DNA from: Microbacterium tenebrionis
Lineage (GTDB): Bacteria > Actinomycetota > Actinomycetes > Actinomycetales > Microbacteriaceae
Length of the DNA: 64,000 bases
Direction of reading: 5' to 3'
Assembly (NCBI RefSeq): GCF_903645325.1
Contig: NZ_CAHJXQ010000007.1
Span: 1 to 64,000, forward strand
The notes beneath the pieces were generated by a model, which was not told the origin of the DNA, searched no databases, and was given only the letters and a program-made list of their open reading frames with translations. Below, in pieces: positions 1-64,000 of this stretch. Position 1 is the first letter of the stretch. The number at the start of each line of letters is the position of its first letter. The position numbers and the translations under genes were made by a program.

Positions 1-201
1 GTCGGGGTCGACCTGCTGGTCCGCGGGGGCGCCGCCCAGGCCGAGCAGCCCATTCTCGGTGCGCAGGATGATCTCGAGGTCCTCCGGCAGATAGTTCGCG
101 ACGAGCGTGGGCGCGCCGATCCCGAGGTTCACGACAGCGCCCTCGGGGATGTCGGCGGCGATGCGCGCGGCGAGTGCGTCCCGGGTGATGCGCGTGCTCA
201 T
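1..201 (-). CDS. pcaJ: 3-oxoacid CoA-transferase subunit B (PcaJ-type), N-terminal part
   Basis: Only the first 67 codons are in the window; the gene continues past the left edge. The protein starts MSTRITRDALAARIA and carries the motif VNLGIGAPTLVANYLP followed by ENGLLGLGGAP, which is the family signature around the catalytic glutamate (the E of ENGLLG) of beta subunits of 3-oxoadipate/succinyl-CoA transferases. In the beta-ketoadipate pathway it would move CoA from succinyl-CoA to 3-oxoadipate together with PcaI. Its ATG overlaps the stop of a truncated subunit-A gene (ATGA at 198-201), so a normal heterodimer cannot be made from this locus. Whether it is PcaJ or a general ScoB cannot be settled from the fragment. 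Confidence 0.8.
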   Translation of the reverse strand, partial: MSTRITRDALAARIAADIPEGAVVNLGIGAPTLVANYLPEDLEIILRTENGLLGLGGAPADQQVDPD

Positions 202-344
202 GCGGCCTCGTTCGTCGCGGCATCCAGCGGGTGGCCCTCGAGGTCCACGCCGCCGACGAATCCGCTACCCTGCAGCCAGGCGCGCTCGCCGACCGCGACG
301 ACCCGGTTCACGAAGATGCCGGGCGTGACGACTGTCTGCTGGCA
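198..344 (-). pseudogene. pcaI: C-terminal remnant of CoA-transferase subunit A (PcaI)
   Basis: In the frame ending at the TGA that overlaps pcaJ, the translation reads QQTVVTPGIFVNRVVAVG and then about 30 more residues. TPGIFVxRVV is the conserved C-terminal motif of subunit A of 3-oxoacid CoA-transferases, which is normally about 220-230 residues long. Upstream the homology stops within about 50 codons: the same frame runs into the stop codon of the aldehyde dehydrogenase gene at 396-398, and no start codon or RBS precedes it. The 5' three quarters of pcaI are therefore missing, probably lost when the neighbouring cre block was inserted or rearranged here. The exact breakpoint (about 340-395) cannot be fixed without a homolog alignment. 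Confidence 0.7.
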
Positions 345-395
345 GGAGAATTCTCCGTGCGCAGCGGAATTCTCTGGGAGCCGGGGCGGGCGGGG

Positions 396-1901
396 TCAGC
401 GGGCGCGGCGGTGAACGGACTGCGGCGTGAGGTAGGCCGAGAGCCCCTCCAGCCCGTACTCCACACCAAGGCCGGAGTCGTGACGTCCGCCGAACGGGGC
501 GTAATGGTTCGAGGCGAACATGTTGACCCCGACCGAGCCGGTGTCCATGCGCCGCGCGATGCGGAATGCGACATCCTCGTCGCCGCCGAAGACGATGCCG
601 CCGAGGCCGAACGCGGTGCCGTTGGCGATGTCGACCGCAGCATCCACCGACGGCGCCCGCAGCAGGGTGATGACCGGTCCGAAGATCTCCTCGCGGGCGA
701 TCGTCATCGCCGGCGTCACATCCGCGAACACGGTCGGGGCCACGAACGCTCCGCCGGGCAGCGGCGGCGCCACGTCTCCCCCGACGGTCGCCCGAGCGCC
801 CTCGGTCAGCCCGGCACGGATGTATCCGAGCACGCGGTCGCGCTGCGCGAGCGTCGCCACCGGTCCGAACACCGTCTCCGGGTCCAGCGGGTCTCCGACG
901 GGGGCCGCGGCGACCGTTGCGGTGACCATGTCGACGAGCTCGTCGTAGCGATCGGGCGTCGTGACCAGGCGCGTGGAGATGTAACAGGTCTGCCCGGTGT
1001 TGCGCATACTGCTGCGGATCAGCACCTGAGACATGGCATCCAGATCGGCGTCCGGCAGCACCAGCGCGGTCGACTTGCCGCCGAGCTCGAGAGTGACCGG
1101 ACGCAGCAGCTCGCCGCAGGCCGCGGCGATGCGCCGACCCACCGGCGTCGACCCCGTGAACGCAACCTTGTCGATGCCCGGATGCCGCACGAGCAGATCG
1201 CCCGTCGCGCCCTCGCCCGTGATGATGTTGATGACTCCGGCGGGGATGCCGGCCTCGTCCGCGGCATCCAGCAGGAACCGCACCGACAGCGGCGTGGGCC
1301 CGGCCGGCTTGATCACGACGGTGCAGCCGGCGATGAGGGCGGGCGCGAGCTTGATGACGACGAGGTTGATGGGGAAGTTCCAGGGGGCGATCAGTGCGCA
1401 CACGCCGATCGGGTCCTGCGCGACGACCGTCTCGTTCCCGCCGCCGGGGAACGCCCGCACGTCGCCCTGCTCGAGGTGCGGGGCGAGACTCGCGAAGACC
1501 CGGAGAATGGCGGCCGCGTTCGATGCCGCCCCGGCGGTCTCGGCGACCGGCGAGCCGTTCTCGAACGTGTTCGTCAGGCTCAGCACGTCGGCGCGGCTCT
1601 CGATCGCGTCGGCCATGCGGCGCACGAGGTCGGCGCGCTCGGACGGCGAACGCTGCGCCCACGCGCGCTGCGCCGTACGGGCGGCGGCGACCGCCGCGTC
1701 GACGTCCGCGGCATCCGCTTCGGGGACCGATCCCCATCCGGCGCCCGTGGCCGGGTCGATCACGGGGGTGCGCGGCCCGCGGGCCGTGGTCTCCTCGCCG
1801 CCGATCAGGTGGCCGGCCACGTGCGTGTACGGCAGCCGGTCGATGTGGCGCGCATGCCGATCGCGCATGGACGTCACGATGTCGGCACTGATCGTGCTCA
1901 T
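396..1901 (-). CDS. creC: 4-hydroxybenzaldehyde dehydrogenase (CreC-like)
   Basis: A 501-residue NAD(P)-dependent aldehyde dehydrogenase of full family length. Visible motifs are the NAD-binding FTGSTPVG, the glutamate motif LELGGKS, the catalytic-cysteine segment NTGQTCYIS and the late EEIFGPV. As the last gene of the cre-like operon it would oxidise 4-hydroxybenzaldehyde to 4-hydroxybenzoate. The start at 1901 (MSTISADIV) gives an ATGA overlap with the HD-domain gene upstream, showing translational coupling; a longer open frame to 2081 has no homology and overlaps that gene. Family is certain; the aldehyde substrate is inferred from gene order matching the C. glutamicum cre cluster. Confidence 0.82.
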   Translation of the reverse strand: MSTISADIVTSMRDRHARHIDRLPYTHVAGHLIGGEETTARGPRTPVIDPATGAGWGSVPEADAADVDAAVAAARTAQRAWAQRSPSERADLVRRMADAIESRADVLSLTNTFENGSPVAETAGAASNAAAILRVFASLAPHLEQGDVRAFPGGGNETVVAQDPIGVCALIAPWNFPINLVVIKLAPALIAGCTVVIKPAGPTPLSVRFLLDAADEAGIPAGVINIITGEGATGDLLVRHPGIDKVAFTGSTPVGRRIAAACGELLRPVTLELGGKSTALVLPDADLDAMSQVLIRSSMRNTGQTCYISTRLVTTPDRYDELVDMVTATVAAAPVGDPLDPETVFGPVATLAQRDRVLGYIRAGLTEGARATVGGDVAPPLPGGAFVAPTVFADVTPAMTIAREEIFGPVITLLRAPSVDAAVDIANGTAFGLGGIVFGGDEDVAFRIARRMDTGSVGVNMFASNHYAPFGGRHDSGLGVEYGLEGLSAYLTPQSVHRRAR

Positions 1902-2542
1902 GAGAGCTGCTCGATCTTCAGTAGCACCTCGGCGCGTGCGAGCTCCGCGTCGGCCATCTGCACCGCCGCCTCGGTCAGCAGCTCGGGGACGATCTCGGCG
2001 CGCAGCCGCGCGCAGTAGAAGGCCGGGGTGTACCCGAACCACGACGAGGCCAGCGCGATGCCGGTCGGCGTGAAGCGCCACAGCCGGTCGGCGTCGCGCA
2101 CCAGGGTGTCCTCGATCGAGTACGACTCCTGCCGTGTGTCGTGACCGTCGATGATCGCCGTGACCCGGCCGATGAACTCGTCGTCGTAGCCGAGCGGAGG
2201 CAGCACCTCGCGCGCGATGTCACAGCCGTGCCGTTCGTGCTCGTAGCGGACGTCGGCGCGGCGCCAGTCGCCGGCGAAGCCCTCCGAGATGATGCGGTCC
2301 TGATCGACGCGCGCCCACCCGGTGTCGTGCAGCAGGATCGCGACCCGGACGACGAGCGCGTCGGCCTCAGGGTACGCCTGGCACAGCCGCTCGGCGAACG
2401 CGAAGGAGATGGGCAGGTGGATGTCGTTCTGCCGGGAGCGCGACTCGTCGACGATCGCGCGCCACAGCGGGTCGAGGTCGTCGTTCGCGGCGGTGGCCGC
2501 GATGGGCGAGGTGTCGACGGGGATGGCGGTAGGAATGGTCAT
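1898..2542 (-). CDS. creD: HD-domain phosphohydrolase (CreD-like)
   Basis: A 214-residue HD-superfamily protein. The metal-binding residues are visible as His42, His72-Asp73 (LLHDTGW) and Asp150 (VRDADRLWR), with further His residues at 102, 105 and 134. In the C. glutamicum cre pathway CreD removes the phosphate from 4-hydroxybenzyl phosphate after the P450 step, releasing 4-hydroxybenzyl alcohol. Here the gene lies between ferredoxin reductase (12 nt gap) and the aldehyde dehydrogenase (ATGA overlap), the position expected for creD. The HD fold is clear from sequence; the substrate is inferred from context. Confidence 0.8.
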   Translation of the reverse strand: MTIPTAIPVDTSPIAATAANDDLDPLWRAIVDESRSRQNDIHLPISFAFAERLCQAYPEADALVVRVAILLHDTGWARVDQDRIISEGFAGDWRRADVRYEHERHGCDIAREVLPPLGYDDEFIGRVTAIIDGHDTRQESYSIEDTLVRDADRLWRFTPTGIALASSWFGYTPAFYCARLRAEIVPELLTEAAVQMADAELARAEVLLKIEQLS

Positions 2543-2554
2543 GATGGCCTCGTT

Positions 2555-3838
2555 TCAGGCGGTGACGGCTTCGGGGATCACCACGGCGGACTTCAGCGGG
2601 ATCGTGACGTCGGCGGCGACCTCAGGCGGGATCGTGCCGCCCTTGGTGAGCGCGGACTTGACCGCGAGGAACTCGGCGGGGTGGTTCACGACGTCGGCGG
2701 CGATCAGGCTGCCTGCGCGGTAGTAGAGGACGGCGAACTTCTCGCTGTCGGGCTCGCCGCGGACGACGACCTGGTCGTAACCGGTGGAGAGCCCTGCGAT
2801 CTGCAGCTTGAGGTCGCCCTGATCCGACCAGAACCACGGCACGGATCGGTACTCGGCGTCCTCGCCGAGTAGGGATGCGGCGGCGACCTTGGCCTGCTCG
2901 AGAGCGTTGTTCACGCTCTCCAGGCGTATGCGGCCGCCCACGCCCTGCGGGTACGGGTTGGGCATCATGGTGCAGTCACCGGCGGCGACCGTGCGACCGT
3001 CGGACGCCCGCGCTGCAGCATCCACGAGGATGCCGCCCGCGACGTCCAGGCCGAGCTGCAGCGCGAGCTCGGTGCGCGGGACGACCCCGATGCCGATGAG
3101 CACGAGGTCGGCGGGGATCACGGTGCCGTCCTCGAGCTCGACGCCGGTGACCGATCCGAGCGAGCCCTGCACGATGGCATCCCCGCCGACGATGCGCGCG
3201 ATCCGCCCATCGAGGACGACCTGGGTGCCGCGGCGCCGGTGCGCGGCCAGATAGAAGTCGCTCGTCTCCTGCGCGACGACCCGGCCGACCAGCCGCGGGG
3301 CGGCTTCGAGCACCGTGACGTTCTTGCCGAGCCCCCGGGCGACGGCGGCCGTCTCGAGGCCGATGAATCCGCCGCCGATCACGACGATGTTCTGCACCCG
3401 GTCCTCGGCGAGGGCAGGCTGCAGGGTGATGGCCTGGTCGGCGTCGCGCAGGTAGTGCACGCCGTGATAGTCGGTGCCCACGAGCGGTAGGCGCCGGGCG
3501 GCTGCTCCGGTGGTGAGCGCCAGGCGTCCGAAGGCGATCTCGCGGCCGCCCTCCGTCATCGCCGTGCCCATGCCGTCGGCATCGCGTCGGACGGTCACCA
3601 CGCGGTCGCCGGTGATGAGCTCGATGTCGCGCTCGGCGAACCATTCGCGGGAGCGGAGGATGACGTCGTCGGGCTGCAGCTCGCCCTTGATCCAGCCCTT
3701 CGACAGCGGCGGGCGCTGGTAGGGCCGGTGGGCCTCTTCGCCGACGAGGTAGATCGGCTCGGTGTCGCCGCGCTCGCGCAGGATCGAGGCGATCTGGACG
3801 CCCGCTTGGCAAGCCCCGACGATGAGTGTCGCATTCAT
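2555..3838 (-). CDS. creE: Ferredoxin reductase, FAD-dependent (CreE-like)
   Basis: 427 residues. The N-terminal FAD-binding motif lies in ATLIVGACQAGVQIA, the central NAD(P)H-binding motif is VIGGGFIGLE, and TVAAGDCTMMPNP is the conserved FAD-contacting motif near residue 290. This is the rubredoxin/putidaredoxin reductase type with a C-terminal reductase domain (PWFWSDQGDLKLQIAG). It passes electrons from NAD(P)H to the adjacent [2Fe-2S] ferredoxin, and so to the P450. The start at 3838 was chosen because the FAD motif begins at residue 4; an open frame reaching 4618 overlaps two other genes. Gap to the ferredoxin gene is 11 nt. Confidence 0.85.
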   Translation of the reverse strand: MNATLIVGACQAGVQIASILRERGDTEPIYLVGEEAHRPYQRPPLSKGWIKGELQPDDVILRSREWFAERDIELITGDRVVTVRRDADGMGTAMTEGGREIAFGRLALTTGAAARRLPLVGTDYHGVHYLRDADQAITLQPALAEDRVQNIVVIGGGFIGLETAAVARGLGKNVTVLEAAPRLVGRVVAQETSDFYLAAHRRRGTQVVLDGRIARIVGGDAIVQGSLGSVTGVELEDGTVIPADLVLIGIGVVPRTELALQLGLDVAGGILVDAAARASDGRTVAAGDCTMMPNPYPQGVGGRIRLESVNNALEQAKVAAASLLGEDAEYRSVPWFWSDQGDLKLQIAGLSTGYDQVVVRGEPDSEKFAVLYYRAGSLIAADVVNHPAEFLAVKSALTKGGTIPPEVAADVTIPLKSAVVIPEAVTA

Positions 3839-3849
3839 GGTGTCCTCCG

Positions 3850-4170
3850 TCAGAGCTGATCGCTCGGGGTGGTGACGTGGTACTCGCAGCCGTCCTGCAG
3901 CTTGATCTGGCACGACAGCCGGGACTCGTCGCGGCGGTCGACGGCGGTGCCGTCGAGCATCTCGTCCTCGAGGTCGCCGGGGTCGCCTGCGAGCTCGCGG
4001 GTCTCGGGTGCGACGAAGACGTGGCAGGTGGCGCACGAGAGGCTGCCGCCGCACTCGCCGACGATGCCGGGGACGCCGTTGCGCACGGCGGTCTCCATGA
4101 TCGAGTCGCCGGGGCGGCCGTCGATGGTCGTCGTGGTGCCGTCGTCGGCGGTGTAGATGACGGTGCTCAT
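3850..4170 (-). CDS. creF: [2Fe-2S] ferredoxin, adrenodoxin/putidaredoxin type (CreF-like)
   Basis: 106 residues with the cluster ligands C40, C46, C49 and C87 (spacing C-x5-C-x2-C...C) in GECGGSLSCATCH and LSCQIK. This spacing is typical of P450-type [2Fe-2S] ferredoxins. It would shuttle electrons from the downstream reductase to the P450 of the same operon. The acidic stretch AGDPGDLEDEM after the cluster loop resembles the partner-recognition helix of the family. It lies between the SDR gene (24 nt) and the reductase gene (11 nt). Confidence 0.88.
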   Translation of the reverse strand: MSTVIYTADDGTTTTIDGRPGDSIMETAVRNGVPGIVGECGGSLSCATCHVFVAPETRELAGDPGDLEDEMLDGTAVDRRDESRLSCQIKLQDGCEYHVTTPSDQL

Positions 4171-4194
4171 GAGGGCTCCTTCGATCCGGGGGAA

Positions 4195-4944
4195 TCAGAT
4201 GAACTGGCGGCCACCGTCGACGACGACGGTCTGGCCGGTGACGAATGCGCTGGCGGGCGAGGCCAGGTACTGGACGGTGCCGACGATGTCTTCGGGGTCG
4301 ATCGCGCGGCGGATCGCGCCGCGGTCGACGCCGTACTCGGCGGCGTTCTCGATCAGCCCGTGGCTGGCCTCGGTGAGGGTGAAGCCGGGCGCGACGGCGT
4401 TGACCGTGATGCCGCGGGCACCGAGCTCCTTCGCGAGCACGCGCGTCAGGCCGATGACGCCCGACTTGGATGCCACATAGTGCGCCCACTGCGCGGACCC
4501 GCTGTACACGGTGGCGGAGGAGATGTTGATCACCCGGCCGCCGTCCGCGAGGTGCGGCGACAGCGCGCGGGTGACCTGCCACGGACCTTTGAGGTTCACG
4601 GCCATGACCCGGTCCCACTCGCCCTCGTCGATGTCCTCGAACGGCGAGCGGGTGACCGCGGCGTAGATCGCGGCGTTGTTCACGAGCACGTCGACCGCGC
4701 CGCCGGCCTCCATCGCAGCGGCGGCGAGCGCATCCGTGGACTGCCGGTCGGTCACGTCGACCCGCACGGCGATCGCCGGGACGGCGGCGGTCTCGGCGAT
4801 CTCCGCCGCGACGCGGGATGCGGCATCCCCGTCGATATCGGCGATGACCACCCGGTCGCCGGCCGCGGCGAAGGCCCGCGCGAACGCCGCACCCAGTCCG
4901 CCGCCGGCGCCGGTGACGACCACCGTGCGAGTCGAAGTACTCAT
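4195..4944 (-). CDS. creG: SDR-family 4-hydroxybenzyl alcohol dehydrogenase (CreG-like)
   Basis: 249-residue classical short-chain dehydrogenase. It has the cofactor motif TGAGGGLG near residue 11, the NNAA motif (LVNNAAIY), catalytic Ser in NISSATV, and the YVASK pair of Tyr and Lys. VVIADIDGD at the end of beta-strand 2 carries Asp, pointing to NAD preference. In the cre pathway CreG oxidises 4-hydroxybenzyl alcohol to the aldehyde that CreC then oxidises. Family is certain; the substrate is inferred from position in the cluster. Confidence 0.8.
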   Translation of the reverse strand: MSTSTRTVVVTGAGGGLGAAFARAFAAAGDRVVIADIDGDAASRVAAEIAETAAVPAIAVRVDVTDRQSTDALAAAAMEAGGAVDVLVNNAAIYAAVTRSPFEDIDEGEWDRVMAVNLKGPWQVTRALSPHLADGGRVINISSATVYSGSAQWAHYVASKSGVIGLTRVLAKELGARGITVNAVAPGFTLTEASHGLIENAAEYGVDRGAIRRAIDPEDIVGTVQYLASPASAFVTGQTVVVDGGRQFI

Positions 4945-4971
4945 GTGCTCTGCTTCTCCTGGATGTCCTGG

Positions 4972-6810
4972 TCAGTCGAGGATCGTGACGGTGCCGGAGT
5001 TGCCGTCCACCCGCAGCATCTGGCCGGTGGTGATCTCGACCGAGGCGGTGCCGGTGCCGGTGACGGCCGGCATCCCGTACTCGCGGCAGACGATCGCGGC
5101 GTGGCTCATCATGCCGCCGATGTCGGTGACCGTGGCGCGGATCTTGCCGAAGATCGGACCCCAGCTGGGCGAGGTGACCGGGGCGACGAGGATCTCGCCG
5201 TCCTGCACCTCGCTGAGCTGATCGGCCGACGAGATGACGCGTGCGGGGCCCTCGGCGGTTCCGGGCGATGCGGCCATGCCCTTCAGCGTCCCCTCGGGAA
5301 CGTCGCTCTTGCCGAGCCAGTTCTGGATCTGGTCGTCGGTGATGCCCCAGAGCATGAGGGTGAAGGGCTCGGTGATGACCTCGGGCGGTGTGTTCAGCGC
5401 GGGCTGCGGACGTGCTGTCGACAGGGCATCGACGATGCCGCGGCGGCGCTCGACCTCGGCCGGCCAGTGCGACGGACCGATGGCGGGGGCTCCGACCATC
5501 CAGCCGTTGACGTAGTCGAACAGCGTCTCGCGCACCTCGTCGCGGCGCAGGTAGAACATGTCGTTCGGCTCCGGCCAGAAACCGGCCTCATGCAGCACGG
5601 CCGAGAGCTGGCGGGCCTTGCGCCAGAAGACGCCCATGGTCCAGTGCTCGATGTAGAAGTTGTGGTTCTCGACGTACGGGTAGACGACGCGTGCGAGGCC
5701 GAGCTTGCCCTGGAACGTGGCGAGCGCGTCGCCGTCGAGCAGCTCGGCGTACTCGCCTGTGATGCGGTCGCGCTCGGAGACGAGCTCGTCGACGGGGCGG
5801 TCGATGTCGGCGTCGTCCTGCAGGCGCTCGATGTATCCCTTGATGAAGGCGAGCGGGATCGACGGCACATCGCGCCAGTACTGGTCGTGGGCGTAGAAGC
5901 CGTTGCCGGTGGTGAAGTTGAACCACGGGTCCTGCGCGTCGTTCCACGCCTGCGTCCACACAGCCCCTGCCGGGTGCGCGGCGATCGCGGCGAGCGTTCC
6001 CTCGGCATCCGAGGTGTCGCCGAAGAGGTCTGCGAGACCGTCGCTGACGGCGATCTTCGCGAGCTTCTTCAGCTCGTCGTCGGGGCGGAACAGCTCCATG
6101 TCGACGCCCTGCACCATGGTCGCGATCGCCTGGTCGGGGATGCGCGGGAACATCTCCTTGCAGAACATGAACAGGTCGAGGTACGCCACGTAGCCGAGGT
6201 TGAGGAACTCGAAGTGATACTGCCAGGCGCGGTAGGCGAGCGAGATGAGCTTGTCGTAGCTCTCGAGCAACTCGGTGCCGGAACCGGTGCCCTTGCCGGA
6301 GAGCACATCGTCGATCGGGATCATGTCGGGCAGCGCCGTGAAGTCGAGGCCGTCGATCTCGTCGATCGTGGCGCGCAGCTTGGTGTGCCAGTTCTGCAGC
6401 AGGCTGTCCCAGTTCTCGAAGTAGTGGCCGGCGCGTTGCATGAACTCGGGCACGCGGGCCTCGACGTGCTGCGGGTCGACGGCCACCGGCGACATGAACA
6501 CGTATCCGTTGTGGATGCGGTACTCGATGCCGTTCGCGGTGGGTATCAGCAGCTGGCGGGCGTTGTACTGGCCGAGGCATCCGACCGCGAACTCGAAGCC
6601 GATGGTCTCGAAGGGCTTGGTGACGGTCGGCCAGTGCTGGCTGTCGCAGAACCAGAACTTCTTCTCCTCGACCTCGCGCAGGCCATCCTGGAAGACCAGG
6701 TTGTAGGCATACAGGTCCTTCCAGCCCTCGGCACCGGCGGGCGGCGCCTGATCGTAGGGGCTGGGAAAGGAGTTGCGGACGGGGGCGGCGACAGCGGTCG
6801 TCTCTGACAT
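4972..6810 (-). CDS. creH: Alkylphenol-phosphorylating enzyme, phosphohistidine swivel subunit (CreH-like)
   Basis: 612 residues. The last 100 form a PEP-utilising mobile (swivel) domain with the phospho-accepting histidine in GGMMSHAAIVCREYGMPAV. The preceding 500 residues are the aromatic-binding part typical of phenylphosphate-synthase-like proteins (WPTVTKPFETIGFEF and so on). With the ATP-binding subunit encoded next to it, it would phosphorylate the phenol hydroxyl of 4-cresol, giving 4-methylphenyl phosphate, the step assigned to CreHI in C. glutamicum. An AAAGGA RBS precedes ATG 6810. Unusually, 100 nt containing a 20-bp tandem repeat separates it from its partner gene. Confidence 0.82.
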   Translation of the reverse strand: MSETTAVAAPVRNSFPSPYDQAPPAGAEGWKDLYAYNLVFQDGLREVEEKKFWFCDSQHWPTVTKPFETIGFEFAVGCLGQYNARQLLIPTANGIEYRIHNGYVFMSPVAVDPQHVEARVPEFMQRAGHYFENWDSLLQNWHTKLRATIDEIDGLDFTALPDMIPIDDVLSGKGTGSGTELLESYDKLISLAYRAWQYHFEFLNLGYVAYLDLFMFCKEMFPRIPDQAIATMVQGVDMELFRPDDELKKLAKIAVSDGLADLFGDTSDAEGTLAAIAAHPAGAVWTQAWNDAQDPWFNFTTGNGFYAHDQYWRDVPSIPLAFIKGYIERLQDDADIDRPVDELVSERDRITGEYAELLDGDALATFQGKLGLARVVYPYVENHNFYIEHWTMGVFWRKARQLSAVLHEAGFWPEPNDMFYLRRDEVRETLFDYVNGWMVGAPAIGPSHWPAEVERRRGIVDALSTARPQPALNTPPEVITEPFTLMLWGITDDQIQNWLGKSDVPEGTLKGMAASPGTAEGPARVISSADQLSEVQDGEILVAPVTSPSWGPIFGKIRATVTDIGGMMSHAAIVCREYGMPAVTGTGTASVEITTGQMLRVDGNSGTVTILD

Positions 6811-6819
6811 GGCTGGTCC

Positions 6820-6900
6820 TTTTCGTTTGCGGGTCGGGTATTCGTTTGCGGTGCGGGTGCTTCGTTTGCGGTGCGGGTGCTTCGTTTGCGGTGCGGGTGA
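6820..6900. repeat. 20-bp tandem repeat between creI and creH
   Basis: Positions 6841-6860, 6861-6880 and 6881-6900 repeat the unit TTCGTTTGCGGTGCGGGTGC (the last copy ends in A), and 6821-6840 is a degenerate fourth copy. The array fills most of the 100-nt gap between the creI stop and the creH RBS. The unit is not a multiple of three and no gene covers it. It would be transcribed within the operon, so copy number could affect the relative expression of the two subunits. Confidence 0.9.
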
Positions 6901-6910
6901 GGCTGCGGCC

Positions 6911-7984
6911 TCAGCGGCCGATCTGGGTCATGAGCGACTGGGTGATGCTGGCGATGCCGAAGCCCGAGCTGGTCGGCGTCGCGGCCTGCGCCTTGGTCGA
7001 CCAGACGGTCTCGGGGCGCGACTGCAACAGCAGGACGTTCTCGCCGCCGGGCAGCGTGCGGTCGATGGCCCACTCGATGTCCTGCGGGCTGCCGAAGTGC
7101 TTCTCGGCGCGCTTGGCGATCGCCGCGACCGCGGTGACCTCGTCGTCGCTCAGGCAGCGGATGCCACGGCGCTCGGCCTCGACCTCGCGCTCGACGACGC
7201 CCTGCGAATCGGCATCCGGAACCATCTCGATGTGCTTCTCGCCGATCTGCTCTTCGGAGATCGTGAGCAGCACCTTGTCGATGTGCAGGTTGTCGGGGGT
7301 CACGGTGCCCGAGACGACGGATTCGCCGAGGCCCCAGGCCGCGTCGATGACGATCGTGGAGCGGTCGCCGTTGGACGGGTCGATGGTCATCGCGACACCC
7401 GCGGTGCGGGCATCCACCATCTTCTGCACGGCGACGGCCATCGACAGGCCCTCGTCGGGGATGCTGTTGGCGAGGCGGTACACGATCGCACGAGAGGTGT
7501 AGAGCGAGGCCCAGCACCGGCGGACGTGCTCGGCGACCGCATCCCGTCCTCGGAGCCACAGGTAGGTGTCCTGCTGGCCGGCGAAGCTGGCGTCGGGCAG
7601 GTCTTCAGCCGTGGCCGAGGAGCGCACGGCGACCGGCTGCTCCTTGGTGAAGCGCTGCTGCAGGGCCTCGTAGGCGCGGCTGAACTCGCCGGCGATGGCA
7701 TCCGGAACCTCGCGACTGAGGAACTCGGCGCGGATCTTCGCCGACACCTCGTCGACGACCGCGACGTCCTCGGGGTCGAGCCCCTCGAGCAGTCGATCGA
7801 TCTCGTCGGCGAGCCCGGTCAGCTCGACGAACGAGGTGTAGGCGGCGGTCGTGACGGCGAATCCGGGAGGGACAGGGAGCCCGGCGGCGGTGAGATTCAC
7901 CAGCGAGGCGCACTTGCCGCCGAGCTGGTCGATGGTCGCGGGGCCGGCCTCGTCGAAGAATCGGATGAAGAGGTAGTCGCCCAT
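6911..7984 (-). CDS. creI: Alkylphenol-phosphorylating enzyme, ATP-binding subunit (CreI-like)
   Basis: 357 residues homologous to the N-terminal nucleotide-binding domain of PEP synthase and pyruvate phosphate dikinase. Motifs include LGGKCASLVNL with GLPVPPGFAVTT near the N-terminus, VAVRSSATAEDLPDASFAGQ, and VQKMVDARTAGVAMTIDP. It binds ATP and phosphorylates the swivel histidine of the partner subunit. Splitting PEP-synthase domains onto two polypeptides is typical of phenylphosphate synthase and CreHI systems. ATG 7984 lies 1 nt from the P450 stop, so the two are tightly coupled. Confidence 0.82.
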   Translation of the reverse strand: MGDYLFIRFFDEAGPATIDQLGGKCASLVNLTAAGLPVPPGFAVTTAAYTSFVELTGLADEIDRLLEGLDPEDVAVVDEVSAKIRAEFLSREVPDAIAGEFSRAYEALQQRFTKEQPVAVRSSATAEDLPDASFAGQQDTYLWLRGRDAVAEHVRRCWASLYTSRAIVYRLANSIPDEGLSMAVAVQKMVDARTAGVAMTIDPSNGDRSTIVIDAAWGLGESVVSGTVTPDNLHIDKVLLTISEEQIGEKHIEMVPDADSQGVVEREVEAERRGIRCLSDDEVTAVAAIAKRAEKHFGSPQDIEWAIDRTLPGGENVLLLQSRPETVWSTKAQAATPTSSGFGIASITQSLMTQIGR

Positions 7985-7985
7985 G

Positions 7986-9299
7986 TCAGGCCTCCCAGGT
8001 GACGGGGACGGAGGTGGGGACGCGGAACGAGAGGTTCTCGCGGAAGTCGATGTCGGCGTCGTCCTGGAGCCGGAGCCCCGGTACGGCCGCGATGGTCTCT
8101 TCGAGCGCGATCTTCGCCTGGAGCTTGGCGAGCATGTTGCCCAGGCAGTAGTGGATGCCGAACCCGAAGGACAGGTGATTGCGGGCGTCGCTGCGGCCGA
8201 TGTCGAAGACGTCGGGGTTCTCGAAGACGTTCTCGTCGCGGTTCGCGGAGCCCATGACGAGCAGGACGTTCGCGCCCTGCGGGATGGCGACGCCGCCGAT
8301 CTCGGTGTCGGTCAGCGCCTTGCGGCGCCAGGCCACGATCGAGCCGCTGAAGCGGAGCACCTCGTCGACCGCACTGGGGATGCGACCGGGATCATCGACG
8401 AGGTGCGCCCACTGCTCGGGGTGGGAGAGCAGGACACGGATGCAGTTGGCGATCAGCGTCGTGGTGGTCTCATGACCGGCGAACAGCAGACTGTAAGCGA
8501 GCGAGGCGATCTCGTGATCGGTGATCTCGGCGCCGTCGCCCTGCGCTGCGACGAGGTCGGAGATGAGGTTGTCGCCGCTCTCCGCGTGTGCCGCCGTGAC
8601 GAGCGCGATGCACTCCTGCCAGTAGTCGACGAGGTTGTGGGCGTGCGGCACCTGCTCGTCGTCGTCGAGGTTGCCCCAGGTCATGGCGGCCCGGGAGTCC
8701 GACCAGCGTTTGTAGGTGGGGACGAGCGAGGGATCGACGCCGAGGAGGGTGAGGATCGTGATCGTCGGGATGTCGTAGGCGACCTGGGCGAAGAAGTCGC
8801 CGGTGCGGTCGGGGCTGGCGAGCATCTCGGCGAGCGCCGCGCGGGTGTTCTCGCGGATCGTCGGCTCGAGCACCTTGAAGCGGCGCGGGGTGAAGGCGCG
8901 CTGGGCGATCGCGCGGATGCGGGTGTGCTCCGGGGGGATGCGGGCCGAGAGGCCCGAGTAGGCGGTGAACCCTCCGTCCTTCATGATCTGCGTGGCCTGG
9001 GGGCCGCGTTCGCGGACCGGAGCCTGGGCGTTCTCGCTGGAGAAGGTCTCCCAGTTCTCGAACGCGGACTTGACGTCCTCGTAGCGGGTGACGACCCAGC
9101 AGTCGATGCGCTCGTCGTACATGACGGGCTCGGTGCTGCGGAGTTCGGCGTACGCGGCGAACGGGTCCTTCATGGCGAACGGCTCGTAGCCGTGGTGGGC
9201 GTCCGTGTCGTCTCCGGCTGCCGCGCGGGGCATCGCCTCGTGATCGACGGGACAGCCGGCTGCGGCTGCGGCTCGTGCTTCGGTGGGCGAGAGGGCCAT
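7986..9299 (-). CDS. creJ: Cytochrome P450 (CreJ-like alkylphenyl phosphate hydroxylase)
   Basis: 437-residue soluble bacterial P450. The heme-ligand motif FGFGIHYCLG holds the axial Cys, the I-helix has AGHETTTT, and EVLRFSG supplies the ExxR glutamate and arginine. The reductase and ferredoxin of the same operon are its likely redox partners. In the cre pathway this enzyme hydroxylates the methyl group of the phosphorylated cresol, the phosphate acting as a recognition handle. It is the promoter-proximal gene of the operon; 97 nt separate it from the IclR gene, and a candidate operator lies about 130 nt upstream of its start. Confidence 0.85.
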   Translation of the reverse strand: MALSPTEARAAAAAGCPVDHEAMPRAAAGDDTDAHHGYEPFAMKDPFAAYAELRSTEPVMYDERIDCWVVTRYEDVKSAFENWETFSSENAQAPVRERGPQATQIMKDGGFTAYSGLSARIPPEHTRIRAIAQRAFTPRRFKVLEPTIRENTRAALAEMLASPDRTGDFFAQVAYDIPTITILTLLGVDPSLVPTYKRWSDSRAAMTWGNLDDDEQVPHAHNLVDYWQECIALVTAAHAESGDNLISDLVAAQGDGAEITDHEIASLAYSLLFAGHETTTTLIANCIRVLLSHPEQWAHLVDDPGRIPSAVDEVLRFSGSIVAWRRKALTDTEIGGVAIPQGANVLLVMGSANRDENVFENPDVFDIGRSDARNHLSFGFGIHYCLGNMLAKLQAKIALEETIAAVPGLRLQDDADIDFRENLSFRVPTSVPVTWEA

Positions 9300-9395
9300 G
9301 ACGGCTCCTTCGTGTCAGCGCCTACGGGTTCAGTGTCTTGGTGGTCCGACGACCCGCTGTCATGTGCGGGCGAGCCGCCGGAACCTGGATCTCAT

Positions 9396-10220
9396 CTAAC
9401 GCGCAGTGTCAGCGTCACGAGTGTTTGTCTTCCGCTCAGTGGAAGCGGAATGTCGGAGGGACTGCAGCGGGAAGCCGCCGACGTTGGCCTCGATCCGGCG
9501 GGCGATGCCCCGCAGCGCTGGGAGGTGCTGCTCAATGGTCGTCGCGCTGTCCGTCGTGGTCACCAGACCCAGTGCCGCACCGACCAGCCCGTTCTGGAAG
9601 ATCGGGACGGCGATCGACGTGGCACCCAGGCGGGTCTCGTCGACGGTCGTGGCGAAACTGCGGCTTCGCACCACGGCGAGTTCGGCGCGCAGGGCATCGG
9701 GGTCGACGTGCGTGTTCGGCGTGCGGGGCTCGAGCGGCTGGGCGAGGATCGCCTCGCGCACCCACGGTTCCTCAAACGCGAGCAGTACCTTCCCGACCGC
9801 TGTGGCGTGCAGCGGCAGGCGACCGCCGACGCGCGACGCCTGCGGCACGCGCCGGGTGCCGTAGACGCGGTCGATGTACAGCGCCTCGGCGCGCTCGCGG
9901 ACCGCGATGTGCACGGTCTCCTGCGTGAGCGTGAACAGGTCCTGTAGCAGCGGGCGGGCGATCTCGCGCACCTGACGTCCTGCGTGCTGGCCGAGCTCCC
10001 ACAGCCGCAGGCCGATCTGATAGCGCCCGTTGTCGTCGCGCTGGAGGGCGCCCCAGTCCTCGAGCTCGCCGACAAGCCGGTGCGTGGTGCTGAGCGGCAG
10101 GGCGGTCTCGGCGCTGATGTCGGTGAGGCTGCGCGGTGCGAGCGAGCGCTCGAACACCGCGAGGATCGAGAGCACGCGCCCTGTCACGCTCTGCCCCGGC
10201 TGTGTCGTCCGTCCGGCCAT
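9396..10220 (-). CDS. IclR-family regulator, probable regulator of the cre operon
   Basis: 274 residues: an N-terminal winged helix (VTGRVLSILAVFER... TALPLSTTHRLVGELEDWGAL) and a C-terminal IclR effector domain (GKVLLAF, ATTVDETRLGATSIAVPIF). It lies directly upstream of and in the same direction as the P450 gene. Near-identical palindromes of 18 bp lie 20 nt upstream of its own start and inside its 3' end, upstream of the P450. This suggests autoregulation plus control of the catabolic operon by 4-cresol or an intermediate. The effector is not deducible from sequence. Confidence 0.82.
   Translation of the reverse strand: MAGRTTQPGQSVTGRVLSILAVFERSLAPRSLTDISAETALPLSTTHRLVGELEDWGALQRDDNGRYQIGLRLWELGQHAGRQVREIARPLLQDLFTLTQETVHIAVRERAEALYIDRVYGTRRVPQASRVGGRLPLHATAVGKVLLAFEEPWVREAILAQPLEPRTPNTHVDPDALRAELAVVRSRSFATTVDETRLGATSIAVPIFQNGLVGAALGLVTTTDSATTIEQHLPALRGIARRIEANVGGFPLQSLRHSASTERKTNTRDADTAR
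9429..9448. promoter_or_regulatory. Candidate IclR operator upstream of creJ
   Basis: CTTCCGCTCAGTGGAAGC (9429-9446) is an imperfect palindrome with CTTCC/GGAAG arms. It matches 16 of 18 bases of the palindrome at 10241-10258. It sits within the last codons of the IclR gene and about 130 nt before the P450 start. Basis: direct comparison of the two sites; protein binding is inferred. Confidence 0.6.
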
Positions 10221-10240
10221 CGAGCACCTCCTCGTACAAG

Positions 10241-10258
10241 CTTCCGCCTAGTGGAAGC
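10241..10258. promoter_or_regulatory. Candidate IclR operator upstream of the iclR gene
   Basis: CTTCCGCCTAGTGGAAGC, 20 nt upstream of ATG 10220. It forms part of a longer inverted repeat (AAGCTTCC...GGAAGCTT, 10238-10260) and is the partner of the site at 9429. A further small palindrome, CGTGGA-N4-TCCACG, follows at 10266-10281. Confidence 0.62.
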
Positions 10259-10350
10259 TTAGGCTCGTGGAATCCTCCACGCGAGAATTGCTTTGCACGA
10301 CGAGACGGCTGCTATCACGCGCATTCTCGGCGGGGAGGGCAATTCTCATG

Positions 10351-11052
10351 TCAGGACGGGATGCCGAAGGCGTGGCGCTGCTTGATCGGTGCGACCTCGG
10401 GCGACGCCAGGAACGACAGCACCCGCGCGGCGTCAGCGGGCGACGCGGATGCCGTCGCGACTCCCCCGCCGAAGACGGTGCCGATCGCGCAGTCCTTCGG
10501 CAGAGTACCGAGGATGCGGATGCCGGGCTGTCCGACGAGCTCGCTGAGCTGCTGGAACCCCAGGTCGACGGTTCCCGCGGCCACCGACTTCGCGACGGGG
10601 ACACCCGGCTGCGCCTGCACGAGCCGGTCTCCGATCTCGTCGGTCAGGCCCCAGTCGTCGATCATCTGCACGAGCGCCGTGCCGCTGGGCCCTGTCGAGT
10701 AGCCGATCCGGGTCGCCGAGCGCAGCGCGTCGCGCAGCTCCGCAGCATCCGCGAACGCCGGGCCATCGGGCCGCCCCGCCGGTTCCCCCGAACCGGACGG
10801 CACGGCCACGGCCACCTGCGACTGCACGATCGGGCGCACCGTCGCAGCATCCACATGCCCGTCGGCAGACAGGCGAGAAAGAGCACCGGAGGCGAGGAAG
10901 ACGAGATCGAACGCCTCGCCGCTTTCGACGCGGGATGCGGCATCCACTCCCCCGACGGATTCGACCTCGACGGGCGGGAGTCCCGCGGCCTCAGCCGCGG
11001 CGAGCAACTCAGCGAGCAGGTGACGCGTCGCCATCGACGAGATGGCTCTCAC
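10351..11052 (-). CDS. ModA-like substrate-binding-fold protein without signal peptide
   Basis: 233 residues related to the molybdate/extracellular solute-binding family (ModA type): segments FDLVFLASGAL, VAVAVPSGSG, IGYSTGPSGTAL, VDLGFQQLSEL and GIRILGTLP are visible. The N-terminus (MRAISSMATRHLLAELL) is not a signal peptide and there are no permease or ATPase genes nearby, so it is probably cytoplasmic. The GTG start at 11052 overlaps the stop of the aldo/keto reductase (GTGA), making it the last gene of the protocatechuate operon; ATG 11034 is an alternative. It may sense or isomerise a ring-cleavage intermediate; no function is established here. Confidence 0.7.
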   Translation of the reverse strand: MRAISSMATRHLLAELLAAAEAAGLPPVEVESVGGVDAASRVESGEAFDLVFLASGALSRLSADGHVDAATVRPIVQSQVAVAVPSGSGEPAGRPDGPAFADAAELRDALRSATRIGYSTGPSGTALVQMIDDWGLTDEIGDRLVQAQPGVPVAKSVAAGTVDLGFQQLSELVGQPGIRILGTLPKDCAIGTVFGGGVATASASPADAARVLSFLASPEVAPIKQRHAFGIPS

Positions 11053-12023
11053 GCAGCATCCTCGAAGGTCTCGGCATCCACTTCGGCAGCGGGGCCGGGC
11101 GCGTAGCGAGGCCCCGACACCGTCGACGTGTCGATCAGTTCGCCGGCGCGTTCGAGCAACGCCTCATCGACCGACAGCGACAGCGCCGCGAAGTCCTCAT
11201 GCAGGTGATCGACGCTCGTGGTCCCGGGGATCGGCACGACGTGGTCGCCGCGCGCGAGCAGCCATGCGAGGGCGAGCTGCGCGGGGGTGCATCCGGCCTC
11301 GGCGGCGAGCTCGCGCCATGCCGGCAGCAGAGCGGCGTTCACCTCCCAGTTCGCGCCCTGGAACCGCGGCATCCCCCGGCGGATGTCCTTCTCGGCGAGC
11401 GTTGCAGGGTCGCCGACGCCGTCGCCGAGGAAACCACGCGCAACGGGTGAGAACGCGACGAGCGCGATTCCGTCATCCGCCGTCGCCGACAGCATCCCCA
11501 GTTCGGGGTTGCGGCTCCACAGCGAGTACTCGTTCTGCACCGCGGCGATCGGAGCGACGGCCTGGGCCTCGCGCAGACGCTCAACCGACACCTCCGACAG
11601 GCCGATCGCGCCGATCTTCCCGGCCTCGACAAGAGACGCCAGCGCACCGACCGATTCGCCGATCGGGACCGTCTTGTCCCACCGGTGCAGGTAGTACAGG
11701 TCGATGTGGTCGACGCCGAGGCGCCGCAGCGAAGCATCCACCTGCGCCGTCAGGGTCGCCGGTCGCCCATCGATGACCTTCACCCCGTCGACCATCGCCA
11801 TGCCGCCCTTGCTGGCGAGCACGACCTCCTCGCGACGTCCCTTCAGAGCGCGTCCGACCAGCTCCTCGTTGCGGCCGCCGCCGTACAGCGTCGCCGTGTC
11901 GAGGTGCGTCACGCCCGAATCGAGAGCCGCGCGCAACAGCGCGAGCCCCTCTTCGTCGGATGGCGGGATGCCGTACGCGTGGCTGAGATTCATGCAGCCG
12001 AGGCCCATGCGCGGGAGCATCAT
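11049..12023 (-). CDS. Aldo/keto reductase
   Basis: 324 residues. The family tetrad is present: Asp in HLDTATLYGGG, the Tyr of that segment, Lys in VVLASKGG and His in LYYLHRWD. The late nicotinamide-phosphate segment VVPIPGTTSVDHL is also visible. It is co-transcribed with ligC (34 nt gap) and coupled to the ModA-like gene. Its role in protocatechuate breakdown is unknown; reduction of an aldehyde side product or of an imported aromatic aldehyde are possibilities. Confidence 0.8.
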   Translation of the reverse strand: MMLPRMGLGCMNLSHAYGIPPSDEEGLALLRAALDSGVTHLDTATLYGGGRNEELVGRALKGRREEVVLASKGGMAMVDGVKVIDGRPATLTAQVDASLRRLGVDHIDLYYLHRWDKTVPIGESVGALASLVEAGKIGAIGLSEVSVERLREAQAVAPIAAVQNEYSLWSRNPELGMLSATADDGIALVAFSPVARGFLGDGVGDPATLAEKDIRRGMPRFQGANWEVNAALLPAWRELAAEAGCTPAQLALAWLLARGDHVVPIPGTTSVDHLHEDFAALSLSVDEALLERAGELIDTSTVSGPRYAPGPAAEVDAETFEDAA

Positions 12024-12057
12024 GACGCGAGACTCGAAGGCCGGGTTCGGGAGAGAA

Positions 12058-13020
12058 TCACGCGAGCTGCTCCTCCAACTGTCCGAGCACGCGGTAGCAG
12101 TCGATCACCTGACGGACCGACGAGTTCGGCTCGCGCCCCTCGCGGATCGCGCTCACGAACTCGCGATCCTGCAGCTCGATGCCGTTCATGCTGACCGCGA
12201 CGTTCGAGACGTCGATCTGCTCCTCCTTGCCGGTGAACAGGTCGTCGTAGCGGGCGATGTAGGTCGCGGTGTCGCCGATGTAGCGGAAGAACGTGCCGAA
12301 CGGGCCCTCGTTGTTGAACGACAGCGACAGCGTGCAGATCGCGCCGGTCTCGCTCTTGAGCTGGATCGACATGTCCATCGCGATGCCGAGCTCGGGGTGG
12401 ATCGGCCCCTGGATCGCATGCGCGTCGACGATCTTCCCGGCCTGGTAGGCGAACAGGTCGACTGTGTGCGCGGCGTGGTGCCAGAGCAGGTGGTCGGTCC
12501 AGGAGCGCTTCTCGCCCTTGGCGTTCGTGTTCGTGCGGCGGAAGAAGTACGTCTGCACGTCCATCTGCTGCACGGCGAACTCGCCCGCCCGGATGCGGTC
12601 GTGCACGAACTGATGCGACGGGTTGAAGCGGCGGGTGTGTCCGACCATGGCGACCAGCCCGGAGGCCTCTGCTGCCTCAGCCGCGGCGAGAGTGGCCTCG
12701 GCATCCGCCAGCGAGTCGGCGAGCGGGATCTCGACCTGCACGTGCTTGCCGGCGGCGAGCACGGCCTGGGTCTGCGAGGCGTGCAGCCCGGTCGGAGTCG
12801 CGAGGATGACGGCATCCACGTCGTCGCGCTCGAGGACGCCCTCGAGACCGACGACCGCGTTCGCGACGCCGTACTGCTGCGCCACGGCATCCGCCTTCTC
12901 CTGGGAGGTGGCGGCGACGACGGTCACCTCGGCATCCTCGATGTTCTGAAGGCCGTCCAGGTGCTTCATGCCGAAGGCGCCGTTGGCGCCCACGACGGCG
13001 ACGCGGATCTTGTCGGTCAT
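12058..13020 (-). CDS. ligC: 4-carboxy-2-hydroxymuconate-6-semialdehyde dehydrogenase
   Basis: 320-residue Gfo/Idh/MocA oxidoreductase. It has the N-terminal Rossmann motif VAVVGANGAFG, VEIPLADS (the family's EKP-like position), and GHTRRFNPSHQF with DHLLWHHAAHTVDLF characteristic of LigC/PmdC. It oxidises the hemiacetal of CHMS, the product of protocatechuate 4,5-cleavage, to 2-pyrone-4,6-dicarboxylate with NAD(P). It follows ligAB at 47 nt on the same strand, so substrate and product genes are adjacent. Confidence 0.88.
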   Translation of the reverse strand: MTDKIRVAVVGANGAFGMKHLDGLQNIEDAEVTVVAATSQEKADAVAQQYGVANAVVGLEGVLERDDVDAVILATPTGLHASQTQAVLAAGKHVQVEIPLADSLADAEATLAAAEAAEASGLVAMVGHTRRFNPSHQFVHDRIRAGEFAVQQMDVQTYFFRRTNTNAKGEKRSWTDHLLWHHAAHTVDLFAYQAGKIVDAHAIQGPIHPELGIAMDMSIQLKSETGAICTLSLSFNNEGPFGTFFRYIGDTATYIARYDDLFTGKEEQIDVSNVAVSMNGIELQDREFVSAIREGREPNSSVRQVIDCYRVLGQLEEQLA

Positions 13021-13067
13021 TCGCTCTCCTTCTCGCGTTTCGATATCAGGCGTTCGATCTCAGGATG

Positions 13068-14468
13068 TCAGGCGTTCGCCACGGCCGCGGTCTCCGCGGG
13101 CTCGGGGGCGGGCGCGCCGTCCTGGATCTCGGCCACGGCCGGGTCCTCGGCGAGGTCCGTCCTGCCGATCGGGTTGCTCAGGACGAGGTGACCGACGGCG
13201 GTGTTGGATGCGGGCACGTGGTAGAACCGGTGGTCCGTGGAGGGGGCCTCGCCGTCGAACTGGTCGTCCATCGCACCGCGCGCGATCAGCCAGTCCACGA
13301 GCTCGATGCCCTCCGAGCCCGCCTCGTCGACGTACTCCATGTGCGGCCACTCGGTCAGACCCAGCGGGTCGGCGATCAGGTGGTCGAGGAAAGCGTTGTC
13401 CCACTCCTTGTTGATCAGACCCGCACGCGGACCCTGCAGCTGGTGACTCATACCCCCGGTGCCCCAGATCTGCACGTTGAGCTCCTCGCCATCCCACTTG
13501 TCGATCGCACGACGCAGCGCCTTGCCCAGCTCATAGCAGCGACGACCCGACGGCACCGGGTACTGCACGACATTCACCGCAAGCGGGATGACCCGCACCG
13601 GCCACCGCTCATCCGGACCCAGCTCGCCGTACACGAGCGACAGCGGCACGGTCAGGCCGTGATCGACGACCATCTCGTTCACCAGAGTCAGGTCGAAGTC
13701 GTCCTGGATGATCGACTGCGCCAAGTGCGCGGCGAACTCCGGGTACCCCTGCACATCCGGCACGGGGCGGGGGCCGTAGCCCTCATCCGCGACCGGGTAC
13801 TCCGCGCCCGTGCCGAGCACGAACGTCGGGATGATCGACGCGTCGAAGGCCGTGGCGTGGTCGTTGTACACAAGGATCACAACATCGGGCGTGTTCTCCT
13901 TGGCCCACTTGCGGGTCCACCGGTACCCGTCGAAGACCTGCTTCCAATACGGCTCCTCGGTCTTGCCGAGGTCCATCGCCGCACCGATCGCCGGCACGTG
14001 CGAGGTGAACAGCGCAGAGGTGTACTTCGCCGGAGCATCCGGCCGCATCGTCGTCGCCTTCTCCGTCGACGGAGGCGTCCACCCATCCAGATCCTTCAGG
14101 CGGGCGCCCTTCGGGCTCCGACCACCACCGACCATCATGTCGCGGTAGGCGGCCTCGCTCATACCCGTCATCGAGCCGGCCATCTGCTGGAAGCTCAGCC
14201 CGTGCGTGGCGCCGATCTTCGCGAGGAAGTAGATGTTGCCGCCCTCAGCGATCATGGTGTTCAGGTCCATGTCGAGCACAGCCTGGCGCTGCACGGGGGT
14301 CAGCTTCCAGTCGTCGAGGTACGCCGCCTGGTCGGCCAGGAACCGCTCACGGTTCTCCGGCTTCATCAGCGACATCGCGAACTGGTTGAGGTGATACCCC
14401 TTACGCGCCTGCTCGGCGTCGTAGATGGTGGTGCCCGGAATGTCCTTGTAGGGCTTGTCGAGTGCCAT
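13068..14468 (-). CDS. ligAB: Protocatechuate 4,5-dioxygenase, fused alpha-beta subunits
   Basis: About 466 residues. The N-terminal 120 residues correspond to LigA (YHLNQFAMSLMKPENRERFL, NIYFLAKIGATHGLSFQQM) and the rest to LigB, with FTSHVPAIG, VYNDHATAF and GTGGMSHQLQGPR carrying the Fe(II)-binding His and acidic residues. It cleaves protocatechuate extradiol to CHMS. The fusion into one chain also occurs in actinobacterial PcmA and in gallate dioxygenases. Two ATGs are possible: 14474 overlaps the ligI stop (ATGA), but AAGGAG lies 7 nt before ATG 14468, which I prefer. Lengths differ by only two codons. Confidence 0.9.
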   Translation of the reverse strand: MALDKPYKDIPGTTIYDAEQARKGYHLNQFAMSLMKPENRERFLADQAAYLDDWKLTPVQRQAVLDMDLNTMIAEGGNIYFLAKIGATHGLSFQQMAGSMTGMSEAAYRDMMVGGGRSPKGARLKDLDGWTPPSTEKATTMRPDAPAKYTSALFTSHVPAIGAAMDLGKTEEPYWKQVFDGYRWTRKWAKENTPDVVILVYNDHATAFDASIIPTFVLGTGAEYPVADEGYGPRPVPDVQGYPEFAAHLAQSIIQDDFDLTLVNEMVVDHGLTVPLSLVYGELGPDERWPVRVIPLAVNVVQYPVPSGRRCYELGKALRRAIDKWDGEELNVQIWGTGGMSHQLQGPRAGLINKEWDNAFLDHLIADPLGLTEWPHMEYVDEAGSEGIELVDWLIARGAMDDQFDGEAPSTDHRFYHVPASNTAVGHLVLSNPIGRTDLAEDPAVAEIQDGAPAPEPAETAAVANA

Positions 14469-14470
14469 GG

Positions 14471-15436
14471 TCATTCTCCTTCTTGCCAGTAGAGGCGGCG
14501 GGGGTTGTCCACGAGCAGCTTGCGCTGCAGTTCGGGCGTCGTCGCGATCTGAGGGATGTAGTCGACCAGCAGCCCGTCGTCGGGCATGTGGTCCTTGAGG
14601 TTGGGGTGGGGCCAGTCGGTTCCCCACAGCACGCGGTCGGGAAACTCCTCGACCACGCGGCGGGCGAACGGCACGACGTCCTGATAGGCGTGCTGCTCGC
14701 CGTTTCCGATTTCTTCAGGGAGAGCGCGTGGGCCGGTGACGCTCAGGCGCTCGGGGCACGAGACCTTGGTCCACACGTTGGGGTTCTCGCGCATGAACCG
14801 CAGGAACAGCGCGAACTCCTCTCCGTCCGGGTCCTTCGTGACGTCGGGCCGGCCCATGTGGTCGACGACGATGTCGGTCGGGATGCTGGAGAAGAAGTCG
14901 TACAGCTCGGGGAGGTCCTCGGCCTCGAAGTAGATGACGACGTGCCAGCCGAGCGGCGCGATCTTCGAGACGATCTCCTCGAGCGAGTCGGTCGGAACGC
15001 GGTCGACGAGGCGCTTGACGAAGTTGAAGCGGACGCCGCGGACGCCGGCCGCGTGCAACTCGGCGAGTTGCTCGTCGGTGACGTCGCGGCGCACGGTGGC
15101 GACTCCGCGAGCGCGGCCCTCGCTGCGGTTCAGGGCGTCGACGAGGGCGCTGTTGTCGGCGCCGTGGCAGGTGGCCTGCACGATGACGTTGCGGTCGAAC
15201 CCGAGGTGGTCGCGCAGCGCGAACAACTGCTCGGCCGAGGCGTCGCACGGGGTGTATTTGCGCTCGGGGGCGTACGGGAACTCGGCGCCGGGTCCGAAGA
15301 CGTGGCAGTGCGCGTCGACGGCACCCTGGGGCAGGACGAACGTCGGCTTCGTGGGGCCGTCGTACCAGTCCAGCCAGCCCTCGGTCTTCGTGAAGGGACC
15401 GGTGGTCTCACCGTGCGTGGTCTGCGTGTGCGGCAC
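14471..15436 (-). CDS. ligI: 2-pyrone-4,6-dicarboxylate hydrolase
   Basis: 321-residue amidohydrolase-superfamily lactonase. AVDAHCHVFGPG gives the HxH motif; NFVKRLVD, VVDHMGRPD and the late WGTDWPHPN supply the remaining conserved residues of LigI. It opens the lactone ring of PDC to 4-oxalomesaconate. It lies 3 nt from ligK and its stop overlaps the upstream candidate ATG of ligAB. Confidence 0.92.
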   Translation of the reverse strand: MPHTQTTHGETTGPFTKTEGWLDWYDGPTKPTFVLPQGAVDAHCHVFGPGAEFPYAPERKYTPCDASAEQLFALRDHLGFDRNVIVQATCHGADNSALVDALNRSEGRARGVATVRRDVTDEQLAELHAAGVRGVRFNFVKRLVDRVPTDSLEEIVSKIAPLGWHVVIYFEAEDLPELYDFFSSIPTDIVVDHMGRPDVTKDPDGEEFALFLRFMRENPNVWTKVSCPERLSVTGPRALPEEIGNGEQHAYQDVVPFARRVVEEFPDRVLWGTDWPHPNLKDHMPDDGLLVDYIPQIATTPELQRKLLVDNPRRLYWQEGE

Positions 15437-15439
15437 CCG

Positions 15440-16132
15440 TCAGTCCTCCACGTATTCGAAACCTGCGGCCGCGAGCGGCTCGCGCATGCCGTACAGGTCG
15501 AGTCCGAGCACGCCCTCGCGGAACTTCTGCCGCTTGGACTCCTCGTTGTCCTCGCGCTTGCGGCTGGCATCCGCCACCGGACCCACGAGCTCTCGGGGCA
15601 CGACCACGACGCCGTCGACATCGGCGACGACGACATCGCCCGGGTTGACCAGGGCATTGGCGGCGACGACGGGGACGTTGACCGAGCCGAGCGTGGCCTT
15701 GACCGTGCCCTTGGAGTTGATCGCGCGGGAGAAGACGGGGAAGTCCATCTTCTCGAGGTCGGCGACGTCGCGGACGCCGCCGTCGATGACCAGTCCCTTG
15801 CAGCCGCGGGCGGTGAGGGACGTGGCCAGCAGCTCGCCGAAGAAGCCGTCCTCGCTCTCGGTGGTGCAGCCGGCGACGATCACATCGCCCTCCTGCACCT
15901 GCTCGGCCGCGACGTGGAACATCCAGTTGTCGCCGGGCTGCAAGAGCACGGTGACGGCGGGGCCGCAGAGCTTCGCCCCGTTGTAGGCGGGCCGGATGTA
16001 GGGACGCATGAGGCCGACGCGGCCCATGGCCTCGTGGATGGTCGCGACACCGAACTCCGACAGACGGGCGACGTCGTCGGGATCGGGGCGCTGGATGCTG
16101 GTGCGGACGATGCCGAGATTGTTCAGTCGCAT
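15440..16132 (-). CDS. ligK: 4-carboxy-4-hydroxy-2-oxoadipate aldolase
   Basis: 230 residues of the RraA-like class II aldolase family. GVATIHEAMGR, the substrate/metal segment VAGCTTESEDGFFGELLATS, GLVIDGGVRD and VNPGDVVVADVDGVVVVP are typical. It splits CHA to pyruvate and oxaloacetate and can decarboxylate oxaloacetate. The start MRLNNLGIV at 16132 is preceded by AAAGAGAA; the open frame to 16726 runs antisense-like into ligJ and was discarded. Confidence 0.9.
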   Translation of the reverse strand: MRLNNLGIVRTSIQRPDPDDVARLSEFGVATIHEAMGRVGLMRPYIRPAYNGAKLCGPAVTVLLQPGDNWMFHVAAEQVQEGDVIVAGCTTESEDGFFGELLATSLTARGCKGLVIDGGVRDVADLEKMDFPVFSRAINSKGTVKATLGSVNVPVVAANALVNPGDVVVADVDGVVVVPRELVGPVADASRKREDNEESKRQKFREGVLGLDLYGMREPLAAAGFEYVED

Positions 16133-16143
16133 GTTCTTCTCTT

Positions 16144-17175
16144 TCACAGTCCGCGGGCCTTGAGCGCGCGGTCGAGACGCGGGTAGACGGTGCGGGCGTT
16201 GCCCTCGAACACTGCTTCGCGCTGGGCGTCGGACAGGTTGGTCGTGGCGTCGACGTAGCGCTTGGTGTCGTCGAAGTAGTGTCCGGTGCGGGGGTCGACG
16301 TCGCGGACGGCGCCGATCATCTCGCTGGCGAACAGGATGTTCTTCGTCGGGATCACGTCGGTGAGCAGGTCGATGCCCGGCTGGTGGTAGACGCAGGTGT
16401 CGAAGTAGACGTTGTTCAGCAGGTGCTCTTCGAGCTCGGGCTTGCCGAGCGCCATGGCGAGGCCCCGGAACCGGCCCCAGTGGTACGGGACGGCGCCGCC
16501 GCCGTGCGGGATGACGAGCTTGAGGTCGGGGAAGTCGCGGAACAGGTCGCCCTTGAGCAGCTGCATGAACGCGGTCGTGTCGGCGCCGAGGTAGTGGTCG
16601 CCGGTGGTGTGGAACACGTCGGGGCGGCAGGTCGTCGACACGTGCACCATGGCGGGCAGTTCGTACTCGACGAGCTTCTCGTAGATCGGGTACCAGGAGC
16701 GGTCGGTGAGCGCCGGGGCCGACCACTTTCCGCCGGACGGGTCGGGGTTGAGGTTGACGGTGACGACGCCGAGTTCCTCGACGGCGCGGGTCAGCTCTGC
16801 GACCGTGGTGGCGGGGTCGACGCCGGGCGACTGTGGCAGCATCGCGCCGGGGAGGAAGCGGTCGGGGAACAGCTGCGAGACGCGGGCGACGAGGTCGTTG
16901 CAGATGCGCGCCCAGGTCTCGCTGACGGCGAAGTCGCCGATGTGGTGGGCCATGAACGAGGCGCGGGGGCTGAAGACGGTGATGTCGCTACCGCGGTCGT
17001 TCATGACCCTCAGCTGATTGGCCTCGATCGTCTCGCGGATGTCGTCGTCGCTGATCTTGAGGTCCGCGGGATTCGGGGCATCCCCCTTGTCGTCGGCGAA
17101 GGCGATCTGCAGGTCGCGCCAGGCGCCCAGCTGCGCCGGGGCGGTCGTGTAATGGCCGTGGATGTCGATGATCAA
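16144..17175 (-). CDS. ligJ: 4-oxalomesaconate hydratase
   Basis: 343-residue amidohydrolase-family protein. IIDIHGHYT is the metal-binding HxH segment; VHVSTTC, LKLVIPHGGGAVPYH and ILFASEMIGAV follow in the order of LigJ/PmdE hydratases. It adds water to 4-oxalomesaconate to give 4-carboxy-4-hydroxy-2-oxoadipate. First gene of the operon, starting 105 nt from the divergent LysR gene. Confidence 0.88.
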   Translation of the reverse strand: MIIDIHGHYTTAPAQLGAWRDLQIAFADDKGDAPNPADLKISDDDIRETIEANQLRVMNDRGSDITVFSPRASFMAHHIGDFAVSETWARICNDLVARVSQLFPDRFLPGAMLPQSPGVDPATTVAELTRAVEELGVVTVNLNPDPSGGKWSAPALTDRSWYPIYEKLVEYELPAMVHVSTTCRPDVFHTTGDHYLGADTTAFMQLLKGDLFRDFPDLKLVIPHGGGAVPYHWGRFRGLAMALGKPELEEHLLNNVYFDTCVYHQPGIDLLTDVIPTKNILFASEMIGAVRDVDPRTGHYFDDTKRYVDATTNLSDAQREAVFEGNARTVYPRLDRALKARGL

Positions 17176-17240
17176 CGTGTGTCGTCCTTGTCACTCGGAT
17201 GCCGTCGCCTCGATCCTAGGTCGGCGTCTGGACGCCGTCC

Positions 17241-17278
17241 AATAGATTCTTTTCCCATGTGGAATAGATAGCCTCTAT
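17241..17278. promoter_or_regulatory. Candidate LysR-type operator in the ligJ/lysR divergent region
   Basis: AATAGAT occurs at 17241-17247 and again at 17263-17269, 22 bp (two helical turns) apart. The second copy is part of ATAGA-N5-TCTAT (17264-17278), which fits the T-N11-A rule for LysR regulators and ends 2 nt before the lysR ATG. A site there could allow autorepression while the first repeat serves activation of ligJ. The low-GC character stands out from the flanks. Binding is inferred. Confidence 0.55.
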
Positions 17279-17280
17279 AC

Positions 17281-18201
17281 ATGGCGCTCGCGGATCTCAA
17301 CCAGCTGCGCACGTTCGTCGTGCTCTACGAGCTGCGCAGCGTCACCGCCGCCGCCGAGCGTCTGCACGTCACGCAGCCGACCGTGAGCTACACGCTCCGG
17401 CGCCTGCGCGAGAAGTTCGGCGACGAGCTGTTCCGTCGCGAGGGGCACGACATGGTGCCGACGGCGAAGGCGACCGCGCTGTTCGCACCGCTCCACGAGG
17501 CGCTCGCGCAGATCGACCAGACCGTGAGCGATCCCGACGCGTTCGAACCGTCCGGGTTCAGCGGCGAACTGGCGCTCGGGCTCACCTCGATCGGCGAGCA
17601 GACGTTCCTGCCGCCGATCATGGAGGCGCTCGCCCGAGAGGCCGCCAGCCCGCACCTGCAGGTCGCGAGACTGGACTCCGATCAGGTCGAGGACGGGCTG
17701 ATCCGCGGCTCGATCGACCTGGCCATGACCGTGTCGATGATCGGCAGTCCACGACTGTGGCGCACGCACGTGCGTGCCGTCGAGTACGTGGCGCTGTCGT
17801 CGGGGCGGCATCCGCTGCCCGAGACGTCGCCCGACATGTTCGAGGGGCGCCGGTTCGTGCGCGTGAGCGCACGCGGCGGGCATGTCTTCCCGCTGCAGGT
17901 GCTCACCGAGCACGGGCTCATGGGCCAGGTCGCCCTCACCGTCGAGGAGTACTCGACCGTGCCGGCCGTTCTCGAGGCGACGGATCTCGTCGTGCTCGTG
18001 CCCCGGCACATCGCCGAGGTGTTCAGCGGCTGGTTCGGCGGGCTGCGCTTCGCGGACCTGCCGTGGCCGGCGCAGTCGACGCCCGTGTCGCTGTACACGC
18101 GTCGCGAGGCGAGCCTGGGGCCGGCGCAGCGCTGGTTCCGAAGCGTTGTGCTGGATGCCGTCGCCGCCGGCGAGTACCGGCGGGGGCGTGCCGGTCAGTA
18201 G
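17281..18201 (+). CDS. LysR-family regulator of the protocatechuate operon
   Basis: 306 residues: N-terminal HTH (LNQLRTFVVLYELRSVTAAAERLHVTQPTVSYTLRRLREKFGDELF is split here only by family description; key recognition residues are TQPTVSY) and a periplasmic-binding-like effector domain from about residue 95. Divergent from ligJ, the classic arrangement in which a LysR protein activates the adjacent catabolic operon with a pathway intermediate as co-inducer. No cognate effector can be read from sequence. Confidence 0.82.
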   Translation: MALADLNQLRTFVVLYELRSVTAAAERLHVTQPTVSYTLRRLREKFGDELFRREGHDMVPTAKATALFAPLHEALAQIDQTVSDPDAFEPSGFSGELALGLTSIGEQTFLPPIMEALAREAASPHLQVARLDSDQVEDGLIRGSIDLAMTVSMIGSPRLWRTHVRAVEYVALSSGRHPLPETSPDMFEGRRFVRVSARGGHVFPLQVLTEHGLMGQVALTVEEYSTVPAVLEATDLVVLVPRHIAEVFSGWFGGLRFADLPWPAQSTPVSLYTRREASLGPAQRWFRSVVLDAVAAGEYRRGRAGQ

Positions 18202-18219
18202 TTCGCTCCGCGCAACGCG

Positions 18220-18873
18220 TCAGGACGGCGTCTTGCGGTTCCAGCTCGCCTTTGCCGGGGCGAACGGGCTGCGGATGTGGATCGACCACGTCGAGTGCGG
18301 GTGGATGCGCAGCAGCGCCGTCTCGTAGAACTGCACCGCGTCGGGCGAGAGCCCGGGCAGCACGGCATCCTTGTCGACCGTGTCCTCCTCGCGCGGGCGC
18401 AGGGCCTTCCACACCAGCTGCACCTCGGGGGCGCCGGTCGGGATGCCGTCGAGGTCGATGACCGCACGATCCCAGGGCAGCGTCAGCCGCGGGTCGCGTT
18501 TGTACACCCAGGCGCGCGGGGCACCGTCCTCGGCGTTGACCTGCAGCACCCACGCATTCTTCTCGTCATCGCGGATGAGCACGGGCTGCAGGTCGGCGTT
18601 CTGCGGCGCATCCGCGAACGGGACGAGCTCGTCGTCGACGCCAGACGGCGCCCAGGCGCTGTACCCGTCGGGAAGTCCCGCGACGAGGGCCGCGAGGTCG
18701 CCTGCGACGACGCTGACGTCGATGTTCGCGCGCTCCCGGATCGGACGCCCGAGCCAGCGATCCAGCGCCGCGCCACCCGACAGCCACCAGCGCACGGATG
18801 CCGTCGACAGGAGCCCAGCCACACCCTGCGGGTCGAGTGGCTCCCATGGCGTGTCGGCGGCAGAAGCGGGCAT
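18220..18873 (-). CDS. Nucleotidyltransferase-fold protein
   Basis: 217 residues. WWLSGGAALDRWLGR followed by RERANIDVSV resembles the GG-x-ALD...GR...D-x-D signature of small nucleotidyltransferase-like proteins related to aminoglycoside adenylyltransferases. The second acidic residue of the catalytic pair is not obvious (NIDV), so activity is uncertain. It ends 18 nt from the convergent lysR stop and lies 9 nt from the MarR gene upstream, possibly forming a two-gene unit with it. Confidence 0.6.
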   Translation of the reverse strand: MPASAADTPWEPLDPQGVAGLLSTASVRWWLSGGAALDRWLGRPIRERANIDVSVVAGDLAALVAGLPDGYSAWAPSGVDDELVPFADAPQNADLQPVLIRDDEKNAWVLQVNAEDGAPRAWVYKRDPRLTLPWDRAVIDLDGIPTGAPEVQLVWKALRPREEDTVDKDAVLPGLSPDAVQFYETALLRIHPHSTWSIHIRSPFAPAKASWNRKTPS

Positions 18874-18882
18874 AGAACGAGG

Positions 18883-19350
18883 CTACCGCGCGCGCGGTTC
18901 CGAGCTGCCCGGCCGTTCGAGCATCGCCCACAGACCCCGGAACAGCGCCGCCGACTCGGCAGACCCCAGATGACCGGTGAGCTCGCGCTGCACTTCGACG
19001 ACCCGCGGGGCCAGTCGTGCGTGCTCCGCCGCGCCGTGCGCGGTGAGCGTCACGACGTTCCGTCGCGCATCGGATGCCGCGCGCTGCCGCGCGATGAGAC
19101 CGGACTTCTCCATGCGGCGCACGAGGTCGGCGATCGTGGACCGGTCGAGATCGACCTCGTCGCCGAGCTCGCGCTGGCTGGCCTCGCCGAGACGCTCGAG
19201 CACGGCGAGGATGCTGTACTGCGTGCTCGTGATATCGGGATCGGCCACCCGAGCCCACGTCGCCAGGTGCAACTGCTGCGCGCGCCGGATCAGGTTGCCG
19301 ACGTGACGCTGCGGCTCGGGGAGGTCTGCCATCGTCATCACGGCATCCAT
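18883..19350 (-). CDS. MarR-family transcriptional regulator
   Basis: 155 residues with the winged-helix region TSTQYSILAVLERLGEASQREL and the recognition/wing part LVRRMEKSGLIARQRAASDARR, typical of MarR. The start is ambiguous: ATG 19350 touches the GAGAGG, while ATG 19338 or 19332 leaves 12 nt or more. Target unknown. It is separated from the upstream mobA gene by a long hairpin, so it probably has its own promoter. Confidence 0.75.
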   Translation of the reverse strand: MDAVMTMADLPEPQRHVGNLIRRAQQLHLATWARVADPDITSTQYSILAVLERLGEASQRELGDEVDLDRSTIADLVRRMEKSGLIARQRAASDARRNVVTLTAHGAAEHARLAPRVVEVQRELTGHLGSAESAALFRGLWAMLERPGSSEPRAR

Positions 19351-19378
19351 CCTCTCAACACGGCGGCGTGAGGACGCG

Positions 19379-19439
19379 ATGCGGGATGGATTCGGTCGGC
19401 TATCCGGCGGCAGCGAAACCGACCGAATCCATCCCGCAT
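19379..19439 (-). terminator. Perfect 21-bp inverted repeat downstream of mobA
   Basis: Arms at 19379-19399 and 19419-19439 are exactly complementary over 21 bp with a 19-nt loop. It starts 7 nt beyond the mobA stop, as expected for a transcription terminator, but no U-tract follows, which is common in actinobacteria. Confidence 0.7.
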
Positions 19440-19446
19440 GACAGGC

Positions 19447-21348
19447 TCAGCCCACAGCGACCGGTGCCCCGACCGGCAGCAGGAACCCGGCGAAGAACTC
19501 CCGCAGTTCGTCGCGTGCCGACAGCGGCAGCACGTGCGCCACGTACTGGTCCGGGCGCACGACCACGACCGCCCCCTCGGAAGCGATCCCGCGCAGCGCG
19601 AAGATGTCATCGGCAGGATCCGTCGCCCACACCTTCTCCCAGTCCTGCAGTCCCAGCGGGCCGGTCTTCGGCAGGAGCAGTTCGGGGAGCGAGGTCACGT
19701 CGATGTCGTGGTGCGAGCCGTGGAACACGGCGTGCACGTCGATGATGCCGTCTGCGTCGGCATCCGCCGGAGTGAACGCGCGCACCGGCGAATCCGGGCC
19801 GTCGGACAGCCATGTCACGAACTCGCGCAACGCGTCACCGGAGGCGTCGCCGAACGCGTACAGGCGCCAGCGCCCGTCGGCGCGGTGCGAGTGGCCGAGC
19901 TCCATCCGGCGGGCGTCGGCGACGCGGCGCACGGGCGCGGAGTGGAACCGGGTGCCGACCTCGAACCCGGCTGCCAGCACCTGGTGCCCGGCGTCGCCGG
20001 TGAGCGCCGAGGGGTGGTACTTCGTGGCGAGCCCCGCCGTGTACCGCCCCTGGCGCGCGAACTCGTCGCGCATCTGCGCGGGCGTGACGCCGCCGCGCTC
20101 CGGATGCTCGGGGTCGAGCGCGGGCTGGGCGATGAACGCCGACCAGTGCTTGTCGAACGCGATGAGGTCGGCCGCCATCCTCTGACGCTCCTCGGAGTAG
20201 CTGCGCAGCAGCGCGGCATCCGATCGTCCCTGCAGGACCGCGGCGAGCTTCCAGCCGAGGTTGAACGCGTCCTGCATCGACACGTTCATCCCCTGGCCGG
20301 CCTTGGCGCTGTGCGTGTGGCACGCGTCCCCGGCGAGGAAGAGGTGCGGCTCGGCTCCCGCCGGCGACTCGGCCGTCAGGTCGTCGAACCGGTCGGCGAC
20401 GCGCTGCCCGACCTCGTACACGCTCGACCACGCGACCTGCTGCACATCGATCGTGTACGGGTGCAGGATGCCGTTCGCGACAGCCGTGAGCTGTTCGACG
20501 GTGGTGCTGCGCACGTCGGATCCGGCCTCGACCGCGCCGAGATCGACGTAGCAGCGCACCATCGTCCCGCCCTCGCGCGGGATCATGAGGAGGCTGCCCT
20601 TGCCGTCGGACTGCACGACGTTCTTCGTGCGCCAGTCGGGGAAGTCCGTGTTCGCCAGCACGTCCATGACGCCCCAGGCGTGGTTGGCGGCATCGCCCTG
20701 CAGGTGGATGCCGAGCGCGCGGCGCACGCTGCTGCGAGCGCCGTCGCACCCCACGACGTACTTGGCGCGGACGGTGAGCTCGCTCCCGTCCGTGCGCCGA
20801 AGGGTCGCGACGACGGGATGCTCGGATGCGGCATCCATCTCGAATCCTGTGAACTCGATCCCGTAGTCGGCCTCGAGGCGGCTCGCGGATTTCGCGGCGT
20901 GCTCGAGCAGGAACTGTTGCATGCGCGCCTGGTTGACGATCACGTGCGGGAACTCGCTGAGCCCCGCAGGGGTGTCCTCGACCCAGCCCGTGCGGACGAT
21001 CGTTGAGCGATCCGCATCCGATGGACCCCAGAAGCGCACCTCGTTGACCCAGTAGGCCTCGCGCACCAGGGCGTCGGCGAGGCCGAACGCCTGGAACATC
21101 TCCACTGTGCGGCATGCGACGCCGTCGGCCTGGCCGACCTGGAGCGGCTCTGCGCGGCGCTCGATGATCCGGGTGGTGATGTCGGGGAACGCGGCCAGTT
21201 GAGCTGCGAGCACGGTGCCGGCGGGGCCGGTGCCGACGATGAGGACGTCGAGCGTCTCGGGGAAGTCGGCGCTGCGCACGGCCACCTGCGGCGCTGGCAG
21301 CTGGATGTCGGGGTCACCGGGCCGGTAGCCGTCGCGGTAGAACTGCAT
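19447..21348 (-). CDS. mobA: 3-hydroxybenzoate 4-monooxygenase
   Basis: 633 residues, the usual length of MobA. The N-terminus (MQFYRDGYRPGDPDIQ) resembles MobA as I recall it. DVLIVGTGPAG binds FAD, VGCDGARSSVR is the DG motif, and AGDACHTHSAKAGQGMN the second FAD motif. The last 180 residues are the thioredoxin-like domain of the phenol hydroxylase family. It converts 3-hydroxybenzoate to protocatechuate using NADPH and O2. ATG 21348 has GGAGAT upstream; an open frame extending to 22764 runs through two other genes and is not used. Transcribed divergently from the IclR gene. Confidence 0.85.
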   Translation of the reverse strand: MQFYRDGYRPGDPDIQLPAPQVAVRSADFPETLDVLIVGTGPAGTVLAAQLAAFPDITTRIIERRAEPLQVGQADGVACRTVEMFQAFGLADALVREAYWVNEVRFWGPSDADRSTIVRTGWVEDTPAGLSEFPHVIVNQARMQQFLLEHAAKSASRLEADYGIEFTGFEMDAASEHPVVATLRRTDGSELTVRAKYVVGCDGARSSVRRALGIHLQGDAANHAWGVMDVLANTDFPDWRTKNVVQSDGKGSLLMIPREGGTMVRCYVDLGAVEAGSDVRSTTVEQLTAVANGILHPYTIDVQQVAWSSVYEVGQRVADRFDDLTAESPAGAEPHLFLAGDACHTHSAKAGQGMNVSMQDAFNLGWKLAAVLQGRSDAALLRSYSEERQRMAADLIAFDKHWSAFIAQPALDPEHPERGGVTPAQMRDEFARQGRYTAGLATKYHPSALTGDAGHQVLAAGFEVGTRFHSAPVRRVADARRMELGHSHRADGRWRLYAFGDASGDALREFVTWLSDGPDSPVRAFTPADADADGIIDVHAVFHGSHHDIDVTSLPELLLPKTGPLGLQDWEKVWATDPADDIFALRGIASEGAVVVVRPDQYVAHVLPLSARDELREFFAGFLLPVGAPVAVG

Positions 21349-21391
21349 GGGATCTCCTTCGATCACGACCGGTCGTTCACTCGACCTGATT

Positions 21392-21407
21392 CGTTGGGGT
21401 GCCAACG
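21392..21407. promoter_or_regulatory. Palindrome in the mobA/iclR divergent promoter
   Basis: CGTTGG-GGTG-CCAACG is a perfect 6-bp inverted repeat with a 4-nt spacer, located 44 nt from the mobA start and 51 nt from the iclR start. It is a plausible binding site for the adjacent IclR protein. It does not resemble the 9429/10241 sites. Confidence 0.5.
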
Positions 21408-21457
21408 ATAGTACCGGGATGCCGATGCGCGCGCCACCCCCGTGCGAAGCTGTCCCC

Positions 21458-22207
21458 ATGGCGAACTCCCGCTCCGGCGACTCGATGACCGAGCGCATCG
21501 TGCGCGTGCTCGACACGTTCACGAGCGAGCGGACCATGCAGACCGCCAGCGAGATCGCGCGGCGCGCCGGTCTGCCGTCCTCCAGCGCGCACCGCATCAT
21601 CGCCGAGCTCATCGGGCAGGGGCTGCTCGAACGCGACGACGAGCACCGCATCCGCCTCGGCATGCGCCTGTGGGAGCTCGCACTCCGCGGCTCGAGCGCG
21701 CTGCGTCTGCGCCAGGCGGCCCTCCCGCACATGGAGCGCGTGCAGGCGGTCATCCGCGAGCACACCCAGCTCGCCGTCCTCGAGCACGAGGAGGCGCTGT
21801 TCCTCGAACGCCTCTCCCACCCGGATGCCGGCGCCAACATCACCCGGATCGCCGGGCGCCTGCCGCTGAACGCATCCTCCTCCGGGCTCGTCCTGCTCGC
21901 CTTCGCCGATCCCGAGCTCCGCGAACGCGTTCTCGCCGGACCCCTGCGGGCCGTCTCCCGCGAGACGGTCACGGATGCCGCGACGCTGACGTCGCTGCTC
22001 GCATCGATCCGGCGACGGGGGCACGTCTCGGCGCCGGGATCGATCGAGGCCGTGTCCACCGGCGTAGCCGTTCCGGTGCGCGACCACGGCGAGGTGGTGG
22101 CGGCGCTGTCTGTCGTCCTCCCCCGGGATGCCGCGACGCAGCCGGCGATCGACGCACTGCTCGCGGCTGCGAAGAGCATCGAAGGTGATCTGCGCTCTTC
22201 CCGTTGA
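21458..22207 (+). CDS. IclR-family regulator (hydroxybenzoate genes)
   Basis: 249 residues: winged helix (MTERIVRVLDTF... GLPSSSAHRIIAELIGQGLL) and IclR effector domain (ITRIAGRLPLNASSSGLVLLAF, VAVPVRDHGEVVAAL). It lies between divergent mobA and downstream pobA (86 nt gap), so it probably controls one or both, as PobR/PcaU-type IclR proteins do. ATG 21458 has no good RBS; ATG 21485 within the frame is an alternative, and the frame upstream to 21347 has no homology. Confidence 0.78.
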   Translation: MANSRSGDSMTERIVRVLDTFTSERTMQTASEIARRAGLPSSSAHRIIAELIGQGLLERDDEHRIRLGMRLWELALRGSSALRLRQAALPHMERVQAVIREHTQLAVLEHEEALFLERLSHPDAGANITRIAGRLPLNASSSGLVLLAFADPELRERVLAGPLRAVSRETVTDAATLTSLLASIRRRGHVSAPGSIEAVSTGVAVPVRDHGEVVAALSVVLPRDAATQPAIDALLAAAKSIEGDLRSSR

Positions 22208-22293
22208 ACGGGAACCCGTCGGGGAACAGATCGCGCACGGTGCACACTGATCGACGAGCGGATGCCTGAGCATCCGCCGTCGAAGGAGACACC

Positions 22294-23472
22294 ATGAGTA
22301 CCACCGTCAGCACCCGCGTCGCGATCGTCGGCGCCGGCCCCGCGGGCCTCATCCTCTCGCACCTGCTCGCAGGCGCCGGGATCGAGTCGATCGTCATCGA
22401 CCAGCGCTCGCGCGACGAGATCGAGTCCACGATCCGCGCCGGCATCCTCGAGCAGGGCACCGTCGATCTGCTCACCGCCATCGACCCGAACACCCGCGTC
22501 CACACGGTCGGCGACCGTCACGAGGGAATCGAACTGCGCTTCGAGGGCGAGGGTCACCGCATCGACTTCGCGGCGCTCGTCGACCGCAGCGTGTGGCTGT
22601 ACCCGCAGCACGAGATGCTGAAGGACATGCTCGCCCTGCGTCTGGGGGCAGGCCAGGACCTGCGCTTCGGCGTGACGGCATCCCGCGTCGAGGATGCCGA
22701 GACGAACCGCCCGCGCGTCATCGCGACCGACGCCGACGGCGGGCAGCTCACGATCGAGGCGCACTTCGTCGTCGGCGCGGACGGGTCGCGGTCTGTCGTG
22801 CGCCCGGCGATCACGGGCGACTCGCGCAGCGGGTACTTCCGCGAATACCCGTTCGCCTGGTTCGGCATCCTGTGCGAAGCGCCGGCCAGCGCCGATGAAC
22901 TCATCTACAGCAACTCCGCGAACGGATTCGCGCTCATCAGCCAGCGCAGCCCCGAGGTGCAGCGCATGTACTTCCAGTGCGATCCCGAGGCCGATCCGAA
23001 CGCCATGAGCGAGGCGCAGATCTGGGAGGCGCTGCAGTCACGCGTTCCCGGAACCACGCTCAAGGAGGGCCGGATCTTCCAGCGCGACGTGCTGCGGTTC
23101 CGCAGCTTCGTCGCGAGCGAGCTGCGCCGCGGGCGCACCGCGCTCGTCGGCGACGCGGCGCACACCGTGCCGCCGACCGGCGCGAAGGGCATGAATCTCG
23201 CCGTCGCGGACGTCGTGCTGCTCGCCCGCGCCCTCGACGCACTGCTCGGCGACGGCGACGAGCGTCTGATCGACGGCTATGCCGAGCAGGCGCTGAAGCG
23301 CATCTGGAAGGCGCAGCACTTCTCGTGGTGGATGACGAGCATGCTGCACCGGCTGCCCGAGGCAGGCGAGTTCGACAGCCGTCGGCAGCTCGGCGAGCTC
23401 CGCTCGGTCGTCGACTCCGAGGCAGGACGCACCTACCTCGCCGAGGCCTACACCGGCTGGCCGCTCGACTGA
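22294..23472 (+). CDS. pobA: 4-hydroxybenzoate 3-monooxygenase
   Basis: 392 residues, standard length for p-hydroxybenzoate hydroxylase. VAIVGAGPAGLILS binds FAD; the PobA-specific segments RAGILEQGTVDLL, VGADGSRS and GDAAHTVPPTGAKGMNLA are all present. It converts 4-hydroxybenzoate, the product of the cre pathway, to protocatechuate. RBS AAGGAG lies 7 nt before ATG. It converges on and overlaps the next gene by 25 nt. Confidence 0.95.
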   Translation: MSTTVSTRVAIVGAGPAGLILSHLLAGAGIESIVIDQRSRDEIESTIRAGILEQGTVDLLTAIDPNTRVHTVGDRHEGIELRFEGEGHRIDFAALVDRSVWLYPQHEMLKDMLALRLGAGQDLRFGVTASRVEDAETNRPRVIATDADGGQLTIEAHFVVGADGSRSVVRPAITGDSRSGYFREYPFAWFGILCEAPASADELIYSNSANGFALISQRSPEVQRMYFQCDPEADPNAMSEAQIWEALQSRVPGTTLKEGRIFQRDVLRFRSFVASELRRGRTALVGDAAHTVPPTGAKGMNLAVADVVLLARALDALLGDGDERLIDGYAEQALKRIWKAQHFSWWMTSMLHRLPEAGEFDSRRQLGELRSVVDSEAGRTYLAEAYTGWPLD

Positions 23473-24695
23473 GCCGCGGCTCCTGCAGGGGCGCGCATTC
23501 CGAGCACGACGCCGTCCAGCCACGCGCCGACCGAGGCGCGCGCCTGCGGGGTATCCGGGTAGCGGCAGCGGAGGTGCATGCCGGAGCCGTTGACGATGAA
23601 CCAGATCATCACGCCGTCGGTGCGGGTCACCGCGGAGACGTACTGGATGGACAGGTCGTCCTGCACGGCCGGCAGCCGGCGAGTGTCCAGCCACGAGATC
23701 GCGAACATCCCCGGGGCCTCCGGCATCCCGCCGTACGGGGCGAGGATCGGCGCGAGCGGATGCGAACCGAGCGTCAACGCGTCGCGGACGGCCGAAGCGC
23801 ACGAGACCGGGTCGTCATCGATGCACTCGATCACGGAATTGGTGATGAACCACCCGGAGCTGTCGTGCCAGCGCGGCTCGTTCCTGCTGTGCACGGGGAA
23901 CACGGCACGCAGCGGAGCGTCTGCCATCGATCGCGTGAGCGCGGTGAGCACGGACAGCGCCAGAGCGGTCGGACGCACGCCGTGCTCGGCAGCCCGTTCC
24001 TCGAAGTCGGCGAACTCGGCCGCATCCATGACGTCGCGCACCACGACCACTTCGTCCTTCAGCTCGTCGAGATCGCCGAGATCGAGCGGGAAGCGCGGCA
24101 TCGCCCCCGCTCCGTCGTCGAGGATGCGGTGCCACCGCGCCGTGATCTCGGCGGGCGCCGGCGGCGCCTGCTCGAGCAGCGCGGAATGCTCGGCGAACGA
24201 CGCAGCAGGCTCCGCGTCGAGCATCCCCTCACTTGCGGAGACGAGGTCGCGCGCGAGGATCAGCAGCGACCACATGTCCACGTGCGCATGATCCGATCCG
24301 ATCACCGCGACCGGTCGCGGATCGTCCTCGCCGTCATCCGGCACGAGAAGGGCGAGCAGGTGCGACGGGCGCGAGAGCGGCGTGCAGTCGGCATCCAGGA
24401 TCCGGCGCAGCGCATCGCGTGATCGGGTTCCCTCCGGGACGGGATGCCGTCGCCACACCGCTCCGGTCACCGGTCTGCGCTCGAGCACCAGCCGCCCGAA
24501 TCCGGTGCGATCGAACACCGTGTTCAGCGCGCCGTGGCGGCGCACGACCTGCATCCACGCCGCGGCGAGCGCATCGCGATCAGCGCCCCGGACGCGGAAA
24601 GCGATCGCCATCCACGCCCCCGGCCGCTCCCCCGCCTCGACGTGCCGTCGCTGATCGAACGACACCGGCAGATCCTCGCCCCGCCCCTCATCCAT
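23448..24695 (-). CDS. Stand-alone condensation-domain (acyltransferase-like) protein
   Basis: About 415 residues. The segment SDHAHVDMWSLL matches the HHxxxDG active-site motif of NRPS condensation domains and PapA-type acyltransferases with the catalytic His and Asp kept (first His is Asp, Gly is Met). PVSFDQRRHV near the N-terminus fits the start of a condensation domain. No carrier protein or adenylation gene is nearby. ATG 24695 is used here, but an out-of-frame stretch starting MRLTNVAQMELP at 24759 reads like the missing N-terminus, so a frameshift near the G-run 24724-24727 is possible. Confidence 0.6.
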   Translation of the reverse strand: MDEGRGEDLPVSFDQRRHVEAGERPGAWMAIAFRVRGADRDALAAAWMQVVRRHGALNTVFDRTGFGRLVLERRPVTGAVWRRHPVPEGTRSRDALRRILDADCTPLSRPSHLLALLVPDDGEDDPRPVAVIGSDHAHVDMWSLLILARDLVSASEGMLDAEPAASFAEHSALLEQAPPAPAEITARWHRILDDGAGAMPRFPLDLGDLDELKDEVVVVRDVMDAAEFADFEERAAEHGVRPTALALSVLTALTRSMADAPLRAVFPVHSRNEPRWHDSSGWFITNSVIECIDDDPVSCASAVRDALTLGSHPLAPILAPYGGMPEAPGMFAISWLDTRRLPAVQDDLSIQYVSAVTRTDGVMIWFIVNGSGMHLRCRYPDTPQARASVGAWLDGVVLGMRAPAGAAAQSSGQPV

Positions 24696-24808
24696 GCGCA
24701 GGCGCAGACTGTGCGCTCTCCCTGGGGAGCTCCATCTGGGCGACGTTGGTGAGACGCATCGCCGTAGTCTAGGGACACTCGATTCCAGTCATGTGAACAG
24801 GAGCCGCG

Positions 24809-25615
24809 ATGCCATCTCTGATTCTCGACGGCGCCACCATCGACTTCGACATGACGGACGGCACCGGCCCCCTCGTCGTCCAGCTGCACGGGCTGACATC
24901 GAGCAGGGAGCGCGACGCGCAGTTGGGCCTCGATCTGGCGAGGGCGCTGCCCGCGCACCGCGTCGTGCGCTACGACGCACGCGGTCATGGCCGCTCCACG
25001 GGTTCGACCGAGCCCGCCGACTACGGCTGGGACCGGCTCGCCGACGACCTGCTGCGACTGCTCGACGAGGTCGCGCCCGGAGAGCGGGTTCACGCCGTCG
25101 GCCCGTCGATGGGCACCGGAACTCTGCTGCATGCGGCAGCGCGCGAGCCGCATCGTTTCCAGAGCCTCTGCTTCGCCGTGCCGCCGACCGCGTGGAAGAC
25201 CAGAGCGGCGCAGGCCGACGTCTACCGGGCGGGCGCCCTGCTCGTCGAGCGCGACGGCGTCGACGCCCTGACGCAGGCGGGCAGCACCGCACCTGTGCCG
25301 CCGGCCATCGCAGGGTCTCCCGCGACCTCTCCCCAGGTCGTACCGGAGCTGCTGCCGACCGTGCTGCGCGGGGCTGCGACCACGGATCTTCCCGCGAGAG
25401 CCGTGATCGCCGGCATCACCGTGCCGACGCTCATCCTCGCGTGGACGGGCGACCGCGCGCACCCGCTGAAGACGGCCCGCCGGCTCCACTCTCTGATCGG
25501 CGGCAGCCACCTGGCGGTCGCCCGCACCCCGCACGACGTCCTGGCGTGGCCCGGCCTGTTCGCCGAGCACGTCATGTCGGCGACGGGTCCGGCTCAGCGC
25601 TCGGTCGCATACTGA
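24809..25615 (+). CDS. Alpha/beta hydrolase
   Basis: 268 residues. VQLHGLTSS is the oxyanion segment, GPSMGTG the nucleophile elbow (Ser), and GGSHLAVARTPHD contains candidate catalytic His. Overall layout resembles enol-lactonase/esterase-type hydrolases (RVVRYDARGHGRS). No neighbour indicates a substrate. The 3' end overlaps the convergent TspO gene by 22 nt. Confidence 0.78.
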   Translation: MPSLILDGATIDFDMTDGTGPLVVQLHGLTSSRERDAQLGLDLARALPAHRVVRYDARGHGRSTGSTEPADYGWDRLADDLLRLLDEVAPGERVHAVGPSMGTGTLLHAAAREPHRFQSLCFAVPPTAWKTRAAQADVYRAGALLVERDGVDALTQAGSTAPVPPAIAGSPATSPQVVPELLPTVLRGAATTDLPARAVIAGITVPTLILAWTGDRAHPLKTARRLHSLIGGSHLAVARTPHDVLAWPGLFAEHVMSATGPAQRSVAY

Positions 25616-26436
25616 GCCGCGGCGGGTTCCCGAGCCGCGTCCGCGCTCTCGACACGAGTGCGCGCCCGGAAGCGCCACGCCGCGAGCAGCACCACCAGCA
25701 CCGCGAGCACGATGGCCGTGGATGCCACGACGGGAGCAGCCGGGTCTTCTGCCCAGCGCCCCACCGCGATCCACACGAGGCCCCACGCCGTCGCGACCGC
25801 CGGCGCCCAGCGCCCGCCGCGCCACGCCGTGAACAGGGCGACGAGACCTGCGGCGATGAGCGTCAGCGTGCCGGGCACTCCGGGCGCCTCCGACCACGCC
25901 GAGATGCCGATGTCGGCCAGCCACGCCGCCAGATTCGCCGCCGCGGCCACCGTCACCCAGCCCAGATACAGCCCGATGACGCCGTCGATCAGCACGAGCT
26001 CGGCCACCGTGCGGCGCTGCGGGCTGCGGCACGCGCGCACGAAGGTCACGAGCAGCACGCACAGCAGCAGGACGATGATCACGAACGACTCGGCGATCCG
26101 CCAGGCCAGGACGCAGACGATCCACACGGCGTTCAGCAGGGCGGATGCCGCGACGCCGTACCCGACCGCCCGGTGACGCGGCTTCGCCGCCTGTGCGGGC
26201 ACGGCCTGCCAGATCGCGTACGCCAGCAGCCCCAGATAGATGACCGACCAGATCGAGAATGCGAAGCCGGCCGGAGCGAGCACGGTGGCGTCCGCCGCGA
26301 ACGCTCCGCCCGCGGCATCCGCGATGCTCGTCCCTCCGACCAGCCCGGAGCCGATCACGGCCGCGACAAGGGAACCGGCCACCGTCAGCAGGACGACGGC
26401 ACGACGGACACGATCAGACTTCTCCGTCTGGGTCAT
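25594..26436 (-). CDS. TspO/MBR-like tryptophan-rich membrane protein
   Basis: 280 residues with about eight hydrophobic segments, longer than minimal TspO (about 160). PAGFAFSIWSVIYLGLLAYAIWQ is the family signature; LYLGWVTVAAAANLAAWL and TAWGLVWIAVG follow. Such proteins bind tetrapyrroles or related ligands in the membrane. ATG 26436 was chosen because the first membrane helix begins about residue 12; the open frame further upstream overlaps the next gene. Confidence 0.72.
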   Translation of the reverse strand: MTQTEKSDRVRRAVVLLTVAGSLVAAVIGSGLVGGTSIADAAGGAFAADATVLAPAGFAFSIWSVIYLGLLAYAIWQAVPAQAAKPRHRAVGYGVAASALLNAVWIVCVLAWRIAESFVIIVLLLCVLLVTFVRACRSPQRRTVAELVLIDGVIGLYLGWVTVAAAANLAAWLADIGISAWSEAPGVPGTLTLIAAGLVALFTAWRGGRWAPAVATAWGLVWIAVGRWAEDPAAPVVASTAIVLAVLVVLLAAWRFRARTRVESADAAREPAAAQYATER

Positions 26437-26468
26437 GCCCTCAGGGTAGAGGCGACCGCAGCGCGCGC

Positions 26469-27746
26469 TCAGCCGGCGGGCGGCGTGGCGCAGACGGCGA
26501 GGTTGGAGATCGTCTCGTGGTACTGCTCTGCGGTGAACGGCAGGCCGAACTCCGGAGCGGTCTGGCCCTCGGCGGCCGGCGCCTTGGACGCGATCGCCGC
26601 GAGCTCCCAGGCGAGGTACGCGGCGGGGCTGCCGCCTATCGATGACGAGTTCAGCACGACCGAGACGGTGAACCCGGTCTCCGGGTCGGAGTACGATGCG
26701 CTCACGTATCCCGGCGTCCAGCCGTGCTGGCCGATGAGCGGGCCGACGAGGAATGCACCGCCGGTGGCCTGGTACCACGATGGCGCGTCCGTGGCCGTCG
26801 GGAGCGGATTCGCGAACTGGCTCGGCTCCTTGCCCTCGCGCAGAGCCTGGGCGGCTGCAGCCTGGCTGAAGCGGCCCAGGTCGTCGATGGTGGAGACCAC
26901 ACCGGAATCGGTGAATCCTGTGCTCGACGAGAGCTTCGTGATGTCGACCGGCGCGGTGCAGTCGTAACCGCCCTCGATCGCAGGGAGGTAGCTGCCGGTG
27001 AGCGGGTCGTCCCCGGGGGCGGCCGCGGCACTCGACGGCAGCGACGTGTTCTCGAGCTGCAACGGTTCGGTGACGTACTTCGCGATGAGCTCGGATGCCG
27101 TCATCCCGGATGCGCGTTCCAGGGCGAGACCGAGCAGGAGATACGCCGCATCCGAGTCGCCGTACGAGACGCCCGACTCCGCGAGGCTCTTTCCCAGGCC
27201 GTACGAGGCGAGTTCGAGCGGCGCCCACACCCGCTCGGGGGTGTTCTGCCACATGCCGCTGACGGCGGCCTCGGACGACCCGATCCCGCTCGTGCCGTTG
27301 CACAGCTCGAGCAGCGTGACATCGGCGAGTCCTGCGACGCCCGAGACGTACTCCGGAACGGAGCCGTCGAGCTCGACGACGCCCTCGTCGGCGAGCGCGT
27401 ACAGCACCTCGCAGGTCATCAGGCGGGTGGTGTCGCCGATGCGGAACGACATGTCCTTGGTCACCGGGGTCTGGTCCTCGACCGACTGCGTCCCGAGGCC
27501 CGTCACCCAGGTGCCGCTCCACGGCACCCAGACGCCGACGATCGCGCCGGTCGCGCCGGTCTTCTGCATCGCGTTCTCGACGGCGGCCTGCAGCTGGGCC
27601 GCCGTGTCGTCGGAGAGCTTCTGATCGACCTGCGCGGGAGGGGTGTACGAGACCGTCTCGTCAGAGGAGCATCCGGTCAGGACCAGCGCGAGCGCAGCGG
27701 CGCCGGCGACGACGGCGCGCATCCGGCGCGACGAGAGAAGGTGCAT
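26469..27746 (-). CDS. Beta-lactamase-fold lipoprotein lacking the SxxK motif
   Basis: 425 residues with a lipoprotein signal (VLTGC, Cys26). The body matches class C beta-lactamase/D-aminopeptidase-type serine hydrolases (LLELCNGTSGI, GVVSTIDDLGRFSQAA, GQHGWTPGY). At the catalytic position, where relatives have FRIGS-x-x-K, this protein has FRIGDTTR (residues 101-108), so both Ser and Lys are replaced. The YxN motif is Y195-G-D. It is therefore probably a non-catalytic, surface-anchored binding protein. Confidence 0.75.
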   Translation of the reverse strand: MHLLSSRRMRAVVAGAAALALVLTGCSSDETVSYTPPAQVDQKLSDDTAAQLQAAVENAMQKTGATGAIVGVWVPWSGTWVTGLGTQSVEDQTPVTKDMSFRIGDTTRLMTCEVLYALADEGVVELDGSVPEYVSGVAGLADVTLLELCNGTSGIGSSEAAVSGMWQNTPERVWAPLELASYGLGKSLAESGVSYGDSDAAYLLLGLALERASGMTASELIAKYVTEPLQLENTSLPSSAAAAPGDDPLTGSYLPAIEGGYDCTAPVDITKLSSSTGFTDSGVVSTIDDLGRFSQAAAAQALREGKEPSQFANPLPTATDAPSWYQATGGAFLVGPLIGQHGWTPGYVSASYSDPETGFTVSVVLNSSSIGGSPAAYLAWELAAIASKAPAAEGQTAPEFGLPFTAEQYHETISNLAVCATPPAG

Positions 27747-27839
27747 GTACGGACTCCCCGATGTTCTATCCCACCGAGTCTAAGGTGCGGTGCTGAGAAG
27801 TCCCGCGCACGGCGGAGCCCTCGCGGCAGACGTACAGTG

Positions 27840-28160
27840 ATGACCATGCCTCACATCTTCGACGCCGACGTGACAGACGCCATCCTCGGCCACATGAACG
27901 GCGACCACTCCGATGACAACCTCCTCATCGCGCGCGCCTTCGCCTCGGCATCCGACCTGCCGATCACGAATGCCGTGATGACCGATCTCGACGGCGACGG
28001 CGGCGTGTGGCAGATCACCCGCGCCGGCATCCCCGAGGAACTGCGTGTGCCGTGGCCGGGCGGATCGATCGACGAGCGCCCGGCAGTGCGCCGCGAAGTC
28101 GTCGCGCTCTACGACGCCGCCTGCGAGAAGCTCGGCATCGAGCCGCGACCCCACGCCTGA
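27840..28160 (+). CDS. DUF2470 domain protein
   Basis: 106 residues (or 104 from ATG 27846). ILGHMNGDHSDDNLLIARAF is the core of the DUF2470 domain, often found C-terminally in heme-utilisation proteins of the HugZ type. It lies 47 nt upstream of heme oxygenase on the same strand, which supports a role in heme iron handling, perhaps heme binding. No RBS is evident. Confidence 0.72.
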   Translation: MTMPHIFDADVTDAILGHMNGDHSDDNLLIARAFASASDLPITNAVMTDLDGDGGVWQITRAGIPEELRVPWPGGSIDERPAVRREVVALYDAACEKLGIEPRPHA

Positions 28161-28180
28161 GAACTCGGCACTTCCGCCAC

Positions 28181-28197
28181 AGGTAAGGCGACCCTTA
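28181..28197. promoter_or_regulatory. Candidate DtxR/IdeR iron box before heme oxygenase
   Basis: AGGTAAGGCGACCCTTA agrees at 13 of 17 positions with the DtxR/IdeR consensus core AGGTTAGGCTAACCTAA and lies 11 nt upstream of the heme oxygenase ATG. Iron repression of a heme-iron release enzyme is biologically expected. Agreement counted by eye. Confidence 0.55.
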
Positions 28198-28207
28198 CAC
28201 TGAACGC

Positions 28208-28852
28208 ATGGCCGATATCCTCTCCTTCTCCGCCGCACTGCGCGAACGCTCCTCCGGTTCCCATTCCCGCAGCGAGCACGCCGGGTTCATGGCCGACCTG
28301 CTCAAGGGCGAGGGGTCACGAGAGGACTACATCGCGCTCGTCTCACAGCATTACTTCATCTACGAGGCGCTCGAATCCGCCGGTGAGCGGATGCGCCGCG
28401 ACCCGGTGGCATCGGTCTTCCTCAGCGACAAGCTCACGCGCCTTCCCGCGCTCGAGGCCGACCTCGAGTTCCTCGTCGGCCCCGACTGGCGAGCGCATCG
28501 CGCCGCGCCGACGACCGAACGGTACGTCGCACGCGTCGACGGGGTCGGCGCCACCTGGGCCGGCGGCTTCGTCGCGCACCACTACACCCGCTACCTCGGC
28601 GACCTCTCGGGCGGGATCTTCATCGGCCGCGTCATGCAGCGCCGCTTCGGGTTCGAGACCAACGGCGTGGGCTTCTACCTGTTCGACGACATCGCCGACC
28701 CGAACGCGTTCAAGGACGTCTACCGCGAGCAGCTGGATGCCGCACCGTGGGACGACGCCGAGCGCGAGCGCGTCATCGACGAGGTGCTGCTGGCGTACCG
28801 GTTCAACACCGAGCTTTTCGAAGACCTCGACCGGGCACGCCTCGCGGCGTGA
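28208..28852 (+). CDS. hmuO: Heme oxygenase (biliverdin-producing)
   Basis: 214 residues, the size of HmuO. The proximal His lies in SSGSHSRSEHAGFM near residue 20, and the distal helix motif YTRYLGDLSGG contains the flexible Gly pair over the heme. It opens heme to biliverdin, CO and Fe(II) using reductase-supplied electrons. It follows DUF2470, with an iron box between them. Confidence 0.92.
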   Translation: MADILSFSAALRERSSGSHSRSEHAGFMADLLKGEGSREDYIALVSQHYFIYEALESAGERMRRDPVASVFLSDKLTRLPALEADLEFLVGPDWRAHRAAPTTERYVARVDGVGATWAGGFVAHHYTRYLGDLSGGIFIGRVMQRRFGFETNGVGFYLFDDIADPNAFKDVYREQLDAAPWDDAERERVIDEVLLAYRFNTELFEDLDRARLAA

Positions 28853-28862
28853 CCCTCACCGT

Positions 28863-30263
28863 TCAGGAGCCCGCGACCTCGGGAGTGGATCCCTGCCGCG
28901 CCTCCCACGCCTCGCGCATGAAGCGGCGCACGTCCTGATCGACGCGGATGTCGCTGGGCCGCAGGGGCCGTGACAGGTACAGGCCGTCGAGCGACGTGAG
29001 GCGCGAGAGCGCCACGTACGTCTGCCCGGGCGCGAACGCACCGCTGCCCAGATCGATGACCGCCCTGTCGTAGGTCTTGCCCTGCGACTTGTGGATCGTC
29101 ACCGCCCACGCCAGGCGCAGCGGGAACTGCATGAACTCCGCGATCACGTCGCGGCTGAGGGTCTTCGAGTTCGCGTCGTACGAGTAGCGGAACCGCTCCC
29201 AGACCGCCGGCTCGACATCCACGTCCTCGCCGTCGATCTCGACGCGCACCGATCCGCCGAGGATGCGCTTGACCGTCCCGATCGTGCCGTTCACCCAGCG
29301 CGGTGGCTCGCCGGTCATCGACACGTCGTTGCGCAGGAACATCACCTGCGCGCCGACCTTGAGCTTCAGCTCGGCATCCGCGGGGTAGTTGCCGTCCCCC
29401 CTGCCGAAGTCGCCGTTGATCTCGGCACGGGCGGTCTGCTCTTTGCCGGCGAGGGCCGCCAGGTGCCGGCGGTTGATGTTGTTCACGATGTCGTTGCGGG
29501 TGGCGAGCGTGATCATGGGGATCTCGCCGGGCTCGGGGTCGGGCGGCGTGCGAGTGCCCTGCTTGTTGAGGACCTCGGCGATGTCGGCGGTGACCCGGCC
29601 GTATCGGACGGCGTTGAGCATCGCCTTGAAACCGTCGTCGGACTGCCGATGGATCTGCACGAGCTCGCGCACGTGCAGCGGCGCCCCGTGCCTGCCGAGA
29701 TCGATGAGGCCGTCGGCTTCGCCCATCGTGGCACCCGCCCAGACCTTCGCATCGAAGAACCAGAACGAGCGGTAGTGGTCCTGCACGTAGCGCAGCTCGT
29801 CTCCGCGGGGCGGCACGGGGGCGAGCTGATACGGGTCGCCGAACATGACGACCTGCACGCCGCCGAACGGCTCGGCCCGGCGCCCGCGCGCCTGCCGCAG
29901 AGCGCGGTCCATGCCGTCCATGAGGTCGGCGTTGACCATCGACACCTCGTCGATCACGAGTGTGTCGATCGCGTTCAGGATGCGACGCGTGGCGTCGTTC
30001 TGCTCGATCTCGCTCTCGGCGATGAGCCCGATCGGCAACCGGAAGAGCGAATGGATCGTCTGTCCCTCGACGTTGAGCGCCGCCACGCCCGTCGGAGCGC
30101 AGATGGCGATCTGCTTCTGCGTGTTCCATGCGAAGTACTGCAGCAGGGTCGATTTGCCCGTCCCGGCACGGCCGGTGATGAACACGTGCTCCCTGGTGTC
30201 CTCGATGAGCCGGAAGAGCTCCTGCTGCTCGTCGGAGAGGGCGGGGAGGGACACGCCTCTCAT
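28863..30263 (-). CDS. PIF1-like superfamily 1B helicase
   Basis: 466 residues. Walker A FITGRAGTGKST, Walker B LVIDEVSMV, motif III MFGDPYQLAPV, and the C-terminal UvrD-like segment AVTIHKSQGKTYDRAVIDLG with YVALSRLTSL. These features fit PIF1/RecD2-type 5'-3' DNA helicases. No accessory domain is present. It is a single gene converging on heme oxygenase. Confidence 0.85.
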   Translation of the reverse strand: MRGVSLPALSDEQQELFRLIEDTREHVFITGRAGTGKSTLLQYFAWNTQKQIAICAPTGVAALNVEGQTIHSLFRLPIGLIAESEIEQNDATRRILNAIDTLVIDEVSMVNADLMDGMDRALRQARGRRAEPFGGVQVVMFGDPYQLAPVPPRGDELRYVQDHYRSFWFFDAKVWAGATMGEADGLIDLGRHGAPLHVRELVQIHRQSDDGFKAMLNAVRYGRVTADIAEVLNKQGTRTPPDPEPGEIPMITLATRNDIVNNINRRHLAALAGKEQTARAEINGDFGRGDGNYPADAELKLKVGAQVMFLRNDVSMTGEPPRWVNGTIGTVKRILGGSVRVEIDGEDVDVEPAVWERFRYSYDANSKTLSRDVIAEFMQFPLRLAWAVTIHKSQGKTYDRAVIDLGSGAFAPGQTYVALSRLTSLDGLYLSRPLRPSDIRVDQDVRRFMREAWEARQGSTPEVAGS

Positions 30264-30324
30264 GGTACGTCGCCGATCGCTCGGCGCTCGGCAGTGTCCC
30301 AGCCCGCGCTCCTAGACTTGGCCC

Positions 30325-31389
30325 ATGGATCAGCCCTCGACGACGCCCCGCGCGCGCCGCCGCCTCTGGTTCGATCTGACCGCCCTCGCGGTCATCGGCG
30401 TGCTGCTGCTCGCCGCCCTCGGCGCCGGCATCGCCGTGCTGTACAAGGAGTTCTACGGCCCGTCCGCCTTCGTCACGCGCTACATCGATCTGCTCGCTAC
30501 CGGCCACGCCGCCGACGCCCTGCGCATGCCCGGCGTCTCGATCGACCGCGAGACCCTCGCCGACGCGGGCATCGACGAGACGGCATCCGAGGCGTTGCTC
30601 CGCCAGGCCGCACTGGCACCGCTGACAGACGTCGCCGTCGTGTCGGAGAAGACCTCGGAACGCGGTGTCACCTCCGTGACGGTCGAATACGTCGCCGGCA
30701 CCCACCCCGGCACCTCCACCTTCCAGGTCGAACAGGACGGCTGGGCAGGCATCACACCGAACTGGCGGTTCGCGCAGTCGCCGCTCGCCGCCGTCGCGCT
30801 CACCGTGCTGGGCGCCGACCGTTTCGCTGTGAACGGATTCGAGGTCGATCGGAACCAGGTCTCCGCCGCCGGTGCCGATGCCGCGGGCGAAGATCCGCTG
30901 CCGCTTCTCGTCTTCACCCCCGGGCTGTACTCGGTGACCGTCGACACGGCGATCTCGAGGGCTGCCGGTGTGAGCTTCCTCGCCGATTCGCCGCTCACCC
31001 AGACACCGGTGGAGCTGCAGACCGAGCCGACCGACAAGTTCGTCGCGGTCGTGCAGGAGCAGGTCGAAGAGTTCCTCAGCGAGTGCACGACGCAGCAGGT
31101 GCTGCAGCCGACCGCCTGCCCATTCGGACTCGAGGTGCACAACCGCATCGTCGCCCCGCCGGTGTGGTCGATCGCGGCGCAGCCGTCCGTGACGGTCGAG
31201 CCCTCGGGCGCGCACTGGATGATCCCGCCCACGGATGCCGTGGCGCACATCGAGGTCGACATCCAGTCGCTGTACGACGGCTCGGTCGAGCACGTCTCGG
31301 AGGACGTGCCGTTCCGGATCGACGGGTCGATCACGATCCTGCCTGACGGATCGGCATCCATCCGCGTCGGCAACCCCGACGGCGCCTGA
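30325..31389 (+). CDS. Membrane-anchored protein of unknown function
   Basis: 354 residues: a short cytoplasmic N-terminus, one transmembrane helix (LTALAVIGVLLLAALGAGIAV, described by residues 18-38) and a long extracellular part with two Cys (VSECTTQ region and PTACPFG). The first external 60 residues resemble a small NTF2-like scaffold; the rest alternates beta-rich segments. No known family is recognised. It converges tail to tail with the CopD-CtaG gene with no gap. Confidence 0.65.
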   Translation: MDQPSTTPRARRRLWFDLTALAVIGVLLLAALGAGIAVLYKEFYGPSAFVTRYIDLLATGHAADALRMPGVSIDRETLADAGIDETASEALLRQAALAPLTDVAVVSEKTSERGVTSVTVEYVAGTHPGTSTFQVEQDGWAGITPNWRFAQSPLAAVALTVLGADRFAVNGFEVDRNQVSAAGADAAGEDPLPLLVFTPGLYSVTVDTAISRAAGVSFLADSPLTQTPVELQTEPTDKFVAVVQEQVEEFLSECTTQQVLQPTACPFGLEVHNRIVAPPVWSIAAQPSVTVEPSGAHWMIPPTDAVAHIEVDIQSLYDGSVEHVSEDVPFRIDGSITILPDGSASIRVGNPDGA

Positions 31390-33408
31390 TCAGCGGGCGG
31401 CTTCGCGCGCGTCCTTCTCGGCGAGCGCCGCGAGCTTCGCGTTGTACTCCTCGAGCTCGGCTTCCCCGGTGCGGTCGGCGTGCCGGTCACGCCGGCGCTG
31501 CACCTTGGTGTCGTCGCGGCTCCACTGGATCGCCACCGTGATCGCGAGGATGAGCGTCGGGATCTCGCCCACCGACCAGGCGATGCCGCCGCCGACGTAC
31601 TGGTCGAACATCGGCGTCGGGCCCCACGTGCGCCCCATCGACCCGAACCATTCGGCGACCATGAGCCCCTCCTGCATCATGATCGCCATGCCGAAGAACG
31701 CGTGCATGGCCATGACGGCGATGAGGGTGATGAGCCTGCCCGGGTACGGCAGACGGTACGGCACCGGGTCGATGCCGACGAGGCTCATCACGAACAGGTA
31801 GCCCGAGATGAGGAAGTGGATGATCATCCACTCGTGGCCGAGGTGCTCGTACATCGACCAGCGGACGAGATCGGTGAAGTAGAACGCCCACAGCGAGCCG
31901 ATGAAGATGCCGGCCGCGACGAACGGGTGTGTCACGACGCGTGAGAACGGCGAGTGAACGGCCCACAGGATCCATTCCCGGCCGCCACGGGTGCCGTCGT
32001 CCCGCTTGTGGATGCTGCGCAGGGCGAGCGTGATCGGCGCCCCGGAGACCAGCAGCAGCGGTATCGCCATCGACAGGATCATGTGGCCCAGCATGTGCAC
32101 GCTGAACAGGTACTCCTGGTACAGGTTGATCGGGCCGCAGGTGACCCAGACGAGCAGGAGGAGGCCCAGCATCCAGAACACGGTGCGGTGGATGGGCCAG
32201 CGGTCTCCCCGGCGGTGCAGCCGCCGGACACCTGCGAGGTAGAAGAACGCGCCGAGGATCGCCGCGAGCAGCCAGAGGATGTCGATGTCCCAGCCGGTGA
32301 ACCATTTGTCGAGCGTGAACTCGGGCGGCAGCGGCGAGCGGGTGAGGATCTCGGCCGGGGTCTGCCGGACGGCGGCCGTGTCACCGACCGGTGGGGGCGT
32401 GCGGGCGAGGGCGGCGGCGGCACCGGATGCGAGGCCCATGAGGGCGACTTCGCCGAGCACGAGCATCCAGAACCGGCTCGACGCGCGCTCGGTCTCGAGC
32501 TTCGGGATCAGCCGCGTGCGGTACCAGGCGCCGAGCAGCCCCATGGCGCACAGCAGCACCGCCTTGGCGACGATGATGAGCCCGTACGGCGACCACAGCG
32601 CATCCCAGCTGCCGAGCCCCACGGTGGAGCGCACGACACCCGAGACGGCGACCACGAAGAACGCGGCGATCGCGAGGCTCGAGTAACGGCTGACGAGGTG
32701 CTTCTCGTCGACGCCCTTGGACAGGCGCAGGATGACGAGGAGCATGAGGCCGCCCAGCCACACGGCCGCGCCGATCGTGTGCAGCAGGATGGAGTTGACC
32801 GCCACGACGTGACCGGACAGCTCGCCGGAGTGGCCCTGCGTCGCCATCGGCACGAGGGCTGCGAGCGCGATGATCGCGGTGAACAGCGTCGGCGTCCAGC
32901 TGCGCCACGCGAACGCCAGGATCGTGACGGCGGCGCCCATGACGGTCGTGATGAGCCACGCCTGGCCGAGGGGCAGGGCGAGGAGGAAGCGGCCCAGCTG
33001 CTCGCCGAACTGCTGCTCGAGGCTGATCTGCGGGTTGAACGCGGCGAGGAAGGTGAGGAATCCGGTCGCGGCCGATGACACGGTGAACACGGCCGCGCCG
33101 ATGGATGCCGCATCCATCGCGGTGTCGAACGCCTTCTCGCCCGCGCGCAGGGCGAACAGGGCGAGTACCATGGGGCCGATCATGAGGGCCGCGCCGATGC
33201 TGTTCACGGTGCGGGCGATCGGCAGGCCCCAGCGGATGGCGTCGCCGGGATCGCCGACGAGCAGAGGCGCCGCACCGCCGCCGAGGACGAGGGCGACCAC
33301 GAGGGCGATCGCCGCTGTCACGGCGAGGATCAGGATGCCGGCGGCGCGGTAGGACGACGCGGGCGCGCCGCTGGCCGCAGTGGGCGTGCGCTTGCCGGAG
33401 GAACTCAC
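31390..33408 (-). CDS. CopD-CtaG fusion: copper import/cytochrome c oxidase assembly
   Basis: 672 residues. The N-terminal 350 form a CopD-like membrane domain (HTIGAAVWLGGLMLLVIL); the C-terminal 300 a CtaG/caa3-assembly domain (MLGHMILSMAIPLLLVSGAPITLAL, HEWMIIHFLISGYLF) with His and Met residues suited to copper. This fusion is typical of actinobacteria. It would deliver copper to the aa3 oxidase from the membrane. ATG 33408 precedes the first helix by about 25 residues. Confidence 0.85.
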   Translation of the reverse strand: MSSSGKRTPTAASGAPASSYRAAGILILAVTAAIALVVALVLGGGAAPLLVGDPGDAIRWGLPIARTVNSIGAALMIGPMVLALFALRAGEKAFDTAMDAASIGAAVFTVSSAATGFLTFLAAFNPQISLEQQFGEQLGRFLLALPLGQAWLITTVMGAAVTILAFAWRSWTPTLFTAIIALAALVPMATQGHSGELSGHVVAVNSILLHTIGAAVWLGGLMLLVILRLSKGVDEKHLVSRYSSLAIAAFFVVAVSGVVRSTVGLGSWDALWSPYGLIIVAKAVLLCAMGLLGAWYRTRLIPKLETERASSRFWMLVLGEVALMGLASGAAAALARTPPPVGDTAAVRQTPAEILTRSPLPPEFTLDKWFTGWDIDILWLLAAILGAFFYLAGVRRLHRRGDRWPIHRTVFWMLGLLLLVWVTCGPINLYQEYLFSVHMLGHMILSMAIPLLLVSGAPITLALRSIHKRDDGTRGGREWILWAVHSPFSRVVTHPFVAAGIFIGSLWAFYFTDLVRWSMYEHLGHEWMIIHFLISGYLFVMSLVGIDPVPYRLPYPGRLITLIAVMAMHAFFGMAIMMQEGLMVAEWFGSMGRTWGPTPMFDQYVGGGIAWSVGEIPTLILAITVAIQWSRDDTKVQRRRDRHADRTGEAELEEYNAKLAALAEKDAREAAR

Positions 33409-33447
33409 CCCTCAAGCCTAAGCTCGCGCCTGTGCCCTGCGGGACGC

Positions 33448-33479
33448 ACGAAGGCCGCCCCGATCGGGACGGCCTTCGT
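33448..33479. terminator. Hairpin between hup and the CopD-CtaG gene
   Basis: ACGAAGGCCG (33448-33457) pairs with CGGCCTTCGT (33470-33479), and the intervening bases (CCCGATCGGG) are also self-complementary, giving a nearly continuous stem. It lies 15 nt beyond the hup stop. No clear U-tract. Confidence 0.7.
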
Positions 33480-33493
33480 TGAAGGGAGCAGTC

Positions 33494-33781
33494 TTACTTG
33501 ACGGCAGCCTTGAGCTTGGAGCCGGCGGTCACCTTGACGCGCTTGCCGGCCGGGATCTTGATCTCGGCGCCGGTCTGCGGGTTGCGGCCGGTGCGGGCAG
33601 CGGTGTCGACCTGCTCGAACGAGATCCAGCCCGGGATCGAGACCTTGCTGCCCTTGGCAACAGCGTCCGAGACCGTGGCGAAGAGCGAGTCGAGGACGCC
33701 CGAGACGGTGGCCTGGCTCTGGCCGGTGGCGGAAGCGATGCTCGCGACGAGCTCGGTCTTGGTGATGGACTTGTCAGCCAT
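33494..33781 (-). CDS. hup: HU-family DNA-binding protein
   Basis: 95 residues. ITKTELVASIASATG and the arm region IPGWISFEQVDTAARTGRNPQTG with KIPAGKRVKVTAGSKLK identify an HU protein. It lacks the Lys/Ala-rich C-terminal tail of mycobacterial HupB, so it is the short form. ATG 33781 has a GGAGGAT RBS. Confidence 0.9.
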   Translation of the reverse strand: MADKSITKTELVASIASATGQSQATVSGVLDSLFATVSDAVAKGSKVSIPGWISFEQVDTAARTGRNPQTGAEIKIPAGKRVKVTAGSKLKAAVK

Positions 33782-34105
33782 GTCATCCTCCAGCGACGAT
33801 GTCACGTCGCATTGTCGTGTTTGTCGGAGCGGATGCTCCTGGTCGATCGACCGCCTCGAATGTACCAACCGACACCCGTATTTCCGCGTCATTTCGCGGG
33901 TTTTGGGGTTTTTTCAGGCGAGTCGAGTCACATCCGTCACATCCGTCACACGTTTCGGGGCGTGCTGCCCGGCCGCAGCGATCCGCCGAAGCGGAGGAGA
34001 TCTCACGAAATGGAGGAGTGGATGCCGCATCCGCACCCTCCGCTTCGAGCAAACTCCTCCGTTTCGCGGGTGCGCAGTGCAAGGATTGGGGTCGAGAACC
34101 GCGAC
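33782..34105. other. Intergenic region between hup and the DUF559 gene
   Basis: 324 nt with no gene. It holds the hup promoter area, a run GGGTTTTGGGGTTTTTTC near 33900, a short tandem repeat of CACATCCGT at 33930-33950, and palindromic repeat copy A at 33986-34070. The open frames crossing it have no homology. Confidence 0.7.
33986..34070. repeat. Palindromic repeat, copy A
   Basis: A REP-like element with arms 33993-34009 and 34044-34060 (13 of 17 complementary), inner GGAGG/CCTCC pairs and a GATGCCGCATC core at 34021-34031. It is about three quarters identical to copy B at 35024-35112, in the same orientation. It lies 36 nt beyond the stop codon of the DUF559 gene. Confidence 0.8.
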
Positions 34106-34927
34106 TCAGCCCAGGTGCAGCCCTTGAGCGACGGCATCCATGATCAGGGCCTGTACCTGCGGCCACTGATTCATCACTTGGTCGTATCCGACCCTGATGA
34201 CGTGATAGCCGCGCAGTTTGAGGCGCGCATCGTGTTCGATGTCGCTGGTGCGCTGCCGACCGACATGGTGCCCGCCGTCGATCTGCAGCACGAGCCGGTC
34301 GCCGATGAGGACGTCGACGGGCCGGTCGAGGATCCACACCTGCGGAAGCAGACGCAGCCTCAGCCACCGCAGTCGGTGGATCACCATCGTCTCGAGTCCG
34401 GAATCCGCGAACGGCCGCGCAGATTCCAACACCGCCAGCGCGGACGGTGGCAACGGCAGCCGAGCGATCGCCTCACGGTCCGTCAGCTGTTTGTTGAGGG
34501 CTGACTCCCATATGACAAGGGCTTCTTCGAACGGACGGCAGATCGCCACGAGAACCAGGGCGTTCACGAGAGAGTCCTCGCACGCGTCCGGGTTCCTGGG
34601 CACGACCGGTCGAGCCCAGTGGACGACCGCACCTCCGGGGTCGACGCGTCCCGAGTGCGCTGCGGCCGCGACGTGGATCCGTGAGCCGTCCGGCACCCAG
34701 AGACCGCTTCGCTCCGCGAGCGTTACGCAACTGAGGATGACGCCTCGCTTCACGGCGGTGATCTTCATGCGATCGGCATCCGGAAGTGCGACCCAGCCGT
34801 TGCGAACGGTCTGGATTCGTCCCGACTCTTTGAGTTTGCGCAGCGCGTGCGGACTCGCTCCGTCGAGCAACAGGGTGTTCGTCCGCGCGACTCCGCCGCG
34901 TTCCCGCAACTGTGCGATGGGATCCAT
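34106..34927 (-). CDS. DUF559 (Vsr-like nuclease fold) protein with N-terminal AbiEi-type winged helix
   Basis: 273 residues. The N-terminus (MDPIAQLRERGGVARTNTLLLDGAS, here residues 1-25) followed by ALRKLKESGRIQTVRNG is a small winged helix like that of type IV antitoxins. The C-terminal 110 residues form the DUF559 domain with VDVLIGDRLVLQIDGGHH and DARLKLRGYHVIRV, i.e. the D...(E/Q)xD pattern of Vsr/PD-(D/E)XK-like nucleases (Q replaces the usual E). ATG 34927 fits the wHTH start. Palindromic repeats A and B flank the gene. Confidence 0.75.
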   Translation of the reverse strand: MDPIAQLRERGGVARTNTLLLDGASPHALRKLKESGRIQTVRNGWVALPDADRMKITAVKRGVILSCVTLAERSGLWVPDGSRIHVAAAAHSGRVDPGGAVVHWARPVVPRNPDACEDSLVNALVLVAICRPFEEALVIWESALNKQLTDREAIARLPLPPSALAVLESARPFADSGLETMVIHRLRWLRLRLLPQVWILDRPVDVLIGDRLVLQIDGGHHVGRQRTSDIEHDARLKLRGYHVIRVGYDQVMNQWPQVQALIMDAVAQGLHLG

Positions 34928-35023
34928 CGTTCGAGGATGCCCGTCGGTGCGCGGGGGTGCCCGCGGGATCCCACGATCGGACAGAAATGCGCAACGTGCC
35001 ACTCCTGTGCAGGAGAAATGCGC

Positions 35024-35112
35024 GACGCGAAGACGGAGGACTTCACACGAAATGGAGGACGGGATGCCGCATCCGCGCCCTCCGGTTCGTGTGAAGTCCT
35101 CCCGTTCGCGGC
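35024..35112. repeat. Palindromic repeat, copy B
   Basis: Arms 35035-35051 and 35086-35102 are perfectly complementary over 17 bp, with an outer GCGAA/TTCGC pair, inner GGAGG/CCTCC and a GATGCCGCATC core. The element can fold into a long hairpin. It lies about 100 nt upstream of the DUF559 start and resembles copy A downstream of that gene. Confidence 0.85.
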
Positions 35113-35141
35113 GCGGGCAAGCAGGATGCCGGGAACGCGAA

Positions 35142-35171
35142 AGGGGCGAGGATCCGAAGATCCTCGCCCCT
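35142..35171 (-). terminator. rpmB-rpmG-rpsN operon terminator
   Basis: AGGGGCGAGGATC (35142-35154) and its perfect complement (35159-35171) form a 13-bp stem. On the transcribed strand the loop is TTCG, a stable tetraloop, followed by TTTCG. It begins 13 nt after the rpsN stop. Confidence 0.88.
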
Positions 35172-35184
35172 CACAAAGCGATGC

Positions 35185-35490
35185 TTACCAGCTCGACTTG
35201 GTCACACCGGGCAGCTCGCCACGGTGGGCCATGTCACGGAAGCGCACGCGCGAGATGCCGAACTTGGTCAGCATTCCACGGGGGCGTCCGTCGATGGCGT
35301 CACGCGAACGCACGCGAACCGGCGACGCGTTGCGCGGCAGCTTCTGCAGGCCGACGCGTGCGGCCTCGCGGGCCTCGTCGGTCGCGTTCGGGTCGACCAG
35401 GGTCTTCTTCAGCTCGGCACGGCGCTCCGCGTAGCGGGCGACGATGACCTTGCGCTGCTCGTTGCGAGCGATCTTGCTCTTCTTCGCCAT
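35185..35490 (-). CDS. rpsN: 30S ribosomal protein S14, zinc-independent form
   Basis: 101 residues, the long S14 form without the CxxC...CxxC zinc motif ([20 protein letters not shown] replaces it). [14 protein letters not shown] and [18 protein letters not shown] are conserved. Lies 2 nt after rpmG. The linkage with Cys-poor L28 and L33 matches actinobacterial operons that are induced under zinc shortage, although in some Microbacteriaceae this may be the only copy. Confidence 0.95.
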
Positions 35491-35492
35491 GT

Positions 35493-35663
35493 TTAGCGCT
35501 CCTCGCGGAATTCGACGTGCTTGCGGACCACCGGGTCGTACTTCTTGAGCACGAGACGGTCGGGGGTGTTACGACGGTTCTTCTTGGTCACGTAGGTGTA
35601 ACCGGTGCCTGCCGTCGAACGCAGCTTGATGATCGGACGGACGTCCTGAGCCTTCTTGGCCAT
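35493..35663 (-). CDS. rpmG: 50S ribosomal protein L33, Cys-free form
   Basis: 56 residues starting [19 protein letters not shown] and containing [16 protein letters not shown], then [10 protein letters not shown]. No cysteines, so it cannot bind zinc. ATG 35663 shares its first base with the rpmB stop codon (TAATG), and rpsN follows 2 nt after its stop. Confidence 0.95.
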
Positions 35664-35899
35664 TAGAGCTTCACACCCTTCGCCTGGAGGTCCTTGACGA
35701 CGTTCTCGATGCCGCGGGCGTCGATCACCTTGATGCCCTTGGCGGACACGTTGAGCGTGATCTTACGACCGAGCGACGGAACGAAATAGGTCTTCTTCTG
35801 CACGTTCGGGTCGAAGCGGCGCTTCGTCCGGCGGTGCGAGTGCGAGACGTTGTGACCGAAGCCGGGAACTGCTCCAGTCACCTGGCACACTGCTGCCAT
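35663..35899 (-). CDS. rpmB: 50S ribosomal protein L28
   Basis: 78 residues: [29 protein letters not shown], given here as the family N-terminus with residues C5 and H16-H23, followed by [11 protein letters not shown]. Only one Cys, so the zinc-ribbon form is absent. First gene of the rpmB-rpmG-rpsN operon, with a GAAGGAG RBS. I saw no clear Zur box in the 134 nt upstream. Confidence 0.95.
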
Positions 35900-35969
35900 G
35901 TGATTACTCCTTCATTACCGTGAGACCGGACGGCCTCACCCAAGATCCCTTGTCTGCGCGCCGCCGACG

Positions 35970-35984
35970 CTTCGACAGGCTCAG
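35970..35984. repeat. REP-like 15-mer, intergenic copy
   Basis: CTTCGACAGGCTCAG, identical to 44439-44453 in the E2 gene. Here it is a solitary arm in the rpmB upstream region. Confidence 0.8.
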
Positions 35985-36033
35985 CGATCGAGCGGCACAC
36001 GAACTGCGCACAGGAGTGTGCACAGACAAGGAG

Positions 36034-36708
36034 TCAGTCTAGCACGGCCTGCGCTTCGGCCGGGCCCCTTCCCCAGCGGAACGGCGACACCGTGGGATCG
36101 CCGTCGATCCAGAACCGCCAGGGGAAGGCATCCGTCCCCGCGATCCCGGCCACCCCGACCCGCGGGCCCGAGACGACGTCTACCGGCGCTTCGTCCCACC
36201 ACAGCTCCGCGGTCGCCCCCGCGCGCGGCTCGCCGGTGATCGCGTCGATGCCATCGTGAAGCGGATGCCGCAGGCCCGACACCTGCCCGAACCGCCCCGG
36301 TCCTCGCGCCAGGTCGCGCCCTGACCGCACGGCGCCGGTCGCGGATGCGGTGCGGGATGCCGCGGCATCCGCCCCAGTCGTGACGGATCCGGCTCGCAGC
36401 AGCACACCGCCCGCCAGGCCCTCCGGACCGCACACGACATTGACGCACGAGTGGATGCCGTGACTGAGGTACACGTACAGGTGACCCGGCTCGCCCCACA
36501 TGGTGTCGTTGCGGGCGGTCCGTCCCATGCGGGCGTGCGAACCGGGGTCGGGCACATCGCCTGTCCCCTGACCGTGATACGCCTCGACCTCGGTGATGCG
36601 CAGCCGCACCTCGGTGCCGTCGGCGACCGTGCGCAGCTCTGCTCCGAGCAAGCGCGGAGCGACCTCGAGCGGCAGACCCTCGAGGTCTGAGCGCTGCGCG
36701 CGCCGCAT
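36034..36708 (-). CDS. 3-methyladenine DNA glycosylase (AAG/MPG family)
   Basis: 224 residues. ITEVEAYHGQGTGDVPD carries the catalytic Glu; NDTMWGEPGHLYVYLSHGIHSCVNVV and LARGPGRFGQ complete the AAG signature. It excises alkylated purines in base-excision repair. ATG 36708 is coupled to the preceding gene by TGATG; the GTG at 36735 is less likely. Confidence 0.9.
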   Translation of the reverse strand: MRRAQRSDLEGLPLEVAPRLLGAELRTVADGTEVRLRITEVEAYHGQGTGDVPDPGSHARMGRTARNDTMWGEPGHLYVYLSHGIHSCVNVVCGPEGLAGGVLLRAGSVTTGADAAASRTASATGAVRSGRDLARGPGRFGQVSGLRHPLHDGIDAITGEPRAGATAELWWDEAPVDVVSGPRVGVAGIAGTDAFPWRFWIDGDPTVSPFRWGRGPAEAQAVLD

Positions 36709-38384
36709 CAGAATGCCGGCGCCATCTGACACCACGACACGTCGAAACCGGTCAGAGCGACCAGCTCCTCGCCGGACCGCAGATCGATCAGGTGCGTCTC
36801 GAGCGTGGTCGGCAACGGCACGAGCATGTCGTCATACGCGTTGTCGACGAGGTCCGGAGCGACCGTCACAGCCGCGTACTGACCGCTCGGCGACGGGCAC
36901 GCCTGCAGGATCGCACTGCCTGCGGCCACCTCGATGATCGGTTCGGCCGCGCCGTCGTCGTCCACGCGGATGATCGCCTGTCCGGTCGGCAGACCGCTCT
37001 CGTCGCGGGCGACGATGTGGCGCAGGGTTCCGCCGGGGAACGGCGAGATCGACGTCGCAGGTCCGTAATCCGGATCGGATGCCTCCAGCGGCGTCTCCGA
37101 CCCGTCGGCCAGGTTCAGCTCCACGATGCTCTGGTCGGCGCGCTCGACGATCGCGGTGTAGGTGCCGCGGGAGACCCCGAGCAGCTGCATCGCGATACCC
37201 ATGTTCTGTGCGCCGGCATCGCCGGAGCGGTCATCGAGCGAAAGAGTCCCGGCGAAGTCGATGAACAGCACGGCGGCGGAATCGGGCACGAACTGCCATT
37301 CGGCGATGCTCGCCTCTTCGCCGCCCACCTCCACGATGTGCGGCTCGTCATCCCCGCTCAGCAGCTGCGTCACCAGAACGCTCGCCCGGCCGCTGTCCTC
37401 CGTGATGGTCCGGTCGGAGTAGATGTAGCCGACCAGTCCGCCGCGGTCCGACACCTGCACCGAACTGACGTAACCGTCGCCGGGCAGGGTCAACTCGTGC
37501 ACGTTCTCGCCCTGGTGATCCATCACGAGCACGCGCGACCCGTCGTCGTCCTCGACCGCGACGACCAGCGAGGTGGCCGTCGCGCGGTAGTCGTTGATGC
37601 GCGCGTGCGTGAACACCGGCACCGCCTTCTCACCAGAGAGATCGGTGCGGAAGATCGAATCGTCCTTGTCGGATCGGTTGAGCAGGAAGACCTCGGATGG
37701 CGGCGTCGAGAAGGACGTGCGCAGGTCGGATGCCGGCCCGCCGCCCTCACCGGTGACGCCCGCGATCGAGACCGTGTAGTCGGTCGCGTCGTCGAGCGGG
37801 ACGGTGAATCGGATGCCGATGCTGCGCCCGGCGGCATCCACGGTGAACGGGACGGCGGGCTCGACGGTCACCTGCGACTCGTCGATCTGCTGCAGCGACT
37901 GGTTCGCGGTGAGGATCACGCGGCTGCCCGAGACCTGGATCGCCTCGGCCGGGTCGACCGTCACCTGGCTGATGCGCGGCCCCTGGAACAGGCTGACGGC
38001 GCCGAGGCCGCCGGCGATGACGACGAGAACGCCGACCACCGCGAGCATCGTCGTGAGGAAGCGGCGGTCGCGGGGCGATGCCGGTTTCGACTCCTCGCTC
38101 CGCTCGTCGCTCAACCCGTTTCGTCTCGCCTGCGGGTCGCTCAACGATCCGTGAGATGAAGCCCCGGCCTCAGCGGAAGACTCATGCGGGGCGTTGAGCG
38201 GAGGAGGCGCAGCCTCCGAAGCCGAAACGGGCTGAGCGACCGGAGGGAGTCGAAGCTTCGCGTCCTCGGGAGCCTGGGGGATCTCGGGAACCGCGGCCTC
38301 AGCCGCCTCGCGCTCGGCGGCCTCGCGCGCGGCGCGGGCCTCGGCGCGGGTCTGCGGACGGCCGGGCTGGTCGTCAGTACTCAT
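36708..38384 (-). CDS. Membrane-anchored beta-propeller-like protein with a repeat-derived linker
   Basis: 558 residues: a charged cytoplasmic N-terminus (Ala/Glu-rich helix, residues 11-30), a disordered Ser/Pro/Glu-rich stretch 43-101, a transmembrane helix about 110-130, an Ig-like domain and then repeated beta blades (residues 230-540, for example SLVVAVEDDDGSRVLVMDHQ). No enzyme motif seen. The disordered stretch is encoded by REP-like DNA. Neighbouring genes concern DNA repair and metal transport, neither explaining it. Confidence 0.65.
   Translation of the reverse strand: MSTDDQPGRPQTRAEARAAREAAEREAAEAAVPEIPQAPEDAKLRLPPVAQPVSASEAAPPPLNAPHESSAEAGASSHGSLSDPQARRNGLSDERSEESKPASPRDRRFLTTMLAVVGVLVVIAGGLGAVSLFQGPRISQVTVDPAEAIQVSGSRVILTANQSLQQIDESQVTVEPAVPFTVDAAGRSIGIRFTVPLDDATDYTVSIAGVTGEGGGPASDLRTSFSTPPSEVFLLNRSDKDDSIFRTDLSGEKAVPVFTHARINDYRATATSLVVAVEDDDGSRVLVMDHQGENVHELTLPGDGYVSSVQVSDRGGLVGYIYSDRTITEDSGRASVLVTQLLSGDDEPHIVEVGGEEASIAEWQFVPDSAAVLFIDFAGTLSLDDRSGDAGAQNMGIAMQLLGVSRGTYTAIVERADQSIVELNLADGSETPLEASDPDYGPATSISPFPGGTLRHIVARDESGLPTGQAIIRVDDDGAAEPIIEVAAGSAILQACPSPSGQYAAVTVAPDLVDNAYDDMLVPLPTTLETHLIDLRSGEELVALTGFDVSWCQMAPAF
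38083..38257. repeat. REP-like inverted repeat inside a coding region
   Basis: The left part (38083-38126, GGTTTCGACTCC...CAACCCGTTTCG) is an imperfect inverted copy of the right part (38222-38257, CGAAACGGGCTGAGCGACCG...GTCGAAGC), and GCTCAACGATCC and GCGTTGAGCGGA lie between. Elements of this type are usually intergenic in Microbacteriaceae; here they encode residues 43-101 of the membrane protein without breaking the frame. Confidence 0.75.
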
Positions 38385-39141
38385 ACGGGTCCTTCGGCTC
38401 GTCCACGGCCTTGACGGACGTGGGGAGCACGCGCAGCGAGCCGTCGGCATCCGCCTTGACGGTGCCGGTGACCTCGATCCACTGTCCGGTTCCGAACTCA
38501 CCGGCATCCATCGTCACCGGCACCGCGGCCGGCTGCGCGTCGATCACGCAGTGCGTGATGATCATGCGGGTGAGGTTCACGGCATCCGATTCGCCCGGCG
38601 TGACGAAGCCGACCAGGGTGACGGGCGAGCCGTCGTACGCCTCGGGGCGCGAGGCGGTCGCGAACACGCTCGACCATTCGCCGATCCCGAACGTCGTGGT
38701 GTCGGCGACGCCGAGGGTCGGGGTGTCGGCGCCGGCGAACAGCGTGCCTCCGGCATCCGCTCGAGAGAGGGCGAGCTGCACCGACAGCGACGCCGGGGGC
38801 AGCACGAGCGCTGCGACGACGACACCGGTCGCGACGACCCCGGCAGAGATGGTGCCGGCGAGCGCCAGCGGGCGCCGCGACGGCTCGGCGGACGCGTCGA
38901 TGTCACCGTGATCGTGACCGTGATCGGATTCCGCACCGAGCGGCAGCGCGAACGACCAGATCGCGCCGAGGATGACGACGACGGCGCCCGCGCACGCGAA
39001 CCAGATCGACTCAGGGCTGATGTAGAGCGTGAGCTGACCGGTGACGGCGAGGCCGAGCGTGATGATCGAGATGACGACGGCGAGGCCGATGCCGAGCCAG
39101 CGGTTGCCGACCGCTGCCCACAGGGAGGAGGACTCAGCCAA
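38374..39141 (-). CDS. TIGR03943-type membrane protein (partner of the permease)
   Basis: 255 residues with two N-terminal helices (LGIGLAVVISIITLGLAVTG and IWFACAGAVVVILGAIWSFA), one more near 80, and a soluble C-terminal domain (VTLVGFVTPGE, ITHCVIDAQPAAVPV, WIEVTGTVKAD). This layout is that of TIGR03943/YcgQ proteins, nearly always next to a YraQ/YcgR-like permease, as here (8-nt overlap). Function unknown; the zinc-regulon context suggests metal trafficking. Confidence 0.75.
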   Translation of the reverse strand: MAESSSLWAAVGNRWLGIGLAVVISIITLGLAVTGQLTLYISPESIWFACAGAVVVILGAIWSFALPLGAESDHGHDHGDIDASAEPSRRPLALAGTISAGVVATGVVVAALVLPPASLSVQLALSRADAGGTLFAGADTPTLGVADTTTFGIGEWSSVFATASRPEAYDGSPVTLVGFVTPGESDAVNLTRMIITHCVIDAQPAAVPVTMDAGEFGTGQWIEVTGTVKADADGSLRVLPTSVKAVDEPKDPYEY

Positions 39142-40162
39142 AGACGTTCACCCCGATCCCGATCGCGAAGGCGCTCGTCAGCACGACGGCGACGATGCCG
39201 ACGAGCGTGCGGGCGGTGAAGGTCGTGCGCAGCAGCGCGAGCATCTTGATGTCGACGAGCGGGCCGACGAGGAGGAAAGCGATCAGAGCGCCCGACGAGA
39301 ACGTCGATGCGAACGACAGCGCGAAGAACGCGTCGACGTTCGAGCAGATCGCGACGGTCATCGCGAGCGCCATCATCGCGACGATCGAGAGCACGGGGTT
39401 CGAGCCGATCGCGAGCAGGGCGTCGCGGGGCACGAGCACCTGCACGGCTCCGGCGAGCGCCGATCCGATCACGAGGGCAGGCATCACCGCGCGCAGCTCG
39501 ATGAGGAACTGCGTGAGGCTCCGGCGGGTGGGCGTGCCGTGCTCGTGCACGACGCGCTCGCACGTGGCCGTGAACTGGCGGGTGAGCAGCGCGTCGGGAT
39601 CGGGGTGGCGGCTGTAGATCCATCCGATGAGGTTCGCGATGAGGTAGCCGCCGATGAGGCGGATGACGAGGATGCCGCCGTCGAAGCCGAACGCAGCGTG
39701 CGTGGTGATGATGACGATCGGGTTCACGATGGGCGCCGCGATGAGGAACGTCAGCGCCTCGGCCGGGGCGAGGCCTCGCATCATCAGGCCGCGGGCGAAC
39801 GGCACGTTTCCGCACTCGCACACCGGGATGAGCATCCCGAGCAGCGAGAGCACGGCGCGACGGGCCCACCCGGCGCGCGGCAGCCAGCGGTGGATGAGAT
39901 CCGGCGGCAGCCACACCTGAACGACGATCGAGAGCACGACACCCAGGACGACGAACGGCAGCGCCTCGATGAGCACGCTGAGGGCGAGGGTGAGTCCGTC
40001 CTGCGCCCGGTCGGGCAGGGAGTCCTGGAAGAGCGTCGGGGCGAACCGGTCGATGAGGAACAGTGCGGCGATGACGACGACGCCGATGCCCACCCCGATC
40101 CACGGCGAGCGCCGTGCCGGCGGTCGATGCGACGGCGGACGCGTCGCGGTCGCCGTGCTCAC
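39134..40162 (-). CDS. Permease (YraQ/YcgR/ArsP-like)
   Basis: 342 residues, about eight to ten helices. IPVCECGNVPFARGLMMRG with the CxC-like pair and FLIAAPIVNPIVIITT are the hallmarks of PF03773 permeases; VAICSNVDAFFALSF repeats the motif in the second half. The GTG start at 40162 overlaps the Fur-like stop (GTGA), so it is expressed with the regulator. Confidence 0.8.
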   Translation of the reverse strand: MSTATATRPPSHRPPARRSPWIGVGIGVVVIAALFLIDRFAPTLFQDSLPDRAQDGLTLALSVLIEALPFVVLGVVLSIVVQVWLPPDLIHRWLPRAGWARRAVLSLLGMLIPVCECGNVPFARGLMMRGLAPAEALTFLIAAPIVNPIVIITTHAAFGFDGGILVIRLIGGYLIANLIGWIYSRHPDPDALLTRQFTATCERVVHEHGTPTRRSLTQFLIELRAVMPALVIGSALAGAVQVLVPRDALLAIGSNPVLSIVAMMALAMTVAICSNVDAFFALSFASTFSSGALIAFLLVGPLVDIKMLALLRTTFTARTLVGIVAVVLTSAFAIGIGVNVFG

Positions 40163-40572
40163 GCGGTGCCTTCGGCGCCTGCGCGCTTCTTGGCGCAGGG
40201 CGTGCAGAGCCCGAAGATGTCGACGACGTGCTCGGCTTCGCTGAATCCGTGCAGCGCGGCAGTCCGCTGGGCCCAGGCCTCGACGTCCTTGGCCTCGATC
40301 TCGACGGTGAGCCCGCACGAACGGCAGATGAGGTGGTGGTGGTGGCCCTCGGTCGAGCAGGCGCGGTAGAGGGCTTCGCCCTCGGGGCTCTGCAGCGAGT
40401 CGGCGTCGCCGGATGCCGCGAGCCCGGACAGGGCGCGGTAGACGGTGGCCAGACCGATACCGGTCTTCTCCTCGCGGAGAGTGGCGTGCAGGGTCTGCGC
40501 GCTGACGAATCCGCGCGCGTCCGAGAGCGCCTCACGCACGCGTTCGCGCTGCCAGGTGTTCCGCTGAGCCAT
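40159..40572 (-). CDS. zur: Fur-family regulator, probably Zur
   Basis: 137 residues. DNA-binding helix region QTLHATLREEKTGIGLATVYRALSGLA, metal site HHHHLICRSC and C-terminal GLCTPCAKK (two CxxC pairs for structural zinc). Its place between znuABC and the permease pair argues for zinc specificity over iron. ATG 40572 sits 11 nt from the znuB stop, completing one operon from znuA to the TIGR03943 gene. Confidence 0.85.
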   Translation of the reverse strand: MAQRNTWQRERVREALSDARGFVSAQTLHATLREEKTGIGLATVYRALSGLAASGDADSLQSPEGEALYRACSTEGHHHHLICRSCGLTVEIEAKDVEAWAQRTAALHGFSEAEHVVDIFGLCTPCAKKRAGAEGTA

Positions 40573-40582
40573 GCCCTTGATT

Positions 40583-41473
40583 CTAGGCCGGAAGCGTTGT
40601 GCCGGACCTGGGAGAGGCGGCACGGCGCACGCGTCCGCGGATGCGCTGGGCAGCCCAGCATCCGGCGTAGATGAGGAACGAGATCGTGGTGATGTACGGG
40701 CTCACCGGCAGAGTGCCGGCGAGCGCGAGCAGGATGCCGCCGACCGCGGACACGAAGCCGAACAGGGCGGCAAGCAGCGGCACCGCCAGGGGGCCTGCGG
40801 TGACGCGCATCGCGGCGGCGGCAGGAGTCACGAGCAGCGCCATCACGAGCAGCGCCCCGATGATGTGGACGCTGACGGCGACGATGAGACCCAGCAGCAC
40901 CATGAACGCGAGGCTCACGAAGCGGGTCGGGATGCCACGGGCGGACGCGGCGACCGGGTCGAGCGAGTCGAATCGCAGCGGGTTCCACATCAGCAGGAGC
41001 GCGACGAGCACGAATGCGCTGATGCCGACGAGCCAGCCGAGGTCGGGGCTCGAGACCGAGACGATCTGGCCGGTCAACAGGCCGAACCGGTTGGCGCTGC
41101 GTCCCTCGTACAGGGAGAGGAACAGGATGCCCAGGCCCAGGCCGAACGGCATGAGGACCCCGACGATCGAGTTGCGGTCGCGGGCCTTCGAGCCGAGGAT
41201 GCCGATGAGGATGGCGGCGACGAGCGCGCCGCCCAGGGAGCCGGCGACGACGCTGCCGCCGAACAGCAGGGCCGCGGCGGCACCCGCGAACGACAGCTCG
41301 CTGACCCCGTGCACGGCGAAGGCGAGGTCGCGCTGCATGACGAAGACGCCGATGAGACCGCCCACGACGCCGAGCACGGCGCCGGCGATGATCGAGTTCG
41401 CCAGCAGCGCGACGAGGGCTCCGTAGTCCTGGAAGGAGAAGATGTCGCTCCAGTCGAGCGCGGGGACCATCAT
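40583..41473 (-). CDS. znuB: Zinc ABC transporter permease
   Basis: 296 residues with about eight membrane helices; FAVHGVSELSFAGAAAALL and DPVAASARGIPTRF (coupling-helix region) are typical of ZnuB/MntB. ATG 41473 overlaps the znuC stop (ATGA). It forms the membrane channel with the ATPase and lipoprotein of the same operon. Confidence 0.9.
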   Translation of the reverse strand: MMVPALDWSDIFSFQDYGALVALLANSIIAGAVLGVVGGLIGVFVMQRDLAFAVHGVSELSFAGAAAALLFGGSVVAGSLGGALVAAILIGILGSKARDRNSIVGVLMPFGLGLGILFLSLYEGRSANRFGLLTGQIVSVSSPDLGWLVGISAFVLVALLLMWNPLRFDSLDPVAASARGIPTRFVSLAFMVLLGLIVAVSVHIIGALLVMALLVTPAAAAMRVTAGPLAVPLLAALFGFVSAVGGILLALAGTLPVSPYITTISFLIYAGCWAAQRIRGRVRRAASPRSGTTLPA

Positions 41474-42318
41474 GCTTCGCCCTCGTCGTGGTCGTGGTCG
41501 TGGTGGTGGTGCGGCGTGGCATCCGGAGCTCCGACGACGACCAGCCGGTCGCCGGCGCGCAGCACGAACACCGGCGTGCCGTAGAGGTCGGTGAGCACCC
41601 GGCTCTGCAGCACCTCGTCCGGGGTTCCGAGAACGAACCGGCCTCCCGCGATGTAGAGGATGCGGTCGACCCGCCCCAGGATCGGGTTGATGTCGTGGGT
41701 GACGAACAGCACGGCGGCGTCGCGCTCGCGCCGCTGCCGGTCGATGATCTCGGTGACGCCGACCTGATTGGCGAGGTCGAGGTTCGACAGCGGCTCGTCG
41801 CACAGCAGCAGGGTCGGCTCGTCCGCGAGGGCCTGGCCCACGCGCAGCCGCTGCTGCTCGCCGCCGGAGAGCAGGCCGACGCGGCGGTCGGCGAAGTGCG
41901 CGGCTCCCACTCCTTCGAGGAGTCGGTCGACGCGCTCGCGGTCGCCGCGGCGCGGGATCGGCAGACCGAACCGGGTGCCGCTCACGCCCAGTGCGACGAC
42001 GTCGCGGGCGCGCATGCTCGTGTCCGGCGGGAGCGGGCGCTGCTGCGGGATGTAGCCGATGCGCGGATTGCCGCGCTGCACCGCTTCGCCTCCGACCCGG
42101 ATGCTGCCCGCGCTCAGGGGCTGCAGGCCGAGGATCGCCCGCATCAGGGTGGTCTTGCCCGAGCCGGACGGGCCGAGCACAGCGATGAACTCCCCGGGCT
42201 CGACGGTCAGGTCAAGTCCTGACCAGAGCTCCCGCTCTCCGCGCCGGAGCGCAGCGCCCGCGATCTCGAGGATCGGGGCGCTGCGCTTCGTACCGCGCGC
42301 CGCGTCGTCCGCACTCAC
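41470..42318 (-). CDS. znuC: Zinc ABC transporter ATPase
   Basis: 282 residues: Walker A VLGPSGSGKTT, Q-loop IPQQRPLP, signature LLSGGEQQRLRVGQAL, Walker B LLLCDEPLSNLD, switch His in VTHDI. The C-terminus is His-rich (HHHHDHDHDEGEA), which may bind zinc on the cytosolic side. GTG 42318 overlaps the znuA stop (GTGA). Confidence 0.92.
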   Translation of the reverse strand: MSADDAARGTKRSAPILEIAGAALRRGERELWSGLDLTVEPGEFIAVLGPSGSGKTTLMRAILGLQPLSAGSIRVGGEAVQRGNPRIGYIPQQRPLPPDTSMRARDVVALGVSGTRFGLPIPRRGDRERVDRLLEGVGAAHFADRRVGLLSGGEQQRLRVGQALADEPTLLLCDEPLSNLDLANQVGVTEIIDRQRRERDAAVLFVTHDINPILGRVDRILYIAGGRFVLGTPDEVLQSRVLTDLYGTPVFVLRAGDRLVVVGAPDATPHHHHDHDHDEGEA

Positions 42319-43313
42319 GAATTCAGTGCGTCGGCGAGGCTCTGGATCGCGTCGTGCATCCACTCAGCGTACGACGATCCGTCCTCGAGAAGCTCGCTGA
42401 ACGCGACGACGGGAATGCCGGCATCCTGCGCGGCCTGCTCAACCTTGTCCGTCTCGGACCCGCCGGTCTGCGCGTTCGTGAGCAGAACCCTCACGTCGCC
42501 GCTGCCGATGACATCGAGCGCCTCGAGCAGCGTGGCCGGGGCGACGTCGGTTCCCTCCTCGACGGCCTCGGCGAAGCCCTCGGGCGTCAGGTCGGTGAGT
42601 CCGGCGGCTGCGGCGATGTAACCGGGAAGCGGTTCGGTCATGAAGATCCCCGCGCCGGCGGCGTCCGCCTTGATGGTCTCGAGCTCGGACTCGGCGCCCT
42701 CGAGGTCGGAGATGATGTCGTCCGCCGCGGCGGTGAAGTCGGCGGCGCCGTCGGGGTCGAGCTCGGACAGCTCGTCGGCGATGCCCTCGACGACGTGGAT
42801 CATCGTGTGCGGGTCGAACCAGACGTGCTCGTTGAAGCCCTCGATGTGATCGTGCCCCTCGTGGTCTTCTTCGCCCTCGTGGTCGTGCGCTTCGTCCTCG
42901 GCGTGGTCGTGGCCCTCTTCGGTCGCCTCGTCGTCGTGCCCGGCATTGCCCGGGTAGTCGTGCGAGAACTCGGCGGCTGTGAACACGTGCGCGTCCGATC
43001 CGTCGAGGAGCGTGTCGACGAACGCGTCGTAGCCGCCGCCATTCTCGATGACGAGGTCGGCATCGGCTACGGCGAGGCGGTCGCGGGCGGTCGCCTCATA
43101 GGAGTGCGGGTCCTGCGCCGCGGAGTCGATGATCGTCGTGACCTCGACGCGATCGCCGCCGATCTGCTCGGCAAGCGAGCCGTAGACGTTCGTGGATGCC
43201 GTGACGCGGATGAGACCGTCGCCATCGCCGCCGCCGGCGCTCGCCGTCGTCGAGCATCCGGCCAGGACGAGGGCGGATGCGGACAGAATGACGGCGGCGC
43301 GGAACTTGTGCAT
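42315..43313 (-). CDS. znuA: Zinc-binding lipoprotein
   Basis: 332 residues with lipobox LVLAGC and cluster A-I solute-binding fold: ENGGGYDAFVDTLL, NEHVWFDPHTM and LLTNAQTG. Between residues about 115 and 150 is a flexible loop rich in His, Asp and Glu (GHDDEATEEGHDHAEDEAHD), the metal-collecting loop of ZnuA. First gene of the operon, behind a Zur-like box. Confidence 0.93.
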   Translation of the reverse strand: MHKFRAAVILSASALVLAGCSTTASAGGGDGDGLIRVTASTNVYGSLAEQIGGDRVEVTTIIDSAAQDPHSYEATARDRLAVADADLVIENGGGYDAFVDTLLDGSDAHVFTAAEFSHDYPGNAGHDDEATEEGHDHAEDEAHDHEGEEDHEGHDHIEGFNEHVWFDPHTMIHVVEGIADELSELDPDGAADFTAAADDIISDLEGAESELETIKADAAGAGIFMTEPLPGYIAAAAGLTDLTPEGFAEAVEEGTDVAPATLLEALDVIGSGDVRVLLTNAQTGGSETDKVEQAAQDAGIPVVAFSELLEDGSSYAEWMHDAIQSLADALNS

Positions 43314-43333
43314 GCTCCGATGCTACACGCTAA

Positions 43334-43348
43334 TGATAACCATTCTCA
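43334..43348. promoter_or_regulatory. Candidate Zur box before znuA
   Basis: TGATAACCATTCTCA, a 7-1-7 palindrome of the TGAnAA...TTnTCA type used by Zur/Fur regulators, 21 nt upstream of the znuA ATG. A and T content contrasts sharply with the flanks. The regulator gene lies in the same operon, implying autoregulation. Confidence 0.75.
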
Positions 43349-43389
43349 ACACGAGGAAATAGGCGGCATGAGAATTGCCCCGCACGGCA

Positions 43390-44733
43390 TCAGTCCACGA
43401 GCAGCGCGGGCTCCTCGAGGATAGCGGCGACGTCGGCGATGAAGCGGCTCATGCCGTCGCCGTCCACGACGCGGTGGTCGAACGACCCAGCAACGGTCGT
43501 GACGTAGCGCGGACGCACCTCGCCGTCGACGACCCACGGTTTCTGGCTGATCGTCCCCATCGCCAGGATGCCGGCCTCGCCGGGATTGATGATCGGGGTG
43601 CCGGCATCCATCCCGAACACGCCGATGTTCGTGATCGTGAACGTGCCGCCCTGCTGGTCGGCGGGCGGCGTCTTGCCGTCGCGTGCCGTGAGCGTGAGCC
43701 GGTTCAAGGCCCGGGCGAGGTCCTTCATGCTCAGCTCGTGGGCGTCCTTGATGTTCGGCACGAGCAGTCCGCGCGGGGTCGCCGCGGCGATGCCGAGGTT
43801 CACGTAGTGGCGCACGGCGATCTCGGCGCCGTCCTCGGTCTCGACCCATGCGGCGTTGACCATCGGGTTGCGGCGGATCGCCCAGATCACGGCCCTGGCC
43901 ACGATCAGCAGCGGAGAGACCTTGATGTCGGCGTAGTCCAGCGACGACTTCAGGCGCTTGACGAGCTCCATCGTCCGGGTCGCGTCGACCTCCTTCCACA
44001 CCGTCACGTGCGGTGCGGTGTAGGCGCTGCGCACCATGCCGGCGGCGGTGACCTTGCGGACGCCCTTGACCGGGATCGACTCGGTGCGGTCGGCGTCACC
44101 GCCCGCCTGTGCGGGCTCGGAGCCGCGCGAGAGACCCAGCGGTGCGAGGGATGCCGGCACCGTCTCCTCGCGCACGTCGCCCCACTCCGGAGTCTCGATG
44201 TTGCGGAAGACGCTCGCCTGGGATGCGTGCTTCACCACGTCGTCACGCGTGACCTCGCCGTCGGCACCGGTCGGCGCCACGGCCGACAGGTCGACCCCGA
44301 GGTCACGGGCGAGCTTGCGGATCGGCGGCTTGGCGATCACACCCACCGACGAGCGCACGGGGCGGTCGGCCGGGCGAGTCCGGCGCGAGGTGGCACCCCC
44401 GCCCGTGCCGTAGCCGACGAGAACGGATCCGCCCGGGGCTTCGACAGGCTCAGTCGCCGATGATGGCGAACCGGTCCCTGAGCCCGTCGAAGGGTCCGAT
44501 TCGAAGCTGATGATGGGCGCCCCGACCTCGACGGTCGTCCCCTCGGTCACCAGCAGCTCGCCGACGACGCCTGCGTAGGGCGAGGGCAGCTCGACGAGCG
44601 ACTTGGCCGTCTCGATCTCGACGAGCACGTCGTTGACCGCGACGGTGTCGCCGGGCGCGACCTTCCACGCGACGATCTCGGCCTCGGTGAGTCCTTCGCC
44701 GACGTCGGGGAGGTTGAAGTTCTGCGTTGTCAT
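43390..44733 (-). CDS. bkdC: Branched-chain 2-oxoacid dehydrogenase E2 (lipoyl acyltransferase)
   Basis: 447 residues. Lipoyl domain 1-78 with the lipoylated Lys in [12 protein letters not shown]; linker 79-115; peripheral subunit-binding domain near 130-170 ([20 protein letters not shown]); catalytic acyltransferase domain to the end with [16 protein letters not shown] (His and Asp). It transfers the acyl group to CoA. The linker is encoded by a REP-like inverted repeat. Follows E1 beta at 24 nt. Confidence 0.9.
44439..44492. repeat. REP-like inverted pair encoding the E2 linker
   Basis: CTTCGACAGGCTCAG (44439-44453) and CTGAGCCCGTCGAAG (44478-44492) are inverted with 14 of 15 pairs. On the coding strand they translate to residues 81-98 of E2, in the flexible linker. 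The first arm is identical to the intergenic 15-mer at 35970. Confidence 0.85.
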
Positions 44734-44757
44734 GAGGTGCCCTTCATTCCGACGGGA

Positions 44758-45738
44758 TCAGTAGGCCATCGAGCGGTCGACGGCTTCGAGGATGCGGTCA
44801 GCATCCGGCAGGAACGTTCCCTCGAGCTTCGCCGGCGGGAACGGGGTGTCGTAGCCCGACACCCGCAGCACGGGCGCCTCGAGCGCGTAGAACGCGCGCT
44901 CCATGACCGTGGCGGCGATCTCGCTGCCGATGCTCGTGAAGCCCGACGCCTCCTGCGCGTAGACCATGCGTCCGGTCTTGCGCGCCGAGTCCAGGATCGG
45001 GCCGTAGTCGACCGGCGACAGCGAACGCACGTCGACGACCTCGCAGCTCGTGCCCTCACCCTCGGCGATCGCGGCCGCCTGCAGCAGCGTCGTGACCATA
45101 GCCCCGTGTCCGACGAGCGTGATGTCGGTGCCGGTGCGGACGACCCGCGAGGTGTGCAGCGGAACGGCCGACTGCTCGAGATCGACCTCGCCCTTCTGCC
45201 AGTAGCGGCTCTTGGGCTCCATGAAGATGACCGGGTCGTTCGACGCGATCGCCTCCTGGATCATCCAGTACGCGTCGTTCGGCGTCGATGGCGACACCAC
45301 CCGCAGACCCGGGGTGTGCGCGAAGTACGCCTCCGGGCTCTCCTGATGGTGCTCGACGGCGCCGATGTGCCCGCCGTACGGGATGCGGATGACGATCGGC
45401 ATCGACACGGCGCCCTCGTGGCGGTTCGTCAGCTTCGCGAGCTGCGTCGTGATCTGGTCGAACGCCGGGAAGACGAACCCGTCGAACTGGATCTCGATGA
45501 CGGGGCGGAACCCGGCCATCGCCATGCCGATCGCCGTGCCGACGATCCCCGACTCGGCGAGCGGCGTGTCCAGCACGCGCCTGTCGCCGAAGTCGCGCTG
45601 CAGGTGCTCGGTGATGCGGAAGACGCCGCCGAGCTTTCCGATGTCCTCGCCCATGAGCAGGACCTTCGGGTCGTCCTCCATGGCCTTGCGCAGTCCGGCG
45701 TTGAGCGCCTTCGCGAACGGCATCGCCTCGAGCGTCAT
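44758..45738 (-). CDS. bkdB: Branched-chain 2-oxoacid dehydrogenase E1 beta
   Basis: 326 residues of the transketolase-like beta subunit: LLMGEDIGKLGGVF, DTPLAESGIVGTAIGMA, IQFDGFVFPAFDQI, and the C-terminal VRSLSPVDYGPIL. Forms the alpha2beta2 decarboxylase with the upstream gene, to which it is coupled by ATGA. Confidence 0.9.
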   Translation of the reverse strand: MTLEAMPFAKALNAGLRKAMEDDPKVLLMGEDIGKLGGVFRITEHLQRDFGDRRVLDTPLAESGIVGTAIGMAMAGFRPVIEIQFDGFVFPAFDQITTQLAKLTNRHEGAVSMPIVIRIPYGGHIGAVEHHQESPEAYFAHTPGLRVVSPSTPNDAYWMIQEAIASNDPVIFMEPKSRYWQKGEVDLEQSAVPLHTSRVVRTGTDITLVGHGAMVTTLLQAAAIAEGEGTSCEVVDVRSLSPVDYGPILDSARKTGRMVYAQEASGFTSIGSEIAATVMERAFYALEAPVLRVSGYDTPFPPAKLEGTFLPDADRILEAVDRSMAY

Positions 45739-46898
45739 GCCTGGCCCCCTTCGAACGATGCCTCGTACTGCTCACGCCAGGCGCGCTGCTCGGCGATCAG
45801 CGGATGCGGCTCGCTGTAGACATGGTCGAACACCGTGTTCGCGGGCGGCGGCCCGAGCTCGAGGGTACGCACACGCAGATCGTCCGCGGCGGCGGCGCCC
45901 TCGGCATCCACGTCGTCGAAGAACGACTCCGCGGCGCCCCTGCCGACGAGGAACGCCCGCATGCGCGCGATCGGGTCGCGCCGCTCCCACGACCGCTCCT
46001 CGTCGCTCGTGCGGTACTTGGTCGGATCGTCGCTCGTCGTGTGCGCGCCGAGCCGGTACGTCTCGGCCTCGATCGCGCGCGGACCCTTGCCGGCGCGCGC
46101 CTCGTCGAGCGCCACGCGGGAGACGGCGTAGCTGGCGAGCACGTCGTTGCCGTCGACGCGCACGCTCGGGATGCCGTATCCGCTGCTGCGCTGCGCGAAC
46201 GGCACCCGCGTCTGGGTCGAGACGGGAACCGAGATCGCCCACTGGTTGTTCTGCAGGAAGAACACGGTCGGCGCCTGGTAGCTCGCGGCGAAAACCATGG
46301 CCTCGTGCACGTCGCCCTGGCTGGATGCGCCGTCGCCGTAGTATACGATGACCGCCTCGTCGTGCTCGGGGTCGCCGGTGCCGCTGCGGCCGTCGAACGC
46401 GAGACCCATGGCGTAGCCGGTGGCGTGCAGGGTCTGCGATCCGAGCACGAGCGTGTACAGGCGGGTGTTGCCGTTGGCGGGGTCGGTCGGGTCCCAGCCG
46501 CCGTGCGAGACGCCGCGCATGATCTTGATGATGCCGAGCGGATCGACGCCGCGGACGCGGGTCACGGCGTGCTCGCGATACGACGGGAAGACGGTGTCCT
46601 GCGCGCGGGCGGCACGGGCGGATCCGACCTGTGCGGCCTCCTGCCCGCGGCTGGGCGGCCACAGCGCGAGCTGCCCCTGACGCTGCAGGTTCGTCGCCTG
46701 GTTGTCGATGGCGCGGATCACCACCATGTCGCGGTAGAACTGCTCGAGCTCGGCGTCGCTGATCGCGTCGATCAGCGGTAGATACTGCTCGGCGGCGGCG
46801 TTCGGCGCGTAGCTGCCGTCCGCCTCCAGGACGCGTACGAATTCGGTCTCTGACGAGGTCACGGGCCCCACGCTACCCACGTCGGCATGCCCGGTCAC
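45735..46898 (-). CDS. bkdA: Branched-chain 2-oxoacid dehydrogenase E1 alpha
   Basis: 387 residues. The thiamine diphosphate motif GDGASSQGDVHEAMVFAA...N (GDG to NN) lies near residue 190; FPSYREHAVTRVRGVD and RLGAHTTSDDPTKYR are typical of BCKDH E1 alpha. Oxidatively decarboxylates branched-chain 2-oxoacids. No lipoamide dehydrogenase is in the window. Lies 49 nt after the aminotransferase gene. Confidence 0.9.
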   Translation of the reverse strand: MTGHADVGSVGPVTSSETEFVRVLEADGSYAPNAAAEQYLPLIDAISDAELEQFYRDMVVIRAIDNQATNLQRQGQLALWPPSRGQEAAQVGSARAARAQDTVFPSYREHAVTRVRGVDPLGIIKIMRGVSHGGWDPTDPANGNTRLYTLVLGSQTLHATGYAMGLAFDGRSGTGDPEHDEAVIVYYGDGASSQGDVHEAMVFAASYQAPTVFFLQNNQWAISVPVSTQTRVPFAQRSSGYGIPSVRVDGNDVLASYAVSRVALDEARAGKGPRAIEAETYRLGAHTTSDDPTKYRTSDEERSWERRDPIARMRAFLVGRGAAESFFDDVDAEGAAAADDLRVRTLELGPPPANTVFDHVYSEPHPLIAEQRAWREQYEASFEGGQA

Positions 46899-46947
46899 GC
46901 ATAATTAGGGGTCCCTTGCAAATGCCCGGAATGCGGACGATGGCGCC

Positions 46948-48018
46948 TCAGCCGCGGACGTCGGCGGCGACCCGGAGCACCTTCTCGATCGATTCCTCCT
47001 CGCCGACGGAGATGCGGATGCCGTCGCCGGAGAAGGGCCGGACGATGATGTCGGCGGCACGGAAGGCGTCGGCGATCTCGTCCGTCCGCTCACCCGTCGG
47101 CAGCCACACGAAGTTCGACTGCGTGTCGGGGACGTCCCAGCCCTGAGCCCGCAGGCCCTCGGCGAGCACGGTGCGCCGCTCGACGAGCACGGCGACCCGC
47201 TCGAGCAGCTCCGCCTCGGCATCCAGACTCGCGATCGCCGCGACCTCGGCGGCCGAGGTGACAGACAGCGGGATGCCTGTGGAGCGGGCCGCATCCAGGA
47301 CCTTCGCGTGGCCGATCGCATAGCCGACGCGGAGCCCGGCGAGCCCGTACGCCTTCGAGAAGGTGCGCAGCACGACGACGTTCGGGTGCTTCTCGAACAC
47401 GCGCTCGTCGAGGCCGTCGACGGCGTCGGGCGCGGTGACGAACTCGGTGTAGGCCTCGTCGAGGATGATGAGCACGTCCTGCGGCACCCGATTCACGAAC
47501 GCCTCGAACTCGTCGCTCGTGATGATGGGCCCGGTGGGGTTGTTGGGCGTGCAGACGATGATCGCGCGGGTCCGGTCGGTCACGGCATCCGCCATGGCGT
47601 CGAGGTCGTGCCGGCCGTCGCCGGTGAGCGGCACGGGCACGCCTGTCGCGCCCGCGACGAGGACGAGCCCGGGGTACGCCTCGAACGAGCGCCATGCGTA
47701 GACGATCTCGTCGCCGACGGATGCCGCGGCCTGCACGAGCTGATAGAGGATCGCGACACTGCCACTCGCGACGTGCACCTGGTCGACGCCGACGCCGTAG
47801 CGCTCGCCGAGGCGCTCGCGCAGACGGGTGGCCGTGGCATCCGGATAGCGGTTGATCGGCGTCGTCGCCTGCAGCGCTTCGAGCACCGAGGGCAGCGGCT
47901 CGAACGGGTTCTCGTTGCTGGACAGCTTGAACGCGTCGGGGCCCGCCTGCTTGCCCTGTCGGTACGGCGCCAGGGCGGCGATCTCGGGGCGGATGCGGGG
48001 AAGGATCGGCTCGGTCAC
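46948..48018 (-). CDS. HisC/Pat-like aminotransferase
   Basis: 356-residue class I/II PLP enzyme. [34 protein letters not shown] and the PLP-lysine segment [16 protein letters not shown] are histidinol-phosphate/aromatic aminotransferase signatures. Absence of his genes nearby favours an aromatic aminotransferase role (Pat), but sequence alone does not decide. Confidence 0.82.
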
Positions 48019-48063
48019 GAGATGAGTCTACGAGCGCCGGCGTGGTCGCCACGGAACTCGCGG

Positions 48064-48080
48064 TGGTATCATTCTGGTAT
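48064..48080. promoter_or_regulatory. Candidate antitoxin operator
   Basis: TGGTAT occurs at 48064-48069 and 48075-48080 (11 bp apart, one helical turn), the second overlapping the antitoxin ATG. Tandem short repeats at the start codon are typical autoregulatory sites of RHH antitoxins. Confidence 0.5.
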
Positions 48081-48285
48081 GGCAATGACGGTGCGCCTCC
48101 CCGAAGAACTCGACGCGAAGCTCGAGGCGATCGCCCGCGCCCGACACATCTCCAAGCACGCGGTGCTCATCGAGGCCGCGGAGCGGTTCAGCGCAACCGA
48201 GTCGAAGACCTCGCGCGTGCTCGCCGCGATCGATGAGATCGGCGACCGTTACGCCGAGACCATCACCCGCCTTGAAGACGCGTGA
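48079..48285 (+). CDS. Ribbon-helix-helix antitoxin
   Basis: 68 residues: MAMTVRLPEELDAKLEAIA is the ribbon strand and first helix, HISKHAVLIEAAERF the second helix; the C-terminal 25 residues would wrap the toxin. Stop codon overlaps the GTG of the Doc gene (GTGA), the standard layout for a toxin-antitoxin operon. Confidence 0.85.
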   Translation: MAMTVRLPEELDAKLEAIARARHISKHAVLIEAAERFSATESKTSRVLAAIDEIGDRYAETITRLEDA

Positions 48286-48644
48286 TCGAGTACATCGAAC
48301 CCGAGCAGGCGCTCGCGGTCGTCGAAAAGCTCGGACTCCACGTCCGCGACCAGGGACTGCTGTTCTCGGCGCTCGCCCGCCCCTCAGCCAGCATGTTCGG
48401 CGTTGACGCCTACCCCGATATCCCGGAGAAGGCTGCAGCGCTCATCAGCTCGCTCGCCCAGAACCACCCCTTGTTCGACGGCAACAAGCGACTGTCGCTG
48501 TATGTGACGTTCGCGTTCATTCGGATCAACGGACTCGACATCACGTTCACGAACGACGAGGCGTTTGATCTCGTCCTCGCCGTCGCACAGAGTCGACTCG
48601 AACTGTCAGAGATCGCCGAAGCGTTCCGCGCGCACATCCGGTGA
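48282..48644 (+). CDS. doc: Doc-family (Fic-fold) toxin
   Basis: 120 residues with the FIC motif HPLFDGNKRLSL (His through the NKR anion hole), as in P1 Doc, which phosphorylates EF-Tu and stops translation. The start is GTG 48282. Upstream of the motif is the helix KAAALISSLAQN. Pairs with an RHH rather than a Phd antitoxin. Confidence 0.88.
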   Translation: MIEYIEPEQALAVVEKLGLHVRDQGLLFSALARPSASMFGVDAYPDIPEKAAALISSLAQNHPLFDGNKRLSLYVTFAFIRINGLDITFTNDEAFDLVLAVAQSRLELSEIAEAFRAHIR

Positions 48645-48704
48645 CCTCGAATCGTCGCAGATTCTGCGACAGTTCCTCTGGCACCATGCGAGACTGAACC
48701 CACC

Positions 48705-49106
48705 ATGCGCTTCATCATCCGAGTCGTCATCAACGCGTTCGCCATCTGGGTGGTGACGCTGATCCCGGCCCTGCAGGTCGCGATCGTCGCATTCCCGCCC
48801 GGCGAGACACTGCAGCTCGTACTCACGCTGCTCGCGGTGGGTGCGATCTTCGCCCTCGTGAACACGATCATCGGCACGGTGATCAAAGTCGTGGCGTTCC
48901 CGCTGTACATCCTGACCCTCGGCCTGATCGGCCTGGTGATCAACGGGTTCCTGCTCTGGCTGACGGCCTGGATCACCTCCGGCTTCGGCTGGGGGCTCTC
49001 CGTCGGGAGCTTCTGGTGGGGCGTGCTCGCCGCGATCATCATCTCGATCATCAACGCCGTGTTCGGCGCCATCCTGCGTCCGCAGAAGCGCAAGCGGCGC
49101 GACTGA
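48705..49106 (+). CDS. Phage-holin-like/YvlD family membrane protein
   Basis: 133 residues, four transmembrane helices (FAIWVVTLIPALQVAIV, LVLTLLAVGAIFALVN, AFPLYILTLGLIGLVINGFLLW, WGVLAAIIISIINAVFGAIL) and a basic C-terminus KRKRRD. Matches the PF04020 group, common in actinobacterial chromosomes and not itself evidence of a prophage. Confidence 0.82.
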   Translation: MRFIIRVVINAFAIWVVTLIPALQVAIVAFPPGETLQLVLTLLAVGAIFALVNTIIGTVIKVVAFPLYILTLGLIGLVINGFLLWLTAWITSGFGWGLSVGSFWWGVLAAIIISIINAVFGAILRPQKRKRRD

Positions 49107-49112
49107 CCCTCG

Positions 49113-50336
49113 TCACTCCCGCTTCGCGACGTACTCCGTCGACTCGATCGAGACGGCCTGGGTGAGCACGCGCTGCTTGTCGCGCCACGCCTCCAGGCGG
49201 GGGTCCCCGGACTCGTCCACCAGTTCGGCCGTGTGCTCGTACTCCGACATCAGGTGATCGGGGATACCCAGATCGACCGAGCTGGTGTCGCGGGTGATCA
49301 CCATGCTGTCGGGTGAGCCAGTACCGCCGGGGAAGCCGCCGTCGGCGAGGCTGCCGACGATGTCGCCGGTGTGAACGAAGTCGATCTTCAGCACGTCGTC
49401 ACCCGCCGCCGTCTGCATCGGACCGCCCGCCGTCACCGACACCGTCACGTCGAGATCACTCTGGGCGATGAGATAGGCCGCGTTCATCGCCGCTTGGGAG
49501 TGAGCGTAGAGATGCACCTCGTCTCCCGCCCGAGCCCCTGACGCTTCCAGAGCCTCGACCGTCGCCAGGTAAGAAGCCGACTCCTGCCTCAGGTACAACT
49601 GAGCGTTCGACTTCATGTCGAACGGCTCGTCCGGATCGAGGCTCACTTGCGTGCCCTTCGAGTACAGGACGAACTGACGAGCACCGTCGGGCATGGTGTA
49701 CTTCTCGACCTTCAACTGCGCACCATCGGCGGTCGGGAAGCGTCGGAACGCCTCGGCGAGACTGCCCGGCGGCACGAGCGGGGCGCTCTGCCTGACGGGC
49801 GTGAGACTCACGGGACCGCCGCCGCCCGCCAGCTTCACGCCGGGTGGGATGCGCCCGAGTCCCAGCGCCGCGAACGCGGTGACCCCGCCGATGACGGGAC
49901 CGTCGTAGTGCCCGTCCTCCCACTCCGAGAGAAGCCATGCCTCCATGTCGAGCATCCGCGGGTCGGATGCCACGAGCTCGTCGATGCGGTCGTACAGGGC
50001 ATCCGGCACCGCCTTGCCCTGGATCTCCAGGGCGTCGAGCTCCGCCCGGCGCTCGACCAGCTCGAACACATCGGCCATGAGCCGGGTGTTCTCCCCCGTC
50101 TCTCGGCACTCCGCGTGCAGCGCCTCGGCCCGCTCGGCACTCCCCCACAATGCCGACGTGTCGACGCGCAGCGTCGCCGGCGGCAGGGCGAGGAGGCATC
50201 CGTGCGCCCGGCGGACGGCGGCCGCAGCATCCGCGAACTTCGGCGCCAGCGCGACCAGCGCGTCGGCGACGACGCGCAGCGCCTCGGGGTCGACCGAGAC
50301 GATGCCGCCGTGCCGGATCTCGAGGTCGTCGCTCAT
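49113..50336 (-). CDS. Two-part protein: WXG-like helical N-terminus and lipase-like domain
   Basis: 407 residues. Residues 1-110 are helical (VDPEALRVVADALVAL, AERAEALHAECRETGENTRL) and resemble ESX/WXG100 partners; residues about 200-380 look like an alpha/beta hydrolase with LYAHSQAAMNAAYL as nucleophile elbow (Ser in HSQ). No signal peptide. Coupled by ATGA to a small helical protein, as in secreted polymorphic effectors, but no ESX genes are in view. Confidence 0.55.
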   Translation of the reverse strand: MSDDLEIRHGGIVSVDPEALRVVADALVALAPKFADAAAAVRRAHGCLLALPPATLRVDTSALWGSAERAEALHAECRETGENTRLMADVFELVERRAELDALEIQGKAVPDALYDRIDELVASDPRMLDMEAWLLSEWEDGHYDGPVIGGVTAFAALGLGRIPPGVKLAGGGGPVSLTPVRQSAPLVPPGSLAEAFRRFPTADGAQLKVEKYTMPDGARQFVLYSKGTQVSLDPDEPFDMKSNAQLYLRQESASYLATVEALEASGARAGDEVHLYAHSQAAMNAAYLIAQSDLDVTVSVTAGGPMQTAAGDDVLKIDFVHTGDIVGSLADGGFPGGTGSPDSMVITRDTSSVDLGIPDHLMSEYEHTAELVDESGDPRLEAWRDKQRVLTQAVSIESTEYVAKRE

Positions 50337-50644
50337 GAGGTCACCATCGTCTCGATCTCCCAGAGCCTCGTGTTGAGCTCTCCGATCTCGGCCGCAGTGC
50401 GCGCCCTCTCCTCGACGAGGAGCGCGCACAGAGCCATCGCCCCCTTCGCATGCCACTGGCTCGCGTCGATCAGCGGAAGCAGCGCGGCACCCGCATCCTC
50501 CAGCTCGATGATCGCATCGCGCAGCGCGCGCTGCGCCGAATGCCAGAACCACAGGGAGTCCGAAGCCCATGCCTCGGCGGCGACGATGTTGAGCATGCGC
50601 TCAGCATCCTCCGACCTGGCATCGGCCATGAGCGGGAATCCCAT
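50333..50644 (-). CDS. Small WXG-like helical protein
   Basis: 103 residues, almost wholly helical, with SLWFWHSAQRALRD and a Trp in SQWHAKG; no known domain. Its stop overlaps the ATG of the lipase-like gene (ATGA), so the two are made together. Comparable small partner genes accompany WXG/LXG-type effectors. Confidence 0.55.
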   Translation of the reverse strand: MGFPLMADARSEDAERMLNIVAAEAWASDSLWFWHSAQRALRDAIIELEDAGAALLPLIDASQWHAKGAMALCALLVEERARTAAEIGELNTRLWEIETMVTS

Positions 50645-50742
50645 GACCGGTGCACAGTGGGCGCACCGGTCCGAATGTGCACAACGAGACGCGAGCTGAT
50701 CTGGTGGGTGTGCGATGCCGCCCCGCGCGGCAGAATGGACGA

Positions 50743-51267
50743 GTGTCCCCGACAGACCCCTTCCGCGTCATCTTCGTGTGCACGGGCAACATCTGTCGCT
50801 CCCCCATGGCTGAGGCGGTATTCCGCGACCTCGCCGAGCACCAGGGGCTCGGCCCGCTGATCGTCTCCAGCAGCGCCGGTACCGGCGAGTGGCACGTCGG
50901 CGAGCGCGCCGACGCCCGCACCCTCGCGGCGCTGGAGCGCCGCGGTTACGACGGGTCGAACCATCGCGCGAAGCAGTTCACCGCAGCGTCCTTCGCCGAG
51001 AACGACCTCGTCGTGGCGCTCGACCGCACGCATGAGCGCATCCTCAAGCAGTGGGCGCGCGACGACGACCAGGAGGGCAAGGTCACCCTGCTGCTGTCGT
51101 ACGACCGCGACGCGGACGGCCTGGACGTCCCCGACCCCTACTACGCCGACGCCGCGATGTTCGATTCGGTGCTGGCTATGATTGAGTCGGCGACCCGAGG
51201 CCTGTTCCGACAGCTCGAACCCGCCCTGCGTCAGAGCCGCACGCCCCGCACGATGCCCCGGATCTGA
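50743..51267 (+). CDS. Low-molecular-weight protein tyrosine phosphatase
   Basis: 174 residues. The P-loop VCTGNICRSPMAE carries the catalytic Cys and Arg and VPDPYYADA the general-acid Asp. The GTG start at 50743 puts the P-loop at residue 12, as in the family. May dephosphorylate protein tyrosines or act on polysaccharide export; 23 nt before purB. Confidence 0.88.
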   Translation: MSPTDPFRVIFVCTGNICRSPMAEAVFRDLAEHQGLGPLIVSSSAGTGEWHVGERADARTLAALERRGYDGSNHRAKQFTAASFAENDLVVALDRTHERILKQWARDDDQEGKVTLLLSYDRDADGLDVPDPYYADAAMFDSVLAMIESATRGLFRQLEPALRQSRTPRTMPRI

Positions 51268-51290
51268 GGGGCCCGATCAGGAGGATTCCC

Positions 51291-52673
51291 CTGACTTCCC
51301 CGAACGCCTTCCCCGTCCAGCCGCTCAGCCCCCTCGACGGCCGTTACCGTCCTGCCGTCGCTCCGCTCGGCGACTACCTCTCCGAGGCCGGACTGAACCG
51401 CGCCCGCGTCGAGGTCGAGGTCGAGTGGCTGATCGCGCTGACCGACCGTTCGCTGTTCGAGACCTCGCCGCTCCCGGGAGACGTCAAGGAGCAGCTGCGC
51501 GGCCTGTACCGCGACTTCGGCCAGGCCGAGATCGACTGGCTGGCCGAGAAGGAGGCGGTCACCCGCCACGATGTGAAGGCCGTCGAGTACCTCGTGCGCG
51601 ACCGCCTTTCGGCTCTGGGCCTGGATGCCATCGCCGAACTCACGCACTTCGCCTGCACGAGCGAGGACATCAACTCGGTCTCGTACGCGCTGACCGTCAA
51701 GCGCGCGGTCGAGAACGTCTGGCTGCCGGCACTGGATGCCGTGATCGCGAAGCTCCGCGAACTCGGCGTGGAGCACGCGGATGCCGCGATGCTCTCCCGC
51801 ACGCACGGCCAGCCCGCGACCCCGTCGACCATGGGCAAGGAGCTCGCGGTGTTCGCGTGGCGTCTGGAGCGCGTGCGCGCCCAGATCGCGGCATCCGACT
51901 ACCTCGCGAAGTTCTCGGGCGCGACCGGAACCTGGTCGGCGCACCTGTCTGCCGACCCGGATGCCGACTGGCCGACCATCGCCCGCGAGTACGTCGAGGG
52001 CCTGGGGCTGGGCTTCAACGTGCTCACGACGCAGATCGAGTCGCACGACTGGCAGGTCGAGCTGTACGACCGCGTGCGTCACGTCGGCGGCATCCTGCAC
52101 AACCTCGCCACCGACATCTGGACGTACATCTCGATCGGCTACTTCACGCAGATCCCGGTCGCGGGCGCCACCGGCTCGTCGACGATGCCGCACAAGATCA
52201 ACCCGATCCGGTTCGAGAACGCCGAAGCGAACCTGGAGCTCTCAGCGGCACTCCTCGGCTCGCTGTCTCAGACGCTGGTCACGTCGCGCATGCAGCGCGA
52301 CCTGACCGACTCGACCACGCAGCGCAACATCGGCGTCGCGTTCGGGCACTCGCTGCTCGCGCTCGACAACCTGCGCCGCGGCCTCGGCGAGATCTCCCTC
52401 GCCCGCGAGGTGCTGCTGGACGACCTGGACCACAACTGGGAGGTCCTCGCCGAGGCCATCCAGACCGTCATCCGCGCCGAGGTGGTGGCCGGACGTTCGA
52501 CGATCAGCGATCCATACGCGCTGCTGAAGGAACTCACCCGCGGTCACCGCGTGGGCGCAGCGGAGCTGGCGGAGTTCGTCGAGGGCCTCGAGATCGGGGA
52601 TGCCGCGAAGCAGCGTCTGCTCGCCCTGACCCCCGCGACGTACACGGGCCTCGCCGAGCGCCTCGCGCAGTAG
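51291..52673 (+). CDS. purB: Adenylosuccinate lyase, apparent CTG start
   Basis: 460 residues. The signature SSTMPHKINPIRFENAE, TSEDINSVSYAL and RTHGQPATPSTMGKEL identify PurB, which acts twice in purine synthesis. The reading frame is conserved from LTSPNAFPVQPLSPLDGRY, but no ATG, GTG or TTG occurs in frame until codon 85 or later, inside conserved sequence. CTG 51291 stands 6 nt behind a strong AGGAGG (51279-51284), so CTG is the likely initiator. Confidence 0.9.
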   Translation: MTSPNAFPVQPLSPLDGRYRPAVAPLGDYLSEAGLNRARVEVEVEWLIALTDRSLFETSPLPGDVKEQLRGLYRDFGQAEIDWLAEKEAVTRHDVKAVEYLVRDRLSALGLDAIAELTHFACTSEDINSVSYALTVKRAVENVWLPALDAVIAKLRELGVEHADAAMLSRTHGQPATPSTMGKELAVFAWRLERVRAQIAASDYLAKFSGATGTWSAHLSADPDADWPTIAREYVEGLGLGFNVLTTQIESHDWQVELYDRVRHVGGILHNLATDIWTYISIGYFTQIPVAGATGSSTMPHKINPIRFENAEANLELSAALLGSLSQTLVTSRMQRDLTDSTTQRNIGVAFGHSLLALDNLRRGLGEISLAREVLLDDLDHNWEVLAEAIQTVIRAEVVAGRSTISDPYALLKELTRGHRVGAAELAEFVEGLEIGDAAKQRLLALTPATYTGLAERLAQ

Positions 52674-52742
52674 TCCTCGCGCCCCGTCGTCCCGCGCGTC
52701 GGCCGGCCTCGCCCGCGCGCCGTCCGCGCGCGACCGCGCCCG

Positions 52743-52796
52743 GAAAGACGACTTTCGGGGCTGCCGAAGCCGAGATGGCCCCGAAAGTCTTCTTTC
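52743..52796 (+). terminator. 18-bp inverted repeat after purB
   Basis: Arms 52743-52760 and 52779-52796 pair at 17 of 18 positions around an 18-nt loop, between convergent purB and the small membrane protein gene. No U-tract; it probably terminates both. Confidence 0.75.
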
Positions 52797-52815
52797 GACG
52801 CTGGGACTCGGTCGG

Positions 52816-53196
52816 TCAGGCGGGGTCGGTGCCGGGAGCGCCCGTGGCGTGGGGGCCGCTCGCCTCGGGGCCTGCGGCGGAGGCATCGGCGTCCTCGTCG
52901 AACAGCACCGGTCGGTCGAGGGTCTTCTCCTCGTACTGGCGCGGATCCACGGCGAGGATGAGCATAGAGAGGATCAGGAGCGTCACGATGAACGCACCGC
53001 CGCCGATCACGAGGCCGAGGCCGACCGGGGTCAGCCCCTGGTAGGTGCCGCTGGCGATCGCGTTGTTGACGCGCGCGGTGAACGCACCGGTCGAGACGAG
53101 GGTGACGACAGCGGCGAAGATGCCGGCCGCCAGCGCGATCCCGAGGAGGTGCAGCGGCCGCAGCAGTTCGCGCCGGGTGGACTTCTTGTCGCTCAT
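52816..53196 (-). CDS. Small membrane protein with two helices
   Basis: 126 residues. Helices PLHLLGIALAAGIFAAVVTLV and VGLGLVIGGGAFIVTLLIL (each about 20 residues) and an acidic, Ala/Pro-rich tail. No recognised family. Overlaps the start of the preceding gene by ATGA, so the two are probably one unit. Confidence 0.65.
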   Translation of the reverse strand: MSDKKSTRRELLRPLHLLGIALAAGIFAAVVTLVSTGAFTARVNNAIASGTYQGLTPVGLGLVIGGGAFIVTLLILSMLILAVDPRQYEEKTLDRPVLFDEDADASAAGPEASGPHATGAPGTDPA

Positions 53197-53813
53197 ACGG
53201 CGCCTCCCACCGTGGTCGAATCCTGCGCCGGCACGCTGCGGCGCGGTGAGAACCCGGCGATCGCCAGGAAGACTGCGACGATCGCGGAGTATCCGCCGAA
53301 CATGCCGACGGCGAGGATGATCCCGGTGAGGGTCAGCTCCCCCGCTCCCGGCACCACGTACTGCAGCGCGTAGTTCGCCGGGATGAGCAGGAGCACGACG
53401 GCGAGCACGAGACCGAGGGTGCCGACGACGATCGCGTCCTTCGCTGCGGGGTCGGTGCGGCGCTCACGGAGGCCGGCGATGAGCTCGACGAGGCCGGATG
53501 ACGCCGCCCAGATGATCACGACGATGAAGAACGCCGAGTCGGTGCGCCAGGTCGGGATGCCGCTGATGATCGCCGCAGCGAGATCGATCGCGGCGAGCAG
53601 GATGAACGGCCATCGGTGGCCGGCGGATGCCACCACCCAGGCGCCGAGAATGAGGATGAACCCGCTCGCGGCGACGAAGCCGCCGAACACTGAGAAGCCG
53701 ATCGCTGCTGAGTGGTCGGGCGAGAAGGTGATCATGAGCGCCGCGGCCGCCGCGAACAGCGCGCGCAGCAATTGGATGTGGCGCACGGTGAACGTGCGAG
53801 CAGGGGCAGACAT
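53193..53813 (-). CDS. DUF308/HdeD-like membrane protein
   Basis: 206 residues with six helices in pairs, for example LLRALFAAAAALMITFS, FGGFVAASGFILILGAWVV, PFILLAAIDLAAAIISG and IVVGTLGLVLAVVLLLI. The pattern of three hairpins resembles HdeD-like proteins. ATG 53813; the open frame upstream to 54161 has no homology. Confidence 0.65.
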   Translation of the reverse strand: MSAPARTFTVRHIQLLRALFAAAAALMITFSPDHSAAIGFSVFGGFVAASGFILILGAWVVASAGHRWPFILLAAIDLAAAIISGIPTWRTDSAFFIVVIIWAASSGLVELIAGLRERRTDPAAKDAIVVGTLGLVLAVVLLLIPANYALQYVVPGAGELTLTGIILAVGMFGGYSAIVAVFLAIAGFSPRRSVPAQDSTTVGGAV

Positions 53814-53873
53814 GACGAATCCTCGGTCGGAGTGGTCTCTCCAGTCTACGCGGGGGCGAACGGCCGGCGCTGA

Positions 53874-53916
53874 CGCGGGGCTCGGGATCCTCCCCAGATC
53901 GACTCCGAGCCCCGCG
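53874..53916. other. 12-bp inverted repeat in a divergent intergenic region
   Basis: CGCGGGGCTCGG (53874-53885) and its exact complement (53905-53916) with a 19-nt loop, between genes starting at 53813 (minus) and 54086 (plus). Being upstream of both genes, it is not an ordinary terminator. Confidence 0.6.
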
Positions 53917-54085
53917 ACGCACGCAGGGAGGCACTGCGTCGGCCGAGTCGTGCGCAGAATCTCACCCCAGCTGCGACGACCCGTCCACTCGACCGTCGAC
54001 GGGCGCCTCGGGCCCGCGGCGCCCTCTTCTGGTCGTATGCTCGACAGTACTTCGTCGTTCGTCACATACCCCGGGGAGGGCTGTG

Positions 54086-54997
54086 ATGCCAGCGCAGGAT
54101 CCTGCCGCCAATGGTTCGCGTGCCGATTTCTCCGCGACGCTGCGCGCGGCGATCGACGCACGAGACGTCACCCTGACATGGCTGCGCGAGCGTCTCGCCG
54201 CGAACGGAAACCCCGTCTCGGGGGCCACGCTCAGTTACTGGCGTTCGGGGGCGCGGCGTCCCGAGGGTCCGCAGTCGCTCGCCGCCGTCGAACACCTCGA
54301 GTCGCTGCTGCGTCTCGAGACGGGCGCACTGCTGTCGCTGATCGGCCCGACCCAGCGGGTAGGTCCGCTGGGCACCCCGCAGTACCCGCTCGAGCAGGCG
54401 CGCCTGGAGAAGGCGGTCGCCGAGACGTTCATCGCCCTCGGGTCGCCCGTGATGGATCCAGGACGCGACGTTTCGACGCACGCCGTGACCGAGGTCGGTG
54501 CGGACGGCTTCGTGATCTCACGCACCACCCGAACGATCCTCCAGTGCACGTCGGGCACCATCACGCACGTTCCCTACCTCGATCTCACTCCCGACCAGCC
54601 GGTTCCCGCACCGACGTTCACGATGGTCTCGGGCGGTCGCATCACGCGGCGGCACTCGCATCCCACCGGCGAGGTGCACGGTATGATGATCGAGCTCGAG
54701 CGGCCGCTCGGCCCGGCGCAGACCACCATGATCGAGTGGCGGCTCGAGTTCCCGCCCGAGTATCCCGGCATGCGCGAGACAGGTCACGGCGTCGCGCGCA
54801 ACGCGCGCGACGTGCTGCTGTGGACCCGGTTCCACCCCGACGCCCTTCCGACCTGGATCGAGGCCGTGGAAGAGACTCCGGACGGCACAGAGGTCGCAGA
54901 TCACTACCTCGACGGCGCCACCGCCATTCACGAGGTCCGCCGCAACTGGGGACCGGGGATGCTGCTGCACCGCTGGGGCTACGACGACCGGGACTGA
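54086..54997 (+). CDS. HTH-domain protein of unknown function
   Basis: 303 residues. Residues 13-75 form a Cro/CI-like HTH (LRAAIDARDVTLTWLRERL... SGATLSYWRSGARRP), followed by a 200-residue domain with VSGGRITRRHSHPTGEVHGM and RETGHGVARNARDVLLWTRFHPD, not recognised. The ATG at 54086 has GGGGAGGG 6 nt upstream. Possibly a sensor of host or stress signals; no neighbour helps. Confidence 0.7.
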   Translation: MPAQDPAANGSRADFSATLRAAIDARDVTLTWLRERLAANGNPVSGATLSYWRSGARRPEGPQSLAAVEHLESLLRLETGALLSLIGPTQRVGPLGTPQYPLEQARLEKAVAETFIALGSPVMDPGRDVSTHAVTEVGADGFVISRTTRTILQCTSGTITHVPYLDLTPDQPVPAPTFTMVSGGRITRRHSHPTGEVHGMMIELERPLGPAQTTMIEWRLEFPPEYPGMRETGHGVARNARDVLLWTRFHPDALPTWIEAVEETPDGTEVADHYLDGATAIHEVRRNWGPGMLLHRWGYDDRD

Positions 54998-55001
54998 GTG
55001 C

Positions 55002-55823
55002 TCACTCCCCCGTCGCGACCGGCCGGCCCGGGGTGTTCGACCACTGACTCCACGAGCCGTGGAACAGCTTCGCGTCGATGCCGATCTCGGCGAGCACCAG
55101 CGCCGTGTGCGCGGCGGTGATGCCCGAACCGCAGTACGCGCCGACCGCGACGCCGTCCGTGATGCCCCGTTCGGCGAACGTGCGGCGCAGGGCGTCCGGA
55201 TCGCGCAGCATCCCGCGCTCATCCACGTGCGCGGTCGTCGGCAGATTGACCGCGCCGGGGATGTGACCGGCGATCGGGTCCATCGGCTCGACCTCGCCGC
55301 GGAAGCGCTCGGGTGCGCGCACGTCGAGCAGGATGCCGGATGCGGCGAGCGCCGCGGCCTCGTCGATCGTGAGGCTGCCGCCACTGATGTCGGCGAGCAC
55401 GACGTCTCCGGGCTCCGGCACGACATCGCCGGCCTCGACCGCTCCGCCGGTGGTCTGCCAGGCCTGCCAGCCGCCGTCGAGAACGCGCACGTCGACACCG
55501 CCCTGCCGCAGGATCCACCACGCTCGGGCAGCCGGGAGTCCCCCGGCGTCGTCGTAGGCGACCACCACGTCGCCCGCGTTCACGCCCCAGCGGCGCGCAG
55601 CATCCTGCACCTGCCCTGTCGACGGCAGCGGGTGCCGTCCCTCGTCGGGACGCCCGTGCCGAGACAGCTCGGTCTCGAGGTCCACGTACACCGCGCCGGG
55701 GACGTGGCCGGCGAGATAGGCGTCACGACCGTCGGTCCGGCCCAGCTTCCAGCGGACGTCGAGGATCCGGGCATCCGCAGCGATCAGGTCCGTGAGCCGC
55801 GCGGCGTCGACGAGGTGAGGCAT
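55002..55823 (-). CDS. Thiosulfate/3-mercaptopyruvate sulfurtransferase (tandem rhodanese)
   Basis: 273 residues in two rhodanese domains. The first (DVRWKLGRTDGRDAYLAGHVPGA, residue description) is inactive-like; the second has the active-site Cys in AYCGSGITA. SGSWSQW-type end. CysA/SseA-like. The stop is 4 nt from the convergent HTH gene. Confidence 0.88.
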   Translation of the reverse strand: MPHLVDAARLTDLIAADARILDVRWKLGRTDGRDAYLAGHVPGAVYVDLETELSRHGRPDEGRHPLPSTGQVQDAARRWGVNAGDVVVAYDDAGGLPAARAWWILRQGGVDVRVLDGGWQAWQTTGGAVEAGDVVPEPGDVVLADISGGSLTIDEAAALAASGILLDVRAPERFRGEVEPMDPIAGHIPGAVNLPTTAHVDERGMLRDPDALRRTFAERGITDGVAVGAYCGSGITAAHTALVLAEIGIDAKLFHGSWSQWSNTPGRPVATGE

Positions 55824-55841
55824 GGCTGCGGCGCCGACCGG

Positions 55842-57134
55842 TCAGGCGCGGTCGTCCTCGTCGGCATCCGTCTCGTCAGCGTCGGGAGCGAGCTCGATGA
55901 CCTCGTCGCCCTCCTCGAGGACGTCCACGTCGTCGGCGTCCTCCGTCTCGCCGGCGGATGCCGCGAGCACGCCCTCCGGGCGGATGAGCTCGCGCACCTC
56001 GGCCATGAAGCTGTTCAGCTGCTGCTGCTGCCAGCGCAGCTGACGGGTGCGGTCCTCGGCATCGCGGAGCACATCGGCGGTGTGCCCGGTCACGGTGCTG
56101 ACGATCTTCTCGGCCTTCACCTGAGCGCGCTCGAGCGTCGCGCGGGCGCGCACCTGCGCATCCGCCTCGATCGACTGCGCCTGCGAGCGCATGAGCTTCT
56201 CGTAGTCGTCGGCCTTCGCCGCGATGCGCTTGGAGTGCTCGAGCGACGACGCCACCTGCTCGTTCGCGTCGGCGGTGATGCGCTCGGCATCCGTGCGCTG
56301 CTGCGTCGTCTCGCGGGTGACGAGGGAGCGCAGGGCCGCCGCACCCTTCTCGGCCTCGGTGCGGATGGTCGCCGCCTCCTGCTCGGCCTGATTGACCTTC
56401 TCGGCCGCGTGCGCCGCCTCGCGCTCGATGCGCGCCTCATGCGCGGTGTACTCGGTCTCGATGCGCAGCCGCACCTGGTCGGCATCGTTCTGCGCCTGGG
56501 TGGTCAGCCGGTCGACCTCGGCGGCGAGCTCTGCGCGGCGGGCCTCGGCCTCATCACGGGCGGCTTCGAGCAGGCGCTCCGCCTGCACGGCGGCGTTCTG
56601 GATGAGGACGGATGCCTGCTCCTCGGCCACGCGGAGCACGGCCTCGAACTGCAGGCGCGACCCCTCGGTGTCGGTCTCGTCCTTCGGCGCACCTGCGAGT
56701 TCGTTCGAGAGCGCCGTCACCTGCTGCTCGGACTCGGAGGCCCGAGCCTGAGCAGCGGCGAGATCGGCTTCGAGGGCGGCGATGCGCTTCTCATCGTCCG
56801 CGCGGGCGGCAGCGACCCGCTCCTCCTGCTGCTTCTCGATCTCGGCGATGCGCGCCTCGCTCTCGGCTGCCCGGCTCTCGCTCTCGGACCGCGCGGTCTC
56901 CAGCTCGGCGCGCACGGACTCGACGTCGCGGCTGACACCGGAGCGGGCCTCGGTGAGCTCCGTCTCGGCGCGCTTGATCTGCATACGCAGACCCGCGATC
57001 GCGGCATCCACCTCGCCGCGGTCGTAGCCGCGGAAACCGATCGTGAAGCTCTCCTGCTCGCGGGCGGGACCCTGGGCGAGCTGATCGAAGAAGTCCGTGC
57101 CCTGCTCGGCGGTGTTCTCAACGGATTCGGTCAC
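55842..57134 (-). CDS. DivIVA-like coiled-coil protein
   Basis: 430 residues. Residues 30-55 (SFTIGFRGYDRGEVDAAIAGL) form the membrane-curvature DivIVA motif; residues 55-370 are an unbroken Ala/Glu/Arg-rich coiled coil; the C-terminus is acidic. Such proteins organise polar growth or cell-wall synthesis in actinobacteria. It is larger than the Wag31 homolog, so it is probably a second paralog. Confidence 0.78.
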   Translation of the reverse strand: MTESVENTAEQGTDFFDQLAQGPAREQESFTIGFRGYDRGEVDAAIAGLRMQIKRAETELTEARSGVSRDVESVRAELETARSESESRAAESEARIAEIEKQQEERVAAARADDEKRIAALEADLAAAQARASESEQQVTALSNELAGAPKDETDTEGSRLQFEAVLRVAEEQASVLIQNAAVQAERLLEAARDEAEARRAELAAEVDRLTTQAQNDADQVRLRIETEYTAHEARIEREAAHAAEKVNQAEQEAATIRTEAEKGAAALRSLVTRETTQQRTDAERITADANEQVASSLEHSKRIAAKADDYEKLMRSQAQSIEADAQVRARATLERAQVKAEKIVSTVTGHTADVLRDAEDRTRQLRWQQQQLNSFMAEVRELIRPEGVLAASAGETEDADDVDVLEEGDEVIELAPDADETDADEDDRA

Positions 57135-57261
57135 GATGGACGCCTTTCAGAGCGGGGGAGAGATGCGGGAGAGACCCTGAGGTTCAGCCTAACCAGTGCG
57201 CCTGTGAGGTGACAGCGTCGCGGCGATAAACTGCGGTCGACCCCGAGTGAAGGATTCAGCG

Positions 57262-58239
57262 ATGCCGCGTTTCGACCTGCCGGCGGAGCAGTTGCGCTCC
57301 TACCGGCCCGAGGTGGCGGAGCCCGCCGACTTCGACGACTTCTGGGAGCAGACCCTCGCCGAGTCACGTGCCCTCGCCACCCCCGTCCAGCTGCGCCGGA
57401 TCGAGTCGCCGCTCCAGGCCGTCGAGGTGTACGACGTCACCTTCACCGGGTTCGGCGGCGATCCGGTCGGCGGATGGCTGCTGCTGCCGGCCGATGCCGA
57501 CGACGCTCTGCCGGCGGTCGTCGAGTACAACGGGTACGGCGGCGGGCGCGGCCTTCCGCATGAGCGGCTCGGGTGGGCGGCATCCGGGTACGCCCACTTC
57601 TTCATGGACACCCGCGGCCAGGGCAGCGGATGGGGCACCGGCGGCATCACGCCCGACCCGCACGGCTCCGGCCCCGCGACGCCGGGGTTCATGACCCGCG
57701 GCATCCAGGATCCGAACGAGTACTACTACCGCCGGGTCTACACCGACGCCGTCCTCGCGATCGACGCGATCCGCTCGCTCGATCGGACCGATGCATCCAG
57801 GGTCGCCGTGACGGGCACCAGCCAGGGCGGCGGGGTCGCGATCGCCGCCGCGGCGCTCTCGAGCGGCCTGATCGCCGCGTTGCCGGATGTGCCGTTCCTC
57901 TGCCACTTCGAACGGGCGGTCGGACTCACCGACCGCGACCCCTACGCCGAGATCGTGCGGTACCTGGCTGTGCATCGGGACGCCGTCGAGAACACGTTCC
58001 GGACGCTGTCGTACTTCGACGGGGCGAACTTCGCCTGCCGGGCCACGGCGCCCGCTCTGTTCTCGGTGGCGCTCATGGACCCGGTGTGCCCGCCGTCGAC
58101 GGTGTTCGCCGCCCGGAACCACTGGGGCGGGACCGCCGACATCGTCGAGTACGCCTTCAACGAGCACGAAGGCGGCCTGGGTCTGCAGTGGCAGAAACAG
58201 GCCGCCTTCCTCGCGGAGCGGCTCGCCGGTTTCAAGTAA
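57262..58239 (+). CDS. Acetylxylan esterase/cephalosporin C deacetylase family
   Basis: 325 residues. MPRFDLPAEQLRSYRP, DFWEQTLAES and FMDTRGQGSGWGTGG are AXE1 signatures; VTGTSQGGGVA holds the Ser nucleophile, LMDPVCPPSTVFAA the Asp and FNEHEGG the His. Deacetylates acetylated sugars or oligosaccharides in the cytoplasm. ATG 57262 follows GAAGGA. Confidence 0.9.
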   Translation: MPRFDLPAEQLRSYRPEVAEPADFDDFWEQTLAESRALATPVQLRRIESPLQAVEVYDVTFTGFGGDPVGGWLLLPADADDALPAVVEYNGYGGGRGLPHERLGWAASGYAHFFMDTRGQGSGWGTGGITPDPHGSGPATPGFMTRGIQDPNEYYYRRVYTDAVLAIDAIRSLDRTDASRVAVTGTSQGGGVAIAAAALSSGLIAALPDVPFLCHFERAVGLTDRDPYAEIVRYLAVHRDAVENTFRTLSYFDGANFACRATAPALFSVALMDPVCPPSTVFAARNHWGGTADIVEYAFNEHEGGLGLQWQKQAAFLAERLAGFK

Positions 58240-58289
58240 CGCAAATGACCCCATTCCGCACGCGGATGGGGTCATTTGCGTTACTTGAA
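58231..58289. terminator. 24-bp perfect inverted repeat (convergent terminator)
   Basis: Arms 58231-58254 and 58266-58289 are exactly complementary with an 11-nt loop. The first arm contains the last codons and stop (TAA 58237-58239) of the esterase; the second lies 26 nt from the end of the convergent dehydrogenase gene. Confidence 0.85.
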
Positions 58290-58314
58290 CGGGTGGATGC
58301 GCCGCGGTCGTCGC

Positions 58315-59334
58315 TCAGACGGTCAGCAGCACCTTCGTGGCGCGCCGCTCGTCCATCGCCTTGTACCCCTCGGCCGCATCCTCGAGCGGCAGGGTCAGGT
58401 CGAAGACGACGCCCGGGTCGATCTCGCGGTCCCAGATGAGCTGGATGAGCTCGGGCAGGAATCGCCGCACAGGGGCCGGCCCGCCGTGCAGGTGCACGCC
58501 AGAGAAGAACAGCTCGTCCCCGGGCAGCGCCACGTCGTGTGAGACCCCGACGTAGCCCACGTGCCCGCCGGCCCGCGTCGAGCGGATCGCCTGCATCATC
58601 GACTCCTGCGTGCCGACGGCCTCGATCGTCGAGTGCGCTCCGAGCCCGTTCGTGAGCTCCTTGATCTTCGCCACGCCCTCGTCGCCGCGCTCTTCGACGA
58701 TGTCGGTCGCGCCGAAACGGCGCGCGAGTTCTTGGCGATCGGTGTGCCGGCTCATCGCGATGATCCGTTCCGCGCCGAGCTGCTTCGCGGCGAGGATGCC
58801 GAGGAGGCCCACCGCGCCGTCGCCGACCACGGCGACGGTCTTGCCGGGTCCGGCCTCAGCGGCGACGGCGGCGAACCATCCGGTGCCGAGCACGTCGGAC
58901 GCGGCGAGCAGAGCGGGGATGAGGTCGGCGTCGGGCTGCCCGGGGGTGGCGACGAGCGTGCCGTCTGCATGCGGGATCAGCGCGTACTCGGCCTGGGTGC
59001 CGTACCGGCCCATCGGCACGACGTGCACGCATCGGGACTGGTACCCGGCCTGGCAGATCTCGCACGTGTTGTCGGATGCCATGAACGAGCCGACGACGAA
59101 GTCGCCGACCTTCAGGTTCTTCACGTCCGCGCCGATCTCCTCGACGACGCCGACGTACTCGTGGCCCATGGGCGTCGCATCGACGCTGTCGGCACCGCGG
59201 TACGGCCAGAGGTCGGAGCCGCAGATGCAGGTCGCGGCGAGCTTGATGACGGCATCCGTCGGCCTCGTGATGGTCGGCTTCTCGCGGTCCTCGACGCGGA
59301 CGTCGCCGGGGCCGTGCATGACTACTCCACGCAT
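58315..59334 (-). CDS. Zinc-dependent alcohol dehydrogenase (MDR family)
   Basis: 339 residues: catalytic-zinc region CICGSDLWPYRG and GHEYVGVVEEIG, structural-zinc-like loop TCEICQAGYQSRC (three Cys), Rossmann motif VVGDGAVGLLG. Substrate unknown. ATG 59334 (MRGVVMHGPGDV) is the conserved start; the 14 extra residues to 59376 are not. Confidence 0.85.
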   Translation of the reverse strand: MRGVVMHGPGDVRVEDREKPTITRPTDAVIKLAATCICGSDLWPYRGADSVDATPMGHEYVGVVEEIGADVKNLKVGDFVVGSFMASDNTCEICQAGYQSRCVHVVPMGRYGTQAEYALIPHADGTLVATPGQPDADLIPALLAASDVLGTGWFAAVAAEAGPGKTVAVVGDGAVGLLGILAAKQLGAERIIAMSRHTDRQELARRFGATDIVEERGDEGVAKIKELTNGLGAHSTIEAVGTQESMMQAIRSTRAGGHVGYVGVSHDVALPGDELFFSGVHLHGGPAPVRRFLPELIQLIWDREIDPGVVFDLTLPLEDAAEGYKAMDERRATKVLLTV

Positions 59335-59421
59335 GTGTGCACTCCTTCTGATGTGTGCTTCGGTGTGTGATTCCATACAACTCCGGATCTGCGGACTCCG
59401 GAAATTCCAGAGGGTGAGCAG

Positions 59422-59544
59422 CTACGTCATCAGCAGCGTGCCGTTGTCGTCATCGAGGGCGTCGTCGAGCACGAGGACGCGTTCGTGGAACGGCGCGCGC
59501 CTGGCCTCGGGGTCGAACTGCGGAATCGGATTCTCTTCGCTCAT
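59422..59544 (-). pseudogene. N-terminal fragment of a ClpP-like protease, decayed
   Basis: A 40-codon frame (MSEENPIPQFDPEARR, then HERVLVLDDALDDDNGTLLMT) matches the N-terminus of actinobacterial ClpP-like peptidases, which are about 200 residues. The frame ends in TAG where relatives have CAG (Gln), and in-frame LLTL follows the stop before similarity fades by about 59400. The active-site Ser, His and Asp regions are absent. Probably an inactive remnant. Confidence 0.65.
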
Positions 59545-59586
59545 GCCCCCCACTGTGCGCGGCATCCGTCCGCCGGTGGGCGGAAT

Positions 59587-59691
59587 CTGCTCAGGGCGGC
59601 TCTGCCCTGAGCAGATGGTGGCTGGCGATTGCGGCGGACGGCACGCGGCCGACGCGGGACGGGGCCGCAGGACTCGTGGTCCTGCGGCCCC
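59587..59691. terminator. Two hairpins after the YhgE/Pip-like gene
   Basis: CTGCTCAGGGC (59587-59597) pairs with 59604-59614; GGGGCCGCAGGAC (59661-59673) pairs perfectly with 59679-59691. The second lies 22 nt beyond the YhgE/Pip-like stop and is its likely terminator. The rest of the 59335-59712 gap holds the clpP remnant and nothing else recognised. Confidence 0.75.
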
Positions 59692-59712
59692 CGCCTGGCC
59701 GTTCTGCCCGGC

Positions 59713-61503
59713 CTACCCCGCGGCGAGCGCGCGTCGGTGGCTGATCCGGTGACCGACCCAGAAGCCGATCGCGATGAGACCGATCAGGGCGATCCCGAGC
59801 ATCCAGGGCAGCATCGACGGCGCGGCACCCGCGGTCGCGGTGGCGAGCGTTCCCGAGCCGTCTGCGATGCGTCCGTTGCCGTCGGCGAGCGCGACGGCGC
59901 CCGTCTCGAGCTTCGTGCCGCCGTCGGCGAGCTCACCCGAGCCGTCGGCGACGGCGGTCGCGCCCTCGGACAGCGTGCCGAGGCCGTTGTCGAGGTCGAA
60001 CGCGCCCTGCTGCAGGGTCGAGGTGCCCTCGGCAAGGGATGCCGCACCCTCGTTCAGGCTGGATGCGCCGGAGTTCAGACGCGTCGCTCCGTCGTGCAGC
60101 GCTGCCGCGCCCTCGGAGAGCGTGGTCAGACCGCCGCTGAGGCGGCCGGCGCCGGATGCCAGGTCGGCGGTGCCGGACTTCAGCGGAACAAGACCGGTGG
60201 CGAGCTCCTTCGCGCCCGAGGCCAGCTGCGAGGTTCCCGACTTCAGCGGGGCGATGCCCGTGGCGAGCTCCTTCGCACCCGAGGCCAGCTGCGATGCTCC
60301 CGACTTCAGCGGCGCCATGCCCGTGGCGAGCTCCGACGCACCGGTGGCGAGGTCGCCGCTGCCCTTCTTGAGGTTCTGAGCGCCGAGAACGAGCGCCGGA
60401 GCGCCGTTCTGCGCATCGGCGAGGCCGATGGTTCCGGGCCAGCCCTTCGACGAGTCGCCGTTGAGGAGCGCGCTGGTTCCCGCGGCGAGCGACGCAGCGC
60501 CGTCACCGGCGTTGATCAGGCCCTGAGCGAGCTGCGGCGCTGCGGCCGCTGCGGGCGCAATGCCGTCGACCTGCTTGTCGACACCGGCAGCCAGTGCCGC
60601 CAGCTGCGCGAGCTCGGGGTTGGTCTGCGCGAGCACGGCGAGCTGGTCGGCGAGCGCCTGCGAGTTCTGCGACAGCGAACCGACCGTGCCGGTGATGGTG
60701 GCGCCGTTGGCGGCGAGGTAGCGGACCTGGTCGCCGGTTCCGGCGGCAAGCGAGGAACTGAGGTTCTGGGCCCCGGCGTTCAGCGACTGCGCGTACTGGT
60801 GCGCACCGCCCACGCCGGCGGCGATGCTGGTCACACCGTCGAGCAGCTTCTGGGCACCCGCATCCACTCGGGCAGCCCCGCCGGAAAGCTTCTGCGCACC
60901 CGTGACGGCCTTCTGCGCACCGGCATCCAGCTCCGCGGCGCCGCCGGAGAGCTTCTGCGCTCCGTCCACGGCCTTCTGCGCGCCAGCATCCACCTGGGCA
61001 GCGCCGCCGGAAAGCTTCTCCGCACCGGTGACAGCCTTCTGCGCACCGGCATCTGCACGCAGCAGCCCGGCGGCGAGTTCCTGCGCGCCGGAGAGCGCCG
61101 TCCGCGCTCCCCCGTTGAGGCGGGCGGCGCCGGACTCGGCGCTGGCGGTGCCGGCGGCGAGCGTGCCGGCGCCGACGGAGAGTGCCGCAGCTCCGGACTC
61201 GGCCTTCAGCGCACCGGCGGCGAGCTTCTGCGATCCCTCGTGAGCGCTCTGCGCGCCGTCGGCGAGGTCCTGCGAGCCGTCGGCGAGCTGCTGCGCTCCG
61301 CTGGAGAGCTCCTGCGCTCCGGCAGCGAGCTGAGCCGATCCGTCCCGGGCGGTGCCCGTCCCGTCCGACAGCTCAGCGGCACCCGCGGCGATCTTTCCGG
61401 TCGTCAGGAAGAAGATCGTCACCATCGCCGCGAGAAGCAGGGCGAGGACGACGACGGTTATGCGCACGCCGTTGCCGTGCGCGTGGGACTGAGAACTCAT
61501 CAT
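59713..61503 (-). CDS. YhgE/Pip-type repeat membrane protein
   Basis: 596 residues, N-terminal helix (VRITVVVLALLLAAMVTIFFL by residue range 13-33) and C-terminal helix (MLGIALIGLIAIGFWVGH). Between them runs an Ala/Gly/Ser-rich coiled array of heptads of the type LxxGAxx, about 60 copies, interrupted near residues 230-330. Several parts are 21-residue DNA-level tandem repeats (AQKLSGGAA..DAGAQKAV). Related proteins form the external part of YhgE/Pip exporters. ATG 61503 follows GGAG. Confidence 0.75.
   Translation of the reverse strand: MMSSQSHAHGNGVRITVVVLALLLAAMVTIFFLTTGKIAAGAAELSDGTGTARDGSAQLAAGAQELSSGAQQLADGSQDLADGAQSAHEGSQKLAAGALKAESGAAALSVGAGTLAAGTASAESGAARLNGGARTALSGAQELAAGLLRADAGAQKAVTGAEKLSGGAAQVDAGAQKAVDGAQKLSGGAAELDAGAQKAVTGAQKLSGGAARVDAGAQKLLDGVTSIAAGVGGAHQYAQSLNAGAQNLSSSLAAGTGDQVRYLAANGATITGTVGSLSQNSQALADQLAVLAQTNPELAQLAALAAGVDKQVDGIAPAAAAAPQLAQGLINAGDGAASLAAGTSALLNGDSSKGWPGTIGLADAQNGAPALVLGAQNLKKGSGDLATGASELATGMAPLKSGASQLASGAKELATGIAPLKSGTSQLASGAKELATGLVPLKSGTADLASGAGRLSGGLTTLSEGAAALHDGATRLNSGASSLNEGAASLAEGTSTLQQGAFDLDNGLGTLSEGATAVADGSGELADGGTKLETGAVALADGNGRIADGSGTLATATAGAAPSMLPWMLGIALIGLIAIGFWVGHRISHRRALAAG
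60130..61080. repeat. 63-nt tandem repeats within the YhgE/Pip-like gene
   Basis: Two arrays: about 60180-60340 (three units coding SQLASGAKELATG.xPLKSG) and about 60840-61060 (three to four units coding the 21-residue block with AGAQKAV and GAQKLSGGA). Units share most bases, so they arose by recent duplication and may vary in number between strains. Confidence 0.8.
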
Positions 61504-61596
61504 CGAGGCTCCAGGGGTCAATGGCATCGTTGCCACCCGCGAGTGTAGGAGTGCGGATGCCGACTTCCCTCGGCCTTTGCGACCAGGTACTAAGTT

Positions 61597-62796
61597 TCAG
61601 ATTCTCTGAGACTTGGTTTCTTGTAGCGTTTCGACAACAGCGAATGCGCGCGCCAGATCGGCGATGAGATCATCGGCGTCCTCCAGCCCGATCGACAGAC
61701 GCAGGAGGTCGGCATCCGGGCGGGCGTCAGCAGGCACAGGGCGGTGGGTCAGGGCGGCCGGATGCTGGATGAGCGAGTCCACTCCCCCGAGCGAGACCGC
61801 GTGCGTGAAGAGCTCGACCGCGGAGGCCACGGAGCTCGCCGCCGCGTAGCCGCCGCGCATGCGCATCGCGATCATCGCCCCGCTTCCCCGCATCTGCCGA
61901 TCGAGGATGCCCTGCGGGTCGCCGTCGAGTCCCGGGTAGAACCCCTCGTCGACCTCCGGCCGGTCGATCAGCCACTGCACGATGCGCTGCGCGTTCGCCT
62001 GCTGCTGCCGGATCCGCACCGGAAGGGTCGTGAGGCCGCGGTGCAGCAGGTACGCGCCGAGCGGATGCAGCAGCCCTCCCGTCACGGCGCGCACGCGGCG
62101 CAGCGCCTCGGCGTGCTCCTCGCTGCAGGCGACGACCCCGGCGATCACATCGCCGTGCCCGCCGAGGTACTTCGTCGCGCTGTGCAGCGACATCGCCGCA
62201 CCCAGATCGAGCGGGTTCTGCAAGATCGGCGTCGCGAAGGTGTTGTCGACGACGACGGGAACGCCGCCCGCCGCCGCGGCGACGGCGGCGATGTCGACGA
62301 GTTCGAGAGTGGGGTTCGCCGGCGTCTCCATGATGACGAGGCCCGTTTCGGGACGGATGCTGACGCCGACCTCCGACGGATGGCAGAACGTGACCTCGGT
62401 GCCCAGCAGCCCGGAGCCGAGCAGGTGGTCGGTGCCGCCGTACAGGGGACGGACCGCCACGACGTGGCGTTTGCCGGTGGCGGATGTCATGGCCAGGATC
62501 ACGGCGGTCATCGCCGCCATCCCCGATGAGAACGCGACCGACGCCTCGGCGTGCTCCATCGTGGCCAGCGCCTCCTCGAAGCGTGCGACCGTCGGGTTCC
62601 ACAGCCGCTGGTACACCAGGCTGCCGTTCTCGATCGGACGGCCGCCGGTGGCCATCGCCTCATAGGCGTCGCCACCCCGTTCGATGTCGGGAAGCGGGTT
62701 GGTCGTGGAGAGGTCGATCGGCAGGGCGTGGACGCCGAGCGCGTTGAGGTCGTCGCGGCCGCTGTGCACGGCGACGGTGTCAGGGTGCAGGCTCAT
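61597..62796 (-). CDS. Trans-sulfuration-family PLP enzyme (cystathionine/methionine gamma-lyase type)
   Basis: 399 residues. AFSSGMAAMTAVI, PLYGGTDHLL, ETPANPTLELVDI, VVDNTFATPILQNPLDLGA and SATKYLGGHGDVIAG (PLP Lys) define the Cys/Met metabolism PLP family. Product could be cystathionine gamma-synthase, gamma-lyase or methionine gamma-lyase. The divergent Lrp gene suggests amino-acid catabolism under Lrp control, favouring a lyase. Confidence 0.85.
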   Translation of the reverse strand: MSLHPDTVAVHSGRDDLNALGVHALPIDLSTTNPLPDIERGGDAYEAMATGGRPIENGSLVYQRLWNPTVARFEEALATMEHAEASVAFSSGMAAMTAVILAMTSATGKRHVVAVRPLYGGTDHLLGSGLLGTEVTFCHPSEVGVSIRPETGLVIMETPANPTLELVDIAAVAAAAGGVPVVVDNTFATPILQNPLDLGAAMSLHSATKYLGGHGDVIAGVVACSEEHAEALRRVRAVTGGLLHPLGAYLLHRGLTTLPVRIRQQQANAQRIVQWLIDRPEVDEGFYPGLDGDPQGILDRQMRGSGAMIAMRMRGGYAAASSVASAVELFTHAVSLGGVDSLIQHPAALTHRPVPADARPDADLLRLSIGLEDADDLIADLARAFAVVETLQETKSQRI

Positions 62797-62908
62797 GCCT
62801 TCACGTTGCCGGAATCCCAATGCGAGTGGGAGAATTCGACAGCATCCGCCGACTATCCCGGCAGATCCGCGATTATCGATGACGGGCGACTGAACAGGGG
62901 CGACGATC

Positions 62909-63373
62909 TTGGCGAAAGCACAACTCGACGAGCTCGACCTGCAGATCCTGGCTGCGCTCAGCACGCGCGCAGACCTGACGAACAAGGCGCTCGCCGCCCG
63001 GCTGGGGCTCGCCGAGTCCACGTGCGCGCACCGCGTGCGGGGCCTGCGCGACCGTGGCGTCATCCGCGACACCCGCATCCGACTCGACGCCGCGACCCTC
63101 GGCTACCCGCTCGAGGCGATCATCAAGGTGCGTCTGGCCAACCACACCGGCGAGAAGGTCAACGCCCTGTTCGACGCGCTCGTCGCGACTCCCCGCGTGC
63201 TGCAGGTGTTCCACGTCGCCGGCGTCGACGACTTCCTCGTGCACGTGGCCGTTCAGGATGCCGCGGCACTGCGCGACATCGTCCTCGAGCACATCACGGT
63301 GCATCCGGTCGTGCGCGGAACCGAGACCCAGTTGGTCTTCGATCTGCGCGACGGCCGCGGCGTGCTGGGGTAG
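62909..63373 (+). CDS. Lrp/AsnC-family regulator, TTG start
   Basis: 154 residues: HTH (LDLQILAALSTRADL, ALAARLGLAESTCAHRVRGLRDRGVI) and RAM effector domain (AIIKVRLANHTGEKV, QVFHVAGVDDFLVHVAV). It starts at TTG 62909; no ATG or GTG lies in frame near the conserved N-terminus. Divergent from the PLP enzyme across 112 nt that contains TCCCA-N7-TGGGA (62817-62833), a possible site. Confidence 0.88.
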   Translation: MAKAQLDELDLQILAALSTRADLTNKALAARLGLAESTCAHRVRGLRDRGVIRDTRIRLDAATLGYPLEAIIKVRLANHTGEKVNALFDALVATPRVLQVFHVAGVDDFLVHVAVQDAAALRDIVLEHITVHPVVRGTETQLVFDLRDGRGVLG

Positions 63374-63376
63374 GTC

Positions 63377-64000
63377 TCAGCGGCGGAGCAGCTTCTTCCA
63401 GCGGCGCTGCACCATGACGGGCACGGGCTGGGTGACCACGGCATCCACGTTCAGGGAGCTGTTGTCGGGGCCGACGATCGCGATCGGCGTCGTCAGCGTC
63501 GGCTCGAGCGGATCCACGGGCATCTTCGCCAGCGCCCGATGCGCGCGCACGTATGCGGGGATGAGGATCACGACCGCGCCGACCCAGGCGAGCGGATTGC
63601 TCATCGCGACGCCGGCGAATCCGAGAACAGCTCCGAGCACGACGGCAGCGGCCACGCGGGCGAACAGCTCGACGACACCCGTGATGGTCGGGATCATCGC
63701 CTGACCGAGTCCCTGCAGCGCGCCGCGCAGCACGAACAGCACGCCGAGCAGGGCGTAGGTGGATCCGTTGATGATGAGCATGAGGTGCGCGAGCTCGACG
63801 ACCTCGTCGGCACCGTCGCCGACGAACAGCCGCACCAGGTGCGTGCCGAAGGCGATGAGCACGATGCCGAGCACGAGCGAGGCGACGATGGCCATCCACG
63901 TCGCCTGCACGACGCCGGAGCGGATGCGGTCGGGCCGCCGGCCGCCGAAGTTCTGCGCCACGTACATCGACACCGCGAGGCCTAGGGAGGCCAGCAGCGC
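63377..64000 (-). CDS. MATE-family efflux protein, C-terminal part
   Basis: 207 residues visible and the gene runs on beyond 64000. ALLASLGLAVSMYVAQNFGG followed by six helices (MAIVASLVLGIVLIAFG, LLGVLFVLRGALQGLGQ and others) matches the C-terminal bundle of MATE drug/sodium antiporters; the cytosolic tail is RRWKKLLRR. Substrate unknown. Ends 3 nt from the convergent Lrp gene. Confidence 0.82.
   Translation of the reverse strand, partial: ALLASLGLAVSMYVAQNFGGRRPDRIRSGVVQATWMAIVASLVLGIVLIAFGTHLVRLFVGDGADEVVELAHLMLIINGSTYALLGVLFVLRGALQGLGQAMIPTITGVVELFARVAAAVVLGAVLGFAGVAMSNPLAWVGAVVILIPAYVRAHRALAKMPVDPLEPTLTTPIAIVGPDNSSLNVDAVVTQPVPVMVQRRWKKLLRR

Follow-up and report, generated by a model that had tools for sequence, protein, structure and literature searches.

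To our knowledge, the enzymes so far linked to palindromes scattered through genomes are mostly Y1 transposases (RAYTs). REPINs reach hundreds of copies. AbiEi antitoxins are DNA-binding autorepressors, TnsA is the nuclease of the Tn7 transposition complex, and I-Bth0305I is an enzyme that we take to be an EDxHD homing endonuclease. REPINs are described as short extragenic palindromes arranged as inverted pairs and dispersed in the genome; such repeats are tied to Y1 transposases, the RAYTs, each RAYT gene is accompanied by its own flavour of repeat, and several distinct enzyme-repeat groups are possible per genome (PMC3116915). In another report, a Caulobacter DUF559/Vsr-like protein is tied to DNA damage in cells without a methyltransferase (PMC12907096).

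The window, meaning the whole stretch of 64,000 nucleotides of Microbacterium tenebrionis DNA that was analysed, contains a gene for a 273-aa protein (34106..34927, minus strand) between two palindromic repeats, A and B. An earlier note, made from the letters of this stretch, had likened the unit to REP elements with a RAYT but with a different enzyme, and the likeness is supported. As in the REPIN-RAYT system (PMC3116915), repeats of the gene's own flavour lie both beside the gene and dispersed, they are homogeneous within a genome, and several protein-repeat pairs occur per genome. Same-flavour repeats beside the gene and elsewhere in the same genome were found except in two genomes with orphan repeats (G077 and G197) and in six of 19 genomes compared in a separate test, both described below. 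Unlike a RAYT, the enzyme combines an AbiEi-like module with a Vsr-like nuclease; it is unrelated to the Y1 transposase and therefore not a RAYT. The repeat also differs in its four-box layout, the hosts are Actinomycetota, and no genome examined reached more than about 36 copies. Our preferred reading, which by analogy we regard as somewhat probable, is a gene-plus-repeat system that would work like REPIN-RAYT with an unrelated enzyme, its nuclease acting on the palindromes and thereby spreading them.

The locus and its two palindromes

According to the ORF listing and Pfam, the immediate neighbours of the gene are a HU-type nucleoid protein gene on the left (33494..33781, minus strand; Pfam Bac_DNA_binding, E = 2e-26) and rpsN on the right (35185..35490, minus strand; Pfam Ribosomal_S14, E = 9e-25), both outside the element. 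Repeat A (33992..34069) has its four boxes at 33993, 34012, 34036 and 34055, and repeat B (35034..35111), which lies upstream of the gene, has them at 35035, 35054, 35078 and 35097. An ordinary terminator-like hairpin after rpsN (35142..35171) is likewise outside the element, and similar hairpins occur in gene-free intervals.

A and B agree at 65 of 78 positions (83%) when compared directly, more than the three quarters noted earlier, and at 53 of 78 when B is reversed; they therefore stand in the same orientation. Compared with its own reverse complement, A matches at 54 of 78 positions and B at 62 of 78, and the arms of B, 27 nt long, are 89% complementary. A 27-nt pattern of the repeat, allowing up to three mismatches, matched only A and B in the 64-kb window, and none of 100 shuffles contained a match.

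The long hairpin described in the earlier note thus stands, but the GATGCCGCATC core assigned to it does not mark the element. GATGCCGCATC is the loop of the repeat and is not distinctive, because the window contains it three times and has GCATCC/GGATGC as its 12th commonest 6-mer. We rejected it as the key element: it is an ordinary local oligomer, and other family members carry other loops. The distinctive part is instead the set of four boxes, in the layout B-B-loop-B'-B' (B here denoting a box) with direct copies 18-19 bp apart; each of the two window copies has two GGAGGA motifs 19 bp apart, the loop, and two inverted copies again 19 bp apart.

A predicted reader domain joined to a nuclease fold

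By its predicted structure the protein is a winged-helix, AbiEi-like DNA-binding half joined to a nuclease fold like that of Vsr and I-Bth0305I, in agreement with the winged helix and Vsr-like fold proposed earlier. Pfam places DUF559 at residues 204-265 above the cut-off (E = 2e-6, 28 bits against 20.6) and AbiEi_4 at residues 4-42 below it (E = 0.008). Among 13 aligned relatives, matches at E ≤ 0.01 were obtained for DUF559 in all 13, for MTES_1575 in eight and for AbiEi_4 in seven. An AlphaFold model computed from 43 aligned sequences has a mean pLDDT of 92.5, and an AbiEi-like fold (residues 1-171) together with a Vsr/DUF559 fold (residues 173-270) covers it. E179, D205, D217, H221, D229 and D233 are among the positions invariant in the 43 sequences, and from the fold they are predicted to be catalytic. 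Ncbifam gave no match, the sole hit in phrogs was weak (E = 0.02) and of unknown function, and PADLOC returned weak AbiEi matches only. A Y1 (tyrosine) transposase domain was not found by Pfam, which gave DUF559 and weak AbiEi/MTES_1575 matches only.

Structure comparison of the model related each half to a described system from which the locus differs in other respects. Residues 1-171 match the antitoxin AbiEi (6y8q), part of the AbiE type IV toxin-antitoxin system, with Z 9.3 and rmsd 4.4 across 170 residues, but in the window protein a nuclease domain is fused on, and no AbiEii nucleotidyltransferase toxin is found among the immediate neighbours, HU and rpsN. Residues 173-272 resemble 3hrl, a DUF559 protein (Z 13.2), and the nuclease half matches Vsr (Z 10.7); the gene has HU and rpsN as its immediate neighbours and not a methyltransferase, and unlike Vsr and other DUF559 proteins, the window protein has a putative N-terminal reader and cognate repeats. 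Residues 176-272 resemble the catalytic domain of I-Bth0305I (3r3p, Z 13.1; sequence profile E = 0.002), yet the window gene is free-standing between genes, bracketed by palindromes and accompanied by dispersed solo repeats, and its protein has a different DNA-binding part. The fold match to Tn7 TnsA is weak (Z 7.0, below the tool's level of meaning and not above background), and the immediate neighbours are again HU and rpsN rather than transposition genes.

Palindromes often flank DUF559 genes across the family

The genome of the window encodes seven paralogs, none of them more than 52% identical to the window protein. Read by eye, palindromes flank each of the seven on both sides, and their boxes vary from paralog to paralog. 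Degenerate copies stand downstream of one paralog (L007), which does not pass the flank-similarity test described below, and upstream of another (L011). Compared with a classical insertion sequence, the flanking copies are direct and self-palindromic, and the paralogs are this far diverged from the window protein.

Homologs occur in 190 of 198 genomes of the genus and, at family level, in 82 of 120. Such palindromes often flank DUF559 genes in relatives: a long hairpin within 450 bp was present on at least one side of 47 of 80 named homologs and on both sides of 13, compared with one of 154 distant windows, although these controls, taken at a set distance from the gene whether or not the DNA there was intergenic, may understate ordinary intergenic hairpins. 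Gene-free intervals reached a hairpin score of at least 14 in one of ten cases between hup and rpsN (a solo repeat) and in three of eight between phoH and fumC (terminators). With a slightly lower threshold, 125 loci were scored, leaving out the contig-end loci L030 and L037 and the loci from the family-wide search; both palindromes were found at 45, one at 57 and neither at 23.

The two palindromes of a locus also resemble each other. The similarity of upstream and downstream flanks averaged 41.7 at the same locus vs 19.9 across loci (84 loci, three with short flanks having been left out), and a flank's own partner was the best of the 84 in 39 cases and among the top three in 58. These results bear on the possibility of chance or of an assembly artefact, that is, of ordinary GC-rich palindromes lying near an unrelated gene. 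Strong terminators can indeed pass the hairpin threshold, as in the three empty phoH-fumC intervals, but at least one palindrome was found at 102 of the 125 loci, and box similarity is common to both flanks and to the solo copies; we consider such an origin scarcely credible. The gene bracketed by A and B is one case of a large family.

In other genera of the family, at least one palindrome was found at 22 of 28 loci. A plasmid collection contained only two records matching the protein, both from Tsukamurella; one homolog has a palindrome pair with a common box by eye (L323, 1798-1869 and 2889-2968), and at the second locus the hairpin scan found no palindrome beside the gene. Since Tsukamurella belongs to a different order, the arrangement of gene and palindromes may reach beyond Microbacteriaceae.

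Two further arrangements were observed. Upstream of the gene in Agromyces italicus (L092), an array of CGCGCCCGAT repeats occupies the place expected for the four-box palindrome. In G168, a DUF559 gene has two near-identical long palindromes on one side, separated by about 200 bp (L328, 2409-2712).

Repeat symmetry and the possibility of RNA elements

Base pairing across 116 non-redundant palindromes is near 90% in the inner box, about 70% between the boxes and 88-97% in the heart of the outer box, and about 30-45% near the axis (≤8 nt). Within an arm, the signal of direct repetition is strongest at offsets of 18 and 19 (0.41 and 0.46, compared with ~0.23-0.33 elsewhere). Among 26 palindromes of the window's class, compensatory change was seen in 23 of 25 pairs; four misaligned rows had been removed from the palindrome alignment.

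Such hairpins could in principle act at the RNA level, as transcription terminators or RNA hairpins. They are strong and intergenic, the downstream copy begins a median of 29.5 nt past the gene match (76 cases), and the mismatches depend on the side of the gene: on the gene strand, upstream palindromes lean to G-T (87, against 63 A-C) and downstream palindromes to A-C (82, against 62 G-T). Over all 147 palindromes, however, G-T and A-C mismatches on the gene strand balance (149 vs 145), and the symmetry therefore seems to be kept in DNA rather than in RNA. Moreover, rpsN retains its own terminator beside the repeat. A TTTT tail was present in one of the 147, a test that is uninformative because ordinary terminators here rarely have one (8 of 85). 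Rfam gave sub-threshold matches only. An RNA-level role as the explanation of the family is, in our judgment, very improbable.

Dispersed copies and their association with the gene

We searched 59 genomes of the genus with a covariance model built for the repeat class of the window, counting hits on both strands. Matches were obtained in 50 of the 59 genomes, with a maximum of 71 two-strand hits, or about 36 repeats per genome. Copies were more similar within a genome than between genomes (41.9 vs 17.8, eight genomes), in a comparison that includes a few gene-flanking copies (G184, G187) and one local duplication (G077). The latter consists of two almost identical repeats, loops included, that lie 506 bp apart (L336, 200-820).

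In two genomes (G054 and G008), dispersed copies carry, by eye, the box of the gene-flanking pair of the same genome. We compared solo copies with flank palindromes in 19 genomes (21 less G001 and G051, where no flank palindrome passed), taking from each the best-scoring copy, in no case with a DUF559 match within 1.5 kb, and using part of each genome's DUF559 genes. The palindromes of the own genome ranked first in eight of the 19 and no lower than second in 13, a result that none of 20,000 permutations equalled; in six of the 19 the solo copy had no match to the gene flanks compared. In many of these genomes the gene's own repeat type is also found at other places without the gene, and gene and repeats therefore look like a matched pair, similar to a selfish repeat system but run by an enzyme for which such a role is not known.

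The genome of the window contains one solo copy matching the window's repeat, and this copy is absent from the collinear interval in three relatives. All solo copies whose surroundings were read (the own copy C4, C3 of G107 and two beside tilS in G054) are intergenic. The two in G054 flank tilS on both sides (L258, 690-2150) and appear to be independent copies.

The earlier note had named a distribution of palindromes independent of DUF559 genes as evidence against the proposed unit. Repeat number does follow the gene: the median was 26 hits in 34 genomes with a window-type gene and 2 in 25 without (p = 7e-6, Spearman 0.59, phylogeny ignored). A window-type gene was defined here by E < 1e-70, a cut set post hoc, and cuts of 1e-60 and 1e-74 give the same picture. 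Twenty further genomes were picked by hand; the ten with a strong homolog had 5-47 hits, the five with weak homologs only had 2, 26, 5, 0 and 26, and the five without a homolog in the genus-wide search had 0, 9, 0, 2 and 6. Profile search at E ≤ 0.001 found no homolog in G090, G160 and G024, which have zero repeat hits, and gave partial matches only in G103, G165 and G196, in the last within a longer open frame.

The association is not strict. Besides the solo copies lying away from the DUF559 gene, G077 and G197 have 26 two-strand hits each and, by profile search, one DUF559 gene each, which in G197 has another box and in G077 has no palindrome at the threshold used. These orphan repeat populations count against strict gene dependence, although loss of the gene once the repeats had spread would leave the same pattern. 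G026 and G029 carry a window-type gene and show zero hits for the window's repeat class, and their repeats may belong to another class.

The network of dispersed copies invites comparison with a domesticated regulator or chromosome organiser, in which the protein would bind the palindromes to control genes or to shape DNA topology, with autoregulatory operators in the gene-side copies. The match of residues 1-171 to AbiEi, a family of autorepressors, fits such a role, as does the intergenic position of the solo copies whose surroundings were read. An operator would nevertheless not be expected to have an equal counterpart downstream of the gene, and the median distance from the end of the upstream palindrome to the matched start of the gene is 141 bp (71 cases). 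Copy number varies widely by species, the own solo copy is absent in three relatives, and the nuclease-like motifs are invariant in the 43 sequences, all of which make this explanation distinctly unlikely. An operator as the full explanation was rejected because downstream copies and dispersed solo repeats exist.

Sites with and without the cassette

The gene lies within 1.7 kb of rpsN in at least 31 of 198 genomes. We took 20 hup-rpsN intervals from genomes with no adjacent gene among the matches listed; ten are short and gene-free, and the rest are longer or without a HU match. One gene-free interval (L046) holds a solo repeat of another box type, and G014 (L232) also has a solo repeat at hup-rpsN. 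An alpha/beta hydrolase gene is found instead in L042, and different genes are seen by eye in L058-L060 as well; the interval seems to accept insertions often.

One of the own paralogs (L009) sits between phoH and fumC. A query of the joined flanks of this site matched in 197 of 198 genomes, from which 20 intervals were taken, chosen by gap size. A DUF559 gene was present in 11 of them, making twelve species together with the own genome, eight were empty, and one had other content (L215). The box types of the palindromes at this site differ between species, with eight types by eye and four groups when palindromes were linked at score 25. Similarity between the two flanks of the same cassette was 35.1, compared with 17.7 across species, and none of 20,000 permutations was as high; ten of the twelve own-flank pairs scored at least 26, and the own partner ranked first in six cases and second in three. 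The exceptions are L223, with one clear palindrome only, and L218, where the flanks match by eye but not in the similarity test.

In the empty-site comparison suggested earlier, gene-free versions of two sites were obtained, and presence or absence of the element is clear at hup-rpsN, at phoH-fumC and at the own solo site, but its base-exact ends are not. No base-exact insertion junction was found at these three sites or in an all-against-all comparison of loci of at least 800 bases, because the spacers are too diverged, and no target duplication was found at the sites compared. The objection named in the earlier note, that empty sites might lack a clean junction, is thereby neither borne out nor set aside.

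A homing cassette would account for several of these observations. The nuclease would cut a solo or differently boxed palindrome as its target, recombination with the bracketed donor would place the gene in between two palindromes, and recombination between the flanks would later delete the gene and leave a solo repeat. In its fold the nuclease comes nearest to a DUF559 protein and to the catalytic domain of a homing endonuclease, the hup-rpsN site is seen with the gene and two repeats, with one solo repeat and with no repeat, and a single site is occupied by cassettes of different box types. However, high-copy genomes contain several times as many solo repeats as genes, spread over many different intervals, so that a gene-free route of spread is needed; and wherever both palindromes were seen the gene lies between whole palindromes, never splitting one. 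We regard homing as an unlikely explanation, though the most plausible of the alternatives considered.

The part of the protein that follows the box

Palindrome similarity follows protein identity (Spearman 0.378 over 100 loci, with none of 500 Mantel permutations as high). In a joint regression over the same number of loci, residues 56-110 received a weight of 0.474 and residues 1-55 a weight of 0.116, with little left for the rest. The phoH-fumC cassettes were also compared in pairs, 14 with the same box and 52 with different boxes, divided at score 25. Identity in same- and different-box pairs was 0.57 vs 0.46 for residues 1-55 (p = 9e-6), 0.67 vs 0.55 for residues 56-110 (p = 6e-8) and, with a smaller gap, 0.70 vs 0.64 for residues 111-170, while residues 171-273 did not track the box (0.75 vs 0.74, p = 0.21); these p-values are too small because pairs share members and are not independent. 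Among single positions, high values were seen at 88-99, which form the loop of hairpin 85-104, and near helix 26-35 (30, 34 and 36), but also at some that lie outside the reader (137, 141, 159, 160 and 268); as raw column values, all are modest (0.09-0.23). The covariation of residues 1-110 with the repeat lends indirect support to the earlier proposal that the protein recognises it, and suggests that the N-terminal part is what reads the box.

Under the REPIN-RAYT-like reading that we prefer, the N-terminal part would bind the boxes, and the nuclease would cut or nick at or next to the palindrome. Repair or replication of the cut could then spread the short repeat in trans and occasionally swap or lose the whole repeat-gene-repeat cassette. 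A more far-reaching version, to which we give slightly less than an even chance, is that of a widespread and so far undescribed mobile system of Actinomycetota, in which a nuclease of Vsr/homing fold with an AbiEi-type reader would mobilise four-box palindromes and swap cassettes at fixed sites. Its specificity would diverge repeatedly through the reader (helix 26-35 and loop 88-99), giving many protein-repeat pairs and several per genome.

Among the open-access papers listed by our searches we found no description of DUF559 or Microbacterium repeats like these, most subscription papers and all bioRxiv preprints lying outside the scope of the search, and we provisionally regard the system as undescribed. 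What we rate as new is that a known theme, an enzyme with dispersed palindromes, is built from unrelated parts. If the preferred reading is true, the same arrangement around an unrelated nuclease fold would give independent support to palindromes as replicating passengers of a resident enzyme, and part of a very common uncharacterised family, found in 190 of the 198 genomes of the genus, would gain a function. From the many box types at one site, a protein-DNA recognition code could be worked out with natural variants already at hand.

The spacer between the upstream palindrome and the gene contains short motifs. In the window, CTCCTGTGCAGGAG (35002..35015) lies just inside the upstream palindrome. 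Across 71 loci, CTGTGGA was found in this spacer at 20 and CTGCACA at 17, each compared with one occurrence in control stretches; the CTGCACA/CTGTGGA motif is possibly a promoter or operator.
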